DNA of 64,000 nucleotides, taken from NCBI RefSeq assembly GCF_000784835.1, contig NZ_JSFH01000006.1, positions 1 through 64,000 on the forward strand. The letters run 5' to 3'. Below are positions 1 to 64,000 of the stretch, piece by piece. The notes under the pieces are model-generated. The model was not told the DNA's origin. It saw only the letters and a list, made by a program, of their open reading frames with translations, and ran no database searches. The stretch comes from Thermotoga sp. Mc24 (lineage in GTDB: Bacteria; Thermotogota; Thermotogae; Thermotogales; Thermotogaceae). The position numbers were made by a program, and so were the translations under genes. Numbering within the stretch: the stretch's first letter is position 1; the number at the start of each line of letters is the position of its first letter.

Positions 1-1
1 G

Positions 2-544
2 ATGAACTTCTTGCAGAAGGAAGGAAAGCGACCTTTACTTGCCTTGAACGCAGCAATAGAAGCGGCGAGGGCAGGGGAAGCTGGAAGGGGCTTTGCGGTT
101 GTGGCAGACGAGATAAGGAAACTTGCAGAAGAGAGCCAGAAGGCGACAGAAGACATAGCGAAGATGCTGAGCAGCTTGAGGACGACGATAGAACACGTAG
201 AGAACGGCTCGAAAGAGATGTTCGAAGGAGTGGACGAGATAGCGGTGATGGGAGAAGAAGTGACGAAGAGATTCAGGGAGATCCTTGGAAGGATAGAAGA
301 GATCAACAGCATGATAGAGAACACAGCTGCCACTGCGCAGGAGCAGGGAGCGGCTGCAGAAGAAATGGCAAGCGCTATGGACAACGTCACAAAGATAGTC
401 GAAGGAGTTGTGGAAAGTCTAAACAGAATGGAGTCTCTCATAGAAGATCAGACCGAATCTGCCGCAAAGGTCTCTCAGGCCGCTGAAAGACTGTCTGAGC
501 TTTCTGAACAGCTCTCAACGCTCGTTCAGAAGTTCAAAGTGTGA
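2..544 (+). CDS. Methyl-accepting chemotaxis protein, C-terminal fragment
   Basis: This is the 3' end of a chemoreceptor gene whose 5' part lies outside the window. From about residue 13 the protein shows the highly conserved hairpin tip ([33 protein letters not shown]), then a long coiled coil containing an adaptation-type segment ([20 protein letters not shown]). It would signal to CheA/CheW at the inner face of the membrane. The residues before LLALN read KRP where chemoreceptors normally have QTN, so the reading frame at the very start is doubtful. A hairpin terminator follows the stop codon. The sensed ligand cannot be told from this part. Confidence 0.9.
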
Positions 545-568
545 GAAGGGAAATCAATAGAAAAAATC

Positions 569-594
569 AGGCGGGGTTATCCCGCCTTTTTTTC
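569..594 (+). terminator. Intrinsic terminator after chemoreceptor gene
   Basis: A 7-bp stem, AGGCGGG/CCCGCCT, with a 5-nt loop is followed directly by a run of T. It separates the chemoreceptor gene from mutL. Confidence 0.85.
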
Positions 595-640
595 TGGATG
601 TTAAAATTTTCAGGGAGATCGAGTGGAGAGGTGTTCTGTT

Positions 641-2173
641 TTGAGAATAAAAAGACTTCCCGAGAGCCTCGTCAGAAAAATCGCCGCGGGTGAGGTGATT
701 CACAATCCATCTTTCGTTCTGAAAGAGCTTGTAGAAAACAGTCTGGACGCGCAGGCCGACAGGATAGTTGTTGAGATAGAAAACGGTGGAAAGAACATGG
801 TAAGAGTATCCGACAATGGAATCGGGATGACCAGAGAAGAGGCACTTCTGGCAATAGAACCTTACACGACGAGCAAGATAGAGAGCGAGGAAGATCTGCA
901 CAGGATCAGAACTTACGGTTTCAGAGGTGAAGCGCTTGCTTCGATTGTGCAGGTCAGCAGAACCAAGATCGTGACAAAAACGGAAAAAGACGCACTCGCA
1001 ACACAGTTGATGATTGCTGGGGGGAAAGTGGAAGAAATCTCGGAAACCCACAGGGATACCGGCACCACCGTTGAGGTGAGAGATCTCTTCTTCAACCTAC
1101 CCGTCCGGAGAAAATCTCTGAAGTCCTCTGCCATCGAGTTGAGAATGTGTCGTGAGATGTTTGAAAGATTCGTCCTTGTACGAAACGACGTTGATTTTGT
1201 ATTCACCTCAGATGGAAAGATAGTCCATTCCTTTCCAAGAACACAGAACATCTTTGAAAGAGCTATCCTGATCCTTGAAGATCTGAGAAAAGGTTACATC
1301 ACGTTCGAAGAGGAATTATCCGGCCTGAGGATAAAGGGAATAGTTTCATCCCGCGAGGTGACAAGATCCAGCAGAACGGGAGAGTATTTCTACGTGAACG
1401 GTCGTTTTGTGGTTTCCGAAGAACTCCACGAAGTACTCATGAAAGTTTACGATCTTCCAAAGAGAAGCTATCCCGTCGCGGTTCTTTTCATAGAGGTAAA
1501 TCCGGAAGAACTCGACGTGAACATACACCCTTCGAAAATCGTGGTGAAATTTCTCAACGAAGAAAAGGTGAAAAAGAGTTTGGAAGAAACCCTCAAAAGA
1601 AATCTGGCACGGAAATGGTACAGGTCGGTTGCGTACGAAGAAATATCCTCCCATGCGCTGAGCGTAGCGGAATCACCTTCCTACAGATGGTTTTTGGTCA
1701 AGGGTAAGTACGCTGTCGTTGAAGTGGAAGATGGTTTGCTCTTTGTGGATCTTCATGCTCTCCACGAACGAACGATTTACGAAGAAATCCTTTCGAAAAA
1801 AAGCTGGAGGAAAAGACGGGTGAAAAGGAACATAACAGTTGTGCTATCAAGGGAAGAAAAACAAAAACTGGAAGAATACGGATTCTCCTTTCAAGGAGAA
1901 GAAGGAGCTTTGAAAGTCATTGAAATCCCTGAGTTCCTCACCGAAGACGTTGTGGAGGAATTTTTCAGGGACTTCCCAGTTGATGAAAAACTGAAGGAAA
2001 GAATAGCCCTTGCCGCTTGTAAACTTGCCACTAAATCCGGAGAATTCGACGAAGAGATCGCATCGAAACTGCTGGATGTCTTTTTCAAGAAGCGGTTTGA
2101 AAGATGTCCTCACGGAAGGCCGATTTCTTTCAAGATCAGCTATGAGGACATGGACCGATTTTTCGAGCGTTAA
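641..2173 (+). CDS. mutL: DNA mismatch repair protein MutL
   Basis: MutL couples MutS mismatch recognition to strand removal. The N-terminal GHKL ATPase motifs are clear ([23 protein letters not shown]), followed by the transducer domain and a C-terminal dimerisation/endonuclease domain. The nuclease signature DQHAxxExxxxE appears as D370[11 protein letters not shown]381, so Gln is replaced by Leu, while the ACK and CPHGRP metal-site motifs are intact. I chose the TTG at 641 because a GGAGAGG ribosome site lies 9 nt upstream; 510 residues fits the family. The stop codon shares TTAA with the stop of the convergent DUF190 gene. Confidence 0.95.
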
Positions 2174-2478
2174 CCCATTTTCACCACGTTGACGTCAGCG
2201 GTGAAAACCAGGCCATCGAAGTCTATGTTGTCGATTTCCTTCAAAAAAAGGTTTATTCTCTCTTCTTCATCGACGATCTCAAGAACGATAGGAAGATCCG
2301 GTGAAAGACTGAAAAAATCACTTCTGTGCATGTGTCTCTTGTGACCGAAACCCATGATACCTCTGTAGACAGTGACTCCTTTCATACCGAGTTCGTAAGC
2401 GCGCTTCACAAGATACTCGAAAAGAGGCTTTCCGCTGTGCTTGTCTTTTTCTCCGAGGTAGATCTTGAGAAGCTTCAT
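2170..2478 (-). CDS. DUF190 family PII-like protein
   Basis: A small (102 aa) DUF190 protein, related in fold to PII signal proteins and equivalent, from memory, to T. maritima TM0021. DUF190 genes are commonly found beside crcB, but the role is not established; a regulatory or fluoride-linked function is inference. The ATG at 2478 is preceded by GGGGAGGGGGAAGG and overlaps the crcB stop by 4 bp (ATGA), which indicates translational coupling. The recognisable core runs from [13 protein letters not shown] to [12 protein letters not shown]. It is the last gene of a leftward unit with crcB and an SDR gene. Confidence 0.85.
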
Positions 2479-2858
2479 ACCTTCCCCCTCCCCAGAATCA
2501 TTCCAAAGTAGGCGCATGTAAAAGCAAAGAGAAGATTGGCAAGAGCATAAGCGACTCCCCTTGCGGGACTCTCTTCGATGAGCGAGAGCGTTTCGTAAGT
2601 AAATGTGGAAAAAGTGGTGAAGGCTCCCAGGAGCCCCGTTCCGAAGAAAAGGATGGCTTCCTTAGAGAGAGGAACTTTCTCGATAGCGGCGAACATCAAA
2701 AACGAAAGAAAAAAAGAACCCACAGAGTTCACGATGATCGTGCCAAGTGGTATGTAAGAGAACGGCAGGAGTGAATTGATCGTACGGGAAACAAGGTATC
2801 TGAGAACGGCTCCAATCGCTCCTCCGAATGCAATTGTCAGGTAATCCAGCTCGATCAT
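2475..2858 (-). CDS. crcB: Fluoride channel CrcB/Fluc
   Basis: A 127-residue membrane protein with four hydrophobic segments and the Fluc hallmarks [21 protein letters not shown] and [12 protein letters not shown]. Fluc channels form antiparallel dimers that export fluoride and so protect enolase and pyrophosphatase. There is only one copy here, so it should form a dual-topology homodimer. The start at 2858 overlaps the SDR stop by 4 bp (ATGA), and its own stop overlaps the DUF190 start in the same way. I saw no fluoride riboswitch upstream of the unit. Confidence 0.93.
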
Positions 2859-3625
2859 TCCTCGTATATCATCTTCACCGTCATACCACCATCGACGATG
2901 AAGTTCGTGCCTGTTATGAAACCTGCTTTTTCGTCGTCCACGAGAAAGACGCAGAGATGGGCAATATCTAAGGGATTTCCAACTCTTCCAGCCGGGTGCT
3001 GTTCGTGATCGATGGGTCTCAGATCGGGTTTTTTTCTCAGGGACTTCTTCTTCCATTCCGATGTTTCTATCCAGCCGGGGCTTATGCTCACCACTCTTAT
3101 GTGATATCTGGAAAGACTCACGGCCAAGGAGTGCGTGAGTGCCACAAGGCCTCCTTTTGAAGCTGAGTAGGGTTCCGTGTCTGGTTCTGACTGAAATGCC
3201 CTTGTGCTTGCTATGTTTATGATCACTCCGCCACCGCGTTTTATCATTTCTTCCGCGCAGTATCGAGAACAGATGTAAGGCCCCGTGAGGTTCACCCTGA
3301 TCACTCTCTCCCATTCTTCGAGAGGTCTTTCGAAGATGCTCTTCACGGACATGACGGCTGCGTTGTTCACCAGAACGTCTACCCCGCCGTATATTTCGAC
3401 GGTTTTTCTCACCATGTTCTTCACGGAGTTTTCATCTGCAACGTCCGTTTTTACGAATGTGACATCCAGCCCTCTTTCTCTCAACATCTCTTCTCTTTCA
3501 ACGCCCGCTTCTTCGTCTATCTCTGCTATGACTACCTTCATGCCGTTTTCCGCAAAAAGCTGAGCGATCGCGGCTCCGATTCCCTGACCTCCACCTGTAA
3601 CGACTGCCACCTTGCCTTCGAGCAT
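2855..3625 (-). CDS. Short-chain dehydrogenase/reductase
   Basis: A classical SDR oxidoreductase of 256 residues: N-terminal Rossmann motif TGGGQGIG, NNAA segment, catalytic Ser in INIAST and the YSASK dyad. An NAD(P)-dependent alcohol/ketone reaction is expected, but the substrate cannot be read from sequence; similarity to 3-ketoacyl-ACP reductases and glucose dehydrogenases is generic. It is the first gene of a tightly overlapping unit with crcB and DUF190. The weak ribosome site GGGGTG lies just inside the region after the porB terminator, so some expression may come from read-through of the por operon. Confidence 0.88.
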   Translation of the reverse strand: MLEGKVAVVTGGGQGIGAAIAQLFAENGMKVVIAEIDEEAGVEREEMLRERGLDVTFVKTDVADENSVKNMVRKTVEIYGGVDVLVNNAAVMSVKSIFERPLEEWERVIRVNLTGPYICSRYCAEEMIKRGGGVIINIASTRAFQSEPDTEPYSASKGGLVALTHSLAVSLSRYHIRVVSISPGWIETSEWKKKSLRKKPDLRPIDHEQHPAGRVGNPLDIAHLCVFLVDDEKAGFITGTNFIVDGGMTVKMIYEE

Positions 3626-3640
3626 GCTAACACCCCACAG

Positions 3641-3662
3641 AAAAGGCGGGGTAACCCCCGCC
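3641..3662 (-). terminator. Intrinsic terminator after porB
   Basis: The minus strand has a 7-bp GGCGGGG/CCCCGCC stem with a 4-nt loop, followed by TTTTC. It lies between the porB stop and the SDR start and would end the por transcript. Confidence 0.7.
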
Positions 3663-3666
3663 CGTT

Positions 3667-4641
3667 TTATCTAATCGGTTTGTCCTTTGTAACCTCTTCC
3701 AGTGTGAGTAGTCTTTCCCATCTTCTGTCGACGTATTCCTGGAGTTCGTCTACGATTTCTTTTGCATCCGGTCTTGAAAGAAGTTTTCTGAACCTTCCCT
3801 GAGCCTTCAGGAATTCCTCCACAGGTTTGAACTGTCTCGGTTTTCTGGTGACTCTGTAAACTCCTCTTTCCACTTCGTACAAAGGCCAGTACTTCGTTTC
3901 TACGGCGAGTTTTGATATTTCTACTGTTTTATCGTCGTTCACTCTCCAGAACCTGACGCAAGGAGAGAAGACCGCAAGGAAAGAAGGTCCATCGAAGTTC
4001 AGCGCCTTTTCCACCTTGGCAAAGAAGTCCATGGGTTCAGAGAGCGATGCGGTAGCTGCGTAGACGTTCTCGTGAGCCGCTACGATCTCGACGATGTTCT
4101 TTTTCAGCTGGACCTTTCCAGGGAGCTTCTTTCCAACTGGAGCTGTCGTGGTATCCGAACCCGGGGGTGTGGATCCGGATCTCTGGTTTCCTGTGTTCAT
4201 GTATCCCTCGTTGTCGTAGAGGACGTAGAGCACCTTGTGACCTCTTTCGAGCATCCCGGACAGTGACTGAAGACCGATATCGTACGTTCCACCGTCTCCA
4301 CCAAAAGCAATGAAGGCGTATTTTTTGTCTTCTGGGATCTTTCCTTTGTTTTTCAGTGCTTTGTAAGCCGTTTCCACACCGCTCATCGTTGCTGCCACGT
4401 TTTCAAAGGCGTTGTGAATGTAAGGTACGCTCCAAGCGGTGTACGGATAGATGGAGGTAGAAACCTCCAGACAACCTGTTGCGAGTCCAACAACGGGTTC
4501 GTATCCGAGGTGTCTTGCGATCATCATCACGAACTTCACTGTGATGGGTGCTCCACAACCTGGACAGAGCCTGTGACCCTGTGTGATACCGATTTCTTTC
4601 TTATCGAACTCCTGTGCCAGCTGTTTTATGTTAACGGGCAT
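3667..4641 (-). CDS. porB: Pyruvate:ferredoxin oxidoreductase, beta subunit
   Basis: The thiamine-pyrophosphate-binding subunit of the four-subunit archaeal-type pyruvate:ferredoxin oxidoreductase, which converts pyruvate and CoA to acetyl-CoA and CO2 and reduces ferredoxin. Visible features are the CPGCGAP cysteine cluster near the N terminus and the TPP motif GDGGTYDIG with a downstream Asn-containing segment (DNEGYMNTGNQRSG). Length is 324 residues. It is the last gene of porG-porD-porA-porB, lies 14 bp after porA, and has a good ribosome site (GGAGGTGTGAGG) before its ATG. In fermenting Thermotoga this enzyme supplies the reduced ferredoxin used for H2 production. Confidence 0.96.
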   Translation of the reverse strand: MPVNIKQLAQEFDKKEIGITQGHRLCPGCGAPITVKFVMMIARHLGYEPVVGLATGCLEVSTSIYPYTAWSVPYIHNAFENVAATMSGVETAYKALKNKGKIPEDKKYAFIAFGGDGGTYDIGLQSLSGMLERGHKVLYVLYDNEGYMNTGNQRSGSTPPGSDTTTAPVGKKLPGKVQLKKNIVEIVAAHENVYAATASLSEPMDFFAKVEKALNFDGPSFLAVFSPCVRFWRVNDDKTVEISKLAVETKYWPLYEVERGVYRVTRKPRQFKPVEEFLKAQGRFRKLLSRPDAKEIVDELQEYVDRRWERLLTLEEVTKDKPIR

Positions 4642-4655
4642 TCCTCACACCTCCT

Positions 4656-5834
4656 TCACTCTCTGAGACCAAGATATCTCTGTTCATCTGCTATGAGGTT
4701 TCCGTTTATGGCATCTTCGAACGCTTTTCTGATGTGCTCTGGTTTGATGTCCCTTCCACCGAGACCGTAGACATAGGATCCAAGCATCGGCCTCGCTGCT
4801 ACTTCGTAGAGCGCAGATTTCACTGCTTCGTAGAGAGGTGCTTCCGCTCCGAAGGAAACAGCTCTGTCGAGCACAACTACACTCTTTCTTCCGTTGAGGA
4901 GTTCCTGAAGCTGCTCCTTCGGGAACGGTCTGAACATCCAGATTTTCAAAGATCCAACTTTGTAGCCTTCTTCTCTCAGTTCATCAACCACGTACTTTAT
5001 CGTGCTGTTTGTGGAGCCCAGTGCTACCATCACGTGCTCTGCATCTTCCATTCTGTACGGTTCGACAAACCAGTATTTCCTTCCAAACGTTTCTTCGAAT
5101 TCTTTTGCGATTTCCGGGAACACCTTCTTTACGTTTTCCATGGCTTCAATCTGCTGTCTTTTGTGTTCGAAGTAGTAATCGTAAAGATCGAGAGGACCCC
5201 AGGTTACAGGGTGTTCAGTATCCAGAAGAGGATACATGGGTTTGAGCTCTCCAACGAACTTCTTCACGAGTTCATCGGGATAGAACTCAACGGGTTCCAC
5301 TCCGTGAGAAAGGATGAACCCATCGAGGTTCACCATGACGGGAAGTCTCACATCTTCGTGTTCTGCCAGTCTCACAGCGAGAATGGTGAAATCGTAAGCC
5401 TCCTGATTAGTTTCCGCAAAGAGCTGAATCCATCCAGAATCCCTTTCTGCCATCGCGTCGCTGTGGTCACAGTGAATGTTTATAGGACCACTGAGCGCTC
5501 TGTTCACAACGGGCATCACAATGGGAAGTCTGTAGGAGGCAGCGATGTAAACTATTTCGTGCATCAGTGCGAGTCCATTTGCACTGGTTGCTGTCATCGC
5601 TCTTGCTCCCGCGGCAGCGGCTCCAACGACAGCGCTCATCGCACTGTGTTCACTTTCGACGGGAATCATTTCTGTCCTGACAACGCCGTCCGCGACGAAC
5701 CTGGCGAAGTACTCCACAATAGGTGTCTGTGGAGTGATCGGGTACGCCGCAACGACATCGGGCTCTATCTGTCTCATCGCATTGGCAACGGCCTCAGCGC
5801 CGGTGACGGCCACTCTCTCGACGACCCTTTCCAT
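4656..5834 (-). CDS. porA: Pyruvate:ferredoxin oxidoreductase, alpha subunit
   Basis: The alpha subunit carries the pyruvate-binding and TPP-pyrimidine domain. Recognisable segments are AYPITPQTPIVEYF, the conserved ESEHSAM segment and TATSANGLALM near the N terminus, and the C-terminal transketolase-like domain. Two in-frame ATGs exist, at 5840 and 5834. I chose 5834 because GAGGAGGG then lies 6 nt upstream, whereas it abuts the first ATG. The resulting 392 residues matches the size I recall for the T. maritima protein. The upstream porD stop lies within the start region. Confidence 0.96.
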   Translation of the reverse strand: MERVVERVAVTGAEAVANAMRQIEPDVVAAYPITPQTPIVEYFARFVADGVVRTEMIPVESEHSAMSAVVGAAAAGARAMTATSANGLALMHEIVYIAASYRLPIVMPVVNRALSGPINIHCDHSDAMAERDSGWIQLFAETNQEAYDFTILAVRLAEHEDVRLPVMVNLDGFILSHGVEPVEFYPDELVKKFVGELKPMYPLLDTEHPVTWGPLDLYDYYFEHKRQQIEAMENVKKVFPEIAKEFEETFGRKYWFVEPYRMEDAEHVMVALGSTNSTIKYVVDELREEGYKVGSLKIWMFRPFPKEQLQELLNGRKSVVVLDRAVSFGAEAPLYEAVKSALYEVAARPMLGSYVYGLGGRDIKPEHIRKAFEDAINGNLIADEQRYLGLRE

Positions 5835-5836
5835 CC

Positions 5837-6136
5837 TCATCCCTCCTCGCTCAGAAACTCAGTCTCAGGTCTCATCTCTATGGCCTGCTTTGGACATACG
5901 TTCGCACAGAGTCCGCATCCTTTACAGTAGTCGTAGTTGAAACCTTTCATTATTCCGCCTTCTTGGATGATCGCTTGATCTGGACAGTAGAGCCAGCAGA
6001 ACATACAGTCTATACATTTCTCTTTGTGAAGAATAGGTCTCATCACACGCCAGGCACCTGTTTTGTATTCTCTTGCTGTTCCCGGTTTGTCGATGACTCC
6101 TCCAATGGGAATTTCCTTCCAGCTTTTAAGAGACAT
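5837..6136 (-). CDS. porD: Pyruvate:ferredoxin oxidoreductase, delta subunit (2[4Fe-4S])
   Basis: A ferredoxin-like subunit of 99 residues with two [4Fe-4S] motifs, CIDCMFCWLYCP and CKGCGLCANVCP, which carry electrons from the TPP centre to external ferredoxin. The ATG at 6136 is chosen over the in-frame GTG at 6142 because GAGGAGGT is 6 nt from the ATG and touches the GTG. The gene starts 12 bp after porG and runs to within 2 bp of the porA start. Confidence 0.96.
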   Translation of the reverse strand: MSLKSWKEIPIGGVIDKPGTAREYKTGAWRVMRPILHKEKCIDCMFCWLYCPDQAIIQEGGIMKGFNYDYCKGCGLCANVCPKQAIEMRPETEFLSEEG

Positions 6137-6148
6137 TCTCACACCTCC

Positions 6149-6727
6149 TCACTCTGAGCACTTTACTTCCTCATATCCACGTCTCAAAGCTCTCTTGTTC
6201 GCATCAATCACTTCCTGAGGGAATTTCTTTCCGAACATCTTCTCGATTCTCTTCTCTATCGCCTCGAGAGGCACAATACCTGTCACTCTGACCAGCGCTC
6301 CAAGCATCGGTGTGTTCGGTATTCCTCTCTTTATCTCCTGGAGAGCGATGTCTGTAGCATCCACCACGCATATCTTTCCGTTGAATCCTGTCTTTTTTCT
6401 GACGAATTCGAAATCCTTAACGGTGTTCACAAGGAGGATACCATCTTCTGAAAGGCCTTCTACAATGGCGGGAGAAAGTAGTGTTTCATCGATCACCACA
6501 ACGACGTCCGGGTTTTCCACTGCAGATCTCACTCTGATGTACTCGTCACCAATCCTGTTGAAGGCCCTCATGGGAGCACCTGTTCTTTCTGCACCGTATT
6601 CTGGAAAAGCCTGAACGTATTTCCCGGCTTCCAGAGCGGCTTCTGCCAGCATCTGGGAAGCACTCTTCGCACCTTGCCCGGCTCTACCGTGCCATCGTAT
6701 TTCAAAGTATTTCTTCGCAACGGGCAT
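6149..6727 (-). CDS. porG: Pyruvate:ferredoxin oxidoreductase, gamma subunit
   Basis: First gene of the por operon, 192 residues. It has the gamma-domain pattern GRAGQGAKSASQMLAEAA and FPEYGAERTGAPM. Gamma contacts CoA and completes the heterotetramer. The open frame extends further upstream, but GAGGAGGT sits 8 nt before the ATG at 6727 and the extra upstream residues are not gamma-like, so 6727 is used. A candidate promoter lies about 45 bp upstream. Confidence 0.95.
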   Translation of the reverse strand: MPVAKKYFEIRWHGRAGQGAKSASQMLAEAALEAGKYVQAFPEYGAERTGAPMRAFNRIGDEYIRVRSAVENPDVVVVIDETLLSPAIVEGLSEDGILLVNTVKDFEFVRKKTGFNGKICVVDATDIALQEIKRGIPNTPMLGALVRVTGIVPLEAIEKRIEKMFGKKFPQEVIDANKRALRRGYEEVKCSE

Positions 6728-6767
6728 CCGATTGCACCTCCTCGACAACATGGATTTAACCCACGTT

Positions 6768-6795
6768 ATTGTATCAGATACATAATGCATTTCAT
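6768..6795 (-). promoter_or_regulatory. Candidate promoter of por operon
   Basis: On the minus strand ATGAAA (6795-6790) is separated by 16 bp from TACAAT (6773-6768), and TG one base before the -10 gives an extended -10. It lies between the Tm14-like gene and porG. Read-through from the upstream unit is also possible, as no terminator is seen there. Confidence 0.5.
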
Positions 6796-6817
6796 AATGG
6801 TATACTTAAACAATAAA

Positions 6818-7654
6818 TTAAATCTTTAGATCCTTCAGTTTTCTCTGAGCGGTGATCACTGAGTTGATAACTCTGTTTATGGTCGTGAATCCTCCTGCAG
6901 TCTCTTCCAGAACCTTCGTTGCACTGTCGATTTCCGCACTCTTTTCTGAGAGTGACTCCTTCGAGGTATCGAGGGAGTTTCTGACCTCCTGAAGGAGCTT
7001 TACGTTGTTTTCCATGAAACGAACCATATTCTGGAGGGTTTTTCCAACTGTTTCAAACAGATTCGCCATGAACTCGAGGTTTTCAAGGGATCTTTGTGAA
7101 GATTCGAGGATTTCTCTGGCCTTCTCGACGATCTGCTTTGTCACTTCATTTGTTTCGTTTGATAGATTCTGAACCTCGTTTGCTACGATCATGAAGCCTT
7201 TTCCCGCTTCTCCGGCCCTCGCAGCCTCTATGGTGGCGTTCAAGGCGAGGATGTTGGTTTCCCTGGCGATTCTCATAATGTTCTGAATCAACTTTTCGAT
7301 CGATCTTATGTTTTCAAGGGTCTCTCCTATCTGGGATGAAGCTTCTTTCACCCTTTCGATGATCTGATCTACATTTGTTCCGGATTTTTTCAACTCCTCC
7401 ATGATGTTTTCGCTGATCTTCTCCATGTCTTGGATGACAGAGACGAGCTGATCACTTTTCGCTTGAAAATCTCCCACCAGTTTCTGAAACAGTCTGTTGA
7501 GATTCACAAACCTTTCTTTAACTTCCTCTATTCTGCGCTGCATTTTTCTCAGCTTTCTGGTCAGTGCTTCGTCCAGCTGGCTTGTGAAGGATATGATCGT
7601 GTTCTCTGCAAAGAACGCAGAAGTGAGTTTGTCCACAATTTCTCTTTCTCTCAT
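6818..7654 (-). CDS. Soluble chemoreceptor, Tm14 type
   Basis: A 278-residue cytoplasmic chemoreceptor with no membrane segment and no separate ligand domain. The tip sequence [24 protein letters not shown] is canonical, flanked by long coiled coils. It corresponds, from memory, to Tm14, the T. maritima soluble receptor whose crystal structure is known. It starts 9 bp after the ODP-like gene with a GAGGTGA site. Receptors of this type are thought to get their signal from a partner protein, and the upstream di-iron protein is the obvious candidate. The classical methylation segments are not evident. Confidence 0.93.
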
Positions 7655-7663
7655 AGAATCACC

Positions 7664-8425
7664 TCACAAAGAATAGAGATCGTCTATCAGATCAACACCG
7701 CATTTGAGATTTCTGAACCACTCGAGGAATTTCTTCACAGACTCTCCTCTGAACACAGCGCCGTGCTGAGGTGCGATCATATCTATCTTCTTATTTGAAA
7801 CCATATCCACCCATTTCTTGCAGGCCGCATTGGAAGACATGTACCTTTTGTGGAAGGCCTCCATGAGCGGAAGATGTCTTTCGAAATCATCGACGTACCT
7901 GTACCTCTTTCCCTTTTCGAACACCGCGGCGCCTATATCTCCTGAGAAGAGGATCTTTGCCACCGGATCGTAGAGAACGAAATTCCCTGTAGAATGAAGG
8001 AAATGCGCCGGGAGTATCTCGAGCTCGTTACCACTCAGGAATTTTATCTTTGTTCCTTTGTCAGGGATCGGAACGATCCTTTTCTGATCGTAGATTCCAA
8101 AGTGTGGGAGAAACCTCACCCAGAGAGAGGATATGTATATCTTCGCGTTCTCACATATCGAAAGCCAAAGCAAAATCCCGGATGTGACATCTGGATCCTG
8201 ATGCGTGTAGAATATGTGTTTTATGCTGGAAAGATCAACCACTTCCGCTACGTTGGACATCACCCTGGGAAAGACGTGGGCTCCGCCCGGGTCCAGGAGA
8301 ATCCCTTCGTTTCCATCGAGGATCAGATACTGGTTCGTCTGAACGATCTCTTCTTCTTTCTCTTCCCATCCCAGAAACAGGAATTTGTGCTGACCGTTGT
8401 CGAAGAGGATTTCGTTTTCAAACAT
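7664..8425 (-). CDS. ODP-like di-iron metallo-beta-lactamase-fold protein (oxygen sensor candidate)
   Basis: A 253-residue metallo-beta-lactamase-fold protein related to the di-iron domain of flavodiiron proteins but with no flavodoxin domain. Likely metal ligands are H75, D77 and D79 (HQDPDV, in place of the usual HxExDH), H144 (LHSTGNF), D163 (SGDIG) and H221 (PQHGAVF). From established work, ODP proteins of spirochaetes and Thermotoga bind oxygen at a di-iron site and modulate a chemoreceptor; here the gene is followed 9 bp later by the Tm14-type receptor. Start: the ATG at 8425 follows CAGGAGGG by 7 nt. An in-frame start further upstream lacks such a site. Confidence 0.85.
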   Translation of the reverse strand: MFENEILFDNGQHKFLFLGWEEKEEEIVQTNQYLILDGNEGILLDPGGAHVFPRVMSNVAEVVDLSSIKHIFYTHQDPDVTSGILLWLSICENAKIYISSLWVRFLPHFGIYDQKRIVPIPDKGTKIKFLSGNELEILPAHFLHSTGNFVLYDPVAKILFSGDIGAAVFEKGKRYRYVDDFERHLPLMEAFHKRYMSSNAACKKWVDMVSNKKIDMIAPQHGAVFRGESVKKFLEWFRNLKCGVDLIDDLYSL

Positions 8426-8528
8426 GTTGCTCCCTCCTGATTTCAAACGATTTCAAGAATTAATCCCCATTTGATTCTATCACTACATGCAACACTTTGT
8501 GACTGTTTCTTTTCTTTTCATCATATGA

Positions 8529-8537
8529 CAGTGAGAG
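8529..8537 (+). promoter_or_regulatory. Extended -10 promoter of the NuoE-like operon
   Basis: TGTTATAAT gives a perfect -10 with the TGn extension; no good -35 lies at the usual distance. It is about 90 bp before the TTG start of the NuoE-like gene, in the divergent gap with the ODP-like gene. Confidence 0.5.
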
Positions 8538-8628
8538 GTGTTATAATCGACTATGGTGAATGTGAAAAAAATATCAGATAAAAATTGTGAAAAAAATCCC
8601 GATAAATTCCGATCAGGAGGTGGCGGTT

Positions 8629-9117
8629 TTGGTCAAGTCGAAAGAAGAACTCTTCAAAGAGCTGGAGAATTTCATAGAAGAAAATGGGTACGAGGGAAAG
8701 AAGGATGCACTCATACAGGTGCTTCACAAGGCACAGGAACTCTTCGGATATCTTCCCGCGGATGTTCTCGAGTACATCTCAGACAAACTCGACGTTCCTC
8801 TCTCGAAGGTTTATGGAGTGGTCACCTTCTACAACTTCTTCTCTACAAAGCCAAAGGGAAAACATCAGATCAAGGTTTGTCTCGGTACCGCGTGTTACGT
8901 GAAGGGTGCGGACAGAATCTTCGAAAGATTCCTCGAAGAACTCAAGGTGAATCCGGATGAACCCACCAGTGATGGTATGTTCTCCGTTCATGGTGTGAGA
9001 TGTCTTGGAGCGTGCAGCATGGCACCGGTTGTCATGGTGGATGAAGACGATTTTTACGGCAGAGTAACTCCCGATATGGTGCCTCAGATCATCAGTAAGT
9101 ACAAGCGGGAGGGATGA
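8629..9117 (+). CDS. NuoE/HydC-like [2Fe-2S] subunit
   Basis: A 24-kDa-subunit (NuoE/HoxE/HydC) homologue of 162 residues. The helical N-terminal domain (ELFGYLPADVLEYIS) precedes a thioredoxin-fold [2Fe-2S] domain with ligands in CLGTACYVKG and RCLGACSMAP. It should pass electrons between an NAD(H)-linked flavin and iron-sulfur subunit. The TTG at 8629 is chosen because AGGAGG lies 8 nt upstream; a GTG at 8587 lacks a site. It is the first gene of a four-gene unit whose members overlap or sit close together. From memory this corresponds to TM0012 next to TM0011 and TM0010. Confidence 0.9.
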   Translation: MVKSKEELFKELENFIEENGYEGKKDALIQVLHKAQELFGYLPADVLEYISDKLDVPLSKVYGVVTFYNFFSTKPKGKHQIKVCLGTACYVKGADRIFERFLEELKVNPDEPTSDGMFSVHGVRCLGACSMAPVVMVDEDDFYGRVTPDMVPQIISKYKREG

Positions 9118-9119
9118 GG

Positions 9120-9500
9120 ATGGCCAAGGTGAAGAGTCTGGAGGAGCTCATGAAGATAAAGGAACAGGCTCTGAAGGATCTCCAGCTGAGGGGCGAAACA
9201 GGTAAAAGAGGGAAGATAACTGTTGCGATGGGTACGTGTGGAATAGCGGCGGGTGCCAAAGAGACTCTGAAGGCGATCGTTGAAGCCCTCAATGAATACA
9301 ACATAAACGATATAGCGGTTGTTCAGTCGGGTTGCATGGGACTCTGCGAGGTGGAACCCACCGTTGAAGTGAGGCTCGAAGGTCAGGAGCCAGTCATATA
9401 CGGAAGGGTCACTCCGGAAAACGCAAAGAGAATCGTGAAGATGCACATACTCGAAGGAAGGGTCGTCGAAGATCTGGTGGTCAAAAGAGGAGAAGCCTGA
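9120..9500 (+). CDS. Small thioredoxin-like [2Fe-2S] ferredoxin
   Basis: A 126-residue protein with an N-terminal helical stretch and a thioredoxin-like [2Fe-2S] domain; cysteines sit in MGTCGIAAGA and SGCMGLCEVEP. Such domains occur free or fused to NuoF-type subunits in NAD-linked hydrogenases. Here it is a separate gene, and the next gene begins with a second copy of the same type of domain. Two ATGs are possible; 9120 is preferred because GGGAGGG is then 6 nt away. It overlaps the end of the NuoE-like gene's stop region and is surely co-translated. Confidence 0.88.
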   Translation: MAKVKSLEELMKIKEQALKDLQLRGETGKRGKITVAMGTCGIAAGAKETLKAIVEALNEYNINDIAVVQSGCMGLCEVEPTVEVRLEGQEPVIYGRVTPENAKRIVKMHILEGRVVEDLVVKRGEA

Positions 9501-9518
9501 CTCTGGAGGTGAAGGAAA

Positions 9519-11342
9519 GTGCCGCTCACAACGAACACGATCCTTATCTGTGCAGGTGGAGCGTGTATTTCCGCCGGCGAAAAGAGTGTCAAAGATGCCT
9601 TCGAAGAAGAATTGAGAAAGTACGGCCTCGATGAAGTTGTCAGGGTGATAGAGACCGGTTGTATGGGAGCGTGTACTCTGGGGCCGATCGCCGTGATCTA
9701 CCCGGAAGGTGTGTTTTACCAGAAGCTCACGCCAGATGCGGCAAGAGAGATCGTTGAAGAACACATTTTGAAGGGAAGGATCGTGGAGAAGTACCTTTAC
9801 AAAGCTCCCGAAGGAAAACCTGTTCCAAGGGTCCATGAGGAAGTGCCTTTCTTCAAGAAACAGGTCAGGATCGTCACAAGGAATCTCGGTGTCATAGATC
9901 CCACGAAGATAGAGGAGTACATCGCAAGAGACGGATACTTTGCCCTTGCAAAGGCTCTTCAGATGAAACCGGAAGACGTGATAAGGGAGATAAAGGACAG
10001 CGGACTCAGAGGAAGAGGAGGAGCGGGTTTTCCAACAGGGCTCAAGTGGGAACTCGCGGCAAAGCAAAAGGCCGAGAAGAAATTCGTTGTCTGTAACGCG
10101 GACGAAGGAGATCCGGGTGCTTTCATGGACAGATCGGTTCTTGAAGGAGATCCACACGCCGTCATAGAGGGAATGGCAATAGCCGCCTACGCGATAGGTG
10201 CTCAGAAGGGGTTCGTTTATGTCAGGGCGGAGTATCCTCTCGCCATCGAAAGGCTCAACATCGCACTGAATCAGGCAAGAGAGTACGGTTTTCTTGGAGA
10301 AAACATAATGGGAACGGATTTTTCCTTCGATATAGAGATCAGAATCGGTGCGGGTGCGTTCGTTTGTGGTGAGGAAACCGCGTTGATGGCCTCCATAGAG
10401 GGTGAGAGAGGCCAGCCGAGGGTGAAGCCTCCCTATCCCGTTGAGAAGGGACTCTGGGGATACCCCACAGTGATCAACAACGTTGAAACACTTGCGAACG
10501 TACCCTGGATCATCAGAAACGGTGCGAAAGAGTTCAGAAAATACGGGACGGAGAACTCTCCGGGGACGAAAGTGTTCGCTCTCGCTGGTAAAGTGAAGAA
10601 CACAGGTCTTGTGGAAGTTCCCATGGGAATCACACTCAGAGAGCTCATATACGAGATTGGAGGAGGAATAGCCGGAGACAAAAAGCTGAAAGCCATCCAG
10701 ACTGGGGGACCGAGTGGAGGATGTATCCCCGCTGAGTATGTGAACACTCCTGTTGATTTCGAATCCCTCCAGAAACTCGGTGCAATCATGGGTTCTGGTG
10801 GAATGATAGTGATGGACGAAGACGACTGTATGGTTGACGTCGCAAGGTTCTTCCTCGAGTTCACCGTGGAAGAATCCTGTGGAAAATGTACGCCCTGTAG
10901 AGAAGGAACGAAGAAGATGCTCGAAATCCTGGAGAAGATCACTTCCGGCGAGGGAACAGAGGAGGACATAGAAGAGCTCGAAAAGCTGGCGCATGTGGTA
11001 AAGGACACTTCCCTCTGTGGACTTGGTCAAACCGCACCGAATCCTGTTCTTTCCACACTCAGATACTTCAGAGACGAGTATCTGGCGCATGTCAGAGAGA
11101 AGAAGTGTCCATCCAAGAAGTGTAAAGCGTTGATCAGCTATGTGATTGATCCTGAAAAATGTGTTGGATGTACCGCGTGTGCGAGAGTCTGTCCTGTTCA
11201 GTGTATAAGCGGTCAGGTGAGGCAGCCTCACGTGATAGATCAGGCGGAGTGTGTCAGGTGTGGTAGCTGTATCGAAGTCTGTAGGTTTGGAGCTATAAGT
11301 AAGGTTACTCCAGCCCTGCCGGTGGAGGAGGCGGTAGAATGA
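9519..11342 (+). CDS. NuoF/HydB-like NADH-binding flavoprotein with ferredoxin domains
   Basis: A 607-residue flavoprotein. In order: a thioredoxin-like [2Fe-2S] domain (CAGGACISAG, TGCMGACTLGP), the FMN/NADH-binding NuoF core (GLRGRGGAGFPTG, CNADEGDPGAFMDR), a [4Fe-4S] motif CGKCTPCREG with a fourth Cys in SLCGLGQ, and two C-terminal [4Fe-4S] motifs (CVGCTACARVCP, CVRCGSCIEVC). This is the layout of the HydB subunit of electron-bifurcating hydrogenases, but no catalytic H-cluster subunit is encoded nearby. The GTG at 9519 follows TGGAGGTGA by 6 nt. Redox partner unknown; the next gene is ferritin-like. Confidence 0.93.
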   Translation: MPLTTNTILICAGGACISAGEKSVKDAFEEELRKYGLDEVVRVIETGCMGACTLGPIAVIYPEGVFYQKLTPDAAREIVEEHILKGRIVEKYLYKAPEGKPVPRVHEEVPFFKKQVRIVTRNLGVIDPTKIEEYIARDGYFALAKALQMKPEDVIREIKDSGLRGRGGAGFPTGLKWELAAKQKAEKKFVVCNADEGDPGAFMDRSVLEGDPHAVIEGMAIAAYAIGAQKGFVYVRAEYPLAIERLNIALNQAREYGFLGENIMGTDFSFDIEIRIGAGAFVCGEETALMASIEGERGQPRVKPPYPVEKGLWGYPTVINNVETLANVPWIIRNGAKEFRKYGTENSPGTKVFALAGKVKNTGLVEVPMGITLRELIYEIGGGIAGDKKLKAIQTGGPSGGCIPAEYVNTPVDFESLQKLGAIMGSGGMIVMDEDDCMVDVARFFLEFTVEESCGKCTPCREGTKKMLEILEKITSGEGTEEDIEELEKLAHVVKDTSLCGLGQTAPNPVLSTLRYFRDEYLAHVREKKCPSKKCKALISYVIDPEKCVGCTACARVCPVQCISGQVRQPHVIDQAECVRCGSCIEVCRFGAISKVTPALPVEEAVE

Positions 11343-11767
11343 TAGGCCCAAGGGATCTTCTGAATATAGCTTTGAGGATCGAATCAACCGGTTACTCTTA
11401 TTACAAGAATCTCGCGGAGAAAACGGAGGGGGAAACGAAGGCACTCTTTGAACGGCTGGCGGAACAAGAGAGGGACCACTCCAGAAAGTTCAAGGAGATC
11501 CTAGAAAAATACGAGCAGGATCTTAACCCATCCGATGAGGTGCTCGGCTATCTCGAAGCTCTCGCAGAGATCTCTATCTTTCCCAAACTCGAAGAAATTC
11601 CCCCTGATGATCTGAGAGAAGCCGTGAGAAGGGCCATCGAAGTGGAAAAAGATTCCATAGTCTTTTACAGCGAAATATTGAGCTACGTACCGGAGAAAGA
11701 ACCCGTTCAGGCGATCATCGATGAGGAGAAAAAGCATCTGAGGGACCTTCTGAGACTGGAAGTGTGA
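11339..11767 (+). CDS. Ferritin-like/rubrerythrin-domain protein
   Basis: A 142-residue all-helical protein with two ExxH-type half-sites (LAEQERDHSRKF and IDEEKKHLRDLL) plus the Glu residues of a four-helix di-iron bundle (RIESTGY, RAIEVEKDS). It has no rubredoxin domain. Proteins like this reduce peroxide or store/redox-cycle iron, using NAD(P)H-linked electron donors. Its ATG overlaps the stop of the flavoprotein gene (ATGA), strongly suggesting a shared function with the preceding NADH module. A strong terminator follows. Confidence 0.85.
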   Translation: MIGPRDLLNIALRIESTGYSYYKNLAEKTEGETKALFERLAEQERDHSRKFKEILEKYEQDLNPSDEVLGYLEALAEISIFPKLEEIPPDDLREAVRRAIEVEKDSIVFYSEILSYVPEKEPVQAIIDEEKKHLRDLLRLEV

Positions 11768-11772
11768 AGATA

Positions 11773-11796
11773 CCCCGCCGGACGGCGGGGTTTTTG
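11773..11796 (+). terminator. Intrinsic terminator after ferritin-like gene
   Basis: A 7-bp CCCCGCC/GGCGGGG stem with a 4-nt loop, followed by five T and G. It closes the NuoE-like operon. Confidence 0.85.
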
Positions 11797-11802
11797 TTCA
11801 AA

Positions 11803-12477
11803 TCATTCCACCTCTGCCAGAACGCTGACGGGTCCACCGTCCAGCCCCTTGAATCTCAAAGGAAGAGCGATCACACGTTTTATCTTCTTTCCAGCGACAA
11901 GTTCTAAATTCACATCTTCGAATATGATGATGGGTCTTTTGCTGCTGAATTTCTTCGACAAAAGCCATCTGTGCGCGGGGTAGTTTTCTTTTTCACCCAA
12001 CACGATGGGATCGGCACTGAGAAAATCGAGCATGACCGCTTTGAGAGAGGGGACAGATTCCCTCAGAAAACGAGCCAACTCTTTTGAAATGCCGGGGAAC
12101 ATGTACCTGTAGGTTGCAGGATCTGTTCTTCTCAACTTCGCAAAACCCGATCTGAACATGAGAAGATCCACACCATTCAGATCCAGTTCTTCGATATCTT
12201 CGATGGTGAAGAGTTCCATTGGTTTCTTCTCCCTGTCCACGAGCAGGGGTTTTTCAAAAATGAAGTATTCAAGAGGTATCTGATCCAATGTCCAGCCCTC
12301 TTCACAAAAATGGTAAGGGGCGTCCACGTGTGTGCCTGTGTGCGAGAAATGATGAATCATCGTCGTGTTGGCGGCATCTCCCCGCTCTATTCTGCTTGTC
12401 GGCTCAAAATAGTCCGGCGGGTTGTCTGGGTAGGTCAACATTCTCTCTTCTATAGGGTAAGATAATTCTATGAACAT
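11803..12477 (-). CDS. Putative metal-dependent cyclase/kynurenine formamidase-like hydrolase
   Basis: A 224-residue member of the 'cyclase' family (PF04199), which includes kynurenine formamidase and isatin hydrolase. The family's metal-binding pattern HxGTHxDxPxH is seen as HTGTHVDAPYHF. The substrate is unknown; amide hydrolysis is the family's general chemistry. The ATG at 12477 follows AGGAAG by 8 nt; an in-frame GTG at 12486 is possible. It is transcribed divergently from the transglutaminase-like gene, with only 33 bp between the starts, so the two may share control. Confidence 0.82.
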   Translation of the reverse strand: MFIELSYPIEERMLTYPDNPPDYFEPTSRIERGDAANTTMIHHFSHTGTHVDAPYHFCEEGWTLDQIPLEYFIFEKPLLVDREKKPMELFTIEDIEELDLNGVDLLMFRSGFAKLRRTDPATYRYMFPGISKELARFLRESVPSLKAVMLDFLSADPIVLGEKENYPAHRWLLSKKFSSKRPIIIFEDVNLELVAGKKIKRVIALPLRFKGLDGGPVSVLAEVE

Positions 12478-12510
12478 GTCTGTCACTTCCTTTCTGGGGG
12501 AGGTATCAAT

Positions 12511-13827
12511 ATGGAGTTTCTCTTTTACAGTTTACCAGAGGAGGTTGTCAGAGAAGAAACGCTGGGGAACTTTTCAGTCGCCTTGAAATTGATCGACGAC
12601 TTTCTGAAAAAAGACCTCCCTTCACTTCAGCGTGAAAGACTCATCTACGAAAAAGAAAGAATCGAAAGACTTCTCGAGGATTATCCCTTCACCGAAAAAG
12701 AAGCGTTGAAGAAGATGATGGAGATGTTTGGAGGTTTCTCGGAGGAAGAGTTTCAGTACCTCATGAACGAAGGAGCGCTCGACTACATCGTCGTGGAAGG
12801 TGAGAAGAGATTCGAAAGGCGTTTCTTCCATAACCTTGCCTTCGCCAGGCCGGAGTACAGAGAAAGACTCAGGAAAGATGAAAAAAGCGAGAAAGCAAAG
12901 AAAATTCTTCACGAACGACTGGAACGTCTCACAAAGGGTGAGAATCCGAAAAAGTACAGAGTAAGAGCGAGAATAACTTTGAAACTGAAGGAAACGTCTT
13001 CCAGGCACCGGGTATGGCTTCCATTTCCCAAGGAAGGGCTTCAGATCGAAGGTGTGAAACTTCTAAAAACAAGCCACGAAAGTTACTACATTTCACCGAA
13101 CGATGCTCCGCAAAGAACCATCTATTTCGAAAGCGAAGACAGCACCTTTTTCGTGGAATTCGAGTACACTATTAGGGAGTGGGTGAACCACGTTGATCCT
13201 GAAAGGGTTTCAGAGAAGAACACAGGGCTTGAAGAGTTCTTAAAAGAAGAACCTCCACACATCGTTTTCACTCCGAAACTCAGGTGGTTAACACAAACAG
13301 TGGTAGGCGACGAGATAAACCCATACCTCAAAGCGAAAAGAATATACGACTGGATCACATTTAACGTGAGGTACTCCTACGTGAAACCGTACGCCCTGTA
13401 CGAAAACATAACAGATTTTGTGGTGAACAATTTGAAAGGTGATTGCGGTTTTCAGGCGCTTCTTTTCATCACTATGTGCAGGATCGCTGGTGTTCCCGCA
13501 AGGTGGCAATCTGGATGGTACATAAACCCGGTCTTCGGTTCTCCCCACGACTGGGCACTTTTTTACGTGGAACCCTACGGGTGGCTTCCTGCGGATCTTT
13601 CCTTTGGTGGTGCAAGAAGGGACAACGAACCTTTCAGGAAGTTCTACTTTGGAAACCTGGATGGCTTCAGAATGGTGGCAAACGATGGTTTCATGAAAGA
13701 TTTCGATCCGAAAACTCGTTTTGTGAGAAACGACCCCACAGACAACCAAGTTGGAGAAGCGGAGAGCGAAGAGAAACGTCTACCGTTCGAAAGTAGTATA
13801 GAAGTGATTGGTTTCGAGGAGGTGTGA
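12511..13827 (+). CDS. Transglutaminase-like (papain-like) cysteine peptidase
   Basis: A 438-residue protein without a signal peptide. A charged, helical N-terminal half precedes a transglutaminase-like domain with the triad Cys312 (KGDCGFQALLF), His346 (HDWALFYVEP) and Asp362 (LPADLSF). Bacterial members act mostly as peptidases or amidases. It is followed 3 bp later by a dipeptide epimerase gene, which suggests handling of peptides, perhaps cell-wall peptides; this link is inference. The start ATG follows GGGGGAGG closely. Confidence 0.85.
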   Translation: MEFLFYSLPEEVVREETLGNFSVALKLIDDFLKKDLPSLQRERLIYEKERIERLLEDYPFTEKEALKKMMEMFGGFSEEEFQYLMNEGALDYIVVEGEKRFERRFFHNLAFARPEYRERLRKDEKSEKAKKILHERLERLTKGENPKKYRVRARITLKLKETSSRHRVWLPFPKEGLQIEGVKLLKTSHESYYISPNDAPQRTIYFESEDSTFFVEFEYTIREWVNHVDPERVSEKNTGLEEFLKEEPPHIVFTPKLRWLTQTVVGDEINPYLKAKRIYDWITFNVRYSYVKPYALYENITDFVVNNLKGDCGFQALLFITMCRIAGVPARWQSGWYINPVFGSPHDWALFYVEPYGWLPADLSFGGARRDNEPFRKFYFGNLDGFRMVANDGFMKDFDPKTRFVRNDPTDNQVGEAESEEKRLPFESSIEVIGFEEV

Positions 13828-13830
13828 AAA

Positions 13831-14865
13831 ATGTCGAAGATCGTGGACGTGAAGCTTTCTCTCAAGAGATACGAATACGAAAAGCCGTTTCACATAACTG
13901 GGAGCATATCTTCCGAGAGCAGAAATGTCGAGGTTGAGATCGTTCTGGAAAGCGGCGTTAGGGGGTACGGAGAGGCGTCCCCTTCTTTTAGAGTGAACGG
14001 TGAAAGGGTGGAAGCGCTCCTTGTGATAGAGAACGTTGTGAAAGAGATGATCGCAGGCATCGATGTGCGAAACTATGCCAGAATCTTTGAAGTCACGGAC
14101 AAGCTCTTCGGATTTCCGAGTTTGAAAGCAGCCGTTCAGTTTGCTACGCTGGACGCTCTCTCTCAGGAGCTTGGAACACAGGTCTGTTATCTCCTCGGAG
14201 GAAAAAGAGATGAGATAGAGACGGACAAAACAGTTGGAATAGACACCATCGAAAACCGTGTGAGTGAGGCAAAGAAAATATTCGAAGAGGGTTTCAGAGT
14301 GATCAAGATCAAGGTTGGAGAGAACCTGAAGGAAGACATCGAAGCTATGGAAGAGATAGCAAGGGTCACTCGAGGAGCAAAGTACATAGTTGACGCGAAC
14401 ATGGGCTACACACCGAAAGAAGCGGTGGAATTCGTGCGGGCAGTATATCAGAAGGGAATAGACATCGCTGTGTACGAACAGCCTGTGAGGAGGGAAGACA
14501 TTGAAGGCTTGAAGTTCGTGAGGTTCCACTCACCGTTTCCCGTTGCGGCGGACGAATCCGTGAGAACGAAGTTCGATTTGATGAGGCTCGTGAAGGAAGA
14601 GGCGGTTGATTACGTGAACATAAAACTCATGAAGTCTGGAATTTCCGACGCTCTTGCCATAGTGAAAATAGCAGAATCGGCTGGTTTGAAGCTCATGATC
14701 GGATGCATGGGAGAATCCTCCCTCGGGATAAACCAGAGTGTTCACTTTGCACTCGGAACAGGGGCTTTTGAGTTTCATGACCTCGATAGTCACCTAATGC
14801 TGAAGGAAGAAATCTTCAGAGGAAAATTCATCCAGGATGGTCCGAGAATGAGGGTGAAAGAGTAA
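13831..14865 (+). CDS. Dipeptide epimerase (L-Ala-D/L-Glu type), enolase superfamily
   Basis: A 344-residue muconate-lactonising-subgroup enolase-superfamily enzyme. Catalytic Lys pair in KIKVG, metal ligands in DANMGY, YEQPV and ADESV, and the second Lys in NIKLMKSG. From memory this is TM0006, shown experimentally to epimerise dipeptides such as L-Ala-D/L-Glu. The likely role is recycling of murein peptides. GGAGGTG precedes the ATG, 3 bp after the transglutaminase stop, and the end overlaps the helicase start by one base. Confidence 0.92.
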   Translation: MSKIVDVKLSLKRYEYEKPFHITGSISSESRNVEVEIVLESGVRGYGEASPSFRVNGERVEALLVIENVVKEMIAGIDVRNYARIFEVTDKLFGFPSLKAAVQFATLDALSQELGTQVCYLLGGKRDEIETDKTVGIDTIENRVSEAKKIFEEGFRVIKIKVGENLKEDIEAMEEIARVTRGAKYIVDANMGYTPKEAVEFVRAVYQKGIDIAVYEQPVRREDIEGLKFVRFHSPFPVAADESVRTKFDLMRLVKEEAVDYVNIKLMKSGISDALAIVKIAESAGLKLMIGCMGESSLGINQSVHFALGTGAFEFHDLDSHLMLKEEIFRGKFIQDGPRMRVKE

Positions 14866-16817
14866 TGACGGTTCAGCAGTTCATAAAGAAACTCGTGAAA
14901 CTTGTAGAACTCGAAAGAAACGCGGAAATAAACGCAATGCTCGACGAGATGAAGCGACTCTCGGGAGAGGAAAGAGAGAAAAAGGGTCGTGCCGTTCTGG
15001 GCCTCACAGGAAAGTTCATAGGAGAAGAACTTGGATACTTCCTTGTGAGATTTGGAAGAAGAAAGAAGATAGACACGGAGATTGCTGTGGGTGATCTTGT
15101 TCTCATGAGCAAAGGAAATCCTCTCAAAAGTGATTACACAGGAACAGTGGTGGAAAAGGGAGAACGTTTCATCACGGTAGCAGTTGATAGACTTCCATCG
15201 TGGAAGCTCAAAAATGTGAGGATAGATCTCTTTGCAAGTGACATCACGTTTAGGAGACAGATAGAGAACTTGATGACGCTTTCTCCAGAAGGGAAAAGAG
15301 CCCTTGAGTTTCTCCTTGGAAGAAAAAAGCCTGAAGAATCGTTTGAAGAGGAGTTCACTTCTTTCGATGAGGGTTTGAACGAAAGTCAGAGAGAAGCGGT
15401 TTCTCTCGCTCTTGGAAGTTCCGATTTCTTTCTCATACACGGCCCCTTCGGGACGGGGAAGACCAGAACACTCGTGGAGTACATAAGACAGGAAGCGGCA
15501 CGTGGAAAGAAGATTCTGGTCACAACGGAGAGCAATCTTGCTGTGGATAACCTCGTGGAGAGGCTCTGGGGAGAGGTGTCTCTGGTAAGAATTGGCCATC
15601 CTTCGCGCGTGTCTTCTCATCTGAAGGAGTCCACACTCGCACATCAGATCGAAACGGACGATGAGTACGAGAAAGTAAAAAAGATGAAGGAAGAACTCAC
15701 AAAGTTGATCGAAAAAAGGGACAGTTTCACAAAACCTTCACCGCAGTGGAGAAGGGGGCTCAGCGACAAGAAGATCCTGGAGTACGCGGAGAAAAACTGG
15801 AGTGCCAGGGGAGTTTCTAAGGAAAAGATAAAAGAGATGGCAGAGTGGATAAAGTTGAATAATCAGATTCAAGATATTAGAGAACTCATAGAACGCAAAG
15901 AGGAAATAATAGCGAACAGGATAGTACGGGAAGCACAGGTTGTGCTTTCTACCAATTCGTCCGCAGCTCTGGAAATAGTATCGGGAATTGTTTTCGATGT
16001 GGTAGTTGTTGACGAAGCTTCTCAGGCAACCATTCCAAGCATTCTCATCCCCATATCGAAAGGCAAAAAGTTCGTCCTCGCTGGGGATCACAAACAGCTT
16101 CCTCCCACGATACTCTCAGAAGACGCGAAGGACCTTTCGAGAACACTGTTTGAAGAACTCATAAATCGATACCCCGAGAAGTCTTCTCTTCTCGATACCC
16201 AGTACAGAATGAACGAACTCTTGATGGAATTCCCGAGTGAAGAATTTTACGATGGAAAACTGAAGGCAGCCGAGGAAGTCAAAAACATAACACTCTTTGA
16301 CCTTGGAGTAGAGATACCGAACTTTGGAAAGTTTTGGGATGTCGTTCTCTCTCCAAAAAACGTTCTGGTCTTCATAGACACGAAAAACAGACCCGACAGA
16401 TTCGAAAAGCAAAGGAAAGACTCTCCCTCGAGGGAAAATCCGCTGGAAGCACAAATCGTGAAAGAGATTGTGGAAAAACTTCTTTCCATGGGAGTGAAAG
16501 AGGATTGGATCGGGATTATCACTCCCTACGATGATCAGGTGAATCTCATAAGAGAGCTGATCGAAGAAGAGGTGGAAGTACACAGTGTAGACGGTTTCCA
16601 AGGAAGGGAAAAAGAGGTCGTCATCATTTCGTTTGTTCGCTCGAACAAAAACGGTGAAATAGGGTTCCTCGAAGATTTGAGAAGGTTAAACGTTTCGCTC
16701 ACACGAGCAAAAAGAAAGCTGATAGCGACGGGAGATTCGAGCACACTTTCTGTTCATCCAACTTACAGAAAATTCGTGGAATTTGTGAAAAAGAAAGGAA
16801 CCTATGTGATCTTTTGA
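14865..16817 (+). CDS. SF1 DNA/RNA helicase, Upf1/IGHMBP2-like
   Basis: A 650-residue superfamily 1 helicase. Motif I is GPFGTGKT (193-200), motif II VVDEASQ (D383-E384), motif III LAGDHKQLPPT, motif V/VI VDGFQGREKEVVIISFVRS and NVSLTRAKRKL. The N-terminal 170 residues include the beta-barrel typical of the Upf1/IGHMBP2 group. A role in nucleic-acid maintenance is likely but not specified. The ATG overlaps the last base of the epimerase gene (TAATG), so it is translationally coupled to the peptide-metabolism genes although no functional tie is obvious. Confidence 0.9.
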   Translation: MTVQQFIKKLVKLVELERNAEINAMLDEMKRLSGEEREKKGRAVLGLTGKFIGEELGYFLVRFGRRKKIDTEIAVGDLVLMSKGNPLKSDYTGTVVEKGERFITVAVDRLPSWKLKNVRIDLFASDITFRRQIENLMTLSPEGKRALEFLLGRKKPEESFEEEFTSFDEGLNESQREAVSLALGSSDFFLIHGPFGTGKTRTLVEYIRQEAARGKKILVTTESNLAVDNLVERLWGEVSLVRIGHPSRVSSHLKESTLAHQIETDDEYEKVKKMKEELTKLIEKRDSFTKPSPQWRRGLSDKKILEYAEKNWSARGVSKEKIKEMAEWIKLNNQIQDIRELIERKEEIIANRIVREAQVVLSTNSSAALEIVSGIVFDVVVVDEASQATIPSILIPISKGKKFVLAGDHKQLPPTILSEDAKDLSRTLFEELINRYPEKSSLLDTQYRMNELLMEFPSEEFYDGKLKAAEEVKNITLFDLGVEIPNFGKFWDVVLSPKNVLVFIDTKNRPDRFEKQRKDSPSRENPLEAQIVKEIVEKLLSMGVKEDWIGIITPYDDQVNLIRELIEEEVEVHSVDGFQGREKEVVIISFVRSNKNGEIGFLEDLRRLNVSLTRAKRKLIATGDSSTLSVHPTYRKFVEFVKKKGTYVIF

Positions 16818-16840
16818 CCTGAAGCATATAACAAAAAACA

Positions 16841-16865
16841 TTCCCCACTCACGTGGGGATTTTTC
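16841..16865. terminator. Bidirectional terminator between helicase gene and CRISPR array
   Basis: A 7-bp TCCCCAC/GTGGGGA stem with a 4-nt loop. On the plus strand it is followed by TTTTTCC and ends the helicase mRNA. On the minus strand it is followed, after ATG, by six T and lies just past the last repeat, so it could also end the pre-crRNA. Confidence 0.75.
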
Positions 16866-16872
16866 CATTTAT

Positions 16873-18628
16873 GTTTCCATACCTCTAAGGAAGTATTGAA
16901 ACGCTCGTAGCCTACCATCGCTCTTGCTTCGTTCGGTGGTTTCCATACCTCTAAGGAAGTATTGAAACATTGTATATACTGACAAAGGAGTTTTCTATGT
17001 TAAGTTTCCATACCTCTAAGGAAGTATTGAAACTGTGGTTTTCCCCACTCCTCGTCGGCCCGTGAGATAGTTTCCATACCTCTAAGGAAGTATTGAAACA
17101 AGGACAGGCAACTTCCTTCTGTCGACGTTCACCAGTTTCCATACCTCTAAGGAAGTATTGAAACTCAAACAGAACAATGAAAGCAAGGTATAGATGTGAA
17201 GTTTCCATACCTCTAAGGAAGTATTGAAACCAAGGTATATTTTCAGGATACACTGAACTTTTTCGGGTTTCCATACCTCTAAGGAAGTATTGAAACACGT
17301 TGCGTTGAAGCAGGCGCACTATATGGTTATTTTGTTTCCATACCTCTAAGGAAGTATTGAAACTCGGAAGTCGATTTATGTCCTTTGGGCTCTGTCAGAG
17401 TTTCCATACCTCTAAGGAAGTATTGAAACAAAAGGAGAAGATCAAGAAGAAAAAGAAGGTGAGAGGAGTTTCCATACCTCTAAGGAAGTATTGAAACCTT
17501 ATTCACGAAGATAATCATGAACTCGCTTTATGGGTTTCCATACCTCTAAGGAAGTATTGAAACTGATATTCCTCTCGTATATTGTCTGGGTCGGGGTTTC
17601 GTTTCCATACCTCTAAGGAAGTATTGAAACTGCAATATGCTTTTCTAAAGCTAACAGACGAGGGCTGTTTCCATACCTCTAAGGAAGTATTGAAACCTGA
17701 GCGCTCTCGCTTGAAAACAGTGGTTGCGGGAGGTTTCCATACCTCTAAGGAAGTATTGAAACAAAATTGTCTGCGTAATAGTCTGTGCTCTTGCGGGCGC
17801 GTTTCCATACCTCTAAGGAAGTATTGAAACTCCTGTACTGGACATACCACCATTCGAAATCTTCGTCGTTTCCATACCTCTAAGGAAGTATTGAAACGGG
17901 AGAAGGGTATCCCATCGACGACGATATCAAGATCGCGTTTCCATACCTCTAAGGAAGTATTGAAACATGCACCACCCCTACATCCAAACTGCAGGTGCTC
18001 GATCATCTTGTTTCCATACCTCTAAGGAAGTATTGAAACGGTTTTGACAGTTTTCATGCCGAAACAGGAAATTAGTTTCCATACCTCTAAGGAAGTATTG
18101 AAACATCTAACGGAGCGTATGAAACTGCTAAAAATCCTGCGTTTCCATACCTCTAAGGAAGTATTGAAACGGCTCGTATCCGACCATTTCTCTCGCTTCG
18201 TTCGGTGTTTCCATACCTCTAAGGAAGTATTGAAACCAACAGTTTTGCTGTGGCTGTTTTCTCCTTCACAAGTTTCCATACCTCTAAGGAAGTATTGAAA
18301 CGAGAAGAAGTTCAGAGAGATAGTGCTTGAGGAATGTTTCCATACCTCTAAGGAAGTATTGAAACTGTCTAAGAGCTTGTGCTGTTCCTCTGTCAATTTT
18401 GGTTTCCATACCTCTAAGGAAGTATTGAAACGAAGCGGTCACGAACGCAATCGAAGGACTCGTGCGTGTTTCCATACCTCTAAGGAAGTATTGAAACAAA
18501 CGGATGAAGAAGCGATAAGAGTAGCGTATGCTGTTTCCATACCTCTAAGGAAGTATTGAAACTCTTTCGCAGACAACGAGTGACAATCTACAGTCGTTGT
18601 TTCCATACCTCTAAGGAAGTATTGAAAC
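16873..18628 (-). CRISPR. CRISPR array, 27 repeats and 26 spacers
   Basis: Twenty-seven identical 30-bp repeats. On the minus strand each begins GTTTCAATACTTCC and ends GAGGTATGGAAAC; I found no degenerate copy. The 26 spacers are 34-39 bp except one of 43 bp (17967-18009). Repeat starts on the plus strand run from 16873 (leader-distal) to 18599 (leader-proximal). A TTGCTT-17-TATAAT promoter just right of the last repeat sets leftward transcription. The repeat is the one known from Thermotoga genomes. No cas gene is in the window, so the array must be served by Cas proteins encoded elsewhere. Spacers at 16903-16938 and 18171-18206 are near-duplicates. Confidence 0.98.
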
Positions 18629-19209
18629 CCATTGAGTTCAGAATAAATTATACCACAAACACAAACTGAAAGCAAGATGTTTTTTGAACTTCCATATACT
18701 CATTTTCCATAAACGATTCTAACACACAAGGGGGTGTTTTCAAGAACTGTTTGGAAAAATGGAATAATTGCATAGTCAAACAGAGAGAGAATTCAAGGCA
18801 AAAACAAAAGATTAATTATATCAACCTACGTCAGGGCATTTTGGGGTGTTTTGGGCAAAAATCGATTAGTTCCATATTTCACAAATAGATGAAAAAAGTT
18901 TTCCCTCAAAGAGTTAGAAGTTAACTGCAAGATGTATGAATTTCTGCTACTTACACATCATCATTCATAACAAATTCTCTTCATATTGTTTCGTCTTATC
19001 ATTCATTATTCCCTTTTTAACGCATAGCTTCCGGTACCACAAACCCGCATGAAATTTTTCGTTACCGGTAATTGCATACTCTGTATCGACCTTCTGATGC
19101 TAAATACACACACCACCCACTTTGTGAATGATTGGAACTATCTTGGTTTGTATGCATAAAAGTTATTTAGTAAATATAAATAATTTTCACACTAATTTTT
19201 TAATATCAA
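18629..19209 (-). other. CRISPR leader and adjacent AT-rich non-coding region
   Basis: About 580 bp with no credible gene. Nearest the array is the leader with its promoter. Further right the DNA is AT-rich, with the 10-mer GGGGTGTTTT present twice (18731-18740 and 18843-18852), which could be leader anchoring signals. From about 18900 to 19200 I see only AT-rich sequence with no clear hairpin or reading frame. Confidence 0.6.
18647..18675 (-). promoter_or_regulatory. CRISPR leader promoter
   Basis: Minus-strand TTGCTT (18675-18670), 17-bp spacer, perfect TATAAT (18652-18647). Transcription would begin about 10 nt before the first repeat and run leftward through the array. Confidence 0.75.
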
Positions 19210-19237
19210 AAACAAAGAGGCGGAATTGCTCCGCCTC
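19208..19237 (-). terminator. Intrinsic terminator after 5'-nucleotidase gene
   Basis: Minus strand: 8-bp stem GAGGCGGA/TCCGCCTC with a 5-nt loop, followed by TTTGTTTTTG. Confidence 0.85.
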
Positions 19238-19263
19238 AGTCTGAACTCCTTGGACTAATCCAG

Positions 19264-20790
19264 TTACTCCCTCACGTACCTCTGCGAATCGTCGTACTCT
19301 TCTATTTTCCCGTTCAGAACATTCTGTATGTACTCAATAACGGCATCTGACATAAGATATCCTGTGTCGTATCCCTCCCACTCTTTGAGCATGACGTAGC
19401 CGTCTCCACCACCTGCCATGTAGTTGTTCGTGACCACTTTGTATTTTCTTTCTGGATCGAACGGTTCTCCGTTCACGAGGACTTCCACAACTTTTCCGTC
19501 TTTGCTCTTCCATGTGAGGCCGGAAACCTGGAGGAACGCACCTTTGCCTTCTGAAATGGTAGCAGCGTACTCGAGCACTTTCATGATCTGTTCCCCGGTG
19601 AGCTCCAGCACGTAGAGGGTGTTTCCGAACGGGAGAACTGTCAATATATCTCTCACAGTGATCTTTCCAGGTTTTATAGAGGCTCTTATGCCTCCACCGT
19701 TTGTGAAGGCGATATCCGCTCCCACTTTCCACCTCATGGCGTCCGCTATGAGGTTGGCAAGATTCGTACTTTTCGATCTGACGTGTTCTCTTTCACCATC
19801 GAGGTAGATCTTTGTCTCTCCTATGACGGTATCGAGTTTTTCATCTCCCACTTTCTTGAAATATTCGAGAGCCTTTGCAACGTATCTGTTCTCGAGGTAT
19901 GGTTTTCCAAGGTATCTGTACTTTTCGTTTTCGTACACCTTCAAATTGACGGGTATCGCTTCCCAGTGCCATGCCACGATCTTTCCGTCTTCGATGTCCA
20001 GATCGAGTCTTCCAACGTACTTTCCATAATCTCCAGCCGAGGCTATTATCTTTCCTTCCACGACGTCGGACCCAAGAACGTGGCTGTGTCCAGCTATAAC
20101 AACGTCTATTCCTTCAACTCCTGCCAACTGGTGTGTCGTGGTGATTCCTTCTTTCTTCGGCTCTCCCCAGTCGAGGTGTGCAAGAGCGATAACAATATCT
20201 GCCTGTTTTTTCAGTTCGGGTGCTATTTCTCGGGCCACTTTCAGGGCGTTTTCAAACTTCAGACCTTCGAGGTAGAGAGGTTCCAGAATCTCCGTTTCTT
20301 CTGTGGTGAAACCGATGATGGCGACTTTCAATTCACCGAGATTTTCGATGATGTAGGGTTTGAAGAACGGGTTACCATCTTCTTTCACTATGTTCGCTGA
20401 AAGGAACGGAAAATCTGCGAATTTCATCTGTTTTTCGAGAACTTCCCTTGGATTGTCGAACTCGTGATTTCCAACGGCCATGGCTTTGAGTCCTATCATG
20501 TTGAATCCAACAATGTCGGGTATAGCATCCTGAAGGTCGGACTCTGGAACACCTGTGTTCAAATCTCCTGCGTGGAGAAAGATCACATGCCCACCCTGAC
20601 TCTCGACTTCCCTTCTCACCTCTTCTACGATCGTGGCGATGGCTGCAAGGCCTCCAATTCCGGGATTACGATACTCATCGAATGCCCAGGCGTGACCGTG
20701 CGTGTCGTTGACGTGAAGGATGGTGAGTCTCACACCAAGAAGCAAAACGGTTATCAGTAGAGCCAGAAGGATCACCAGGAACTTTCTCAT
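19264..20790 (-). CDS. Exported 5'-nucleotidase/UDP-sugar hydrolase family protein
   Basis: A 508-residue UshA/5'-nucleotidase homologue. An N-terminal hydrophobic segment (FLVILLALLITVLLLGV) acts as signal or anchor. The metallophosphatase domain has HVNDTHG, AGDLNTG, GNHEFD and AGHSHVLG, and the C-terminal substrate-binding domain has NGGGIR and NNYMAGGGDGY. It would hydrolyse nucleotides or UDP-sugars outside the cytoplasmic membrane for salvage. Ribosome site AAGGGGGTGAT precedes the ATG. It is a single-gene unit, divergent from the radical SAM gene. Confidence 0.92.
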   Translation of the reverse strand: MRKFLVILLALLITVLLLGVRLTILHVNDTHGHAWAFDEYRNPGIGGLAAIATIVEEVRREVESQGGHVIFLHAGDLNTGVPESDLQDAIPDIVGFNMIGLKAMAVGNHEFDNPREVLEKQMKFADFPFLSANIVKEDGNPFFKPYIIENLGELKVAIIGFTTEETEILEPLYLEGLKFENALKVAREIAPELKKQADIVIALAHLDWGEPKKEGITTTHQLAGVEGIDVVIAGHSHVLGSDVVEGKIIASAGDYGKYVGRLDLDIEDGKIVAWHWEAIPVNLKVYENEKYRYLGKPYLENRYVAKALEYFKKVGDEKLDTVIGETKIYLDGEREHVRSKSTNLANLIADAMRWKVGADIAFTNGGGIRASIKPGKITVRDILTVLPFGNTLYVLELTGEQIMKVLEYAATISEGKGAFLQVSGLTWKSKDGKVVEVLVNGEPFDPERKYKVVTNNYMAGGGDGYVMLKEWEGYDTGYLMSDAVIEYIQNVLNGKIEEYDDSQRYVRE

Positions 20791-20864
20791 AATATCACCC
20801 CCTTCGAAGATTTTAACTCTAATGTGCTAACATATTGTGAGATTCTGTTAAGGAGGTTTCACTC

Positions 20865-21614
20865 GTGACGGTGGATCCATCTCACACGATTCCCGTGAGT
20901 GTAACAGGTACGTTTTGTTCACTCAACTGTCCCCACTGTGGAGCACACTATTTGAGCCATATGATCTCCGTGGATGAAATTCCAGCCTTTGTGAATAAAG
21001 GCTACAGAAGCTTTCTGATAAGCGGCGGAATGCTTCCAGATGGTTCCATTCCGTTTGAGAAACATTACGAACGTTTGAAAGAGCTGAAAGAAGCCCACGG
21101 TCTTCTTTACAACTTTCACGTGGGGTTTCAAAAGTCCAAGGTTGCAAAGGAGCTGGCTGACGTCGTTTCTATGGATTTCTTCGGTGATGAAACCGTTTTG
21201 AAAAGCATATACGGACTCACATTGACTCCACAGGAAATTTTAGATATCGCTCACTTTTATGAGAACGTGGTGTTTCACATCACAGTTGGAATAATGGGTG
21301 GAAAGATCACCCACGAAGAAAGAGCACTTGAGATCCTCTCTCAGGAAACAGACACCGTTGTTTTGAACGTGTTCATCCCAACTCCCGGAACAAGGTTTGG
21401 AAAGTCTCATCCACTCGATTTTCAGGAGGTCGTGAGGATTTTTGAAAAGGCAAGAAATCTGTTCAAAAGAGTGATCCTCGGCTGTATGCAGCCGAGGGGG
21501 GAATACAGAAAGAAGCTTCAAAGCGAGTTGAAAGATCTTGTGGATGTCATCACAAAACCCGTTGGTGGGACAGGCGAGTTCAAAGGATGCTGTGCCTTCA
21601 TTGACCGAGGGTGA
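20865..21614 (+). CDS. Radical SAM protein of unknown specificity
   Basis: A 249-residue radical SAM enzyme. The cluster motif CxxxCxxC is C18-SLN-C22-PH-C25 close to the N terminus, followed by a GG-type SAM-binding segment (ISGGMLPDG) and a TIM-barrel pattern. The C terminus has two further Cys (GCMQPRG and FKGCCAF) that could bind another cluster or substrate. Reaction unknown. The GTG at 20865 follows AAGGAGGT. Its last 17 bp overlap the 3' end of the convergent phosphoesterase gene. Confidence 0.85.
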   Translation: MTVDPSHTIPVSVTGTFCSLNCPHCGAHYLSHMISVDEIPAFVNKGYRSFLISGGMLPDGSIPFEKHYERLKELKEAHGLLYNFHVGFQKSKVAKELADVVSMDFFGDETVLKSIYGLTLTPQEILDIAHFYENVVFHITVGIMGGKITHEERALEILSQETDTVVLNVFIPTPGTRFGKSHPLDFQEVVRIFEKARNLFKRVILGCMQPRGEYRKKLQSELKDLVDVITKPVGGTGEFKGCCAFIDRG

Positions 21615-22362
21615 AAGTGACCTTTCCCGGTCCCATGTCAAACGTTTGTCCGAGCGCCAGAACGGTCGCGAGTTCAACCGGAAGGCCGTTTCTTACGATC
21701 TTTTCCACGGTTGTTTTCACATCGTATTCGACACGCAATATTTCAAAGCTGATCGTGCCGTTTTCAACATCGACGATCATGTAAGAGGCCCTCGGATCAC
21801 CATCTTTCGGTCTTCCGGTGCTTCCTGGGTTCAGAACGAGCTTTCCCATAACCCATTTCACCATAGGAAGGTGAGTGTGTCCGTTCACAACAACGTCCTC
21901 TTCAACCGATTCTACGATCCTTTTCAGCCTGTCTGGAGGAGTGTTTGGTTTTACGTACTCGAGGAGTTCGTTCAGAGGACTTCCATGAACGAGCAAGAAT
22001 TTGACACCTTCGACTTCGAAACTCAACTTTTTTGGAAGACTTCTCAAAAATTCTCTGGTTTTCTCAGAGGTGTTTTCGATCGACCACTTGAGAGAGATGT
22101 CCCCGACTTCTGTCTCCCTTCCGGGTGCGTAAGAACAACCGCAGCTCTCTCTGGAATAGCCAACGGCATCGTCGTAATTTCCCATAATCGTTTTGATGTT
22201 TCGTTCCATTATTGTCTGCACAACAGCCTCAGGATCGGGTCCGTAGCCAACCAGATCTCCAAGGCAGAATACTTCATCGACACCTTTGTTCTCTATGTCC
22301 TCCAGAACGGCCTTCAACGCTTCGAGATTTCCATGAACATCTCCAAAGAAGGCAAGCCTCAT
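21598..22362 (-). CDS. Calcineurin-like metallophosphoesterase, YfcE/MJ0936-like
   Basis: A 254-residue phosphoesterase with the full metal motif set: GDVHGN, GDLVGYGPDP, GNYDD, HGSP and NGHTHLPM. Family members hydrolyse phosphodiesters or phosphomonoesters; the natural substrate is unknown. A TATAAT hexamer lies about 20 bp before the ATG, but without a recognisable -35. The 34-bp gap to gltX suggests it could also be read from the gltX transcript. The 3' end overlaps the radical SAM gene by 17 bp tail to tail. Confidence 0.88.
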   Translation of the reverse strand: MRLAFFGDVHGNLEALKAVLEDIENKGVDEVFCLGDLVGYGPDPEAVVQTIMERNIKTIMGNYDDAVGYSRESCGCSYAPGRETEVGDISLKWSIENTSEKTREFLRSLPKKLSFEVEGVKFLLVHGSPLNELLEYVKPNTPPDRLKRIVESVEEDVVVNGHTHLPMVKWVMGKLVLNPGSTGRPKDGDPRASYMIVDVENGTISFEILRVEYDVKTTVEKIVRNGLPVELATVLALGQTFDMGPGKVTFTLGQ

Positions 22363-22396
22363 TTTATCACCCTTAACTATTATAATGCATGTTCTT

Positions 22397-23833
<1,437 letters not shown>

Positions 23834-23835
23834 TC

Positions 23836-23866
23836 AAAAAAAGCCCCGGTGATAAACACCGGGGCC
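23836..23866 (-). terminator. Intrinsic terminator after cold-shock gene
   Basis: Minus strand: 9-bp GCCCCGGTG/CACCGGGGC stem, 5-nt loop, then seven T. Confidence 0.92.
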
Positions 23867-23887
23867 TGGATTCGGTTTCGACCTCTA

Positions 23888-24088
23888 TTATCTAACAGGT
23901 CTCACGTTGACAGCCTGAGGTCCTTTGGTACCTTTCTGGATTTCGAACTCGACTGTTTCGTTTTCCCTGAGGGTCTTGAAACCATCCATCTGGATCGCTG
24001 ACCAGTGAACGAAGATGTCTTCTCCGTTCTCCATGGTGATGAAACCGTAGCCTTTCTTAGAGTCGAACCACTTAACCGTACCTCTCAT
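23888..24088 (-). CDS. Cold-shock domain protein
   Basis: A 66-residue single cold-shock domain with both RNA-binding motifs, KGYGFI (RNP1) and DIFVHWSAI (RNP2; the usual form is VFVHxS). It is an RNA chaperone that melts mRNA structure at low temperature. It has its own promoter, a roughly 45-nt 5' leader and its own terminator, so it is monocistronic. Ribosome site AAGGAGTGA precedes the ATG. Confidence 0.96.
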
Positions 24089-24139
24089 GAAGAAATCACT
24101 CCTTCTTAAAAATCTTTCCGCTCAAGGCGGTACTTCCTA

Positions 24140-24168
24140 AGTGTACACCCCGGATACGACTTTGTCAA
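24140..24168 (-). promoter_or_regulatory. Promoter of cold-shock gene
   Basis: Minus strand: perfect -35 TTGACA (24168-24163), 17-bp spacer, -10 TACACT (24145-24140). Confidence 0.75.
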
Positions 24169-24321
24169 AAATCTTTTTTTCTTCATCATGAAAGGGTTAC
24201 GATGTTTTGAAATCTTAGTGTTATTCTGAAGACACATTAATTTAACTTCCAGGGGCTTTTTATGAAAGAGTTTTTTCACTATTCTTTATATGCATAACTA
24301 TATCCCATTGAGGAGGAGTCC

Positions 24322-25488
24322 ATGATGGAATACTGGATTAGAAGAGCCCTCGAAGTGGTGAAAACACCTTTCCTTCTTTTCGACTTGTCGGTCGTGGAGA
24401 AGAAGTATCTGGAAATGAAATCTGTTCTCAGAGATGCGGATATTTACTATGCGGTGAAGGCAAACTCGCATCCGCGCATCATTTCCCTTCTTGCCAGATT
24501 GGGGTGCAATTTCGATGTGGCTTCCAAGGGAGAGATAGAGAAGCTATTGGCACTTGGGGTGAATGGAAGAAGAATGAGTTTTGGCAACACTATAAAAAGA
24601 GAGGAAGACATCGCGTTCGCGTACAAAAATGGTATAAGGCTCTTTGCGGTGGATAGTGAAATGGAGGTGGAAAAGGTTGCTATAAACGCTCCTGGAAGTT
24701 TCGTTTTTGTGAGGATGGAAACAGATGGTGCAGACGCGGACTGGCCCCTTTCCAGAAAGTTCGGAACCAATCCAGAGCACGCTCTTCAGATTCTCTTTTA
24801 TGCTTCGAAGATGAAACTGATACCCGCGGGGTTGAGTTTTCATGTGGGATCTCAGAATCTGAATCCCGAAAGCTGGAAAAAGGCTATCGAAGTCGCAGGA
24901 AAAGTGTTCAAGAAAGCCATGAGATCCGGTTTGAATCTTTTCCTCTTGAACATTGGAGGAGGCTTTCCCGTTCAACACAAAAAGCCGATTCCGAGTATGG
25001 AAGAGATAGGAAAAGTCATCGAAGAGGCAATAGACGAAAATCTCTGGTTTGTCCACAATTTGAAAGTGATAGCCGAGCCTGGAAGGTATATGGTCGGAGA
25101 AGCGGGTTGGCTCGTCACAAAGGTGCTTTTGAAGAGCGAAAGATCCGGTGAAAAATGGGTCTACATCGACGCGGGAGTGTTTCACGGGCTTGCAGAAACC
25201 ATCCAGAACTTCGAGTACGAGGTCAGGGTTCTCGGAAAAGAAAGAGAGGAACTCGAAGAGTACCATCTGGCGGGTCCCACCTGTGACAGCGTCGATGTGA
25301 TATACGACAGAATCTTTCTTCCAAAGAGCATCACCTTGAACGATCTTGTGTGCTTCATAAACGCGGGGGCTTACACAGTGGAGTACAACACCCGTTTCAA
25401 CGGAATAGAACCACCAAAGATGATCTTCATCGAGGAGCTCACAGAGATCTCGATAGAAGAGAAAATCAGAACGCGTGTACTGGATTGA
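24322..25488 (+). CDS. PLP-dependent ornithine/lysine/diaminopimelate-type decarboxylase (fold III)
   Basis: A 388-residue alanine-racemase-fold decarboxylase. The PLP lysine lies in YYAVKANSHP. Further motifs are HVGSQN, IGGGFP, AEPGRY, and the partner-subunit cysteine motif GPTCDSVD. From memory the T. maritima homologue was reported to decarboxylate ornithine and/or lysine, giving polyamine precursors; sequence alone does not settle the substrate. AGGAGG lies 5 nt before ATG 24322 and 8 nt before ATG 24325, so either could be used. Its stop is 1 bp from the end of the convergent yjbQ-like gene. Confidence 0.88.
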   Translation: MMEYWIRRALEVVKTPFLLFDLSVVEKKYLEMKSVLRDADIYYAVKANSHPRIISLLARLGCNFDVASKGEIEKLLALGVNGRRMSFGNTIKREEDIAFAYKNGIRLFAVDSEMEVEKVAINAPGSFVFVRMETDGADADWPLSRKFGTNPEHALQILFYASKMKLIPAGLSFHVGSQNLNPESWKKAIEVAGKVFKKAMRSGLNLFLLNIGGGFPVQHKKPIPSMEEIGKVIEEAIDENLWFVHNLKVIAEPGRYMVGEAGWLVTKVLLKSERSGEKWVYIDAGVFHGLAETIQNFEYEVRVLGKEREELEEYHLAGPTCDSVDVIYDRIFLPKSITLNDLVCFINAGAYTVEYNTRFNGIEPPKMIFIEELTEISIEEKIRTRVLD

Positions 25489-25489
25489 A

Positions 25490-25888
25490 TCATCCCTCAA
25501 CAACCTTTATGTAAACGCTCCTCGTCCTTGGACCGTCAAATTCGCAGAAATATATTCCCTGCCAGGTTCCAAGGAGGGGGCGTCCGTTTTCTATTATGAG
25601 CGTGACAGAAGACCCCAACACTGATGCTTTTATATGAGAATCGGCATTTCCTTCTAGGTGGGTATAACCAGCCGATGGTGGTACCAGTTTGTTCATCGTG
25701 TTCATTATATCCTGTCGCACACTCGGATCAGCGTTTTCGTTTATTGTGATACCCGCGGTGGTGTGGGGAACAAAAACCACGCAGATACCATTTTTCACCT
25801 TAGATTCTTCTATGACTTTCACAACCTCCGAAGTGATATCCACGAACTGTGTTCGTGAAGAAGTTCGAACTGTGAGTCTTTTCAACAT
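25490..25888 (-). CDS. YjbQ/UPF0047 family protein
   Basis: A 132-residue protein with the UPF0047 signature HTTAGITINENADP and the C-terminal LLGTWQGIYFCEFDGPR. Family members show weak thiamine-phosphate-synthase-like activity in some reports, but the physiological role is uncertain. An ATG at 25906 overlaps the minE stop, but the ATG at 25888 has GGGAGGG 6 nt upstream and is preferred. It is the third gene of minD-minE-yjbQ. Confidence 0.85.
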   Translation of the reverse strand: MLKRLTVRTSSRTQFVDITSEVVKVIEESKVKNGICVVFVPHTTAGITINENADPSVRQDIMNTMNKLVPPSAGYTHLEGNADSHIKASVLGSSVTLIIENGRPLLGTWQGIYFCEFDGPRTRSVYIKVVEG

Positions 25889-25902
25889 CAACTTCCCTCC
25901 CT

Positions 25903-26178
25903 TCATTTGAAGAACACGTTTGTGATTATCACCACGTGGCCTTCTCTTTCTTCGAAGTCTATCTTTATCTTTTCTTTTTCGACATTGAAGGTTTCGGAAA
26001 GCCAGCTGGCGATTCTTTCTTTTATCTTATCCGAATTCTTATCGAGCATTTCTTTTGGAATGATCTCTGTTATGTTCATCTGTTTTCTCTTAGTTGTTCC
26101 AACTATCTGTTCCAGTCTTTTTTTGGCCGTTTCTCTGCTCTTATTCTTCTTTCCGAACTCCCAAAATAGGAACTTCAT
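25903..26178 (-). CDS. minE: Cell division topological specificity factor MinE
   Basis: A 91-residue MinE-like protein. The N-terminal membrane-targeting segment (MKFLFWEFG) and the SRETAKKRLEQIV motif match MinE, which stimulates MinD ATPase and confines division inhibition to the poles. The anti-MinCD region is more divergent than in enterobacteria. It sits 4 bp after minD in the same operon. No minC is adjacent; from memory T. maritima minC is located elsewhere. Confidence 0.85.
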   Translation of the reverse strand: MKFLFWEFGKKNKSRETAKKRLEQIVGTTKRKQMNITEIIPKEMLDKNSDKIKERIASWLSETFNVEKEKIKIDFEEREGHVVIITNVFFK

Positions 26179-26182
26179 GATA

Positions 26183-26998
26183 TCATCCCCTCTTGAGTTT
26201 TGAGAAGAAGTCTTTCAATGCATCGAGAAAACCTTTCGAAACGGTGACAAAGTCGTTCTCCAAAGGCACGCCCTCTCCTCGAATTCTTCTTGCGAGGTTT
26301 TCAAAGTTTTTGGAAATTTTCGAATTTCCGTTCAGTGAAACGGGAATTCCCGTGTTTGAGGCAACTATGATATCCTCTGAATCTGGTATAACAGCTATAA
26401 TCTCCAATGATAGTGTATGTTTGATATCGTCAGTGGTGAGCATTTCGCCCTTTTTCACCATGTGCGGTTTGAATCTGTTTATGATCACGTTTATCTTCTC
26501 ATCGGAAAATCCAAAGTTTTCCAGAAGCCCTATCACACGATCTGCGTCAGAGATTGCAGGAAGTTCGGGAGTCGTGACAACAAGCACTCTTTCAGCCGGA
26601 GCGACGGCGTTTCTGAATCCCCTTTCGATGCCGGCTGGAGAATCGATTATGATGTAGTCGAAATGTGGTATCAGTTCCTTCACAATGGCCTTCATGTCGT
26701 TTGGTGAGACCATTTCTTTCGTGGCTATCTGTGAAGCAGGAAGAAGATACAGATTTTTCAGCATTTTATGTTTGACAAGAGCCTCCTGAGGAGAGACTTT
26801 ACCGTTCACTACATCTATCATGGTGTAAACGATTCTGTTTTCGAGTCCGAGGACTATGTCCAGATTTTTCAGGCCTATGTCGGCATCGATGAGACACACC
26901 TTCTCCCCGAGTTTGGCCAGGGCACATCCAAGGTTGGCCGTTACGGTGGTTTTACCCACCCCTCCTTTACCGGAAGTTACAACTATGACATTTCCCAT
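26183..26998 (-). CDS. minD: Septum site-determining ATPase MinD
   Basis: A 271-residue ParA/MinD-type ATPase with the deviant Walker A GKGGVGKTT, the DADIGLKNLD segment, and Walker B IIIDSPAGIE. The C-terminal amphipathic helix (FLDALKDFFSKLKRG) is the membrane-targeting sequence typical of MinD rather than ParA or FlhG. ATG 26998 is favoured over the in-frame GTG at 27007 because the GGGTGGG site then lies upstream of the start. It is the first gene of minD-minE-yjbQ and diverges from the Lon-like gene. Confidence 0.93.
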   Translation of the reverse strand: MGNVIVVTSGKGGVGKTTVTANLGCALAKLGEKVCLIDADIGLKNLDIVLGLENRIVYTMIDVVNGKVSPQEALVKHKMLKNLYLLPASQIATKEMVSPNDMKAIVKELIPHFDYIIIDSPAGIERGFRNAVAPAERVLVVTTPELPAISDADRVIGLLENFGFSDEKINVIINRFKPHMVKKGEMLTTDDIKHTLSLEIIAVIPDSEDIIVASNTGIPVSLNGNSKISKNFENLARRIRGEGVPLENDFVTVSKGFLDALKDFFSKLKRG

Positions 26999-27098
26999 CA
27001 ATCCCACCCTTTCTTGTTCACCCGAACAGTTTTCTCCTCAAAATATTGTACAATAAAATGTGATCGTACAGAAAATTACTTCACAGGGAAGTGGGACG

Positions 27099-29479
27099 AT
27101 GATCAGAAAATTGAAGCCCGATGAGATAAACAATTTCGACCTTGATTTTTTGAATTTCCAGACCACGGAAGAGGTCCCTCCAAACGAGGGTTTCATAGGT
27201 CAAAAGAGAGCAAAGGAGGCTATCGAGACGGGAATAAGAATCAAAGAAAAGGGTTACAACATCTTCGTCACGGGAGTGACGGGAACGGGAAGAAGAACCT
27301 TTGTCCAGATGATGCTCCAGGATGTTGCGAAGAAACTTCCCGTTCCAAATGACTGGGGATATGTTTACAATTTTGAGAATCCGTATGAACCAAAGGCTAT
27401 TTCTTTCAAAGCGGGACAGGGAAGAAGGTTTAAAAGAAGACTCGAAGATTTGATCAACGAAGTGGTCGAAGTTTTGAATAAATCCTTCGAAAGTGAGGAG
27501 TTCGCAAGAAAAATTTCCGAAAAGGAAGAAAAATACGCTCTCATGAGAAAGCAGCTCTGGGAGAGTTTGGAGGCTAAAGCAAAGGAGCTCGGTTTCATGG
27601 TTCAGCTGACTCCAGCCGGTGTCGCTATGTTGCCTGTGGTGGATGGCAGACCACTCTCACCGGAGATGGTGGATGCTCTTCCAGATCAGGCCAAAAAAGA
27701 AATCGAAGAAAGGCAGATGAAGTTGAAGCACCTGGTGGACGGAACGCTCTACAGAATCAGGAAGCTGGACATCGAGTTCAGAAAATCCCTCGAAGAATTC
27801 CACAAAAGAACGGCCCTCTTCGCCATTGATCCACTCTTTGTTGAAGTGGAGAGTGAATTCGAAAACGAAGCCGTGAGGGAATTTCTCGAATCTATAAAGA
27901 AGGATATCGTAGAGAACCTTCTAGACTTTTTGAGAATGGACGCTCGGGAGAGAAAAGAGATCTATATGAGGAAGTACTCTTTGAATTTAATCGTAGACAA
28001 CTCGGATCTCACTGGAGCTCCTGTCATTTATGAAACAAATCCCTCTTATTCCAACCTGTTCGGGAAGATTGAGTACTATGTGAGAGGTGGTTTTCTCCAC
28101 ACGGATTTCAATATGATAAGGCCGGGTAGTATCCACAAAGCAAATGGTGGCTTTTTGATCGTTGAAGCCGAACGACTTTTGAGTCAACCTTACGCGTGGT
28201 ACAACCTGAAAAGGGTTCTCATGGAAACTCAGATTTCCGTTGAAAATCTTGAACATACTTTGGGAATTTCAAACACGATCACTCTGAAACCAGAAAAAAT
28301 ACCCCTTGATTTGAAAGTTGTCATCATTGGTACACCTTACCTGTACGAACTCCTTTACGAACTCGATCCAGACTTCAGGAAACTGTTCAGGATAAAAGCG
28401 GAGTTCGACTGGGAGATACCCAGAAACGAATTGAACGTTCAGAAGTACGTATCCTTCATCTCGTCCGTCTGTCGAGAAAAAAACCTTCCTCACTTCGACA
28501 AAGGTGCGGTGAAGAAAGTCATATGGTACGCAATGAGAAACGCCGGAAACAGCACGAAGCTTTCCGCTGTTTTTGGAGACATAGTGAATCTCATAGTTGA
28601 ATCGGGGGAACTTGCAAGACTTGAAGGATCAGAAGTTACCACTTCCGATCACGTTCTCAAGGCCTATCAGGCTATGGAGAACAGAGTAAATCTCCTCGAA
28701 GAAAAGTACGACGAAATGATAAAAACATTCGATCTCATGATAGAGGTGACCGGATCCAGAGTGGGACAGATAAACGGTCTTACCGTTCTCGATCTTGGTG
28801 ATCATTCTTTCGGTGTTCCAGTGAAAATCACTGCGAAGGTTTATCTTGGGAGGCCAGGTGTTGTTGACATTCAGCGTGAAGCAGATTTGAGTGGGAAAAT
28901 CCACAGTAAGGCAGTTCTCATACTGGAGGGATTTCTAGGGAGTAGATACGCTCAGGACTTTCCGCTTTCTGTCGGTGCGTCTATCAGTTTCGAGCAAGTT
29001 TACAGTGAAGTGGAGGGAGACAGCGCTTCACTTGCGGAGGCACTGGCTCTCCTTTCTGCTATTTCTAAGGTGCCCATAAAACAGGGAATAGCCGTAACTG
29101 GTTCCATAAATCAGCACGGTGAGGTACAACCCGTTGGGGGAATCGTGGAAAAAGTAGAGGGTTTTTACAGGGCCTGTAAAACCCGTGGGTTCGATGGGAA
29201 ACAGGGTGTGATCATACCCAAAGCCAACGCGAAAAATCTGGTGCTGAAAGATGAAATCGTCCAGGCTATGAAGAAAGGTCTCTTTCATATATGGACCGTG
29301 GAAACCATAGACGACGCGATTGAGATCGTTATGGGAATGAAGGCTGGAAAGATTACAAAGACCGGGAAATTCGAAAGAGACAGCGTGAATTATCTGGTCT
29401 ACCGCGAATTGAAGAAGATGAAAAAGCTCCTCGACGGGGTTTCAGAAGAAAGAAAGAAAAAGAAGAGAAAGGGTAAAAA

Positions 29480-29483
<4 letters not shown>
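27099..29483 (+). CDS. Lon-like ATP-dependent protease (AAA_32/LonB-type)
   Basis: A 794-residue soluble Lon-related protease. The AAA domain has GVTGTGRRT (59-67), with Arg at the usual P-loop Lys position, and Walker B GGFLIVEAE. A long helical insertion follows the P-loop, and the Lon-type protease domain has catalytic Ser642 (EGDSASL) and Lys685 (GGIVEKVEG), 43 residues apart as in Lon. The Arg substitution is normal for PF13654 proteins as I recall. The frame opens at a GTG at 27060, but the ATG at 27099 has the GGGAAGTGGG site. The stop overlaps the ecfT start by 4 bp (ATGA). Confidence 0.92.
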
Positions 29484-31210
<1,727 letters not shown>

Positions 31211-31223
31211 TCAGGGTGATATC

Positions 31224-32417
31224 GTGTTGAAGAAAATCTTTCTGTCACTTTCAATTAGTTTAGCCTTCTTTTTAATTATATCATCCTTCTTTTTACTGGA
31301 TAAGATGGTATCTTATCTCTTCAAGGGTGAGGTGAAAAACCCTTACGTGTTTCTCGTTCTGGGAAAAGATAAAGAGATCGAACACACCGTTCGAACCGAT
31401 GTGATAGTTGTTGGTGTGCTGGACTGGAAAAAAGGAAATCTCTCTTTTGTATCGATACCCAGGGATTTGATGATAGAGGGAAAAAAGATCAACGCGATTT
31501 ACAACACTTATGGAATGGAAAAACTATTTCAGATCATCGAATCACTTCTGGGACAGAAGCCGGATTCTTACGTGATATTCAACTACGAGGCTTTCAAAAT
31601 ACTCGGGGATGAACTGGGACCAATAGAGGTGATACCGAACGAGGTCATGTTTTATGAAGATCTGTCGCAGAATCTCGTCATAGATTTCAAACCTGGGGTT
31701 CCTTACAAATTGAATGGAGAACAGCTTCTTGCGTACATAAGATACAGAAAAGACTCCATGGGGGATCTTGCCCGAATAGAAAGACAGAAGGATGTACTGA
31801 AGAAACTCCTCAGCAAGGCCCTTTCAAGAAATCCTCTCGAAATTTCCGTACTTTACAAAAAGATAAGTCCTTACATCGAAACGGATATCGGTCTTCCAGA
31901 GATTCTAACACTCTTTTCTAAATTGAAAAACAGTGTTAGGGTGAGCTTTTCGACACTTCCGTACAATGTGGATAGCGACGGAAGCATCTTTGTGGATGAA
32001 AAAAGACTCGTTTCTTTCAAAGAGAATCTCATTGGAAGCAGTGTTCAGGAAAAATACCGCGTGAACTTCCTCGTTGTGAACACCTCATCGCTTGTTTCGA
32101 GGGTATTCGAAGCCAACCTGAGGGGAGTGTGGAAAGACAGGGTTGGATTCGAACCGGACCGTGTTGTCTGGGAAGACGTGGGAATATCGCAGAAATTCGA
32201 GGGAGACCATGTCTTCATAGGGGAACCGGAAAAGGAGGACTATATCCTGGAAATTCTGAGGAAAGCGCATCCTTCCAGGCATTTTACGGTGCACAGGTTC
32301 GACAGACCGGAAGATTACACGATGTACTACACGATACTGGAAAGCCTCGCAAAGAACAGAATATATCCCGATTTTCCGGTATCTGCTTTGATTCTGATAG
32401 ACGATTTCAGGGAGTGA
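31224..32417 (+). CDS. LytR-CpsA-Psr family protein
   Basis: A membrane-anchored LCP protein of 397 residues: N-terminal membrane segment (FLSLSISLAFFLIISSFFLL) and an extracytoplasmic LCP domain with RTDVIVVGV, SIPRDL, NAIYNTYG and RYRKDSMGDLARIERQKDV. LCP proteins transfer undecaprenyl-linked glycopolymers to the cell wall in Gram-positives; the role in Thermotoga, with its toga, is not known. The GTG at 31224 and TTG at 31227 are both near AGGGTG. I use the GTG. Divergent from ldh. Confidence 0.88.
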   Translation: MLKKIFLSLSISLAFFLIISSFFLLDKMVSYLFKGEVKNPYVFLVLGKDKEIEHTVRTDVIVVGVLDWKKGNLSFVSIPRDLMIEGKKINAIYNTYGMEKLFQIIESLLGQKPDSYVIFNYEAFKILGDELGPIEVIPNEVMFYEDLSQNLVIDFKPGVPYKLNGEQLLAYIRYRKDSMGDLARIERQKDVLKKLLSKALSRNPLEISVLYKKISPYIETDIGLPEILTLFSKLKNSVRVSFSTLPYNVDSDGSIFVDEKRLVSFKENLIGSSVQEKYRVNFLVVNTSSLVSRVFEANLRGVWKDRVGFEPDRVVWEDVGISQKFEGDHVFIGEPEKEDYILEILRKAHPSRHFTVHRFDRPEDYTMYYTILESLAKNRIYPDFPVSALILIDDFRE

Positions 32418-32421
32418 TTCG

Positions 32422-33099
32422 ATGGATTACAGGCAGCTTCACAGATGGGATCTTCCTCCGGAGGAAGCGATAAAAGTGCAGAACGAACTCAGAAAGAAGA
32501 TAAAACTCACTCCATACGAAGGAGAGCCCGAGTACGTGGCGGGAGTGGACCTTTCGTTTCCGGGAAAAGAAGAAGGGCTCGCGGTGATAGTGGTACTCGA
32601 ATATCCTTCTTTCAAAATATTAGAGGTCGTTTCTGAAAGGGGAGAGATAACTTTTCCCTACATTCCGGGGCTCCTTGCTTTCAGAGAAGGACCTCTGTTC
32701 TTGAAGGCCTGGGAAAAGCTGAGAACGAAACCCGATGTTGTGGTCTTCGATGGTCAGGGACTGGCACATCCCAGAAAACTTGGGATAGCCTCCCACATGG
32801 GACTCTTCATAGAGATCCCGACCATTGGTGTGGCAAAATCCAGACTGTATGGAACGTTCAAAATGCCTGAAGATAAAAGGTGTTCCTGGAGTTATCTCTA
32901 CGACGGCGAGGAGATAATAGGCTGTGTGATCAGAACAAAGGAAGGAAGTGCTCCTATCTTCGTGTCTCCGGGCCATCTCATGGACATTGAAAGTTCGAAA
33001 AGACTGATCAAGGCTTTTACCTTACCCGGAAGAAGGATACCGGAACCCACCAGACTGGCACACATCTACACACAACGGCTCAAAAAAGGCCTTTTCTGA
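32422..33099 (+). CDS. nfi: Endonuclease V (deoxyinosine-specific)
   Basis: A 225-residue endonuclease V, which nicks DNA one base 3' of deoxyinosine and starts repair of deaminated adenine. Catalytic acidic residues are visible in AGVDLSF (the first Asp), REGPLF and FDGQGLAHPRKLG. The T. maritima enzyme is a standard biochemical model. The ATG follows AGGGAGTGATTCG and lies 4 bp after the LytR stop. Confidence 0.95.
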   Translation: MDYRQLHRWDLPPEEAIKVQNELRKKIKLTPYEGEPEYVAGVDLSFPGKEEGLAVIVVLEYPSFKILEVVSERGEITFPYIPGLLAFREGPLFLKAWEKLRTKPDVVVFDGQGLAHPRKLGIASHMGLFIEIPTIGVAKSRLYGTFKMPEDKRCSWSYLYDGEEIIGCVIRTKEGSAPIFVSPGHLMDIESSKRLIKAFTLPGRRIPEPTRLAHIYTQRLKKGLF

Positions 33100-33131
33100 A
33101 AGATTTTTCGGCTGTGATAAAATAAATTCAG

Positions 33132-33164
33132 CCTCAGGATACCAGACACGGGGGTCTGGAGGAG
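33132..33164 (+). promoter_or_regulatory. Hairpin overlapping the rodZ ribosome site
   Basis: CCAGAC/GTCTGG form a 6-bp stem (33142-33147 with 33154-33159) whose 3' arm overlaps the GGAGGAG ribosome site. An upstream CCTC could extend pairing to the AGG. It may hold down translation of rodZ. This rests on inspection only. Confidence 0.4.
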
Positions 33165-33170
33165 ATTGTT

Positions 33171-33746
33171 TTGAGCGAAAAATGGAAGAAACTCGGTGAG
33201 ACTTTCAGAAAAAAGAGGGAGGAAAGAAGAATAACCCTTCTCGACGCTTCTCTGTTCACGAACATAAATCCATCGAAATTGAAGCGGATCGAGGAAGGCG
33301 ATCTGAAGGGACTTGACGCAGAAGTCTATATAAAAAGTTACATAAAACGATACTCGGAGTTTCTCGAACTCTCCCCAGATGAGATGCTCAAACTGTACGA
33401 AGAAGGCAAGGAAGAAGTAGCTGAAGAAGTTGAAGAGAAGAAGCCGAGAAAAAAGAAGGAGAAAGAGAAAACAAGGGACCTGGTGATGTTCTTTTTTCTG
33501 ATAGCAGGACTGGTTTTTCTTCTGTTTTCAGCGGTGGAGAATGTGAAACTGCGGCAGACACCACCTGCTTATCTTGTTGCACCAGAGGAGACGATTGTGA
33601 ACGGTAAAAGTGTGAGTGGAGAGATTCCTCTTCAAGAAGGAGAGTATATTGTCGAATCCAGAAGCGACGTGGTTCTAAAAACGGCTTCCGAGGAGTGGAC
33701 AGTGAAGATCAGAAAGTTCGAGGTGAATGTTTCATGGGAGAAGTGA
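33171..33746 (+). CDS. rodZ: Cell-shape protein RodZ
   Basis: A 191-residue RodZ: N-terminal cytoplasmic helix-turn-helix domain (GETFRKKREERRITLLDASLFTNI), a charged linker, one membrane segment (VMFFFLIAGLVFLLFSAV, about residues 103-121) and a short extracytoplasmic domain. RodZ ties MreB filaments to the membrane; the T. maritima MreB-RodZ complex is structurally known. The TTG at 33171 follows GGAGGAG. Its 3' end overlaps the DUF4416 gene by 13 bp. Confidence 0.92.
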   Translation: MSEKWKKLGETFRKKREERRITLLDASLFTNINPSKLKRIEEGDLKGLDAEVYIKSYIKRYSEFLELSPDEMLKLYEEGKEEVAEEVEEKKPRKKKEKEKTRDLVMFFFLIAGLVFLLFSAVENVKLRQTPPAYLVAPEETIVNGKSVSGEIPLQEGEYIVESRSDVVLKTASEEWTVKIRKFEVNVSWEK

Positions 33747-34273
33747 AGGTACCTGACATGGTGAATCTTGTGATGTTCATATTCGCATCGCACATAGATT
33801 ACTGGTTCAACGAAGTGAGGCCCGTTCTCGAAGGACGTTTTGGGCCCATGGATTACATTTCGGATGTTCTCGATTTCGAGAAGTACACTCTTTACTATTC
33901 GGAAGAAATGGGACAGGGTTTGAAGGGAAGACTTGTGAGTTTTGAAAGACTCGTCCATCCTTTCCAGCTGGCGGATATAAAGCGCGAAACCAACGAGATA
34001 GAAAAGATGTTCTCGATCGAAGGAAAGAGAAAAGTCAACATAGATCCAGGATACATTCATCACACTCAGTTCGTTCTCGCTTCCACCAAACACTGGGGGA
34101 ACCGCATCTACATAGGCAAAGGAATCTACGCTGAGGTGACGCTGGTTTACGTGCGGGGAGAATTCAGACACATGGAGTTCACCTATCCAAATTACAGAGA
34201 AGAAGAGTACAAAAAGCATCTTGAAAAGATCAGGGAGCTGTACCTCAAAAAGAGGAGGAAAATGATGAAGTGA
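33734..34273 (+). CDS. DUF4416 family protein
   Basis: A 179-residue conserved protein of unknown function (DUF4416). Visible hallmarks are KRETNEIEKMFS, NIDPGYI and YIGKGIYAEVTL. Genes of this family often lie near rodZ and rimO in thermophiles, but no activity is established. The ATG at 33734 has GAGGTGA 7 nt upstream, inside the end of rodZ. The stop overlaps the rimO GTG by 4 bp (GTGA). Confidence 0.85.
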   Translation: MGEVKVPDMVNLVMFIFASHIDYWFNEVRPVLEGRFGPMDYISDVLDFEKYTLYYSEEMGQGLKGRLVSFERLVHPFQLADIKRETNEIEKMFSIEGKRKVNIDPGYIHHTQFVLASTKHWGNRIYIGKGIYAEVTLVYVRGEFRHMEFTYPNYREEEYKKHLEKIRELYLKKRRKMMK

Positions 34274-35562
34274 GGGTTGGTATAAAGGTTCTAGGATGTC
34301 CGAAAAACGAAGCGGATTGCGAAGTCCTGGCAGGTGTGTTGAGAGAAGGAGGTCACGAGATAGTTTTCGATGTGAAGGATGCGGATGTGGTTGTGTTGGA
34401 CACCTGTGCTTTCATAGAGGACGCGAAAAGAGAATCAATAGATGAAATCTTCTCTTTTGTAGATGCAAAGGATCAGTATGGTTACAAATTGGTTGTGAAA
34501 GGTTGTCTTGTTCAGCGTTATTACGAAGAGCTGAAGAAAGAAATTCCCGAGGTGGATCAGTGGATAGGTGTTGCAGATCCTGAAGAGATAGCGAATGCCA
34601 TTGAAAATGGTACAGATCTTGTTCCAGATCAACCAGAGACCGTGTACAGATACAGAAAAAGAATCGATCTGGAGGAGAGACCCTACGCTTACGTGAAGAT
34701 ATCCGACGGGTGTGACAGAGGATGCACTTTCTGTTCCATACCTTCGTTCAAAGGAAGTCTGAGAAGCAGGAGCATAGAAGACATAACGCGAGAGGTGGAA
34801 GACCTTTTGAAAGAAGGAAAGAAAGAAATAATCCTCGTCGCTCAGGACACGACGTCCTACGGGATCGATCTCTATAGAAAGCAAGCGCTGCCTGATCTTT
34901 TGAGGAGACTGAACAGTCTAAACGGAGAGTTCTGGATCAGGGTTATGTACCTTCATCCGGATCATCTGACAGAGGAAATAATAAGCGCAATGCTGGAACT
35001 GGATAAGGTTGTGAAGTATTTCGATGTTCCGGTGCAGCATGGAAGCGATAAAATATTGAAACTAATGGGACGAACGAAGAGTTCAGAAGAGTTGAAAAAA
35101 ATGCTTTCGAGCATCAGAGAGAGGTTCCCGGACGCGGTTCTTAGAACGAGTATAATCGTGGGATTTCCGGGAGAAACTGAAGAAGACTTCGAAGAACTCA
35201 AGCAATTTGTGGAAGAAATTCAGTTTGACAAACTCGGAGCTTTCGTTTATTCGGATGAGGAGGGAACGGTTGCTTTCAACCTCAAAGAGAAAGTTGACCC
35301 GGAAATGGCGAAAAGAAGACAGGAAGAACTGCTCCTTCTCCAGGCGGAGATCTCAAACAGCAGGCTTGATAGATTCGTTGGAAAAAAATTGAAGTTCCTG
35401 GTTGAGGGAAAAGAAGGGAAGTTTCTTGTGGGAAGGACCTGGACGGAAGCACCTGAAGTGGACGGAGTGGTTTTTGTAAGAGGGAAAGGGAAGATAGGAG
35501 ACTTTCTTGAAGTGGTGATAAAAGAGCACGACGAGTACGACATGTGGGGGTCAGTGATATGA
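34270..35562 (+). CDS. rimO: Ribosomal protein S12 methylthiotransferase RimO
   Basis: A 430-residue methylthiotransferase that adds a methylthio group to an Asp of ribosomal protein S12. The N-terminal UPF0004 domain carries the auxiliary-cluster cysteines (LGCPKN, DTCAF, KGCL). The radical SAM motif is C148-DRG-C152-TF-C155, and a C-terminal TRAM domain follows. The start KVLGCPKNEADCE is RimO-like rather than MiaB-like. The GTG start overlaps the DUF4416 stop. The stop overlaps pgsA by 4 bp. Confidence 0.95.
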   Translation: MRVGIKVLGCPKNEADCEVLAGVLREGGHEIVFDVKDADVVVLDTCAFIEDAKRESIDEIFSFVDAKDQYGYKLVVKGCLVQRYYEELKKEIPEVDQWIGVADPEEIANAIENGTDLVPDQPETVYRYRKRIDLEERPYAYVKISDGCDRGCTFCSIPSFKGSLRSRSIEDITREVEDLLKEGKKEIILVAQDTTSYGIDLYRKQALPDLLRRLNSLNGEFWIRVMYLHPDHLTEEIISAMLELDKVVKYFDVPVQHGSDKILKLMGRTKSSEELKKMLSSIRERFPDAVLRTSIIVGFPGETEEDFEELKQFVEEIQFDKLGAFVYSDEEGTVAFNLKEKVDPEMAKRRQEELLLLQAEISNSRLDRFVGKKLKFLVEGKEGKFLVGRTWTEAPEVDGVVFVRGKGKIGDFLEVVIKEHDEYDMWGSVI

Positions 35563-36080
35563 ATCTTGCGAACTTTTTTTCTTTGTTGAGAGCGGCGCTG
35601 GTAATTCCTGTTGTCTGGTTTTACATGGAAGGATGGATCTCTTTGTCGTTCCTGATTTTTGTATTTGCGGCTTTCACAGATTATCTCGATGGTTTTTTTG
35701 CGAGGAAGAAAAACCAGGTAACGGATTTTGGAAAGGTCTTCGATCAGGTTTCTGACAAGATTCTCGTGATATCCACGGCAGTGGCCATGTTGGATGTTCT
35801 TCCGTTGTGGTACGTTCTGGTTGTCTTTGCAAGAGACACCTTTGTAAACGGGCTCAGAATACTCGCAGCCAGCAGAGGAAACGTTGTGCCAGCGAGGTGG
35901 ATAGGGAAGGCGAAGACTGTTTCTCAATTTGTGGTGTTGATCGCTGCGTATCTCTTCAAGATGGGCTTTTTGAGTAACGCACTTCTCATGTTTTTTGTGG
36001 TGCTCTCACTCACAGTAACGGTGATCTCCTGGATTACGTACACGATCGATATTGCAAGAATCACGAAATTGGAGGGATAG
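35559..36080 (+). CDS. pgsA: CDP-diacylglycerol-glycerol-3-phosphate 3-phosphatidyltransferase
   Basis: A 173-residue membrane enzyme with the full CDP-alcohol phosphotransferase motif DxxDGxxARx8GxxxDxxxD (DYLDGFFAR through FGKVFDQVSD) and about five hydrophobic segments. It makes phosphatidylglycerophosphate, the first committed step to phosphatidylglycerol. The rimO-pgsA gene pair is common in bacteria, which supports the assignment. ATG 35559 overlaps the rimO stop (ATGA). Confidence 0.9.
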   Translation: MNLANFFSLLRAALVIPVVWFYMEGWISLSFLIFVFAAFTDYLDGFFARKKNQVTDFGKVFDQVSDKILVISTAVAMLDVLPLWYVLVVFARDTFVNGLRILAASRGNVVPARWIGKAKTVSQFVVLIAAYLFKMGFLSNALLMFFVVLSLTVTVISWITYTIDIARITKLEG

Positions 36081-36083
36081 TTC

Positions 36084-36647
36084 ATGAGGACCTTCATTGC
36101 TATCGATGTTAACGAAGAAGTCAAGAAGCAAGCTTCTGAAATCATAGAAAAACTCATGAGAAGAGGTTTTGGTGCAACGTGGGTTTCTGAAGAAAACATG
36201 CACCTCACACTTTTTTTCCTGGGGGAGGTTGACGAACAAAAAATCTCTGAAATAGCCGAACACCTCTGTAGAAGGGTGAGAGGTTTTCCTTCTTTTTCGT
36301 TCACCGTGAAGGGTTTTGGGTACTTCAAAAGGAAGATGTCTCCGCGCGTCTTCTGGCTCGGAGTGGAGAACACTGATCGCCTGATGAAACTCTACGAAGA
36401 GCTCAGAAACGAGCTGTCTCACCACGGTTTTTCGTTTGAAGAGAAGTTCGTCCCTCACATTACGATTGGAAGGGTGAAGTACTACCCGGACAAATGGGAA
36501 AAACTGATCGAAGACATCGATTTTCCACCCATCGAAGTTGCTGTGGACAGATTCAAGATTTACTCGTCCACGTTAACACCGACGGGTCCCATCTACAGAG
36601 TTCTTTACGAATGCCAGTTTGAAGGAGGATTGATCAGGTATGTCTGA
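36084..36647 (+). CDS. thpR: RNA 2',3'-cyclic phosphodiesterase (2'-5' RNA ligase family)
   Basis: A 187-residue 2H phosphoesterase with two HxTx motifs, HLTL and HITI, spaced as in ThpR/LigT. These proteins open 2',3'-cyclic phosphates and can join 2'-5' RNA ends in vitro. GGAGGGATAG precedes the ATG, 3 bp after pgsA. Its last 8 bp overlap recA. The location between pgsA and recA suggests a single long transcript rather than a shared pathway. Confidence 0.92.
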
Positions 36648-37710
36648 TGAAAAACAGAAAAAGAGTGTCCTGGAAAAAGCGTTGAAGAGAATAGAAGAGA
36701 ACTTTGGAAAGGGTTCCATAATGATCCTGGGTGATGAAACCCAGGTTCAGCCTGTAGAGGTGATACCAACAGGGTCTCTCGCCATCGATATCGCAACGGG
36801 TGTTGGAGGATACCCAAGAGGAAGGATTGTGGAAATCTTTGGTCAGGAATCGAGCGGAAAAACCACCCTCGCGCTTCACGCCATAGCAGAGGCCCAGAAG
36901 ATGGGAGGAGTGGCTGCTTTCATAGACGCAGAACACGCACTGGACCCTGTTTACGCGAAAAACCTTGGAGTGGATCTGAAGAGTCTTCTCATCTCTCAGC
37001 CTGATCATGGAGAGCAAGCACTCGAAATAGTGGATGAACTCGTAAGAAGTGGTGTGGTCGACCTCATAGTTGTTGATTCCGTTGCGGCTCTCGTTCCCAG
37101 AGCGGAAATAGAAGGTGCCATGGGAGACATGCAGGTGGGTCTTCAGGCGCGTCTCATGTCTCAGGCACTGAGAAAGATCGCGGGAAGTGTGAACAAATCC
37201 AAGGCGGTAGTTATATTCACAAACCAGATCAGAATGAAGATAGGCGTTATGTTTGGAAGCCCGGAAACCACGACCGGCGGACTCGCCTTGAAATTCTACG
37301 CAACCATGAGGATGGAAGTCAGGAGGGGTGAACCTATAAAGGAAGGAAAAGATGTGATAGGCAACGTGATAAGTGTAAAGATCGTGAAGAACAAGGTTGC
37401 TCCTCCGTTCAAAACCGCTCAGACGTACATCATATACGGGAAAGGGATCGATAGAGAGTACGAGCTGTTCAATATCGCTGTTGAGGAAAGCATGGTAGAA
37501 AGAAAAGGTAGCTGGTATTACTACACCACTCTCAAAGGTGAGGAAGTTTCCCTTGGGCAGGGAAGCTCGAACGCCGTTCAGTTTCTCAAAGATAACCCTG
37601 AAATAGCAGGAGAGATCGAAAGGAGAATAAGAGAAAAATATGGATTACTATCAGTGGAGAAAGAAGAACAGAAGAAGGAAGAGAAATCTTCAGACGAAGA
37701 AGCCTCTTAA
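36640..37710 (+). CDS. recA: Recombinase RecA
   Basis: A 356-residue RecA, needed for homologous recombination and the DNA-damage response. Walker A is GQESSGKT (68-75). Other landmarks are [38 protein letters not shown] and a charged acidic tail ([15 protein letters not shown]). GGAGGATTGATCAGGT precedes the ATG. The final 71 bp also code for the start of RecX in another frame. Confidence 0.98.
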
Positions 37711-38125
37711 TTATGCGTTGAAGCTCCTAAAGTATCGAGTCAGATTTGAAGACGAACTTCGCGAGCGGTTGAAGAAACAGGGCTTCGCAGATGAGGAAGT
37801 GGAAAGTACCATTAATACCTTGAAGAAGCAGGGATATCTGGACGATGAAAAAGCGGCTTATCTCTTTGCACTCGACGAAATGCGGTTGAAACTCTTTGGA
37901 CCGAGAGTTGTGAGGATGAAGCTCAAATCACTTGGAGTGGATGAAGAGATCATAGAAAGAGCGATCGAAAAGGCTCTGGAGGAGATCGATTTTCACGAAG
38001 AATTGAAGAGATTGAAAGGTCGATTCAAAGATCGATGGGAGTTAAGAGATTATCTCTACAGAAGAGGGTTCGATCCTTCTCTCATCGAGGAAATTCTCAA
38101 TAAAATAGATGGAGGTGAAGAATGA
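37640..38125 (+). CDS. recX: RecA regulatory protein RecX
   Basis: A 161-residue RecX, a three-helix-repeat protein that binds RecA filaments and limits recombination. Family features are [35 protein letters not shown] and a C-terminal [12 protein letters not shown] repeat. The only ATG start in frame lies 71 bp inside recA. The next candidate, a TTG at 37718, would remove part of the conserved first helix and lacks a ribosome site, so 37640 is used. The stop overlaps the RNase Y start by 4 bp. Confidence 0.88.
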
Positions 38126-39648
38126 TGCTGTGGTACATAGTAGCAGGAGCCGGTGGTCTTCTGATTGGATACTTAATAGCAAGTTATCAGATAAATCAAA
38201 AGCTCAGAAAAGCGAAAGAAGACGCTCAAACCATAATCGAGAAAGCAGAAAAAGAAGCAAACGAGATAAAAAAGAAAGCGATAATAGAAGGAAGAGAGGA
38301 AGTTCACAGGCTCAGAGAGGAATTCGAGAAAGAGCGATCCAGAAGAGAAGAAGAATTGAGAGCGTTTGAGGAAAGAATTTTAAAGAGAGAAGAACTCCTG
38401 ACGAGGAAAGAGGAAAACCTTGAAAAAAGGGAACATCAGATTGAGGAACTCAAAGCAAATCTGGAAGAGAAAATGAGAGAGGTCGAAGAAAAGGAAAAAA
38501 GAATCGACGAAGAATTGAAGCGTCTTGCCGGTATGACTGTGGAAGAAGCAAGAGAGCTCATTCTCGAAGAAGCCAGGCAGAGGTACGAACACGACCTTGC
38601 GAAACTCTACAAAGAGATGAAAGAACAGGTTGAAGAAGAAGTCGAAAAGGAAGCCAAGAAAGTCATAGCATTCGCTGTTCAGAGATACGCACCGGATTAT
38701 GTAGGAGAAATCACCGTTTCTACCGTTTCACTTCCGTCGGACGACATGAAGGGAAGAATCATAGGCAGAGAAGGAAGAAACATCAGAACGTTTGAAAAGA
38801 TCACGGGTGTGGACTTGATAATAGACGACACCCCGGAAGTGGTGGTTCTTTCCTGCTTTAACCCTCTGAGAAGAGAGATAGCCCGTATCACACTGGAAAA
38901 ACTGGTGGCGGATGGAAGAATACATCCTGCAAGGATCGAAGAAATGTACGAAAAAGCAAAGCAGGAAGTGGAGAAAGCCATAAAAGAAGCTGGACAAGAG
39001 GCGACGTTCAAAGCGGGTGTTATGGGGCTCCATCCGGAGCTTGTGAAACTCCTTGGAAAATTGAAATACAGAACGAGCTATGGCCAAAACGTTCTGAACC
39101 ATTCGATAGAAGTGGCTCTGCTCGCCGGTTACATGGCTTCTGAACTTGGGCTAAACGCGGACAAAGCGAGAAGAGGAGGACTCCTCCACGATATAGGAAA
39201 AGCTGTTGATCAGGAGCTGGAAGGTTCACACACGACCATAGGTGCAGAGCTTGCCCGAAGATACGGAGAAAAAGAAGACATCATAAACATGATTCTCAGC
39301 CATCACGGAGAAGAAGAACCCATGACACCTGAAGCAGTACTCGTGGCAGCTGCCGATGCTCTCTCTGCGGCAAGACCAGGTGCGAGAAGAGAGAGTCTGG
39401 AAAACTACATCAAACGTCTTATGAAGCTGGAGGAGATAGCAAAAAGCTTCAAGTACGTTGAAAAGGCCTACGCCATTCAGGCTGGAAGAGAAATTAGAGT
39501 GATTGTGGAACCCGACAAAGTGGATGACGCTCTCGCTGAAAAACTCGCCTACGATATTTCTAAAAAGATAGAAGAAGAGCTCGAGTATCCTGGTGTTCTG
39601 AAAGTTGTGGTGATAAGAGAGAAAAGAAGCGTCGCTTACGCAAAGTAA
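38122..39648 (+). CDS. rny: Ribonuclease Y
   Basis: A 508-residue membrane-anchored endoribonuclease that starts bulk mRNA decay. In order: N-terminal membrane helix ([16 protein letters not shown]), long coiled coil to about residue 200, KH domain ([15 protein letters not shown]), and HD phosphohydrolase domain with LLHDIGKA and SHHGEEEPM. Two consecutive ATGs follow GGAGGTGAAGA; the first overlaps the recX stop (ATGA). A strong terminator follows and ends the long rightward run of genes. Confidence 0.96.
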
Positions 39649-39671
39649 GAGTTTTGGTACGGAAAACCTTC

Positions 39672-39700
39672 AAGCCCCCATCAGGGGGCTTTTGTTTTTT
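39672..39700 (+). terminator. Intrinsic terminator after rny
   Basis: An 8-bp AAGCCCCC/GGGGGCTT stem with a 4-nt loop, followed by TTTGTTTTTT. Confidence 0.92.
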
Positions 39701-39792
39701 GTGAATTTTGATTAAAATTGAGATTTTGCATCATAATCCTGAATAATTTCTCTTAATTGGAAATAGTTGAAGTTATTCGTCTGAAATAGATC

Positions 39793-39821
39793 TTGATTTA
39801 ACACGGAGATTTTTGTATAAA
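39793..39821 (+). promoter_or_regulatory. Promoter of lacI-family gene
   Basis: TTGATT (39793-39798), 17-bp spacer, TATAAA (39816-39821). The palindromic operator candidate begins 6 bp downstream, across the expected start site. Confidence 0.65.
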
Positions 39822-39826
39822 CGATA

Positions 39827-39840
39827 TGTAAGCGCTTACA
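39827..39840. promoter_or_regulatory. Candidate LacI-family operator O1
   Basis: A perfect 14-bp palindrome, TGTAAGCGCTTACA, with the central CG typical of LacI-family sites. It lies between the -10 and the AGGAGGTG ribosome site of the regulator gene, a position fit for autorepression. The identical 14-mer recurs at 40745-40758. Confidence 0.75.
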
Positions 39841-39853
39841 GGAGGTGTAATCT

Positions 39854-40840
39854 GTGCCAACAATAGAAGATGTCGCAAAGCTTGCCGGGGTTTCCATCGC
39901 AACTGTTTCAAGAGTGATAAACGGTTCGGGTTATGTTTCGGAAAAAACAAGATATAAAGTCTGGAAAGCCATTGAAGAGCTGGGTTATAAGCCAGAGATT
40001 TCAGCGAAGCTCCTTGCTTCGAAGGGAAAACTGTTCAATATCCATGTGTTTGCCAGTAAAAGAATACTGTCGCCTCTTCAAAGCAATGGCATTTTGGGAG
40101 AGTTCTACGGAGTGATAATAAGAGCCATTGAGGAAAATTGTGGAAGACTTGGAATGAATGTAGAACTGAAAATGCTCGAGAACTTTTTTGAGTCAAATGG
40201 AGCCGATGGTTACATATTCATAGGGGGAGATCTCTCGGAGAAGACTTTGAAGGAAATCAAATCGAGGAAGAAACCTTTTGTTCTGGTGGACCATTACATT
40301 CCCGGAGAGCGTGTGGATTGTGTGATAAGTGACGGATACGATGGAGCGCTTTATGCGACAAATTACCTCATTTCTAAAGGTTTCAGACGAATCGTTCACA
40401 TTCACGGTCCGCTGCATCCATACGGTTTCAAGATGAGATACGACGGTTATAAAGACGCAATGGAAAAAGCAGGATTAATGCCTCGATTTTATGAGTGCGA
40501 TGACACAGAAGAAGGAACCAGAAAAGTTATCGACATCATGTTGAACTCTTATGGCACACCGGAAGCTATTTTCACTTCCAACGATAGCATCGCGTTCTGG
40601 ACGATAAAACGCCTCAAAGAGCATGGTATCAGAGTGCCAGAAGATGTTTCTGTAATAGGTTTTGACGATATTGTTGATGCTGAAAACTTCGATCCTCCTT
40701 TGACGACACTGAGGGTCTTCAAGTACGAAATGGGCTGTCTTGCGTGTAAGCGCTTACATGAATTGCTAACTGGCATTAATCCACACCCTGTTCGCATTCT
40801 TGTTTTCACACAGTTTGTAAAGAGAAAAAGCACAAAATAA
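39854..40840 (+). CDS. LacI-family transcriptional regulator
   Basis: A 328-residue LacI/GalR regulator. The N-terminal helix-turn-helix is TIEDVAKLAGVSIATVSRVI with the hinge-helix pattern after it (GYKPEISAKLLAS), then a periplasmic-binding-protein-like effector domain ending ISVIGFDDI-type (VSVIGFDDIVDAENF) and PLTTLRVF. It probably controls itself and the sugar ABC transporter and GH130 genes just downstream. The GTG at 39854 follows AGGAGGTG. A copy of its likely operator lies inside its own last codons. Confidence 0.93.
   Translation: MPTIEDVAKLAGVSIATVSRVINGSGYVSEKTRYKVWKAIEELGYKPEISAKLLASKGKLFNIHVFASKRILSPLQSNGILGEFYGVIIRAIEENCGRLGMNVELKMLENFFESNGADGYIFIGGDLSEKTLKEIKSRKKPFVLVDHYIPGERVDCVISDGYDGALYATNYLISKGFRRIVHIHGPLHPYGFKMRYDGYKDAMEKAGLMPRFYECDDTEEGTRKVIDIMLNSYGTPEAIFTSNDSIAFWTIKRLKEHGIRVPEDVSVIGFDDIVDAENFDPPLTTLRVFKYEMGCLACKRLHELLTGINPHPVRILVFTQFVKRKSTK
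40745..40758. promoter_or_regulatory. Candidate LacI-family operator O2 inside the regulator gene
   Basis: The same TGTAAGCGCTTACA palindrome within the 3' coding part of the regulator gene, where it encodes Cys-Lys-Arg-Leu plus the start of His. The codons CGC and TTA are uncommon in the surrounding genes, which suggests the bases are kept for DNA recognition. It is 112 bp before the binding-protein start. Confidence 0.65.
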
Positions 40841-40869
40841 CATCAACCTTTTATAAAGGAGGGATACGT

Positions 40870-42126
40870 ATGTGGAAGAGAGTACTTCTTGTTATGCTCG
40901 TTGTTCTTTCTGTCTTTGCATTCGCCGAGGTCAAGAAAATAGTGTTCTGGACAGCACCAAACCCGAATCAGGAAACTTTCTGGAAAGAACTCGTTGAAAA
41001 GTGGAACGCAGAACATCCGGATGTTCAGATCGAGTGGTCGGTTATCCCAGCCGCTGGAAGTTCTGAAGAAGCCATTTTGAACGCTATCGCAGCTGGAAAC
41101 GCACCAGATATTTGTACCAACATATTCAGTGGCTTTGCTGCCCAGCTCGCAGAAGAACTGGATGTTCTCGTTGCTTTCGATGAGGAGTTTGGAGAAGAGT
41201 TTTGGAAACTTGCGGACGCAAGGAAAATGAGAGGCATACTCGAGGGCTGGAAGCTCAACGGACATTACTACGTCATACCCATTTACTCCAACCCCATGCT
41301 CTTCTGGTGGAGAGGAGATCTTCTGAAAGAACTTGGATACGAAAAACCTCCAAGAACTTACTCTGAGATTTACGAACTGGCAAAGAAATGGGTTGTTCCG
41401 AAAGAAAAGTACGTTATAAGAGCAGTCGCTGGGAGAAACTGGTGGGACAGATGGTTCGACTTCATAACGTTCTACTATGCGGCAAGTGGTGGAAAACCCT
41501 ACATCGAAAATGGTAAAGCCGTCTTCAATAACGAGTACGGAAAAGCCGTCGCTGAATTCATCTACACACTTTTCAAGAACGGTTGGACCGCTGTGGATCT
41601 GGGCCAAGATCCTTTCGAAAACGGTACGATCCTTGGTCAGCTCATGGGACCATGGCACCTGAGCTACACAAAAGAACACTATCCCGAAGTGTACCCGCAC
41701 ATAGTGATGACACCTCCTCCCGTTCCAGATAATTACCCCGAAGACAAACCAATCTACACCTTTGCGGATACTAAAGGACTCGTTATGTTCGAACATTGCA
41801 AATACAAGAAGGAAGCCTTTGAATTCATCAAATGGGTCTTCTCCAACGCACAGAACGACGCACGCTGGATCGAGCTCACAAGGATGCCGCCCGCAAGAGA
41901 AGATCTTGGAACGAATCCGGTGTTCGCCGAGTACATGAAGGATCCTTACTTTGCAAAGATCGCAGAAGCTGTGGCTTACGCTGTACCGCCTGCGCTGATT
42001 ACCAACACAATAGACGTCCAGAACGCCATGACCACATATCTGATGGAGCCTCTCATGTATCTGAAAGCTACACCCGAAGAGGCTCTAAAACAGGCTGTTA
42101 AAGAAATCAACGCACTCCTGTGGTGA
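40870..42126 (+). CDS. Sugar ABC transporter substrate-binding protein
   Basis: A 418-residue family 1 extracellular solute-binding protein. Signal peptide MWKRVLLVMLVVLSVFAFA ends before EVKK. The mature protein shows the usual two-lobe pattern (NAEHPDVQIEW, AIAAGNAPDI, PIYSNPMLFWW). Aromatic residues suggest an oligosaccharide ligand; the GH130 gene at the end of the module points to mannose-containing sugars, by inference. Ribosome site AAAGGAGGG. The base composition is like the core genome, unlike the next two genes. Confidence 0.93.
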   Translation: MWKRVLLVMLVVLSVFAFAEVKKIVFWTAPNPNQETFWKELVEKWNAEHPDVQIEWSVIPAAGSSEEAILNAIAAGNAPDICTNIFSGFAAQLAEELDVLVAFDEEFGEEFWKLADARKMRGILEGWKLNGHYYVIPIYSNPMLFWWRGDLLKELGYEKPPRTYSEIYELAKKWVVPKEKYVIRAVAGRNWWDRWFDFITFYYAASGGKPYIENGKAVFNNEYGKAVAEFIYTLFKNGWTAVDLGQDPFENGTILGQLMGPWHLSYTKEHYPEVYPHIVMTPPPVPDNYPEDKPIYTFADTKGLVMFEHCKYKKEAFEFIKWVFSNAQNDARWIELTRMPPAREDLGTNPVFAEYMKDPYFAKIAEAVAYAVPPALITNTIDVQNAMTTYLMEPLMYLKATPEEALKQAVKEINALLW

Positions 42127-42174
42127 GGGGGGATTTCCCTCTCACCTTTATTTTTCCTTATTGGGGGTGAAATT

Positions 42175-43506
42175 ATGAAAGGTTTCTTTGTGTCAATGTT
42201 ACTTCTAATTAGTTTTGTTCTTTTCGGCACCAATTTTTCGATACCTGTAGTAGCTGGGGATGTTGAAGTACCTGTTGTTATGAAATTTTCGCATTTTCTT
42301 GACTTAATACCAGAAGATTTCGAGCCTGTCTGGGATAGTATTAGGATTTACTTTGATGGAAAGGAAATCCCTTATCAAGTGGAAGATGTTGATGGAAACG
42401 GCAAAATTTCAGCACAAGATTATCTTGTGTTTCTTGCAAAAGGAAAAGGAGAAATTGTGTTTTCAGATGAGAGAGTGAGTAAACCTGAATATGAAAAGGT
42501 TTTTGATGTGATTGAGACAGAAACTGGTTGGGAGATAAAATCTGAAAAAATTGGAGCAACAGTCAACAAACGGGGTCTTGCGAAGATCATCAGATACGAA
42601 AATATTGAAGGTACTATTTTGGATGAAATAGGCATAGCTAGAGTGAGTGGTTGGCCAGAATCGACTTTCTATGTTGATGGAAATCTTGGCAATCACTATG
42701 AAGAAACTTCAGGTGCTTTCAGAATAGTTTCTGTGAAAATAATAGGCGCTGGTCCTGTTGCCGCTGGTATAATGACAACCCTGGCCTCTGAAAAGTTTAG
42801 AGGTTTGATACAAAATCTGGTGGTTCATATTTTCTGCAATGGTGATATACTTGTTGACAATTCTTTTGAATTCGAGAATTACGCTGATATAATGAAACTT
42901 CAGACGATGGTAACAAGACCTTTGGCAATTCTGTTTGAAGACACTTTACATATACTTCCTGTTTTCAGAAGACTGATCTGGGCTGATCAGTTAGGCGTCA
43001 CTCCTTACGAGTATTGGTTGGAAAGGAATGCAGTGACCTGGGTTGATAAGTTACCCTACATCGTTTTTCCTGCAAAAGATAGTATGAAACCTCTCTGGTG
43101 GGGGGCAACTTATATATTCGCTTCCATGGAACGCTGGAGAACAAACTTTTCACCCATTGCACGAATAGGCGTGGCAGAAATACTCCCCGAGAATCCACTT
43201 GTTCCTTCAGACTATAGGAAATGGCTCGATGGGGACACCTGGATATATGAAAGTCTTGAATTCAGGGATGGTGTTTTTAAGTGGATGCCCAGTGAGTTCG
43301 AGGTTTATTCCGCCACAAAGGGAATCTATTCTATGAGACTGGAAGATATGCCAAACAGATACAAATACGGCGATGTTGTTCGTCATCTCAGACTCTTCAG
43401 TATTTATGAGGCTGAAGGTGTAGAATCCGCCGTACGATTTTTAGAGAAAAAGAGTGAATCTTTCAGAAATCTGAAGATTGGGGGGAAACCCTTCAGAGAA
43501 TTTTGA
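42175..43506 (+). CDS. Exported protein of unknown function with EF-hand/dockerin-like loop
   Basis: A 443-residue protein I do not recognise. It has a signal peptide (GFFVSMLLLISFVLFG) and then a beta-rich N-terminal domain containing IPYQVEDVDGNGKISAQDY, where the DxDxNGKIxxxD pattern is a calcium-binding loop. The wording 'IPYQVEDVDGNGK...YLVFLAKGKGE' resembles the DUF4861-type proteins of pectin and other polysaccharide loci, but that is only a resemblance. Aromatic residues are frequent in the C-terminal half (GWPESTFYVDGNLGNHYEE, PLWWGATYIFASMERW). The DNA is visibly AT-richer than its neighbours. It lies between the binding protein and permease genes, suggesting a role on the imported glycan. 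Confidence 0.7.
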   Translation: MKGFFVSMLLLISFVLFGTNFSIPVVAGDVEVPVVMKFSHFLDLIPEDFEPVWDSIRIYFDGKEIPYQVEDVDGNGKISAQDYLVFLAKGKGEIVFSDERVSKPEYEKVFDVIETETGWEIKSEKIGATVNKRGLAKIIRYENIEGTILDEIGIARVSGWPESTFYVDGNLGNHYEETSGAFRIVSVKIIGAGPVAAGIMTTLASEKFRGLIQNLVVHIFCNGDILVDNSFEFENYADIMKLQTMVTRPLAILFEDTLHILPVFRRLIWADQLGVTPYEYWLERNAVTWVDKLPYIVFPAKDSMKPLWWGATYIFASMERWRTNFSPIARIGVAEILPENPLVPSDYRKWLDGDTWIYESLEFRDGVFKWMPSEFEVYSATKGIYSMRLEDMPNRYKYGDVVRHLRLFSIYEAEGVESAVRFLEKKSESFRNLKIGGKPFREF

Positions 43507-43557
43507 TGGGGGTTTTCCCCCATCTTTTAGTTCCCCGAAGAAGCAGGAGGTGGGGAA

Positions 43558-45714
43558 ATGATAAAGAAAGTTTTCATCTTATCTTTTTTCATAGCGATCG
43601 CCGGTTTTTCAATCTCTTTTAATCCATCACACCTTGAATCTCTGTCCCAAAATTTTTTTCTGGAAGGACAGGAAGTGAAAGGTTACTGGGTTTATGCCGA
43701 AAAACGCGGAGACAAATATCAGGTTCTTGGAGCAAAGGGTGAAGGAGATTTTTGCGTTGATGATGTGGCGAGGGTGGTTCTTCTCTACAGTGAAGCTTAC
43801 GAAAAAACCGGAAAGAAGGAATACCTCGATCTTGCAAAGGAGGCTGCGAGGTTTGTTCTTCGAATGCAAGCATCTGATGGTCTACTGTACAACTTCGCTT
43901 ACTTAGATGGAACAATAAACAAACATGGTCCAACGAGCGCAAAAATCCCCTCTTCATGGTGGACCCTAAGAGCGTTTTGGGGATTATCAAAACTGGCTCA
44001 GTTTACGAAAGATGAGGAAGTATTGCGTTCCATCCAGGCTATCTATCATGCGGTAAAGAAATCTCCGCCGGAGACATCTTCACGACTTGCCCTTTTTATA
44101 CTTGGATTGTGTGAATACAATAAAGTTTTTGATGTGAAAGAGGACATAAAAGAATTTGCTGATAAACTCTTAGATTTTATTCGAGAGGATTTCGTGGGGA
44201 CGTTCTTCTCAGTTTATAAAGAACGGTTTTCATGGAACGGATGGGGAAATCATTACGCAGAAGCCTTAGTGGAAGCGTACATTGCAACGGGGGAAGAAAA
44301 TTATCTGAAGGTAGCAGAAAAAATGCTTGAATCACAGGTTCCTTTGTTTCTGGCAACTGGGCTAATTTACTCCATAGACAGATACGTTCATCTCTTTCCT
44401 GAACTCTCCTATTCCTTGGATTGCATTGTAACACCCCTGGTAAAAATCTGGGAGATCACAGGAGAAGAAAAATATGCTTATCTGACGTCCCTTGCCGCTT
44501 CATGGCTCTTCGGGGGAAACAGATTGGGTGTTCCTATGCTGGGTCCAAATGGAGAAGGATATGATGGACTGGAGTATTTACACGTAAACAGAAATGCCGG
44601 TGCAGAGTCCACAATCTGCGCGCTGAGAGTTGTGCTCCACGCGATGAGTTTGCCTTATCGATATCAGAATCTTATAGAAAATCCCCATATTGTATCAAGG
44701 AAAGGATTGATTGTATTAGAGGCCGAATCCGGGAATCCAGGAATATCCGATGTGAAGATTGTTACTGGGGATTTCGGAGGGGGAGCAGCTGTCACCTTTA
44801 AAGGAAATGCAAGACTGAAATGGGAAAGTCAGAGAGTATCAGGGAAATATAGAGTTTTTGCGAGTGGTAATTTCTCGGATGTAAGCTTAGCAGTTTATTC
44901 GAATATGGGTGAAAAGATAGAGAAAAATCTCTCTGGTGATGGTATTTTCTACGTTGGAGAAATTATGCTGGATAACAGTTTGAGGATTTCTCTATCTGGA
45001 AGCGGCTTTTTAGACCAGTTGATACTCGTACCAGAAAGATATGGAATTAGTTTTAGAGAGGGTGAAAAAGTGAAATCGGTTTTCTTTGATCTCCGAGAAA
45101 ACAGGTTGTATTTGGTTGAAGGTCAGGTTTTCCAGGAGGAAGAATCAAAAAAACAAAAATTGACTTATAGAGTATCTTTAGAAGTGATCAGCAATTACGC
45201 TATCTTGAATCTAGAAGAAATATTCAACAATGATGGATTTGGAACACCAGTATCACCAGGTAATTTCGATAATCCTGCAGGAATAGTAGGTGCTTATTTC
45301 CCTGCTAATGAGATTGAAGAAGGATTGATCTTTGTGGAAAGTACTCCATTTCTTCTTAAGGTTTCTGGTCTTGATAATGTGAGATGTTTTGGACAGAGAA
45401 TATCGTTGGAAGAGGCGATCCATGTGAAAAATCTTCACTTACTTATGGCTGCAAATCACGGGGACTATGAGATTGAAATTTTTGTGGATGATAAAATGTT
45501 CAAAGTTACGGCCACTGATTGGTGTATCCTTCCAAAGGAATTGATGTTCGATTATAGATATATCGCCAGTGGGGAAAAACAGAACATAAAATGTGGTCTT
45601 GACCTGATAAGCATACCTGTTGATACTCCTATAAAAGAGATAACCTTACCCAACGCTCCAAATGTGCATGTATTTGCCATTACCCTTGAGTTTGGTACGG
45701 AGGGAGAAAGATGA
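43558..45714 (+). CDS. Exported six-hairpin (alpha/alpha)-barrel-like protein, candidate carbohydrate-active enzyme
   Basis: A 718-residue exported protein (signal peptide VFILSFFIAIAGFSIS). Residues about 50-380 show repeated helix pairs with DFCVDDVARVVLLYSEAYEKTG, SSWWTLRAFWGLSKLAQ, NGWGNHYAEALVEAYIATGEENYL and NRNAGAESTICAL, the style of six-hairpin glycosidases. The C-terminal 330 residues look like beta-sandwich domains, the first starting with a CBM-like segment (KGLIVLEAESGNPG). I cannot assign a GH family. The coding DNA is low in G+C (21 of 60 bases in the line from 44881, versus 30 of 60 from 46801 in the permease). Its stop overlaps the permease start (ATGA), so it belongs to the same operon. 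Confidence 0.72.
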   Translation: MIKKVFILSFFIAIAGFSISFNPSHLESLSQNFFLEGQEVKGYWVYAEKRGDKYQVLGAKGEGDFCVDDVARVVLLYSEAYEKTGKKEYLDLAKEAARFVLRMQASDGLLYNFAYLDGTINKHGPTSAKIPSSWWTLRAFWGLSKLAQFTKDEEVLRSIQAIYHAVKKSPPETSSRLALFILGLCEYNKVFDVKEDIKEFADKLLDFIREDFVGTFFSVYKERFSWNGWGNHYAEALVEAYIATGEENYLKVAEKMLESQVPLFLATGLIYSIDRYVHLFPELSYSLDCIVTPLVKIWEITGEEKYAYLTSLAASWLFGGNRLGVPMLGPNGEGYDGLEYLHVNRNAGAESTICALRVVLHAMSLPYRYQNLIENPHIVSRKGLIVLEAESGNPGISDVKIVTGDFGGGAAVTFKGNARLKWESQRVSGKYRVFASGNFSDVSLAVYSNMGEKIEKNLSGDGIFYVGEIMLDNSLRISLSGSGFLDQLILVPERYGISFREGEKVKSVFFDLRENRLYLVEGQVFQEEESKKQKLTYRVSLEVISNYAILNLEEIFNNDGFGTPVSPGNFDNPAGIVGAYFPANEIEEGLIFVESTPFLLKVSGLDNVRCFGQRISLEEAIHVKNLHLLMAANHGDYEIEIFVDDKMFKVTATDWCILPKELMFDYRYIASGEKQNIKCGLDLISIPVDTPIKEITLPNAPNVHVFAITLEFGTEGER

Positions 45715-46583
45715 GCCTCAGAAGAAGAGAAGCAAGGCTCGGGTGGGGTCTCGTCTCTATCTATTTTCTATACACCGCTATTTTCTGGGGATATCCGTTT
45801 GTCTGGATGCTGATACTCGCCTTTTCACGATGGAAATTCGTGGGATCTCCTAAATTCGTGGGGCTTCAGAATTTCTTCAGGATCTTCGAAGACAAGATGT
45901 TCTGGAGGGTCTTTCTGAACACGATGAACTTTCTTTCCTATTTCATACCCATGGTTTTCATCGCGTCGATTCTGTTTGCAATCGCTCTGAACCGCATGAA
46001 GTACTTCAAGACGTTTGTGACTCTGAGTTTTTTGGTTGCCTATGTATCATCAGGTGTTGCGTACTCAATCATGTTCCAGAGAATATTCTCAGAAACAGGC
46101 CCCATAAACAGATTTCTTTACAACGCGTTTGGAATCACGATACCATGGTTCACAGATCCACAGCTTGCAATGTTGACTATAGCGATAATGGTCACTTGGA
46201 AATTCGTCGGGTACTACGGTCTCATTCTCTACTCAGGACTTCAGGCTATTCCCAAATCTATATTCGAGGCGGCGGAACTGGATGGTGCAACTTCCTGGGT
46301 GAAGTTCTGGAAGATCACACTTCCTCTACTAAACCCGGCAATTGTGACGGTTTTGATACTCGCTGTGAACCTCTCCTTTGGTATATTCACAGAGCCATAC
46401 ATGATCACCGGTGGAGGACCGATGAACAGAACTCTCACATTTATGCTATACATGTACAACACCGCCTTTCAGAGGATAAATCCCAGTTACGCGACAACCA
46501 TAGCGGTCATGACCGCTCTCATAAACTTCTCGATAGTCATCTTCATCAGAAAGGTCATTGAAAAAGAGGTGACCATAGTATGA
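45711..46583 (+). CDS. Sugar ABC transporter permease (MalF type)
   Basis: A 290-residue membrane permease with six predicted segments and the EAA loop (IFEAAELDGATSWVKFWKITLPLL) that docks to the ATPase. It partners the next permease. No ATPase gene is present in the module, so a shared MsmK/MalK-type ATPase encoded elsewhere is expected. Ribosome site GGAGGG; the start overlaps the preceding gene's stop. Confidence 0.93.
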   Translation: MSLRRREARLGWGLVSIYFLYTAIFWGYPFVWMLILAFSRWKFVGSPKFVGLQNFFRIFEDKMFWRVFLNTMNFLSYFIPMVFIASILFAIALNRMKYFKTFVTLSFLVAYVSSGVAYSIMFQRIFSETGPINRFLYNAFGITIPWFTDPQLAMLTIAIMVTWKFVGYYGLILYSGLQAIPKSIFEAAELDGATSWVKFWKITLPLLNPAIVTVLILAVNLSFGIFTEPYMITGGGPMNRTLTFMLYMYNTAFQRINPSYATTIAVMTALINFSIVIFIRKVIEKEVTIV

Positions 46584-47398
46584 AGAAGGTTAAGGAGGTT
46601 ATCTTCCACGGGGTGATGTTGGTCCTTGCTTTGATATGGATCTATCCATATATCTGGCTGTTTCTCTCATCGATAAAACCAGCAGAAGAGATCTTCACGA
46701 GGTTCTTTCCAACAAGAATAACTCTTGAACATTACGAATACATATTCACAATGGCAGAAAAGATGGAACGACCCTTTCTGAGGGCTTTCCTGAACAGTGT
46801 CTTTGTCACGGTCACTGTGACTCTTTCTGTGGTCCTGACCTCTGCAATAATCGGATACGGTCTGGCAAAACTCAGATTCAAAGGAAGCAATGCCGTATTC
46901 AACTTCATTATCTTTCAGATGCTCTTTCCGGGGTTCATGTTCATCATTCCTCTCTTTGTGTTGATAAGAAAACTTGGCCTTTACAATACTTACCCGGCCA
47001 TGATCGTTCCCTTTCTCATGAGTGCGTGGGGTCTTTTTATGATCACGCAGTCCTACAAAACGATTCCACAGGATTACATAGAAGCTGCAAAGATTGACGG
47101 TGCGAGCACCTTGTGGATAATATTTAAAGTGATGATTCCCCTCTCGAGAAGCACCCTCTCTATCGTGGGTCTTTTCACATTCATAGGAATCTGGGACAAC
47201 TTCCTCTGGCCCCTCATGGTGGTGAAAGACTACAATAAAATGCCGCTTTCTGTTCTTCTGGCCACCTTCAACCATGAGTACGCCGCCTACGTTGGTCCGC
47301 TGATGGCAGGGTCTGTGATTCAGACGATACCCATGGTTCTTATCTTTTTGATCTTCAGAAAGCAATTCTTGCAGGGAATCTCTATGTCTTTCAAGTAG
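46580..47398 (+). CDS. Sugar ABC transporter permease (MalG type)
   Basis: A 272-residue permease of the MalG/UgpE group with six membrane segments and the EAA loop YIEAAKIDGASTLWIIFKVMIPLS. It starts inside the stop codon of the MalF-type gene (ATGA) with GAGGTG upstream. Together they form the channel for the 40870 binding protein. Confidence 0.93.
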   Translation: MKKVKEVIFHGVMLVLALIWIYPYIWLFLSSIKPAEEIFTRFFPTRITLEHYEYIFTMAEKMERPFLRAFLNSVFVTVTVTLSVVLTSAIIGYGLAKLRFKGSNAVFNFIIFQMLFPGFMFIIPLFVLIRKLGLYNTYPAMIVPFLMSAWGLFMITQSYKTIPQDYIEAAKIDGASTLWIIFKVMIPLSRSTLSIVGLFTFIGIWDNFLWPLMVVKDYNKMPLSVLLATFNHEYAAYVGPLMAGSVIQTIPMVLIFLIFRKQFLQGISMSFK

Positions 47399-47410
47399 AG
47401 GAGGGAGAGC

Positions 47411-48301
47411 ATGGAACTCAAACTCGAAAGACACCCGGCGAATCCCATTCTGGAACCTTCTCCGTACTTTCTCTGGGAAAGCCGCTTTGTTTTCAACCCG
47501 GCTGTGGTGTACGACGGAGAACTCTTCCACATGCTCTACAGAGCCCAGGGAGAGGACATGGTATCAAGGATTGGCTACGCTGTGAGCACCGACGGAATCC
47601 ACTTCAACAAGTTCGAAAAGCCCGTTTTCTCACCAAAGAGTGACGACGAGCTCTATGGAGTGGAAGATCCCAGGATCACGAAAATTGGTGATGAATATTA
47701 CATGGTCTACACTGCCTATTCGCCTCGTGGCGTGAGAATCGCCATGGCATCGACAAAGAACTTCATCACCTGGAAAAGATATGGGGTTGTGATACCGGAT
47801 ATAGACAACAAAGATGCTGCGCTGTTTCCAGAAAAGATCAACGGAAAGTACGTCATGTTCCACAGAATACCACCTGATATGTGGCTTGCCTTCTCAGACG
47901 ATCTTGTACACTGGGACAACTTCGTGAAGATCGCATCTCCTCGTCAGGGAATGTGGGATGACCTGAAGATAGGAGTTGGTGCCCCTCCGATAAAGACCGA
48001 GTACGGCTGGCTTGTCCTGTACCATGGTGTTCAAAACACGGGAACTTCCCGGCCAATCTATCGCCTTGGTTTCATGCTGCTTGACCTGGAGGATCCCACA
48101 AAGGTGATAAAGAGATCGAAAGAGCCGATCCTTGAGCCAGAAGAAGACTGGGAAAAATTCGGCGGCGTTCCAAACGTGGTCTTCAGCGATGCGATGATAG
48201 AATACAACGGCTACTACTACGTGTACTACGGAGCAGCGGACAACTGCATTGCTCTTGCCACGATCCCGGTGGAGAAAGTGATGAAATGGTGTAGAAGCTA
48301 A
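47411..48301 (+). CDS. GH130 family glycoside phosphorylase (mannoside type)
   Basis: A 296-residue five-bladed beta-propeller enzyme of family GH130. Hallmarks are NPAVVYDGELFHMLYRA, the catalytic Asp86 in GVEDPRI, and the C-terminal FGGVPNVVFSDAMIEY and YYGAADNCIALA. GH130 enzymes cleave beta-mannosides with phosphate, giving mannose 1-phosphate; the linkage (beta-1,4 to Glc, GlcNAc or Man, or beta-1,2-Man) is not evident. There is no signal peptide, so it acts on sugar already imported by the ABC system encoded just upstream. A hairpin terminator follows. Confidence 0.9.
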   Translation: MELKLERHPANPILEPSPYFLWESRFVFNPAVVYDGELFHMLYRAQGEDMVSRIGYAVSTDGIHFNKFEKPVFSPKSDDELYGVEDPRITKIGDEYYMVYTAYSPRGVRIAMASTKNFITWKRYGVVIPDIDNKDAALFPEKINGKYVMFHRIPPDMWLAFSDDLVHWDNFVKIASPRQGMWDDLKIGVGAPPIKTEYGWLVLYHGVQNTGTSRPIYRLGFMLLDLEDPTKVIKRSKEPILEPEEDWEKFGGVPNVVFSDAMIEYNGYYYVYYGAADNCIALATIPVEKVMKWCRS

Positions 48302-48325
48302 TATAGGAATAAAGATGAATAAAGC

Positions 48326-48358
48326 AGGTGATCCCCAGAGGAGGGATCACCTTCTTTT
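48326..48358 (+). terminator. Intrinsic terminator after GH130 gene
   Basis: A 10-bp AGGTGATCCC/GGGATCACCT stem with a 7-nt loop, followed by TCTTTTG. It ends transporter module A. Confidence 0.85.
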
Positions 48359-48407
48359 GTGGTATGGTAGTATTGATTACAAGCTAAAATACACGGGAGG
48401 CGGAAAG

Positions 48408-49448
48408 ATGAAACCAGCGTATATTCTGATAATGGACTACATAAAAGGGAAAATTTTATCTGGCGAGCTCAAACCAGGTGATAAAGTCCCATCAGAGAAC
48501 GAGCTGGCTAAAAGGTTTGAAGTTAGTAGATTGACAGCAAGAAAAGCATTGGAGAGGTTGGAATACGAGGGTATCGTAACAAGAATTCAGGGATTGGGGA
48601 CTTTCGTGGCCTCTTTTCCAAACACACTGAGGGGTAAGAAGATAGGTGTTTTAATATCTAACTATCAGGACACCCGTGCTGCCATGTTGTTCGGTATATT
48701 AAAGACCTTTCAGAAATTCTCCATGGACGTAATACCTTTCAATGCTGAAGCTGAAATCATGAATCCAATTAATGAAGAAAAACTCCTGAAGGAGCTGTTG
48801 AGATTGGGAATTGTTGGATTGATAATGGAGCCACGTATTACTTCTTTATCGAATCATTTCCTGATGGGTCTCATAAGAGAGAACTTTCCTGTCGTTTTTG
48901 TTGATAGGACGATAGAAGGTTTTCCAAAGGTACCTGCAGTTCTTTCGGAAAATAGAATTGGGGGCAGAATGATAGGAAAGCATATGAAAAAACATGGTAT
49001 TTCTCGTGCTTTATTTGTAACGGAAGAACCACTGGAAGTATCCAGTGTTAAGGAGCGATATGAAGGATTAAAAGAAGAAATCAAAGAGGTTCATTATGAA
49101 CTAGTGATCGATTACGATAAAGATTTCATGCGCATCACAAACCAGGTGGTAGCTAACGATATACAAGCTATTTTCTTCTGTAACGATTATTTAGCAGTTC
49201 GAGGAATTACCTTCTTGAAAGATCAGGGGAAGAGGATACCAGGGGACCTATCAGTTTATGGTTTCGATGACCTGAGAGTAAGTATCTACACGAACCCACG
49301 CCTCACTACCGTAAAACAGGATTTCCAAGCCATGGGTGAACTGGCAGCCCTTCAGCTGGTGAAAAAACTCCTCGGTGAATCAGTAGAACCTGAAAAGCAC
49401 ATACCAGTGACCTTAGTAGTAAGAGAATCCTGTGGTTGTAGAAAGTAG
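48408..49448 (+). CDS. GntR-LacI hybrid (AraR-like) transcriptional regulator
   Basis: A 346-residue regulator with a GntR-type winged helix (YIKGKILSGELKPGDKVPSENELA, RLTARKALERLEYEGIVTR) fused to a LacI-type sugar-binding domain (LSVYGFDDLRVSIYTNPRLTTVKQDF). This is the domain order of AraR of Bacillus. The ATG at 48408 follows GGGAGG by 7 nt; the open frame upstream runs through the preceding terminator and is not coding. It probably controls the following transporter operon through a TTGTATATACAA site. Confidence 0.9.
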   Translation: MKPAYILIMDYIKGKILSGELKPGDKVPSENELAKRFEVSRLTARKALERLEYEGIVTRIQGLGTFVASFPNTLRGKKIGVLISNYQDTRAAMLFGILKTFQKFSMDVIPFNAEAEIMNPINEEKLLKELLRLGIVGLIMEPRITSLSNHFLMGLIRENFPVVFVDRTIEGFPKVPAVLSENRIGGRMIGKHMKKHGISRALFVTEEPLEVSSVKERYEGLKEEIKEVHYELVIDYDKDFMRITNQVVANDIQAIFFCNDYLAVRGITFLKDQGKRIPGDLSVYGFDDLRVSIYTNPRLTTVKQDFQAMGELAALQLVKKLLGESVEPEKHIPVTLVVRESCGCRK

Positions 49449-49482
49449 TAAAGACAAATTCTTCATCTCTTTTTGGTGTTGG

Positions 49483-49494
49483 TTGTATATACAA
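49483..49494. promoter_or_regulatory. Candidate AraR-like operator
   Basis: A perfect 12-bp palindrome TTGTATATACAA, close to the TTGTACGTACAA core bound by AraR-type regulators. It lies between the regulator gene and the second transporter, 62 bp before the -35. A looser TTGT-TTGAC-ACAA repeat overlaps the -35 itself. Confidence 0.55.
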
Positions 49495-49556
49495 GAATAA
49501 TCCAGAATAATCCACAATATTCAGTAACGATTGTGCAAAATTAGGTACGAAATTGT

Positions 49557-49586
49557 TTGACACAACAGACAACGGATGATTATAAT
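49557..49586 (+). promoter_or_regulatory. Consensus promoter of transporter module B
   Basis: Perfect -35 TTGACA (49557-49562), 18-bp spacer, perfect -10 TATAAT (49581-49586). It lies 38 bp before the binding-protein start. A promoter this strong implies repression when the sugar is absent. Confidence 0.85.
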
Positions 49587-49623
49587 CGAAGCCGAAGAAT
49601 CTCAGGTCAGGGGGTGAGTGGGT

Positions 49624-50928
49624 ATGAGGTATTTAGTAATCATCCTTTTGGTATTAGCTTTCTGGACTCTCTTGATCGCGGAGACAGTCGAAATCACCTT
49701 CTGGCATTCTATGACGAATCCTGTGGACAGACAGAGCATTGAAGAGATTGTGGAAGAGTTCAACAAAACACATCCGAATATCCGTGTGAAAATCGTAATT
49801 GTTCCGGGCTCAGAGACTGAGATTACAAAACTTATGACGGCCGTTGCTGGGGGAACGGGACCAGACGTGTACTATCTGGATCGTTTCACAGTTGCTCAGA
49901 GGGCAGCATATGGAGTTCTTGAACCACTCGAGGATTATCTCAGAGAGCTTGGATATGACATTGAGGAACTGAAACAAAAGTTCTTCGATTTCGCAGTCAG
50001 AGAATGCATATGGGACGGGAAACTCTGGGCTCTTCCATGGGACACAGATGCAAGAGCACTCTACTACAACAAAAAGCTGTTCAGAGAGGCCGGACTTGAT
50101 CCTGAGAAACCACCTACAACAATAAAAGAATTAGAGGAGTACGCAGAGAAACTCACAAAAAAAGTAGCGGGGAGGTACACGCAGGTTGGTTTTATCCCTT
50201 GGGCTTTCCAAGGATGGCATTACACTTGGGGTTGGACTTTTGGAGGTCGCTTTTACGATGAAGAAAAACAGAGACTAGTTTTCGCAGACGATCCGAAAAT
50301 AATACGCGCGTTTGAATGGCTGGGTGAGTGGGCCAAAAAGTACAATATAAAAGAACTTGAGGCGTTCGTCTCAGCCTTCGGAATGAGTTTCACAGGCGCC
50401 AGCATAGGCGGTGCTGAACCTATAAATCCTTTCCTCGCAGGGAAGTTAGCAATGGTAATTGACGGTAACTGGTTGCTTGCTCAGATCAGAGAACTCGCTC
50501 CCAAGGATTTTGAGTTCGGAGTTGCTTCGATACCAGCACCCGAAGATGGTGAAAAGAACAGTACATGGGCCGGTGGATGGTCCTTAGTCATACCAAAAGG
50601 CGCAAAACATCCAAAGGAAGCCGCTGAGTTCATCTACTACATGGCCACAAAAGGCCAAATCAAGTACGCTGTGGACACTCAGCATCTACCCACCTTAAAA
50701 GAAGCGGTTCCCGAGCTTCTGAAGGTTTCCCCTCCGGAGCAAAAGCTTTTCGCCGACCTCCTGCCGAAAGCTCATGTAAGGCCAGTTATCCCTGTTGGGG
50801 CTTTGCTGTGGGATGAACTCACTAACGCTATGTACGCTGTTCTGTACGGAGAAAAAGCAGCACAGGAAGCGTTGAGAGAGGCCCAGGAGAAGGTCCAAAA
50901 AGAACTGGATAAATGGTTGAAAAAGTGA
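49624..50928 (+). CDS. Sugar ABC transporter substrate-binding protein (module B)
   Basis: A 434-residue family 1 solute-binding protein. Signal peptide RYLVIILLVLAFWTLLIA, then VEITFWHSMTNPVDRQSIEEI, AVAGGTGPDVYYLDRF, and LPWDTDARALYYNKKLF typical of sugar binders. The ligand is unknown; the downstream GH38 gene hints at mannosides. The ATG at 49624 is chosen because GGGGGTGA lies 6 nt upstream; an in-frame GTG at 49618 is closer. This gene has typical G+C, while the regulator and permeases around it are AT-richer. Confidence 0.92.
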   Translation: MRYLVIILLVLAFWTLLIAETVEITFWHSMTNPVDRQSIEEIVEEFNKTHPNIRVKIVIVPGSETEITKLMTAVAGGTGPDVYYLDRFTVAQRAAYGVLEPLEDYLRELGYDIEELKQKFFDFAVRECIWDGKLWALPWDTDARALYYNKKLFREAGLDPEKPPTTIKELEEYAEKLTKKVAGRYTQVGFIPWAFQGWHYTWGWTFGGRFYDEEKQRLVFADDPKIIRAFEWLGEWAKKYNIKELEAFVSAFGMSFTGASIGGAEPINPFLAGKLAMVIDGNWLLAQIRELAPKDFEFGVASIPAPEDGEKNSTWAGGWSLVIPKGAKHPKEAAEFIYYMATKGQIKYAVDTQHLPTLKEAVPELLKVSPPEQKLFADLLPKAHVRPVIPVGALLWDELTNAMYAVLYGEKAAQEALREAQEKVQKELDKWLKK

Positions 50929-50933
50929 ACTTT

Positions 50934-50952
50934 CCCCCCCTCGTGGGGGGGG
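50934..50952 (+). promoter_or_regulatory. Intercistronic G/C hairpin between binding protein and permease genes
   Basis: Seven C, a 4-nt TCGT loop, then eight G form a very stable stem directly after the binding-protein stop. A GGTTATTATG sequence, not a T-run, follows, so partial termination or a 3'-end stabiliser is more likely than full termination. It would give more binding protein than permease. Confidence 0.6.
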
Positions 50953-50984
50953 TTATTATGGGGGTTATGAGAGGGGGCCCACCA

Positions 50985-51854
50985 ATGAGAAAACGGAAAG
51001 AATTCATAACAGGAATTCTTTTCGTTTTACCGGGTATTCTAGGGCTTGCCATTTTCAAAATATATCCAATTGTGGCATCTTTCTTTTACAGCTTTACAGA
51101 GTATCATGTCACCTTGCCACCCAAATGGGTAGGGTTAAAAAATTACTTGGAACTGTTTCAGGATCAGCTTTTCCTCAAAAGCCTCTGGAACACCTTCTGG
51201 TACTTCATAGGATTAGTACCTTTGGGGTTAATCGTAGGTCTCGGTCTGGCGTTGCTTCTGGTTAAAGACATCAAAGGCATCAGCTTCTTCAGAGCGGCTA
51301 TGTACATGCCTTCGGTTGTTCCGGTGTACGCTTTTGCCGTCGTAGCCTTGAATTTTTTCAACCCATATTTGGGATTTGTAAACGGTTTACTGGCGAAGTT
51401 AGGTATCCCGGGGCCACTCTGGACAGCAGACGAGAGACTTGTAAAGCTTACCATAATTCTTATTGCTCAATGGGGCGCCGGTAATCAGGCGATGATTTTC
51501 ATGGCAGCTATCAAAGACATTCCAAGAGAAATTTTCGAAAGTGCACTGATAGATGGAGCAAATAAGTGGCAGATCTTCAGAAAGATCACATTACCCATGA
51601 TCACTCCTGCTATTCTCTACTATCTTGTGTATTCGTCCATTCTTGCTCTTCAATTTTTTGATCTTCCTCAAATAATGTTCGGTGGAGGCCCAAATAACAC
51701 AACCCTTTCGCTGGCAATCTACTTGTACAGGCATGCTTTCAGATATGGAAACATGGGATATGCTTCGTCCATGGCGTGGTTAATGTTTATTGCTGCTTTT
51801 GCGGTGAGTATTCTCTATTTAAGAACTTCTAGAAAGTGGGTCTTTTATGGATGA
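50985..51854 (+). CDS. Sugar ABC transporter permease (MalF type, module B)
   Basis: A 289-residue permease with six membrane segments and EAA loop IFESALIDGANKWQIFRKITLPM. Several in-frame ATGs precede it (for example 50958 and 50967) inside G-rich sequence. I use 50985, which is followed at once by the charged MRKRKEF start and has GAGGGGG upstream; the choice is uncertain. It pairs with the next permease. The DNA is AT-richer than module A permeases. Confidence 0.9.
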   Translation: MRKRKEFITGILFVLPGILGLAIFKIYPIVASFFYSFTEYHVTLPPKWVGLKNYLELFQDQLFLKSLWNTFWYFIGLVPLGLIVGLGLALLLVKDIKGISFFRAAMYMPSVVPVYAFAVVALNFFNPYLGFVNGLLAKLGIPGPLWTADERLVKLTIILIAQWGAGNQAMIFMAAIKDIPREIFESALIDGANKWQIFRKITLPMITPAILYYLVYSSILALQFFDLPQIMFGGGPNNTTLSLAIYLYRHAFRYGNMGYASSMAWLMFIAAFAVSILYLRTSRKWVFYG

Positions 51855-51868
51855 AGGAGGAGATGTTC

Positions 51869-52693
51869 ATGAGACTGATTCTCGGAAAATTATTTCATGT
51901 TCTCTTGCTTTTGATTGTAACCATGATCTATATGGCTCCGTTCTTCTGGATGATTTCTACTTCACTAAAACCGAATTACGAACTCTACGAATTTCCCCCA
52001 AAATTGATACCTTCTGAGATTGCTTTTGACAACTACCCCAAAGCTCTAAAGAGATTTCCTTTTTTCACCTATTTCAGGAATAGCTTGATAATAACAGGAG
52101 GAGCTATCTTGGGGACACTTATTTCCTGCCCTCTAGTTGCATATGGACTCTCCATTCCTCGTTGGAGAGGTAGGGAGCTCATTTTTTATATCATTCTTGC
52201 GACAATAATGCTACCCAGTGCTGCTACACTGGTTCCTACTTTTCTCATTTTCAGTAAATTAAAGCTGGTCAATACTTTCTGGCCGCTCATTCTGCCTTCA
52301 TTCTTTGGTCAACCGTTTTATATTTTTCTGATAAGACAGTTTTTCCTTTCTCTTCCTCGCAACCTCTTTGAAGCAGCCAAAATAGACGGTGCTTCTGAAT
52401 TTCAGATATATCTAAAGATCGCACTTCCCTTAATCAGACCTATTCTCGTCATAGTAGCTTTGTTCCAATTCATAGCCTCATGGAACGATTATCTGGGGCC
52501 GTTAGTCTATTTGACGGACGAGAGTAAGTATCCCCTCGCCCTGGGGTTACCTCAATTTCTCGATAGATACGGCACTTTGTGGAATCAAATGATGGCAGCA
52601 GCAACAATCGCGGTTATTCCCACTCTAGTGTTCTTCATTTTCGCTCAAAAACAAATTCTTGAGAGCATAAAGTTCACAGGATTGAAGGGATAA
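51869..52693 (+). CDS. Sugar ABC transporter permease (MalG type, module B)
   Basis: A 274-residue permease with six membrane segments and EAA loop LFEAAKIDGASEFQIYLKIALPL. ATG 51869 is chosen over 51863 because AAGGAGG is then 8 nt away. In the sampled line from 52201, 23 of 60 bases are G or C, low for this genome. No ATPase subunit is encoded nearby. Confidence 0.92.
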   Translation: MRLILGKLFHVLLLLIVTMIYMAPFFWMISTSLKPNYELYEFPPKLIPSEIAFDNYPKALKRFPFFTYFRNSLIITGGAILGTLISCPLVAYGLSIPRWRGRELIFYIILATIMLPSAATLVPTFLIFSKLKLVNTFWPLILPSFFGQPFYIFLIRQFFLSLPRNLFEAAKIDGASEFQIYLKIALPLIRPILVIVALFQFIASWNDYLGPLVYLTDESKYPLALGLPQFLDRYGTLWNQMMAAATIAVIPTLVFFIFAQKQILESIKFTGLKG

Positions 52694-52713
52694 CAGGCAC
52701 AGGAGGGGTGCCA

Positions 52714-55700
52714 ATGAAAGATGCCGTGATTTATAAACTACTCAGAATGGTTTCGGAGATTGTTCCCTTTGCTATTTTGAGTAGGGAGCAAATAGGAGAG
52801 TGGGATTTTTCCAGTGGCCTTGTCAAGAAGATCGTAACCCCTATTTTCGAATGGAATTTCAACTCCGCTCCTGTTTGGTTCAGAAAGGATCTGTCCCCCT
52901 TCTCCGTCGACGGGGGACAGAGGGCTTACCTGAAACTCTGGTTCGGTGGGGAGACCCTTGTTCTTGTGGATGGGAAACCTTACGGGGAAATCAATGAGTA
53001 CCACAGAATGCTGAACATCACACCACTCGCCGATGGTAAACCACACAGGATAGAAGCTCAGGTGATGCCAAGAGGTCTTTTTGGAAGACCGGAAAAACCG
53101 GTGTTTACAGAAGCTTTCTTCATCGTCGTTGATGAAGCACTGATGAAGGTGGTGAAAACTCTCGAACTCACCATAAAAACGGCAGAAGTAATAGAAGATG
53201 AGTCACTTTCTAAGAAACTGCTGGACATCTCCGAGAAGTTTCTCTCGAAAGTGTGGATCCCAAGAGACACAGATACCTATCTGATGACAGCACCGGAAGA
53301 TCCGGGAATAAAAGATGAGATCAAAAACACCTGGAACACACCGGAGTTCAAAGAGTTCACAGGTGTGAAGCTTTCTGAAGAGTTGAGAAATCAGATTCTG
53401 GAAGAGTTCGAAAAATTCAAAGAAAAGCTGGATAGAATAAGAAAAGACCATCCGAGTTTTGGAACGATTCACCTTGTGGGGCACGCGCACATAGACTACG
53501 CCTGGCTCTGGCCAGTTGAGGAAACGAAGAGAAAGATACTACGCACTTTCGCAAACTCTGTGTTGCTCTCTAAGCTCTATCCAGAGTTCGTTTACACTCA
53601 GTCTTCCGCTCAAATGTACGAGGATCTCAAACAAAATTCACCGGAACTCTTCGGGGAAGTGAAAAAGCTCGTAGAAGAGGGTAGATGGGAACCAGTCGGT
53701 GGCATGTGGGTGGAGTCGGACTGCAACGTTCCATCGATAGAGTCGCTTGTGAGACAGTTCTACTATGGGCAAAAATTCTTCGAAAGGGAATTCAAAAGAA
53801 AGAGCAAGGTGTGCTGGCTTCCAGACGTGTTTGGGTTTTCCTGGGTGCTTCCCCAAATTCTGAAAGAAGCCGGGATAAAATACTTCGTCACCACGAAACT
53901 CAACTGGAACGACACGAACGAGTTTCCGTACGATCTGTGCCGCTGGAGGGGAATAGATGGATCCGAAGTGATCTATTTCAGTTTCAAAAATCCCAACGAG
54001 GGGTACAACGGGAAGATAGATCCCGATACGATCTACAAAACCTGGAAGAATTTCAGGCAGAAACATCTCGCAAACAAAGTCCTTCTCTCATTCGGGCACG
54101 GTGATGGGGGTGGTGGTCCAACCGAAGAGATGCTGGAAAATTACGAAGTTCTGAAGGATTTTCCTGGACTGCCGCGCCTTGAGATGGGAACTGTGGAAGA
54201 ATTCTTCAAAAAAATGGATATCGACGGAGAACTTCCTGTGTGGGACGGAGAGCTTTACCTTGAACTTCACAGGGGAACCTACACTTCACAGTCCAGGACA
54301 AAGAAACTTCACAAAGAAGCGGAAGACAGTCTTTACCTTGCGGAATTGATTTCTGCTTTCACGGATAAAGATTTTTCTGACGAAATAGACGAACTCTGGA
54401 AGATTCTGTTGAGAAACGAATTTCACGATATTCTACCTGGTTCTTCTATAAAGGAAGTCTATGAAGATACAGAAAAAGAACTCAGACATGTGATAGAAAA
54501 ATCAAAAGACATCGTTATCGAATCTCTCAAAGTTTTTTCTTCTGAGAACGAAGAGGTTTTAACCCTTTTGAACGTTTCCTCTTTTCCAAAGAAGTGTCTT
54601 TTCTTCCTCAACGAAGATCTCGCGATTTCCTTTGAAGGAGAAGCGCTCTTGAAACAGAGAACTCACGATGGAAGGTATGTGTACTTCATAGACAGGGAGA
54701 TTCCTCCGTTCACGAAAGTAGAACTGAAATTTCGCAAAGCCACGTTTGAGGAAACTCCAAGTGAGTTGAGAGAAACAAACATCATGGAGAACGAATTTCT
54801 CAGGGTGCACGTCAACGATGACGGAACAATTCAAATCTACGACAAAGAACTGGACAGGTACGTTTTCGAAGAGAAGGGAAACATCTTGAAACTTCATAAA
54901 AACATCCCTGCCTACTGGGACAACTGGGATATCGCAGAAAACGTGGAAAAGACAGGATATACCCTGAGGGCGAAAAACATAGAAAAAATAGAGTCTGGCC
55001 CTGTTCGAGAAGTGATCCGTGTTGAATATGAATCAGAAGGAAGCAGGATCACGCAGCATTACATCCTTTACAGAAAGAGTAGAAGGCTCGATATAGAAAC
55101 GAAGGTAGACTGGCACACAAGACGAGCTCTTCTCAGAGCTTACTTCCCAACAACTGTTCTGTCGAGAAAGGCAAGGTTCGATATCTCCGGTGGTTTCATC
55201 GAAAGGCCCACACACAGAAACACCAGTTTCGAACAGGCACGTTTCGAGGTGCCGTTTCACAGGTGGATGGATCTCTCCCAGACAGACTTCGGTGTGTCTA
55301 TTATGAACGACGGAAAATACGGTGGCAGTGTTCATCAGGGTACTATGGCGCTTTCACTGATAAAAGCGGGTATTTTCCCCGATTTTCTCTGTGACGAGGG
55401 TAAACACAGTTTCACCTATTCTGTCTACGTGCACCCTGGGGACAGCTTGAGAGATGTTGTAAAAGAATCAGAAGATCTCAACAGATCTTTCATCGTTCAT
55501 CGCGGGGTGTTGAACCTCCCCTCTCCTTTACTGGAGATCTCTCCCCAGAATTTCCGTCTCACTTCACTGAGAAGGGTGAATGGCAAAATTGTTCTGAGGC
55601 TTGTTGAGATCTTCGGAACATCAGGAAAACTTTCCATTAAGACCCCGTGGAACGGTGAAATCTACCAGACGAACGTTCTGGAAGAGAAAAAACAGAAAGT

Positions 55701-55758
55701 CACCTTCCCAGTGGTTTACCATCCGTTCAAGATCTACACTTTTGTTGTAGAAGGTTGA
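52714..55758 (+). CDS. GH38 alpha-mannosidase
   Basis: A 1014-residue cytoplasmic class II alpha-mannosidase. Zinc and catalytic motifs are H257-A-H259-I-D261 (HAHIDYAWLW), nucleophile Asp371 in LPDVFGFSW, GHGDGGGGPT and FHDILPGSSI, followed by beta-sandwich domains. It releases alpha-linked mannose from oligosaccharides, and with GH130 it suggests use of mannose-rich glycans. The ATG at 52714 follows CAGGAGGGG by about 5 nt; an in-frame GTG at 52708 is less likely. It is 20 bp after the permease gene and its G+C returns to the genome norm. Confidence 0.94.
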   Translation: MKDAVIYKLLRMVSEIVPFAILSREQIGEWDFSSGLVKKIVTPIFEWNFNSAPVWFRKDLSPFSVDGGQRAYLKLWFGGETLVLVDGKPYGEINEYHRMLNITPLADGKPHRIEAQVMPRGLFGRPEKPVFTEAFFIVVDEALMKVVKTLELTIKTAEVIEDESLSKKLLDISEKFLSKVWIPRDTDTYLMTAPEDPGIKDEIKNTWNTPEFKEFTGVKLSEELRNQILEEFEKFKEKLDRIRKDHPSFGTIHLVGHAHIDYAWLWPVEETKRKILRTFANSVLLSKLYPEFVYTQSSAQMYEDLKQNSPELFGEVKKLVEEGRWEPVGGMWVESDCNVPSIESLVRQFYYGQKFFEREFKRKSKVCWLPDVFGFSWVLPQILKEAGIKYFVTTKLNWNDTNEFPYDLCRWRGIDGSEVIYFSFKNPNEGYNGKIDPDTIYKTWKNFRQKHLANKVLLSFGHGDGGGGPTEEMLENYEVLKDFPGLPRLEMGTVEEFFKKMDIDGELPVWDGELYLELHRGTYTSQSRTKKLHKEAEDSLYLAELISAFTDKDFSDEIDELWKILLRNEFHDILPGSSIKEVYEDTEKELRHVIEKSKDIVIESLKVFSSENEEVLTLLNVSSFPKKCLFFLNEDLAISFEGEALLKQRTHDGRYVYFIDREIPPFTKVELKFRKATFEETPSELRETNIMENEFLRVHVNDDGTIQIYDKELDRYVFEEKGNILKLHKNIPAYWDNWDIAENVEKTGYTLRAKNIEKIESGPVREVIRVEYESEGSRITQHYILYRKSRRLDIETKVDWHTRRALLRAYFPTTVLSRKARFDISGGFIERPTHRNTSFEQARFEVPFHRWMDLSQTDFGVSIMNDGKYGGSVHQGTMALSLIKAGIFPDFLCDEGKHSFTYSVYVHPGDSLRDVVKESEDLNRSFIVHRGVLNLPSPLLEISPQNFRLTSLRRVNGKIVLRLVEIFGTSGKLSIKTPWNGEIYQTNVLEEKKQKVTFPVVYHPFKIYTFVVEG

Positions 55759-55778
55759 AGGTTCAAACTTGTCACTCG

Positions 55779-55804
55779 AGAGCGGGGATGGCACCCCGCT
55801 CTTT
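55779..55804 (+). terminator. Terminator-like hairpin after GH38 gene
   Basis: A 9-bp AGAGCGGGG/CCCCGCTCT stem with a 6-nt loop; only a short T run follows, so efficiency may be moderate. Confidence 0.65.
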
Positions 55805-55873
55805 GATCAACCTAATTTTTCCTGTGTAAACACCCATAAATAAAGCCTTAAACGATTCTTCTAAAATGTGTTC

Positions 55874-55909
55874 TTGATTTGTATCACTGTTATGTTATAA
55901 AAATAACAG
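55874..55909 (+). promoter_or_regulatory. Promoter with inverted repeat before the 59-residue gene
   Basis: TTGATT (55874-55879), 16-bp spacer, extended -10 TGTTATAAA (hexamer 55896-55901). A 7-bp inverted repeat, CTGTTAT (55887-55893) and ATAACAG (55903-55909), brackets the -10 and is a candidate repressor site. Confidence 0.6.
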
Positions 55910-55961
55910 GACAGAAGAAATAAATGATAAAAAGGCATGACAACAAAAAGGAGGTGAAACT

Positions 55962-56141
55962 ATGATGATGTTCTTGCCGCCGGAAGTTGTTAGAGAGATC
56001 CACGAAGAGAGGGTAAAGAAAGCTCTCGAAAATCTCAAAGCCATCGAACTCAAAAAAGAACTCCTTGAAAAGGTAGTGAAAGAAGAAAAGAAAGTCTCCT
56101 CCAGAAGGAGGAGAAGAGAGAAAGAAACAGTCGAAGTGTAA
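55962..56141 (+). CDS. Small highly charged protein (59 aa), unknown function
   Basis: A small gene with strong translation signals: AAAGGAGGTGAAACT directly before three consecutive ATG codons. The 59-residue product begins MMMFLPPEVVREIHEERV and continues as one charged helix (KALENLKAIELKKELLEKVVKEE) to a basic cluster RRRRR and tail KETVEV. It is likely an RNA- or DNA-binding or partner-binding peptide, but no family is recognised. It has its own promoter with an inverted repeat, is isolated between two carbohydrate units, and has no clear terminator. Confidence 0.72.
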   Translation: MMMFLPPEVVREIHEERVKKALENLKAIELKKELLEKVVKEEKKVSSRRRRREKETVEV

Positions 56142-56221
56142 AGATTATTTATCCGCCATCTTTAACGATCTGCCTTCCCAGATATCCTTCTTCGAGTCTT
56201 CCAGGCATCCCTCCCCTACTT

Positions 56222-57151
56222 TTAATCACCGAGTGCAAGTTCTATCAGATTTGAATCGAAAATGTAGGTGATCGTCGAGTCGTTGAGATAGAACGTTTCT
56301 GATGCGAATGGAGAGAGATCTGCTAGTATGGTTGAAATCTCATTATTTGCGTTTTCCATATCGTCTTCGTCTATCTCCAATTCTTCATCAGTGTTAGCGA
56401 CTTCATTTTCCTCTGGAAGTTCAAAATCGGTGTACACACAAACGGTGTAAGTGGCTTCTTTCAGATCTTCGAAGTCAAAATGATCGTCTGTGATTTCAAG
56501 ATTCACGAGTGTACCGGAGCAGGTTTCTCCCTCAAAGAGTGCCACAAGACATGGTGTTCCTGAAAGTGTTTCTTTCAACCTTCCTTCCACCTCATACCTG
56601 TGTTCCTCTCCCTCACCAAAACCGTACTCGTTCCTCTCTCTGTGGTGATATGGAATTATAACGGGCCTGAGCAAGTATTTTTTGTTGTTGCCCGTGGTTG
56701 CGATTTTGAGAGATCTTGCCACATCGAAGTCGAGAACGATCGAGTCGCCGTTCTGCACTATAACAGGCTTTATGATTTTGATCTTTCTGGAAGAAACCCT
56801 AACAGTCTCTGTTGAACCGTTTGTAACAGCAGTGGCGGCATCGATGTAGAGTCTGATCCACTCGAGATTAGCGCCCTCGGGCAATTCCATCTCGAAGAAC
56901 TGAACTTTAGTTCCAGCAAGTGAGAGGAGATCGAACTCATTCTCCAGCAGAGCAGCGGTAGCAGTGTACTCTTCTCCATCCAATGAATAGTGGTATTCCG
57001 CGTTTGAAATTTTCACCAGTAATTTTTCGATGTTGAAAGTTGGGTTGTCCGTGAGATACACAGGAGCTTTTACGGTGTTGGTTCCGGTTGTGAAAAGCAC
57101 ACATCCAGCCAGCAAACTCAAAATCAGAACTGCCCAGAGCACGTATTTCAT
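56222..57151 (-). CDS. DUF4382-like lipoprotein
   Basis: A 309-residue exported lipoprotein: signal peptide ending in lipobox LLAGC, so Cys17 would be acylated. The mature N-terminal domain (VYLTDNPTFNIEKLLVKISNAEYHY, LDLL-type strands, DFDVARSLKI) resembles DUF4382 proteins, a beta-sandwich of unknown role. The C-terminal part is very acidic. GGAGGAGGTGAGAAC precedes the ATG. It is transcribed alone, divergent from cepA, and no substrate link is evident. Confidence 0.78.
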   Translation of the reverse strand: MKYVLWAVLILSLLAGCVLFTTGTNTVKAPVYLTDNPTFNIEKLLVKISNAEYHYSLDGEEYTATAALLENEFDLLSLAGTKVQFFEMELPEGANLEWIRLYIDAATAVTNGSTETVRVSSRKIKIIKPVIVQNGDSIVLDFDVARSLKIATTGNNKKYLLRPVIIPYHHRERNEYGFGEGEEHRYEVEGRLKETLSGTPCLVALFEGETCSGTLVNLEITDDHFDFEDLKEATYTVCVYTDFELPEENEVANTDEELEIDEDDMENANNEISTILADLSPFASETFYLNDSTITYIFDSNLIELALGD

Positions 57152-57458
57152 GTTCTCACCTCCTCCAAAATATATTTTAACTCATTAATGGTTTCATAAT
57201 AAATATGTGAACAAATTATCTATTAATAGCCTGTATGTTTTCGATCTTAAACACTAAGATTTTTGCCCACTAATAAATTATCTTTTTTGATTTCGTCTAA
57301 TAAATACCGGAGACTGGAACCGCGGATTTAGAAGAAAATGGTTTCTTTTGAAAAATATTCGCCGATACTTGTTTCTGCATCCATCTCTTCAGATTTTGAA
57401 TGAAAACATTTTCAGAATAAAATACCAGAGACAGAAAAAGTGAAGAGAGGGTGATAGC
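57152..57458. other. Divergent intergenic region between lipoprotein gene and cepA
   Basis: About 300 bp, AT-rich on the left. It holds the cepA promoter at its right end, and weak -10-like sequences toward the lipoprotein gene. No RNA gene or conserved reading frame was seen. Confidence 0.6.
57396..57423 (+). promoter_or_regulatory. cepA promoter with palindrome between -35 and -10
   Basis: TTGAAT (57396-57401), 16-bp spacer, TAAAAT (57418-57423). The spacer region holds TGAAAACATTTTCA (57401-57414), perfect 6-bp arms around CA, a good place for a repressor. Confidence 0.6.
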
Positions 57459-59900
57459 GTGCGATTCGGTTATTTTGATGACGTCAACCGTGAATACGTG
57501 ATCACAACTCCTCAAACTCCGTATCCATGGATAAATTATCTGGGAACGGAGGACTTCTTTTCCATCATATCTCACATGGCAGGGGGTTACTGTTTTTACA
57601 AAGACGCGAGACTCAGAAGAATAACGAGGTTCAGATACAACAACGTTCCAACGGATGCTGGAGGAAGGTACTTTTACATCAGAGAAGAAAATGGAGATTT
57701 CTGGACACCCACGTGGATGCCTGTGAGAAAAGATCTTTCCTTCTTTGAAGCGCGCCACGGTCTTGGATACACAAAGATCACAGGTGAAAGGAACGGCCTG
57801 AGAGCCACCATCACCTACTTTGTGCCAAGACATTTCACAGGGGAGGTCCATCACCTTGTTCTGGAGAACAGAACGAACACACCGAGGAGGATAAAACTTT
57901 TCTCCTTTATAGAGTTCTGCCTCTGGAACGCTCTCGATGATATGACGAACTTCCAGAGAAACTACAGTACGGGTGAAGTGGAAATAGAAGGTTCTGTGAT
58001 TTACCACAAGACAGAATACAGAGAAAGAAGAAACCACTACGCGTTCTATTCTGTGAATCAACCGATAGATGGTTTTGATACAGACAGAGAGTCCTTCATA
58101 GGTCTCTACAGCGGTTTTGAAGCTCCTCAAGCGGTGGTGGAAGGAAAACCCAGAAATTCCGTCGCGAGCGGGTGGGCACCGATCGCTTCACATTACTTAG
58201 AGATAGAACTCGCTCCATCCGAAAAGAAAGAACTCATCTTCATTCTCGGGTACGTAGAGAATCCAGAGGAGGAAAAATGGGAAAAGCCCGGTGTGATAAA
58301 CAAAAAGCGAGCAAAAGAGATGATAGAGAAATTCAAAACAGGTGAAGATGTTGAGCACGCCCTGAAGGAACTCAAAGAATACTGGGACGACCTTCTTGGA
58401 AGAATACAGGTAGAAACCCATGACGAAAAACTCAACAGAATGGTGAACATCTGGAATCAGTACCAGTGTATGGTCACGTTCAACATCTCTCGAAGCGCTT
58501 CGTACTTCGAGTCTGGTATCAGTAGAGGAATAGGTTTCAGGGACTCGAACCAGGATATCTTAGGTTTTGTTCACATGATCCCGGAGAAGGCAAGGCAGAG
58601 AATACTCGATTTGGCCTCTATCCAATTCGAGGATGGAAGCACTTACCACCAGTTCCAGCCGCTCACCAAGAAGGGCAACAACGAAATAGGAGGAGGCTTC
58701 AACGACGATCCGCTTTGGCTCATTCTCTCAACGAGCGCTTACATCAAAGAAACGGGTGACTGGAGCATACTGGACGAAGAGGTTCCCTTCGACAACGATC
58801 CGAACAAAAAGGCATCACTCTTCGAGCATCTGAAGAGATCTTTCTACTTCACTGTGAACAACCTCGGTCCCCACGGTCTTCCATTGATAGGAAGGGCCGA
58901 TTGGAACGATTGTCTTAACCTCAATTGTTTCTCGAAAGATCCCGATGAGTCTTTCCAAACAACCGTCAACGCTCTCGACGGAAGGGTAGCGGAGTCCGTC
59001 TTCATAGCGGGGCTCTTCGTTCTTGCTGGAAAAGAATTCGTGGAGATCTGCAAAAGACGAGGACTTGAAGAAGAAGCGAGAGAAGCAGAAAAACATGTGA
59101 ACAAAATGATCGAGACCACTCTGAAATACGGCTGGGATGGTGAATGGTTCCTCAGGGCGTACGATGCCTTTGGGAGAAAGGTGGGAAGCAAAGAGTGTGA
59201 AGAAGGTAAGATCTTCATAGAACCACAGGGAATGTGTGTTATGGCAAGTATCGGTGTGGACAACGGATACGCGGAAAAAGCTCTCGATTCTGTCAAAAAA
59301 TATCTCGACACACCCTACGGACTCGTTCTTCAGCAGCCGGCGTACAGCAGATATTACATCGAGCTTGGTGAGATCTCGAGTTACCCACCGGGCTACAAAG
59401 AAAACGCGGGGATCTTCTGTCACAACAACCCATGGGTAGCGATAGCCGAGACTGTTATAGGTAGGGGAGACAGAGCCTTTGAGATCTACAGAAAAATCAC
59501 ACCGGCTTATCTCGAAGACATCAGCGAAATACACAGGACTGAGCCGTACGTCTACGCTCAGATGGTTGCCGGAAAAGATGCACCGAGGCATGGAGAGGCA
59601 AAGAATTCCTGGCTCACGGGGACTGCTGCTTGGAGCTTTGTAGCGATCACTCAGCATATACTCGGGATAAGGCCTACTTACGACGGCCTGGTGGTGGATC
59701 CCTGCATCCCGAAAGAATGGGAAGGATTCAGGATCACAAGAAAGTTCAGAGGAAGCATCTACGATATAACGGTGAAGAATCTCTCTCATGTTTCCAAAGG
59801 AGTCAAAGAGATCATTGTTGATGGAAAAAAGATAGAAGGACAAGTACTTCCAGTTTTCGAGGATGGAAAGGTGCACAGGGTTGAAGTTGTGATGGGCTGA
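57459..59900 (+). CDS. cepA: Cellobiose phosphorylase (GH94)
   Basis: An 813-residue cytoplasmic GH94 enzyme that splits cellobiose with phosphate into glucose 1-phosphate and glucose, saving ATP. N-terminal beta-sandwich domain ([21 protein letters not shown]), then an (alpha/alpha)6 catalytic domain with [21 protein letters not shown] and the ADWND motif (481-484) holding the likely general-acid Asp484. The T. maritima enzyme of this name is characterised. The GTG start follows GAGGGTGAT. It has its own promoter and terminator. Confidence 0.96.
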
Positions 59901-59930
59901 CCTTTTGTTCTCCGATGATATAGTACAGAC

Positions 59931-59956
59931 GAGGGGGTACTCCCCCTCTTTTTTTG
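59931..59956 (+). terminator. Intrinsic terminator after cepA
   Basis: A 7-bp GAGGGGG/CCCCCTC stem, 4-nt loop, then seven T. Confidence 0.93.
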
Positions 59957-60012
59957 TGCAGAGAGTTTTGATAGAATAGTTAGGCACACGAATCAAAACA
60001 ACAGGAGAGGTG

Positions 60013-61353
60013 ATGAACGTGAAAAAGTTCCCTGAAGGATTCCTCTGGGGTGTTGCAACAGCTTCCTACCAGATCGAGGGTTCTCCCCTCGCAGACGGAG
60101 CTGGTATGTCTATCTGGCACACCTTCTCCCATACTCCTGGAAATGTAAAGAACGGTGACACGGGAGATGTGGCCTGCGACCACTACAACAGATGGAAAGA
60201 GGACATTGAAATCATAGAGAAACTCGGAGTAAAGGCTTACAGATTTTCAATCAGCTGGCCAAGAATACTTCCGGAAGGAACAGGAAGGGTGAATCAGAAA
60301 GGACTGGATTTTTACAACAGGATCATAGACACCCTGCTGGAAAAAGGTATCACACCCTTTGTGACCATCTATCACTGGGATCTTCCCTTCGCTCTTCAGT
60401 TGAAAGGAGGATGGGCGAACAGAGAAATAGCGGATTGGTTCGCAGAATACTCAAGGGTTCTCTTTGAAAATTTCGGCGACCGTGTGAAGAACTGGATCAC
60501 CTTGAACGAACCGTGGGTTGTTGCCATAGTGGGGCATCTGTACGGAGTCCACGCTCCTGGAATGAGAGATATTTACGTGGCTTTCCGAGCTGTTCACAAT
60601 CTCTTGAGGGCACACGCCAAAGCGGTGAAAGTGTTCAGGGAAACTGTGAAAGATGGAAAGATCGGAATAGTTTTCAACAATGGATATTTCGAACCTGCGA
60701 GTGAAAAAGAGGAGGACATCAGAGCGGCGAGATTCATGCATCAGTTCAACAACTATCCTCTCTTTCTCAATCCGATCTACAGAGGAGATTATCCGGAGCT
60801 CGTTCTGGAATTTGCCAGAGAGTATCTACCGGAGAATTACAAAGATGACATGTCCGAGATACAGGAAAAGATCGACTTTGTTGGATTGAACTATTACTCC
60901 GGTCATTTGGTGAAGTTCGATCCAGATGCACCAGCTAAGGTCTCTTTCGTTGAAAGGGATCTTCCAAAAACAGCCATGGGATGGGAGATCGTTCCAGAAG
61001 GAATCTACTGGATCCTGAAGAAGGTGAAAGAAGAATACAACCCACCAGAGGTTTACATCACAGAGAATGGGGCTGCTTTTGACGACGTAGTTAGTGAAGA
61101 TGGAAGAGTTCACGATCAAAACAGAATCGATTATTTGAAGGCCCACATTGGTCAGGCATGGAAGGCCATACAGGAGGGAGTGCCGCTTAAAGGTTACTTC
61201 GTCTGGTCGCTCCTCGACAATTTCGAATGGGCAGAGGGATACTCTAAGAGATTTGGTATTGTGTACGTGGACTACAGTACTCAAAAACGCATCATAAAAG
61301 ACAGTGGTTACTGGTACTCGAACGTGGTCAAAAGCAACAGTCTGGAAGATTGA
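60013..61353 (+). CDS. bglA: Beta-glucosidase BglA (GH1)
   Basis: A 446-residue GH1 beta-glucosidase, retaining, with acid/base Glu in TLNEPW (residue 166) and nucleophile Glu in ITENG (351). From memory it is almost identical to the crystallised T. maritima BglA. It hydrolyses imported cellobiose and other beta-glucosides, beside the phosphorylytic route of CepA. ATG 60013 is chosen; GTG codons at 60010 and 60019 are also in frame, but the ATG fits AGGAGAGG and the known N terminus MNVKKFPEGF. A strong terminator follows. Confidence 0.96.
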   Translation: MNVKKFPEGFLWGVATASYQIEGSPLADGAGMSIWHTFSHTPGNVKNGDTGDVACDHYNRWKEDIEIIEKLGVKAYRFSISWPRILPEGTGRVNQKGLDFYNRIIDTLLEKGITPFVTIYHWDLPFALQLKGGWANREIADWFAEYSRVLFENFGDRVKNWITLNEPWVVAIVGHLYGVHAPGMRDIYVAFRAVHNLLRAHAKAVKVFRETVKDGKIGIVFNNGYFEPASEKEEDIRAARFMHQFNNYPLFLNPIYRGDYPELVLEFAREYLPENYKDDMSEIQEKIDFVGLNYYSGHLVKFDPDAPAKVSFVERDLPKTAMGWEIVPEGIYWILKKVKEEYNPPEVYITENGAAFDDVVSEDGRVHDQNRIDYLKAHIGQAWKAIQEGVPLKGYFVWSLLDNFEWAEGYSKRFGIVYVDYSTQKRIIKDSGYWYSNVVKSNSLED

Positions 61354-61383
61354 AAAGGGCGGCCTGGCCGCCCTTTCTTTTTG
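61354..61383 (+). terminator. Intrinsic terminator after bglA
   Basis: A 10-bp AAAGGGCGGC/GCCGCCCTTT stem with a 3-nt loop, then TCTTTTTG. Confidence 0.92.
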
Positions 61384-61480
61384 ATACCTCGTTTTTCCTC
61401 CTATTCGTTCACTCCGCGTGAATATCACCGATTATTTTCATTTAACGAAAAAAATCTTCTGTTTTCTCCTGATAGCTCAC

Positions 61481-61509
61481 TTGCAAAGAATACAAAGGTC
61501 TGGCAAAAT
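61481..61509 (+). promoter_or_regulatory. Candidate promoter of the amylase gene
   Basis: TTGCAA (61481-61486), 17-bp spacer, CAAAAT (61504-61509), with four of six matches in each hexamer. The rest of the 190-bp gap is AT-rich without other clear signals. Confidence 0.35.
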
Positions 61510-61574
61510 ATCAAATAGGTTAATTTGATTATAACGTCATTTAATTGCTGGTTCAAAAAAGAGGTGAAGAAAAC

Positions 61575-64000
61575 GTGGGAAGGTCCTTTTTCACGTTTCT
61601 TCTAATTCTAGCTGTGAGTTTGTTTGCTGTTTCCTGGCGCGATGTTGTGCTTTATGAAATCATGATAGACAGATTCAACGATGGGGATCCAACGAACAAC
61701 GATCAAGGTTATGGAGAATACGATCCTTCTGATCCAGCAAAGTATAGCGGAGGAGATTTGAAAGGAATAATTGATAAGCTTGATTATATCAGAGGTCTGG
61801 GAGTAGATGGAATATGGATTACTCCTCCAGTAGCCAACCAGTGGTGGGATCCGTGGGTTAATTACGGTGGATACCATGGATACTGGGCAAGGAATTTTAA
61901 GGAAGTAGACGAACATTTTGGGAATATCGAGACATACAGGAAGCTTTCAGAAGAAATTCACAGAAAAAATATGTTTCTCATCCAAGATATAGTTGTCAAC
62001 CATGTTGGAAACTATTTCAGATTCAAAGCTGGAAAATTCGAAATTAACACAGGAAGTGTTCCAACTTTCGCACCAACTCAATTCCCCTTCAATATGAATG
62101 ACTATAATGATCCGAAACAGAGAGAAATGAATGTCTACCACTGGACTCCTGATATCACTAATTACAACGACATTCATCAAAAGCTCAACTATCAGCTTTC
62201 AGGTCTCGATGATTTAAATACTGAAAATCCGATGGTCAGAAGCGCTTTGAAAGACTCCTATGGTTTCTGGATAAAAGAGGTTGGTGTTGACGGCTTCAGA
62301 GTGGATACTGCGATGTACGTTCCAAAAGATTTCTGGGATGATTTCTTCTTTGGCAAAGACGGAATAATGACCTTGAAAGATGATTTCATCGCTTTTGGTG
62401 AAGCATGGCTCACTTCTCCACCGATGGATGACAGTGCAGAAAAGGAAATAGAGAGTTATTTTGACCATGGTTTTAACGCCATGCTTGACTTTCCGCTTTG
62501 TGAAGAAATACGTCGAGTTCTAAAAGGTGGGAAACCAACTTCATGGCTTGCTTACAGAATAGAAAGGCGTAATCAAACGCTTGAAAAAGGACTTCTGGTC
62601 ACTTTCATTGACAATCATGATATGGAGCGATTCAGCAGGGGAACGGACGAGAAGACATTGAGAATGGCAGTCGCTTTTCTAATGACTTTACCTGGAATTC
62701 CTGTTATTTACTATGGAACAGAACAGTCTTTTGAAGAAACACGGGCTTCGATGTTTGCAAAGGGATGGGGATCGGGCGGTAAGGATCATTTTGAGAAAGG
62801 GGAGATGTACGATTTCATAAAAAGTGCCGTTGAGTTCAGAAAGAGTCACACTGCAACGAGATACGGTAAGGTCAAAGTTCTTCTGTCGAATTCAGAAGGT
62901 GCAGGGCTTCTGGTTTATGAAGTAAAAGATGAGAATGAAACGCTCATTGTGGTTTTAAACACATCTAATAATGACAAGATTAGAACCATCGATGGTGTGT
63001 TTCCTAGTATGGAAAAGGTATTCTCAAGTGATAGAGAGGCTAGGGTTGTTGTTCAGGAAAAGTCCACGGTCTTTATCGTTCCTCCAAAGAGTCTTACCGT
63101 CTTCAAGCTTTCCTCTGTGAATAAATATGAGAAACAGACAACGAATTTGACGTTAAAAACCACCGTGAACATCTACGAAGATAGAGTAGTAATATCCGGT
63201 GAAACGAACGGCAAAAGAATGTACGCCTACATTGATGGTTTATATCAAACCATTCCCGAGAAAGTGAATATTGTCGATGGTAAATACAGTCTTTCCCTGG
63301 ATCTTTATAAAATGGGTCCTGGAAACCATTTCATTATTTTGAAGGTTTACGGATCCAATCCCAAAGAAGTCCTTTATTCTGAAGAAATCTGGTTTGAGGT
63401 GTCTATACCTACCGAAAAACTCGCAGAAGTGACAGATCCTATGAATGATGATCATGGGCCTTTCGGCAGATATAAATATCCACTTGATTTAACTTTCAAG
63501 CGGCAAATGGACCTTATTGGTGCAAAGGTGGAACGCATGGGACCTAATTTGATTGTCTGGATAAAAACGAGAGAAATTACTACGAGCTGGAACCCACCGC
63601 TTGGATTCGATCATGTGAGTTTTCAAATATTCCTTGATGATCCGAGAAGAAAGGGAGCAGAAGCGTTGCCATTTCAAAATTACGCCATAGATGATTGGGA
63701 CTATGAAATCTTTATAACAGGATGGAATGTGGCTATTTTTTCGTCGGAAGGAGCTACCGAGAAAAAATTCGGTGTGCAGATAGGATCTCCTGAAGTCGTT
63801 GTGGTTGATGGGTGGATAAAGATAGCTGTAAAGGGTGAATGGATTGATTTTCCAGAAAGCTTCAATGGCTGGAAATTGTACCTTACAACTTGGGATTACG
63901 ATGGTGTGGAAAACAGGTTCAGGCCTCTTGAAGAGGAACCAAAAGCTTACAGGTTTGGAGGAGGAAACAACACAGAACCGTACATAATGGATGATTTATG
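61575..64000 (+). CDS. Secreted alpha-amylase family protein (GH13), 3' end outside window
   Basis: An open frame of at least 808 codons that runs off the window. The GTG at 61575 follows GAGGTGA by 7 nt. Signal peptide SFFTFLLILAVSLFAVS, then a GH13 barrel: DIVVNH, GFRVDT with nucleophile Asp244, GEAW with Glu276, and FIDNHD with Asp349. A C-terminal amylase beta-domain is followed by a beta-sandwich region (residues about 520-610) and by a glucodextranase-C/DOMON-like domain (from about TDPMNDDHGP). It should degrade alpha-glucans outside the cell. The DNA is AT-rich (23 of 60 G or C in the line from 62101), unlike bglA just before it, hinting at separate ancestry. Confidence 0.93.
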   Translation, partial: MGRSFFTFLLILAVSLFAVSWRDVVLYEIMIDRFNDGDPTNNDQGYGEYDPSDPAKYSGGDLKGIIDKLDYIRGLGVDGIWITPPVANQWWDPWVNYGGYHGYWARNFKEVDEHFGNIETYRKLSEEIHRKNMFLIQDIVVNHVGNYFRFKAGKFEINTGSVPTFAPTQFPFNMNDYNDPKQREMNVYHWTPDITNYNDIHQKLNYQLSGLDDLNTENPMVRSALKDSYGFWIKEVGVDGFRVDTAMYVPKDFWDDFFFGKDGIMTLKDDFIAFGEAWLTSPPMDDSAEKEIESYFDHGFNAMLDFPLCEEIRRVLKGGKPTSWLAYRIERRNQTLEKGLLVTFIDNHDMERFSRGTDEKTLRMAVAFLMTLPGIPVIYYGTEQSFEETRASMFAKGWGSGGKDHFEKGEMYDFIKSAVEFRKSHTATRYGKVKVLLSNSEGAGLLVYEVKDENETLIVVLNTSNNDKIRTIDGVFPSMEKVFSSDREARVVVQEKSTVFIVPPKSLTVFKLSSVNKYEKQTTNLTLKTTVNIYEDRVVISGETNGKRMYAYIDGLYQTIPEKVNIVDGKYSLSLDLYKMGPGNHFIILKVYGSNPKEVLYSEEIWFEVSIPTEKLAEVTDPMNDDHGPFGRYKYPLDLTFKRQMDLIGAKVERMGPNLIVWIKTREITTSWNPPLGFDHVSFQIFLDDPRRKGAEALPFQNYAIDDWDYEIFITGWNVAIFSSEGATEKKFGVQIGSPEVVVVDGWIKIAVKGEWIDFPESFNGWKLYLTTWDYDGVENRFRPLEEEPKAYRFGGGNNTEPYIMDDL

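What the first reader, a model, noticed from the sequence alone, without database searches (positions are those of the whole stretch)
16903..18206. Two CRISPR spacers are diverged copies of one coding protospacer
Spacers 16903-16938 and 18171-18206 match at 30 of 35 aligned bases (offset by one). Read on the minus strand in one frame they encode PNEARAMVGYE and PNEAREMVGYE. Three of five differences are synonymous third-position changes and the other two fall in a single codon. So the host sampled the same gene from two related invaders at different times (array end versus seventh from the leader). The peptide resembles the C-terminal NEAR-x-x-x-G segment of HK97-type phage portal proteins.
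Basis: partly seen in the sequence, partly recalled or inferred. Interest (0 to 1): 0.72.

Follow-up and report, generated by a model that had tools for sequence, protein, structure and literature searches.

The report
Thermotoga CRISPR memories of phage portal
Two CRISPR spacers in this Thermotoga genome are different versions of one spot in a phage portal (DNA-entry) gene, and a matching phage gene found in metagenome data supports that the cell recorded the same site from two related phages at two times.

Summary
The observation and the interpretation both hold. Spacers 16903-16938 and 18171-18206 match at 30 of 35 bases, offset by one, and encode PNEARAMVGYE and PNEAREMVGYE. They are the only similar pair among the 26 spacers of the array. 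The predicted kind of phage exists. Three IMG/VR contigs (L130-L132) carry an HK97-type head-packaging module targeted by about 28 of the genome's 198 spacers at 11 or fewer mismatches; reversed controls give none below 12. Their portal gene (TIGR01537, E=3.5e-64) contains LTPNEARAMLGYEP where both spacers map, in the predicted frame. The pair is one case of a general pattern: eight diverged spacer pairs occur genome-wide, and mismatches to the phage fall on codon positions 1/2/3 as 11/2/56. Natural PAMs are mainly TCA, fitting the YYD motif measured in vitro for T. maritima I-B (PMC13199841). Same-register re-acquisition (+-1 nt) is more frequent than PAM choice alone predicts (4 pairs against 0.22 expected). 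This is ordinary CRISPR immunity with a precedent in Legionella; its use is that it ties two phage families to the genus and gives natural protospacers and PAMs.

The parts
16873..18628 (-). CRISPR array: 27 identical 30-nt repeats (crRNA sense GTTTCAATACTTCCTTAGAGGTATGGAAAC), 26 spacers
   Evidence: identical repeat listed for Thermotoga sp. RQ7 (PMC5637354)
18629..18830 (-). Leader: AT-rich flank conserved at the arrays of the genome
   Evidence: 88% identity over 232 bp at five other arrays; two further arrays are cut by contig ends just past the last repeat
16903..16938 (-). Spacer 1 (leader-distal, oldest): encodes PNEARAMVGYE; maps to the phage portal gene L132:9201-9166 with 6 mismatches, PAM TCA
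18171..18206 (-). Spacer 20 (7th from leader): encodes PNEAREMVGYE; maps 1 nt downstream of spacer 1 in the same portal codons with 8 mismatches
17697..17732 (-). Spacer 13: 36/36 match to the terminase large subunit gene of the same phage (L130, L132), PAM CCA
17967..18009 (-). Spacer 17 (43 nt): MuF-type minor head protein gene of the same phage, 2-4 mismatches; diverged partner is spacer 3 of another array (L036)
18366..18401 (-). Spacer 23: MuF gene (KLTEEQHKLLD) of the same phage, 7 mismatches, PAM TCA; same register as spacer 4 of array L036 and overlaps spacer 13 of array L047 on the other strand
18432..18467 (-). Spacer 24: weak match to the phage tape-measure region (9 mismatches)
   Evidence: not followed further

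Best explanation
The two spacers are independent acquisitions from the same site, about 25 codons before the end of the portal gene, in two related tailed phages. The host is a Thermotoga species with a type I-B plus III-B CRISPR-Cas locus (shown). An early infection gave spacer 1. Later a diverged relative, with synonymous changes and one A-to-E change, infected and gave spacer 20. The acquisition complex chose the same spot because it selects next to a TCA-type PAM, and spacer 20 looks like a one-base slip from that PAM (inferred). The minus-strand crRNA carries the coding-strand sequence, so it can guide Cascade/Cas3 to the phage DNA but cannot pair with the portal mRNA; for these two spacers only the DNA-targeting I-B arm should act (inferred). 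Spacer 1 matches the spacer-20 phage in the seed and differs at crRNA positions 14, 19, 20, 26 and 29. It may have cut poorly and primed new acquisition (possible, not shown).
For: The site lies inside a real HK97 portal ORF, in the predicted frame and with the predicted peptide but for one residue. The host link is strong: 11 of 198 spacers match L130-L132 at 2 or fewer mismatches and 28 at 11 or fewer, against none below 12 in reversed controls. Spacers of three other species of the genus (G091, G093, G094) also match these phages, many perfectly. Mismatches of diverged spacers fall 11/2/56 on codon positions. The PAM for spacer 1 is TCA, the commonest of 29 natural PAMs (14/29; TCA background 2%; YYD 20/29 against 20% background), agreeing with the in vitro YYD motif (PMC13199841). 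Cas8b/Cas7/Cas5/Cas3/Cas4/Cas1 and Cmr genes are present.
Against: No contig carries either spacer sequence exactly, so the two source phages are not in hand. The nearest phage has MLGYE, with two mismatches in the seed of each crRNA, so these spacers probably do not act well on L130-L132 themselves. The order of acquisition rests on leader polarity, and array rearrangement cannot be excluded.
Confidence: 0.94

Rival explanations
1. One spacer-repeat unit was duplicated inside the array and the copy drifted by mutation.
For: Unit duplication does happen here: spacers 20 and 21 of array L036 are identical neighbours.
Against: The two spacers are offset by one base relative to the repeats; all 27 repeats are identical; neighbouring spacers are not duplicated; the differences respect codons. 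Drift in a non-coding spacer would not keep the peptide.
Confidence: 0.02
2. Both spacers came from one phage population or one infection (standing variation, or two portal-like genes in one phage) rather than from two separated encounters.
For: The contigs differ from each other by 3-11% in most aligned stretches, so co-circulating variants exist; other spacers in this array also hit the same phage family.
Against: Eighteen other spacers lie between the two, so they were not taken up together unless the array was rearranged; I saw a single portal gene in the contigs.
Confidence: 0.06
3. The similarity is a coincidence, or the target is a plasmid or host gene.
For: No exact match to either spacer was found in the collections searched.
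Against: The pair score is 25 against 10 for the best unrelated pair. The site lies in a phage portal gene flanked by terminase, MuF, protease and capsid genes. All pattern hits for the motif in 2.9 million viral contigs fall in portal or portal-like ORFs. No copy in 103 Thermotogota genomes outside the array.
Confidence: 0.01

Closest known systems
Legionella pneumophila Toronto-2005 spacers against mobile element LME-1 (PMC5071653)
   Same: Pairs of spacers of different age target overlapping sites of one mobile element; the older one is mismatched and the newer one fits; read as escape followed by primed re-acquisition.
   Different: There the element is in hand and the new spacers match perfectly. 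Here both spacers differ from the sampled phage, the changes are mostly synonymous, and the pattern spans several arrays, two phage families and several species.
Thermotoga maritima type I-B1 Cascade (PMC13199841)
   Same: Same kind of Cas gene set (Cas8b, Cas7, Cas5, Cas3), same genus; most natural PAMs found here (TCA, CCA, TCG, TTA, TTG) fit the YYD motif measured in vitro.
   Different: That work used a PAM library and a synthetic target; its authors state that the PAMs were not known beforehand. Here the PAMs come from natural protospacers, with a strong bias to TCA within YYD.
HK97-type portal protein (TIGR01537 / PF04860)
   Same: The targeted gene scores far above the curated cut-off and carries the C-terminal PNEARxxxG segment.
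   Different: Nothing unusual; the best-placed named phage relative is the portal of Geobacillus phage GBK2 at 38% identity.
Slipped spacers of type I systems (E. coli I-E, discussed in PMC6568314)
   Same: A one-base shift of register from the consensus PAM, as between spacers 1 and 20.
   Different: Here the slip is inferred from the relative's flank, because the source phage of spacer 20 is not known.

Membership tests
Type I-B CRISPR-Cas array | Direct repeats with unique spacers and a conserved leader | tested here: met
Type I-B CRISPR-Cas array | Cas8b, Cas7, Cas5, Cas3, Cas4 and Cas1 in the genome | tested here: met
   a III-B (Cmr) module lies next to it
Type I-B CRISPR-Cas array | 5' PAM next to the protospacers | tested here: met
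   TCA in 14 of 29 close matches; YYD 20 of 29 against 20% background
Type I-B CRISPR-Cas array | Spacers are expressed and give interference | not testable with these tools
   Needs RNA or plasmid-challenge data
HK97-type portal gene as the target | Targeted ORF scores above TIGR01537 and PF04860 cut-offs | tested here: met
   217 bits against cut-off 112; 257.8 bits against 39.1
HK97-type portal gene as the target | Gene order terminase, portal, minor head protein, protease, capsid | tested here: met
   L132 ORFs with family matches
HK97-type portal gene as the target | Spacer reading frame equals the portal frame | tested here: met
   PNEARAMVGYE / PNEAREMVGYE against PNEARAMLGYE, codon-position counts 1/0/5 and 1/1/6
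Phage infecting Thermotoga | Infects the host | tested here: inconclusive
   Only spacer matches in four genomes of the genus; no isolate and no portal-bearing prophage in the genus

The most novel reading that the evidence does not exclude
Thermotoga I-B adaptation has intrinsic hot sites: particular protospacers are taken again and again in the same register (+-1 nt) from diverged phages, in different arrays and in different species, beyond what the PAM explains. Four such pairs were seen on one 12-kb phage module (0.22 expected). A fifth pair (L047 spacers 5 and 10) lies on an unrelated second phage family.
Probability: 0.4. Interest if true: 0.55.

Novelty: new member of a known kind. Interest (0 to 1): 0.47.

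Why it matters
No isolated virus of the genus Thermotoga turned up in the papers and phage records searched here. This analysis starts from two spacers and arrives at two unrelated families of tailed phages tied to the genus by many spacer matches from several species, and at the natural PAM of its type I-B system. It also shows a practical method: peptides shared by diverged spacers can be turned into degenerate DNA patterns that find the phage when ordinary spacer BLAST finds nothing. The same-register repeats make the question of acquisition hot sites testable in a thermophilic I-B system.

Tried and rejected
Spacer BLAST against GenBank phages: spacer 1 gave nothing, and a joined query of the first 64 or so spacers gave only chance-level hits. 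The exact peptide pattern PNEAR[A/E]MVGYE gave no viral contig and only the two spacers in 103 Thermotogota genomes. The looser pattern first hit L046 and a large family of other portals, which showed that the motif is a portal motif but was not the phage. No portal prophage in the genus. The FEWIPWLGDK pattern from another spacer pair found nothing. I tested whether older spacers are more diverged from the sampled phage: the trend is weak (Spearman 0.20, p=0.35; Mann-Whitney p=0.08) and is not claimed.

Full report
What is in the sequence. The array at 16873-18628 has 27 identical repeats and 26 spacers. Spacers 1 (16903-16938) and 20 (18171-18206) align at 30 of 35 bases with a one-base offset. 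They are the only similar pair in the array (score 25, next 10). On the minus strand they read PNEARAMVGYE and PNEAREMVGYE, with differences on codon positions 0/1/4.

Orientation. The flank right of the last repeat is shared by the arrays of the genome (about 88% over 232 bp at five other arrays; two more are cut by contig ends just beyond the last repeat), and degenerate repeats occur at the left end of some arrays. The leader is therefore on the right and the crRNA is the minus strand. The position of the PAM (5' side in that orientation) agrees. Spacer 1 is the oldest and spacer 20 the seventh youngest of this array.

Host system. The genome (1.82 Mb, 12 contigs) has eight arrays, from which I collected 198 spacers. 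One locus encodes Cas8b, Cas7, Cas5, Cas3, Cas4 and Cas1 (type I-B) followed by Cmr1, Cas10b, Cmr3 and Cmr4 (type III-B). The repeat is identical to that of Thermotoga sp. RQ7 (PMC5637354).

The pair is not alone. Among the 198 spacers, eight pairs are clearly homologous but diverged, plus one identical neighbouring duplicate. In each pair the differences pile up on one codon position. One triple encodes KLTEEQHKLLDRLI. Another pair encodes HPNCRC, a segment I recognised from memory as MuF-like and which later confirmed (PF04233).

Finding the phage. Ordinary searches failed. The degenerate pattern for TEEQHKLLDRLI found three IMG/VR contigs, L130-L132. These carry TerL, portal, MuF protein, prohead protease, major capsid protein, connectors, tail genes and a 959-aa ORF that I take for the tape-measure protein by its size and place. 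Eleven spacers match at 2 or fewer mismatches and 28 at 11 or fewer; reversed or complemented spacers never fall below 12. Spacers of three other species of the genus match too, many perfectly. Host assignment is therefore strong, though it is by spacers only.

The portal site. The phage reads ATCCTCA|CTCCTAACGAAGCGAGAGCGATGCTGGGCTACGAAC|CC, that is I-L-T-P-N-E-A-R-A-M-L-G-Y-E-P, inside the 391-aa portal gene. Spacer 1 fits with 6 mismatches and a TCA PAM; spacer 20 fits one base further on with 8 mismatches. All pattern hits for the NEARxMxGY motif in the viral collection lie in ORFs that are portals (L046 and L132 by family search; L130 and L131 as near-identical relatives of L132) or look like portals (L149-L151, judged from sequence only). 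A further spacer, L035 number 17, is a 38/38 match to the next stretch of the same gene and has its own diverged partner, L036 number 9.

Coding constraint. Over the spacers with 3 or more mismatches that map inside an L132 gene, mismatches fall 11/2/56 on codon positions 1/2/3 (chi-square p about 1.6e-16; related sites are counted together, so the p-value is rough). The differences were produced by evolution of the phage genes, not by drift in the array. The one-base offset and the perfect repeats speak against a duplicated unit as the origin of this pair.

A second phage family. The pair L047 numbers 5 and 10 led to three more contigs, L138-L140, with a different terminase, MuF-like and capsid set (judged from the ORFs of L139). 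Both spacers map there in the same register with PAM TCA at 4 and 2 mismatches. In G091 two arrays hold the same phage-1 protospacer with lengths 37 and 36. G094 and this genome share the register of another portal site.

PAM and hot sites. In 29 close matches the PAM is TCA 14 times (background 2%) and YYD 20 times (background 20%). Reconstituted T. maritima Cascade prefers YYD, with seed positions 1-5 and 7 (PMC13199841). With PAM weights taken from the data, 33 sites on L132 should give 0.22 same-register pairs (within 1 nt); four were seen (1 of 4000 simulations). One of the four is the pair that started the work. Without it, three remain against 0.22 expected, which is still unlikely (a Poisson estimate of mine, about 0.002). 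The test was chosen after seeing the data, so I treat hot sites as plausible but unproven.

Mechanism. Shown: two diverged source sequences, one site, phage portal gene, host link, PAM. Inferred: two encounters separated in time, and a one-base slip for spacer 20 (slipped spacers are described in PMC6568314). Possible: priming by spacer 1, whose seed is intact against the spacer-20 version and whose mismatches are at positions 14, 19, 20, 26 and 29. Both crRNAs have the coding-strand sequence and so cannot bind portal mRNA; type III-B should not use them.

Comparison. Legionella Toronto-2005 has the same kind of old/new spacer pair against LME-1 (PMC5071653), so the phenomenon is known. What is new, as far as the searched papers show, is the concrete link of two phage families to Thermotoga, the natural PAMs, and the number of repeat captures.

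Noticed in passing
L138, L139, L140: Second, unrelated tailed-phage family targeted by this genome (spacers L047#5, #10, L033#16, #22, #25, L034#18) and by G091 and G093 spacers.
   Followed up: partly
L143 spacer 19 and L145 spacer 11 (genome G091): Two arrays of another Thermotoga species hold the same protospacer in the same register but with lengths 37 and 36, suggesting two separate captures.
   Followed up: partly
L048 spacer 20 and L148 spacer 4: Two species of the genus hold diverged spacers in exactly the same register of the portal gene (L132:9504-9540, PAM TCG).
   Followed up: partly
L036 spacers 20 and 21: Identical neighbouring spacers: a true duplication inside an array.
   Followed up: no
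L034 and L035 arrays, leader-proximal repeats: Array-specific repeat variants near the leader (GGAATTATTG and GGAACTATTG instead of GGAAGTATTG), while some distal repeats have the common form.
   Followed up: no
L033 spacer 45 (43 nt): Spacer begins (array + orientation) with ATTGAAAC, a copy of the last 8 bases of the repeat, which suggests imprecise repeat duplication.
   Followed up: no
window 17967-18009: Spacer 17 is 43 nt, the longest of the array, yet matches the phage MuF gene along its whole length (2 mismatches in L130), so it is a real long capture.
   Followed up: yes
L034 spacer 15 and L036 spacer 22: Diverged same-register pair (possible peptide FEWIPWLGDK) whose phage was not found.
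   Followed up: partly
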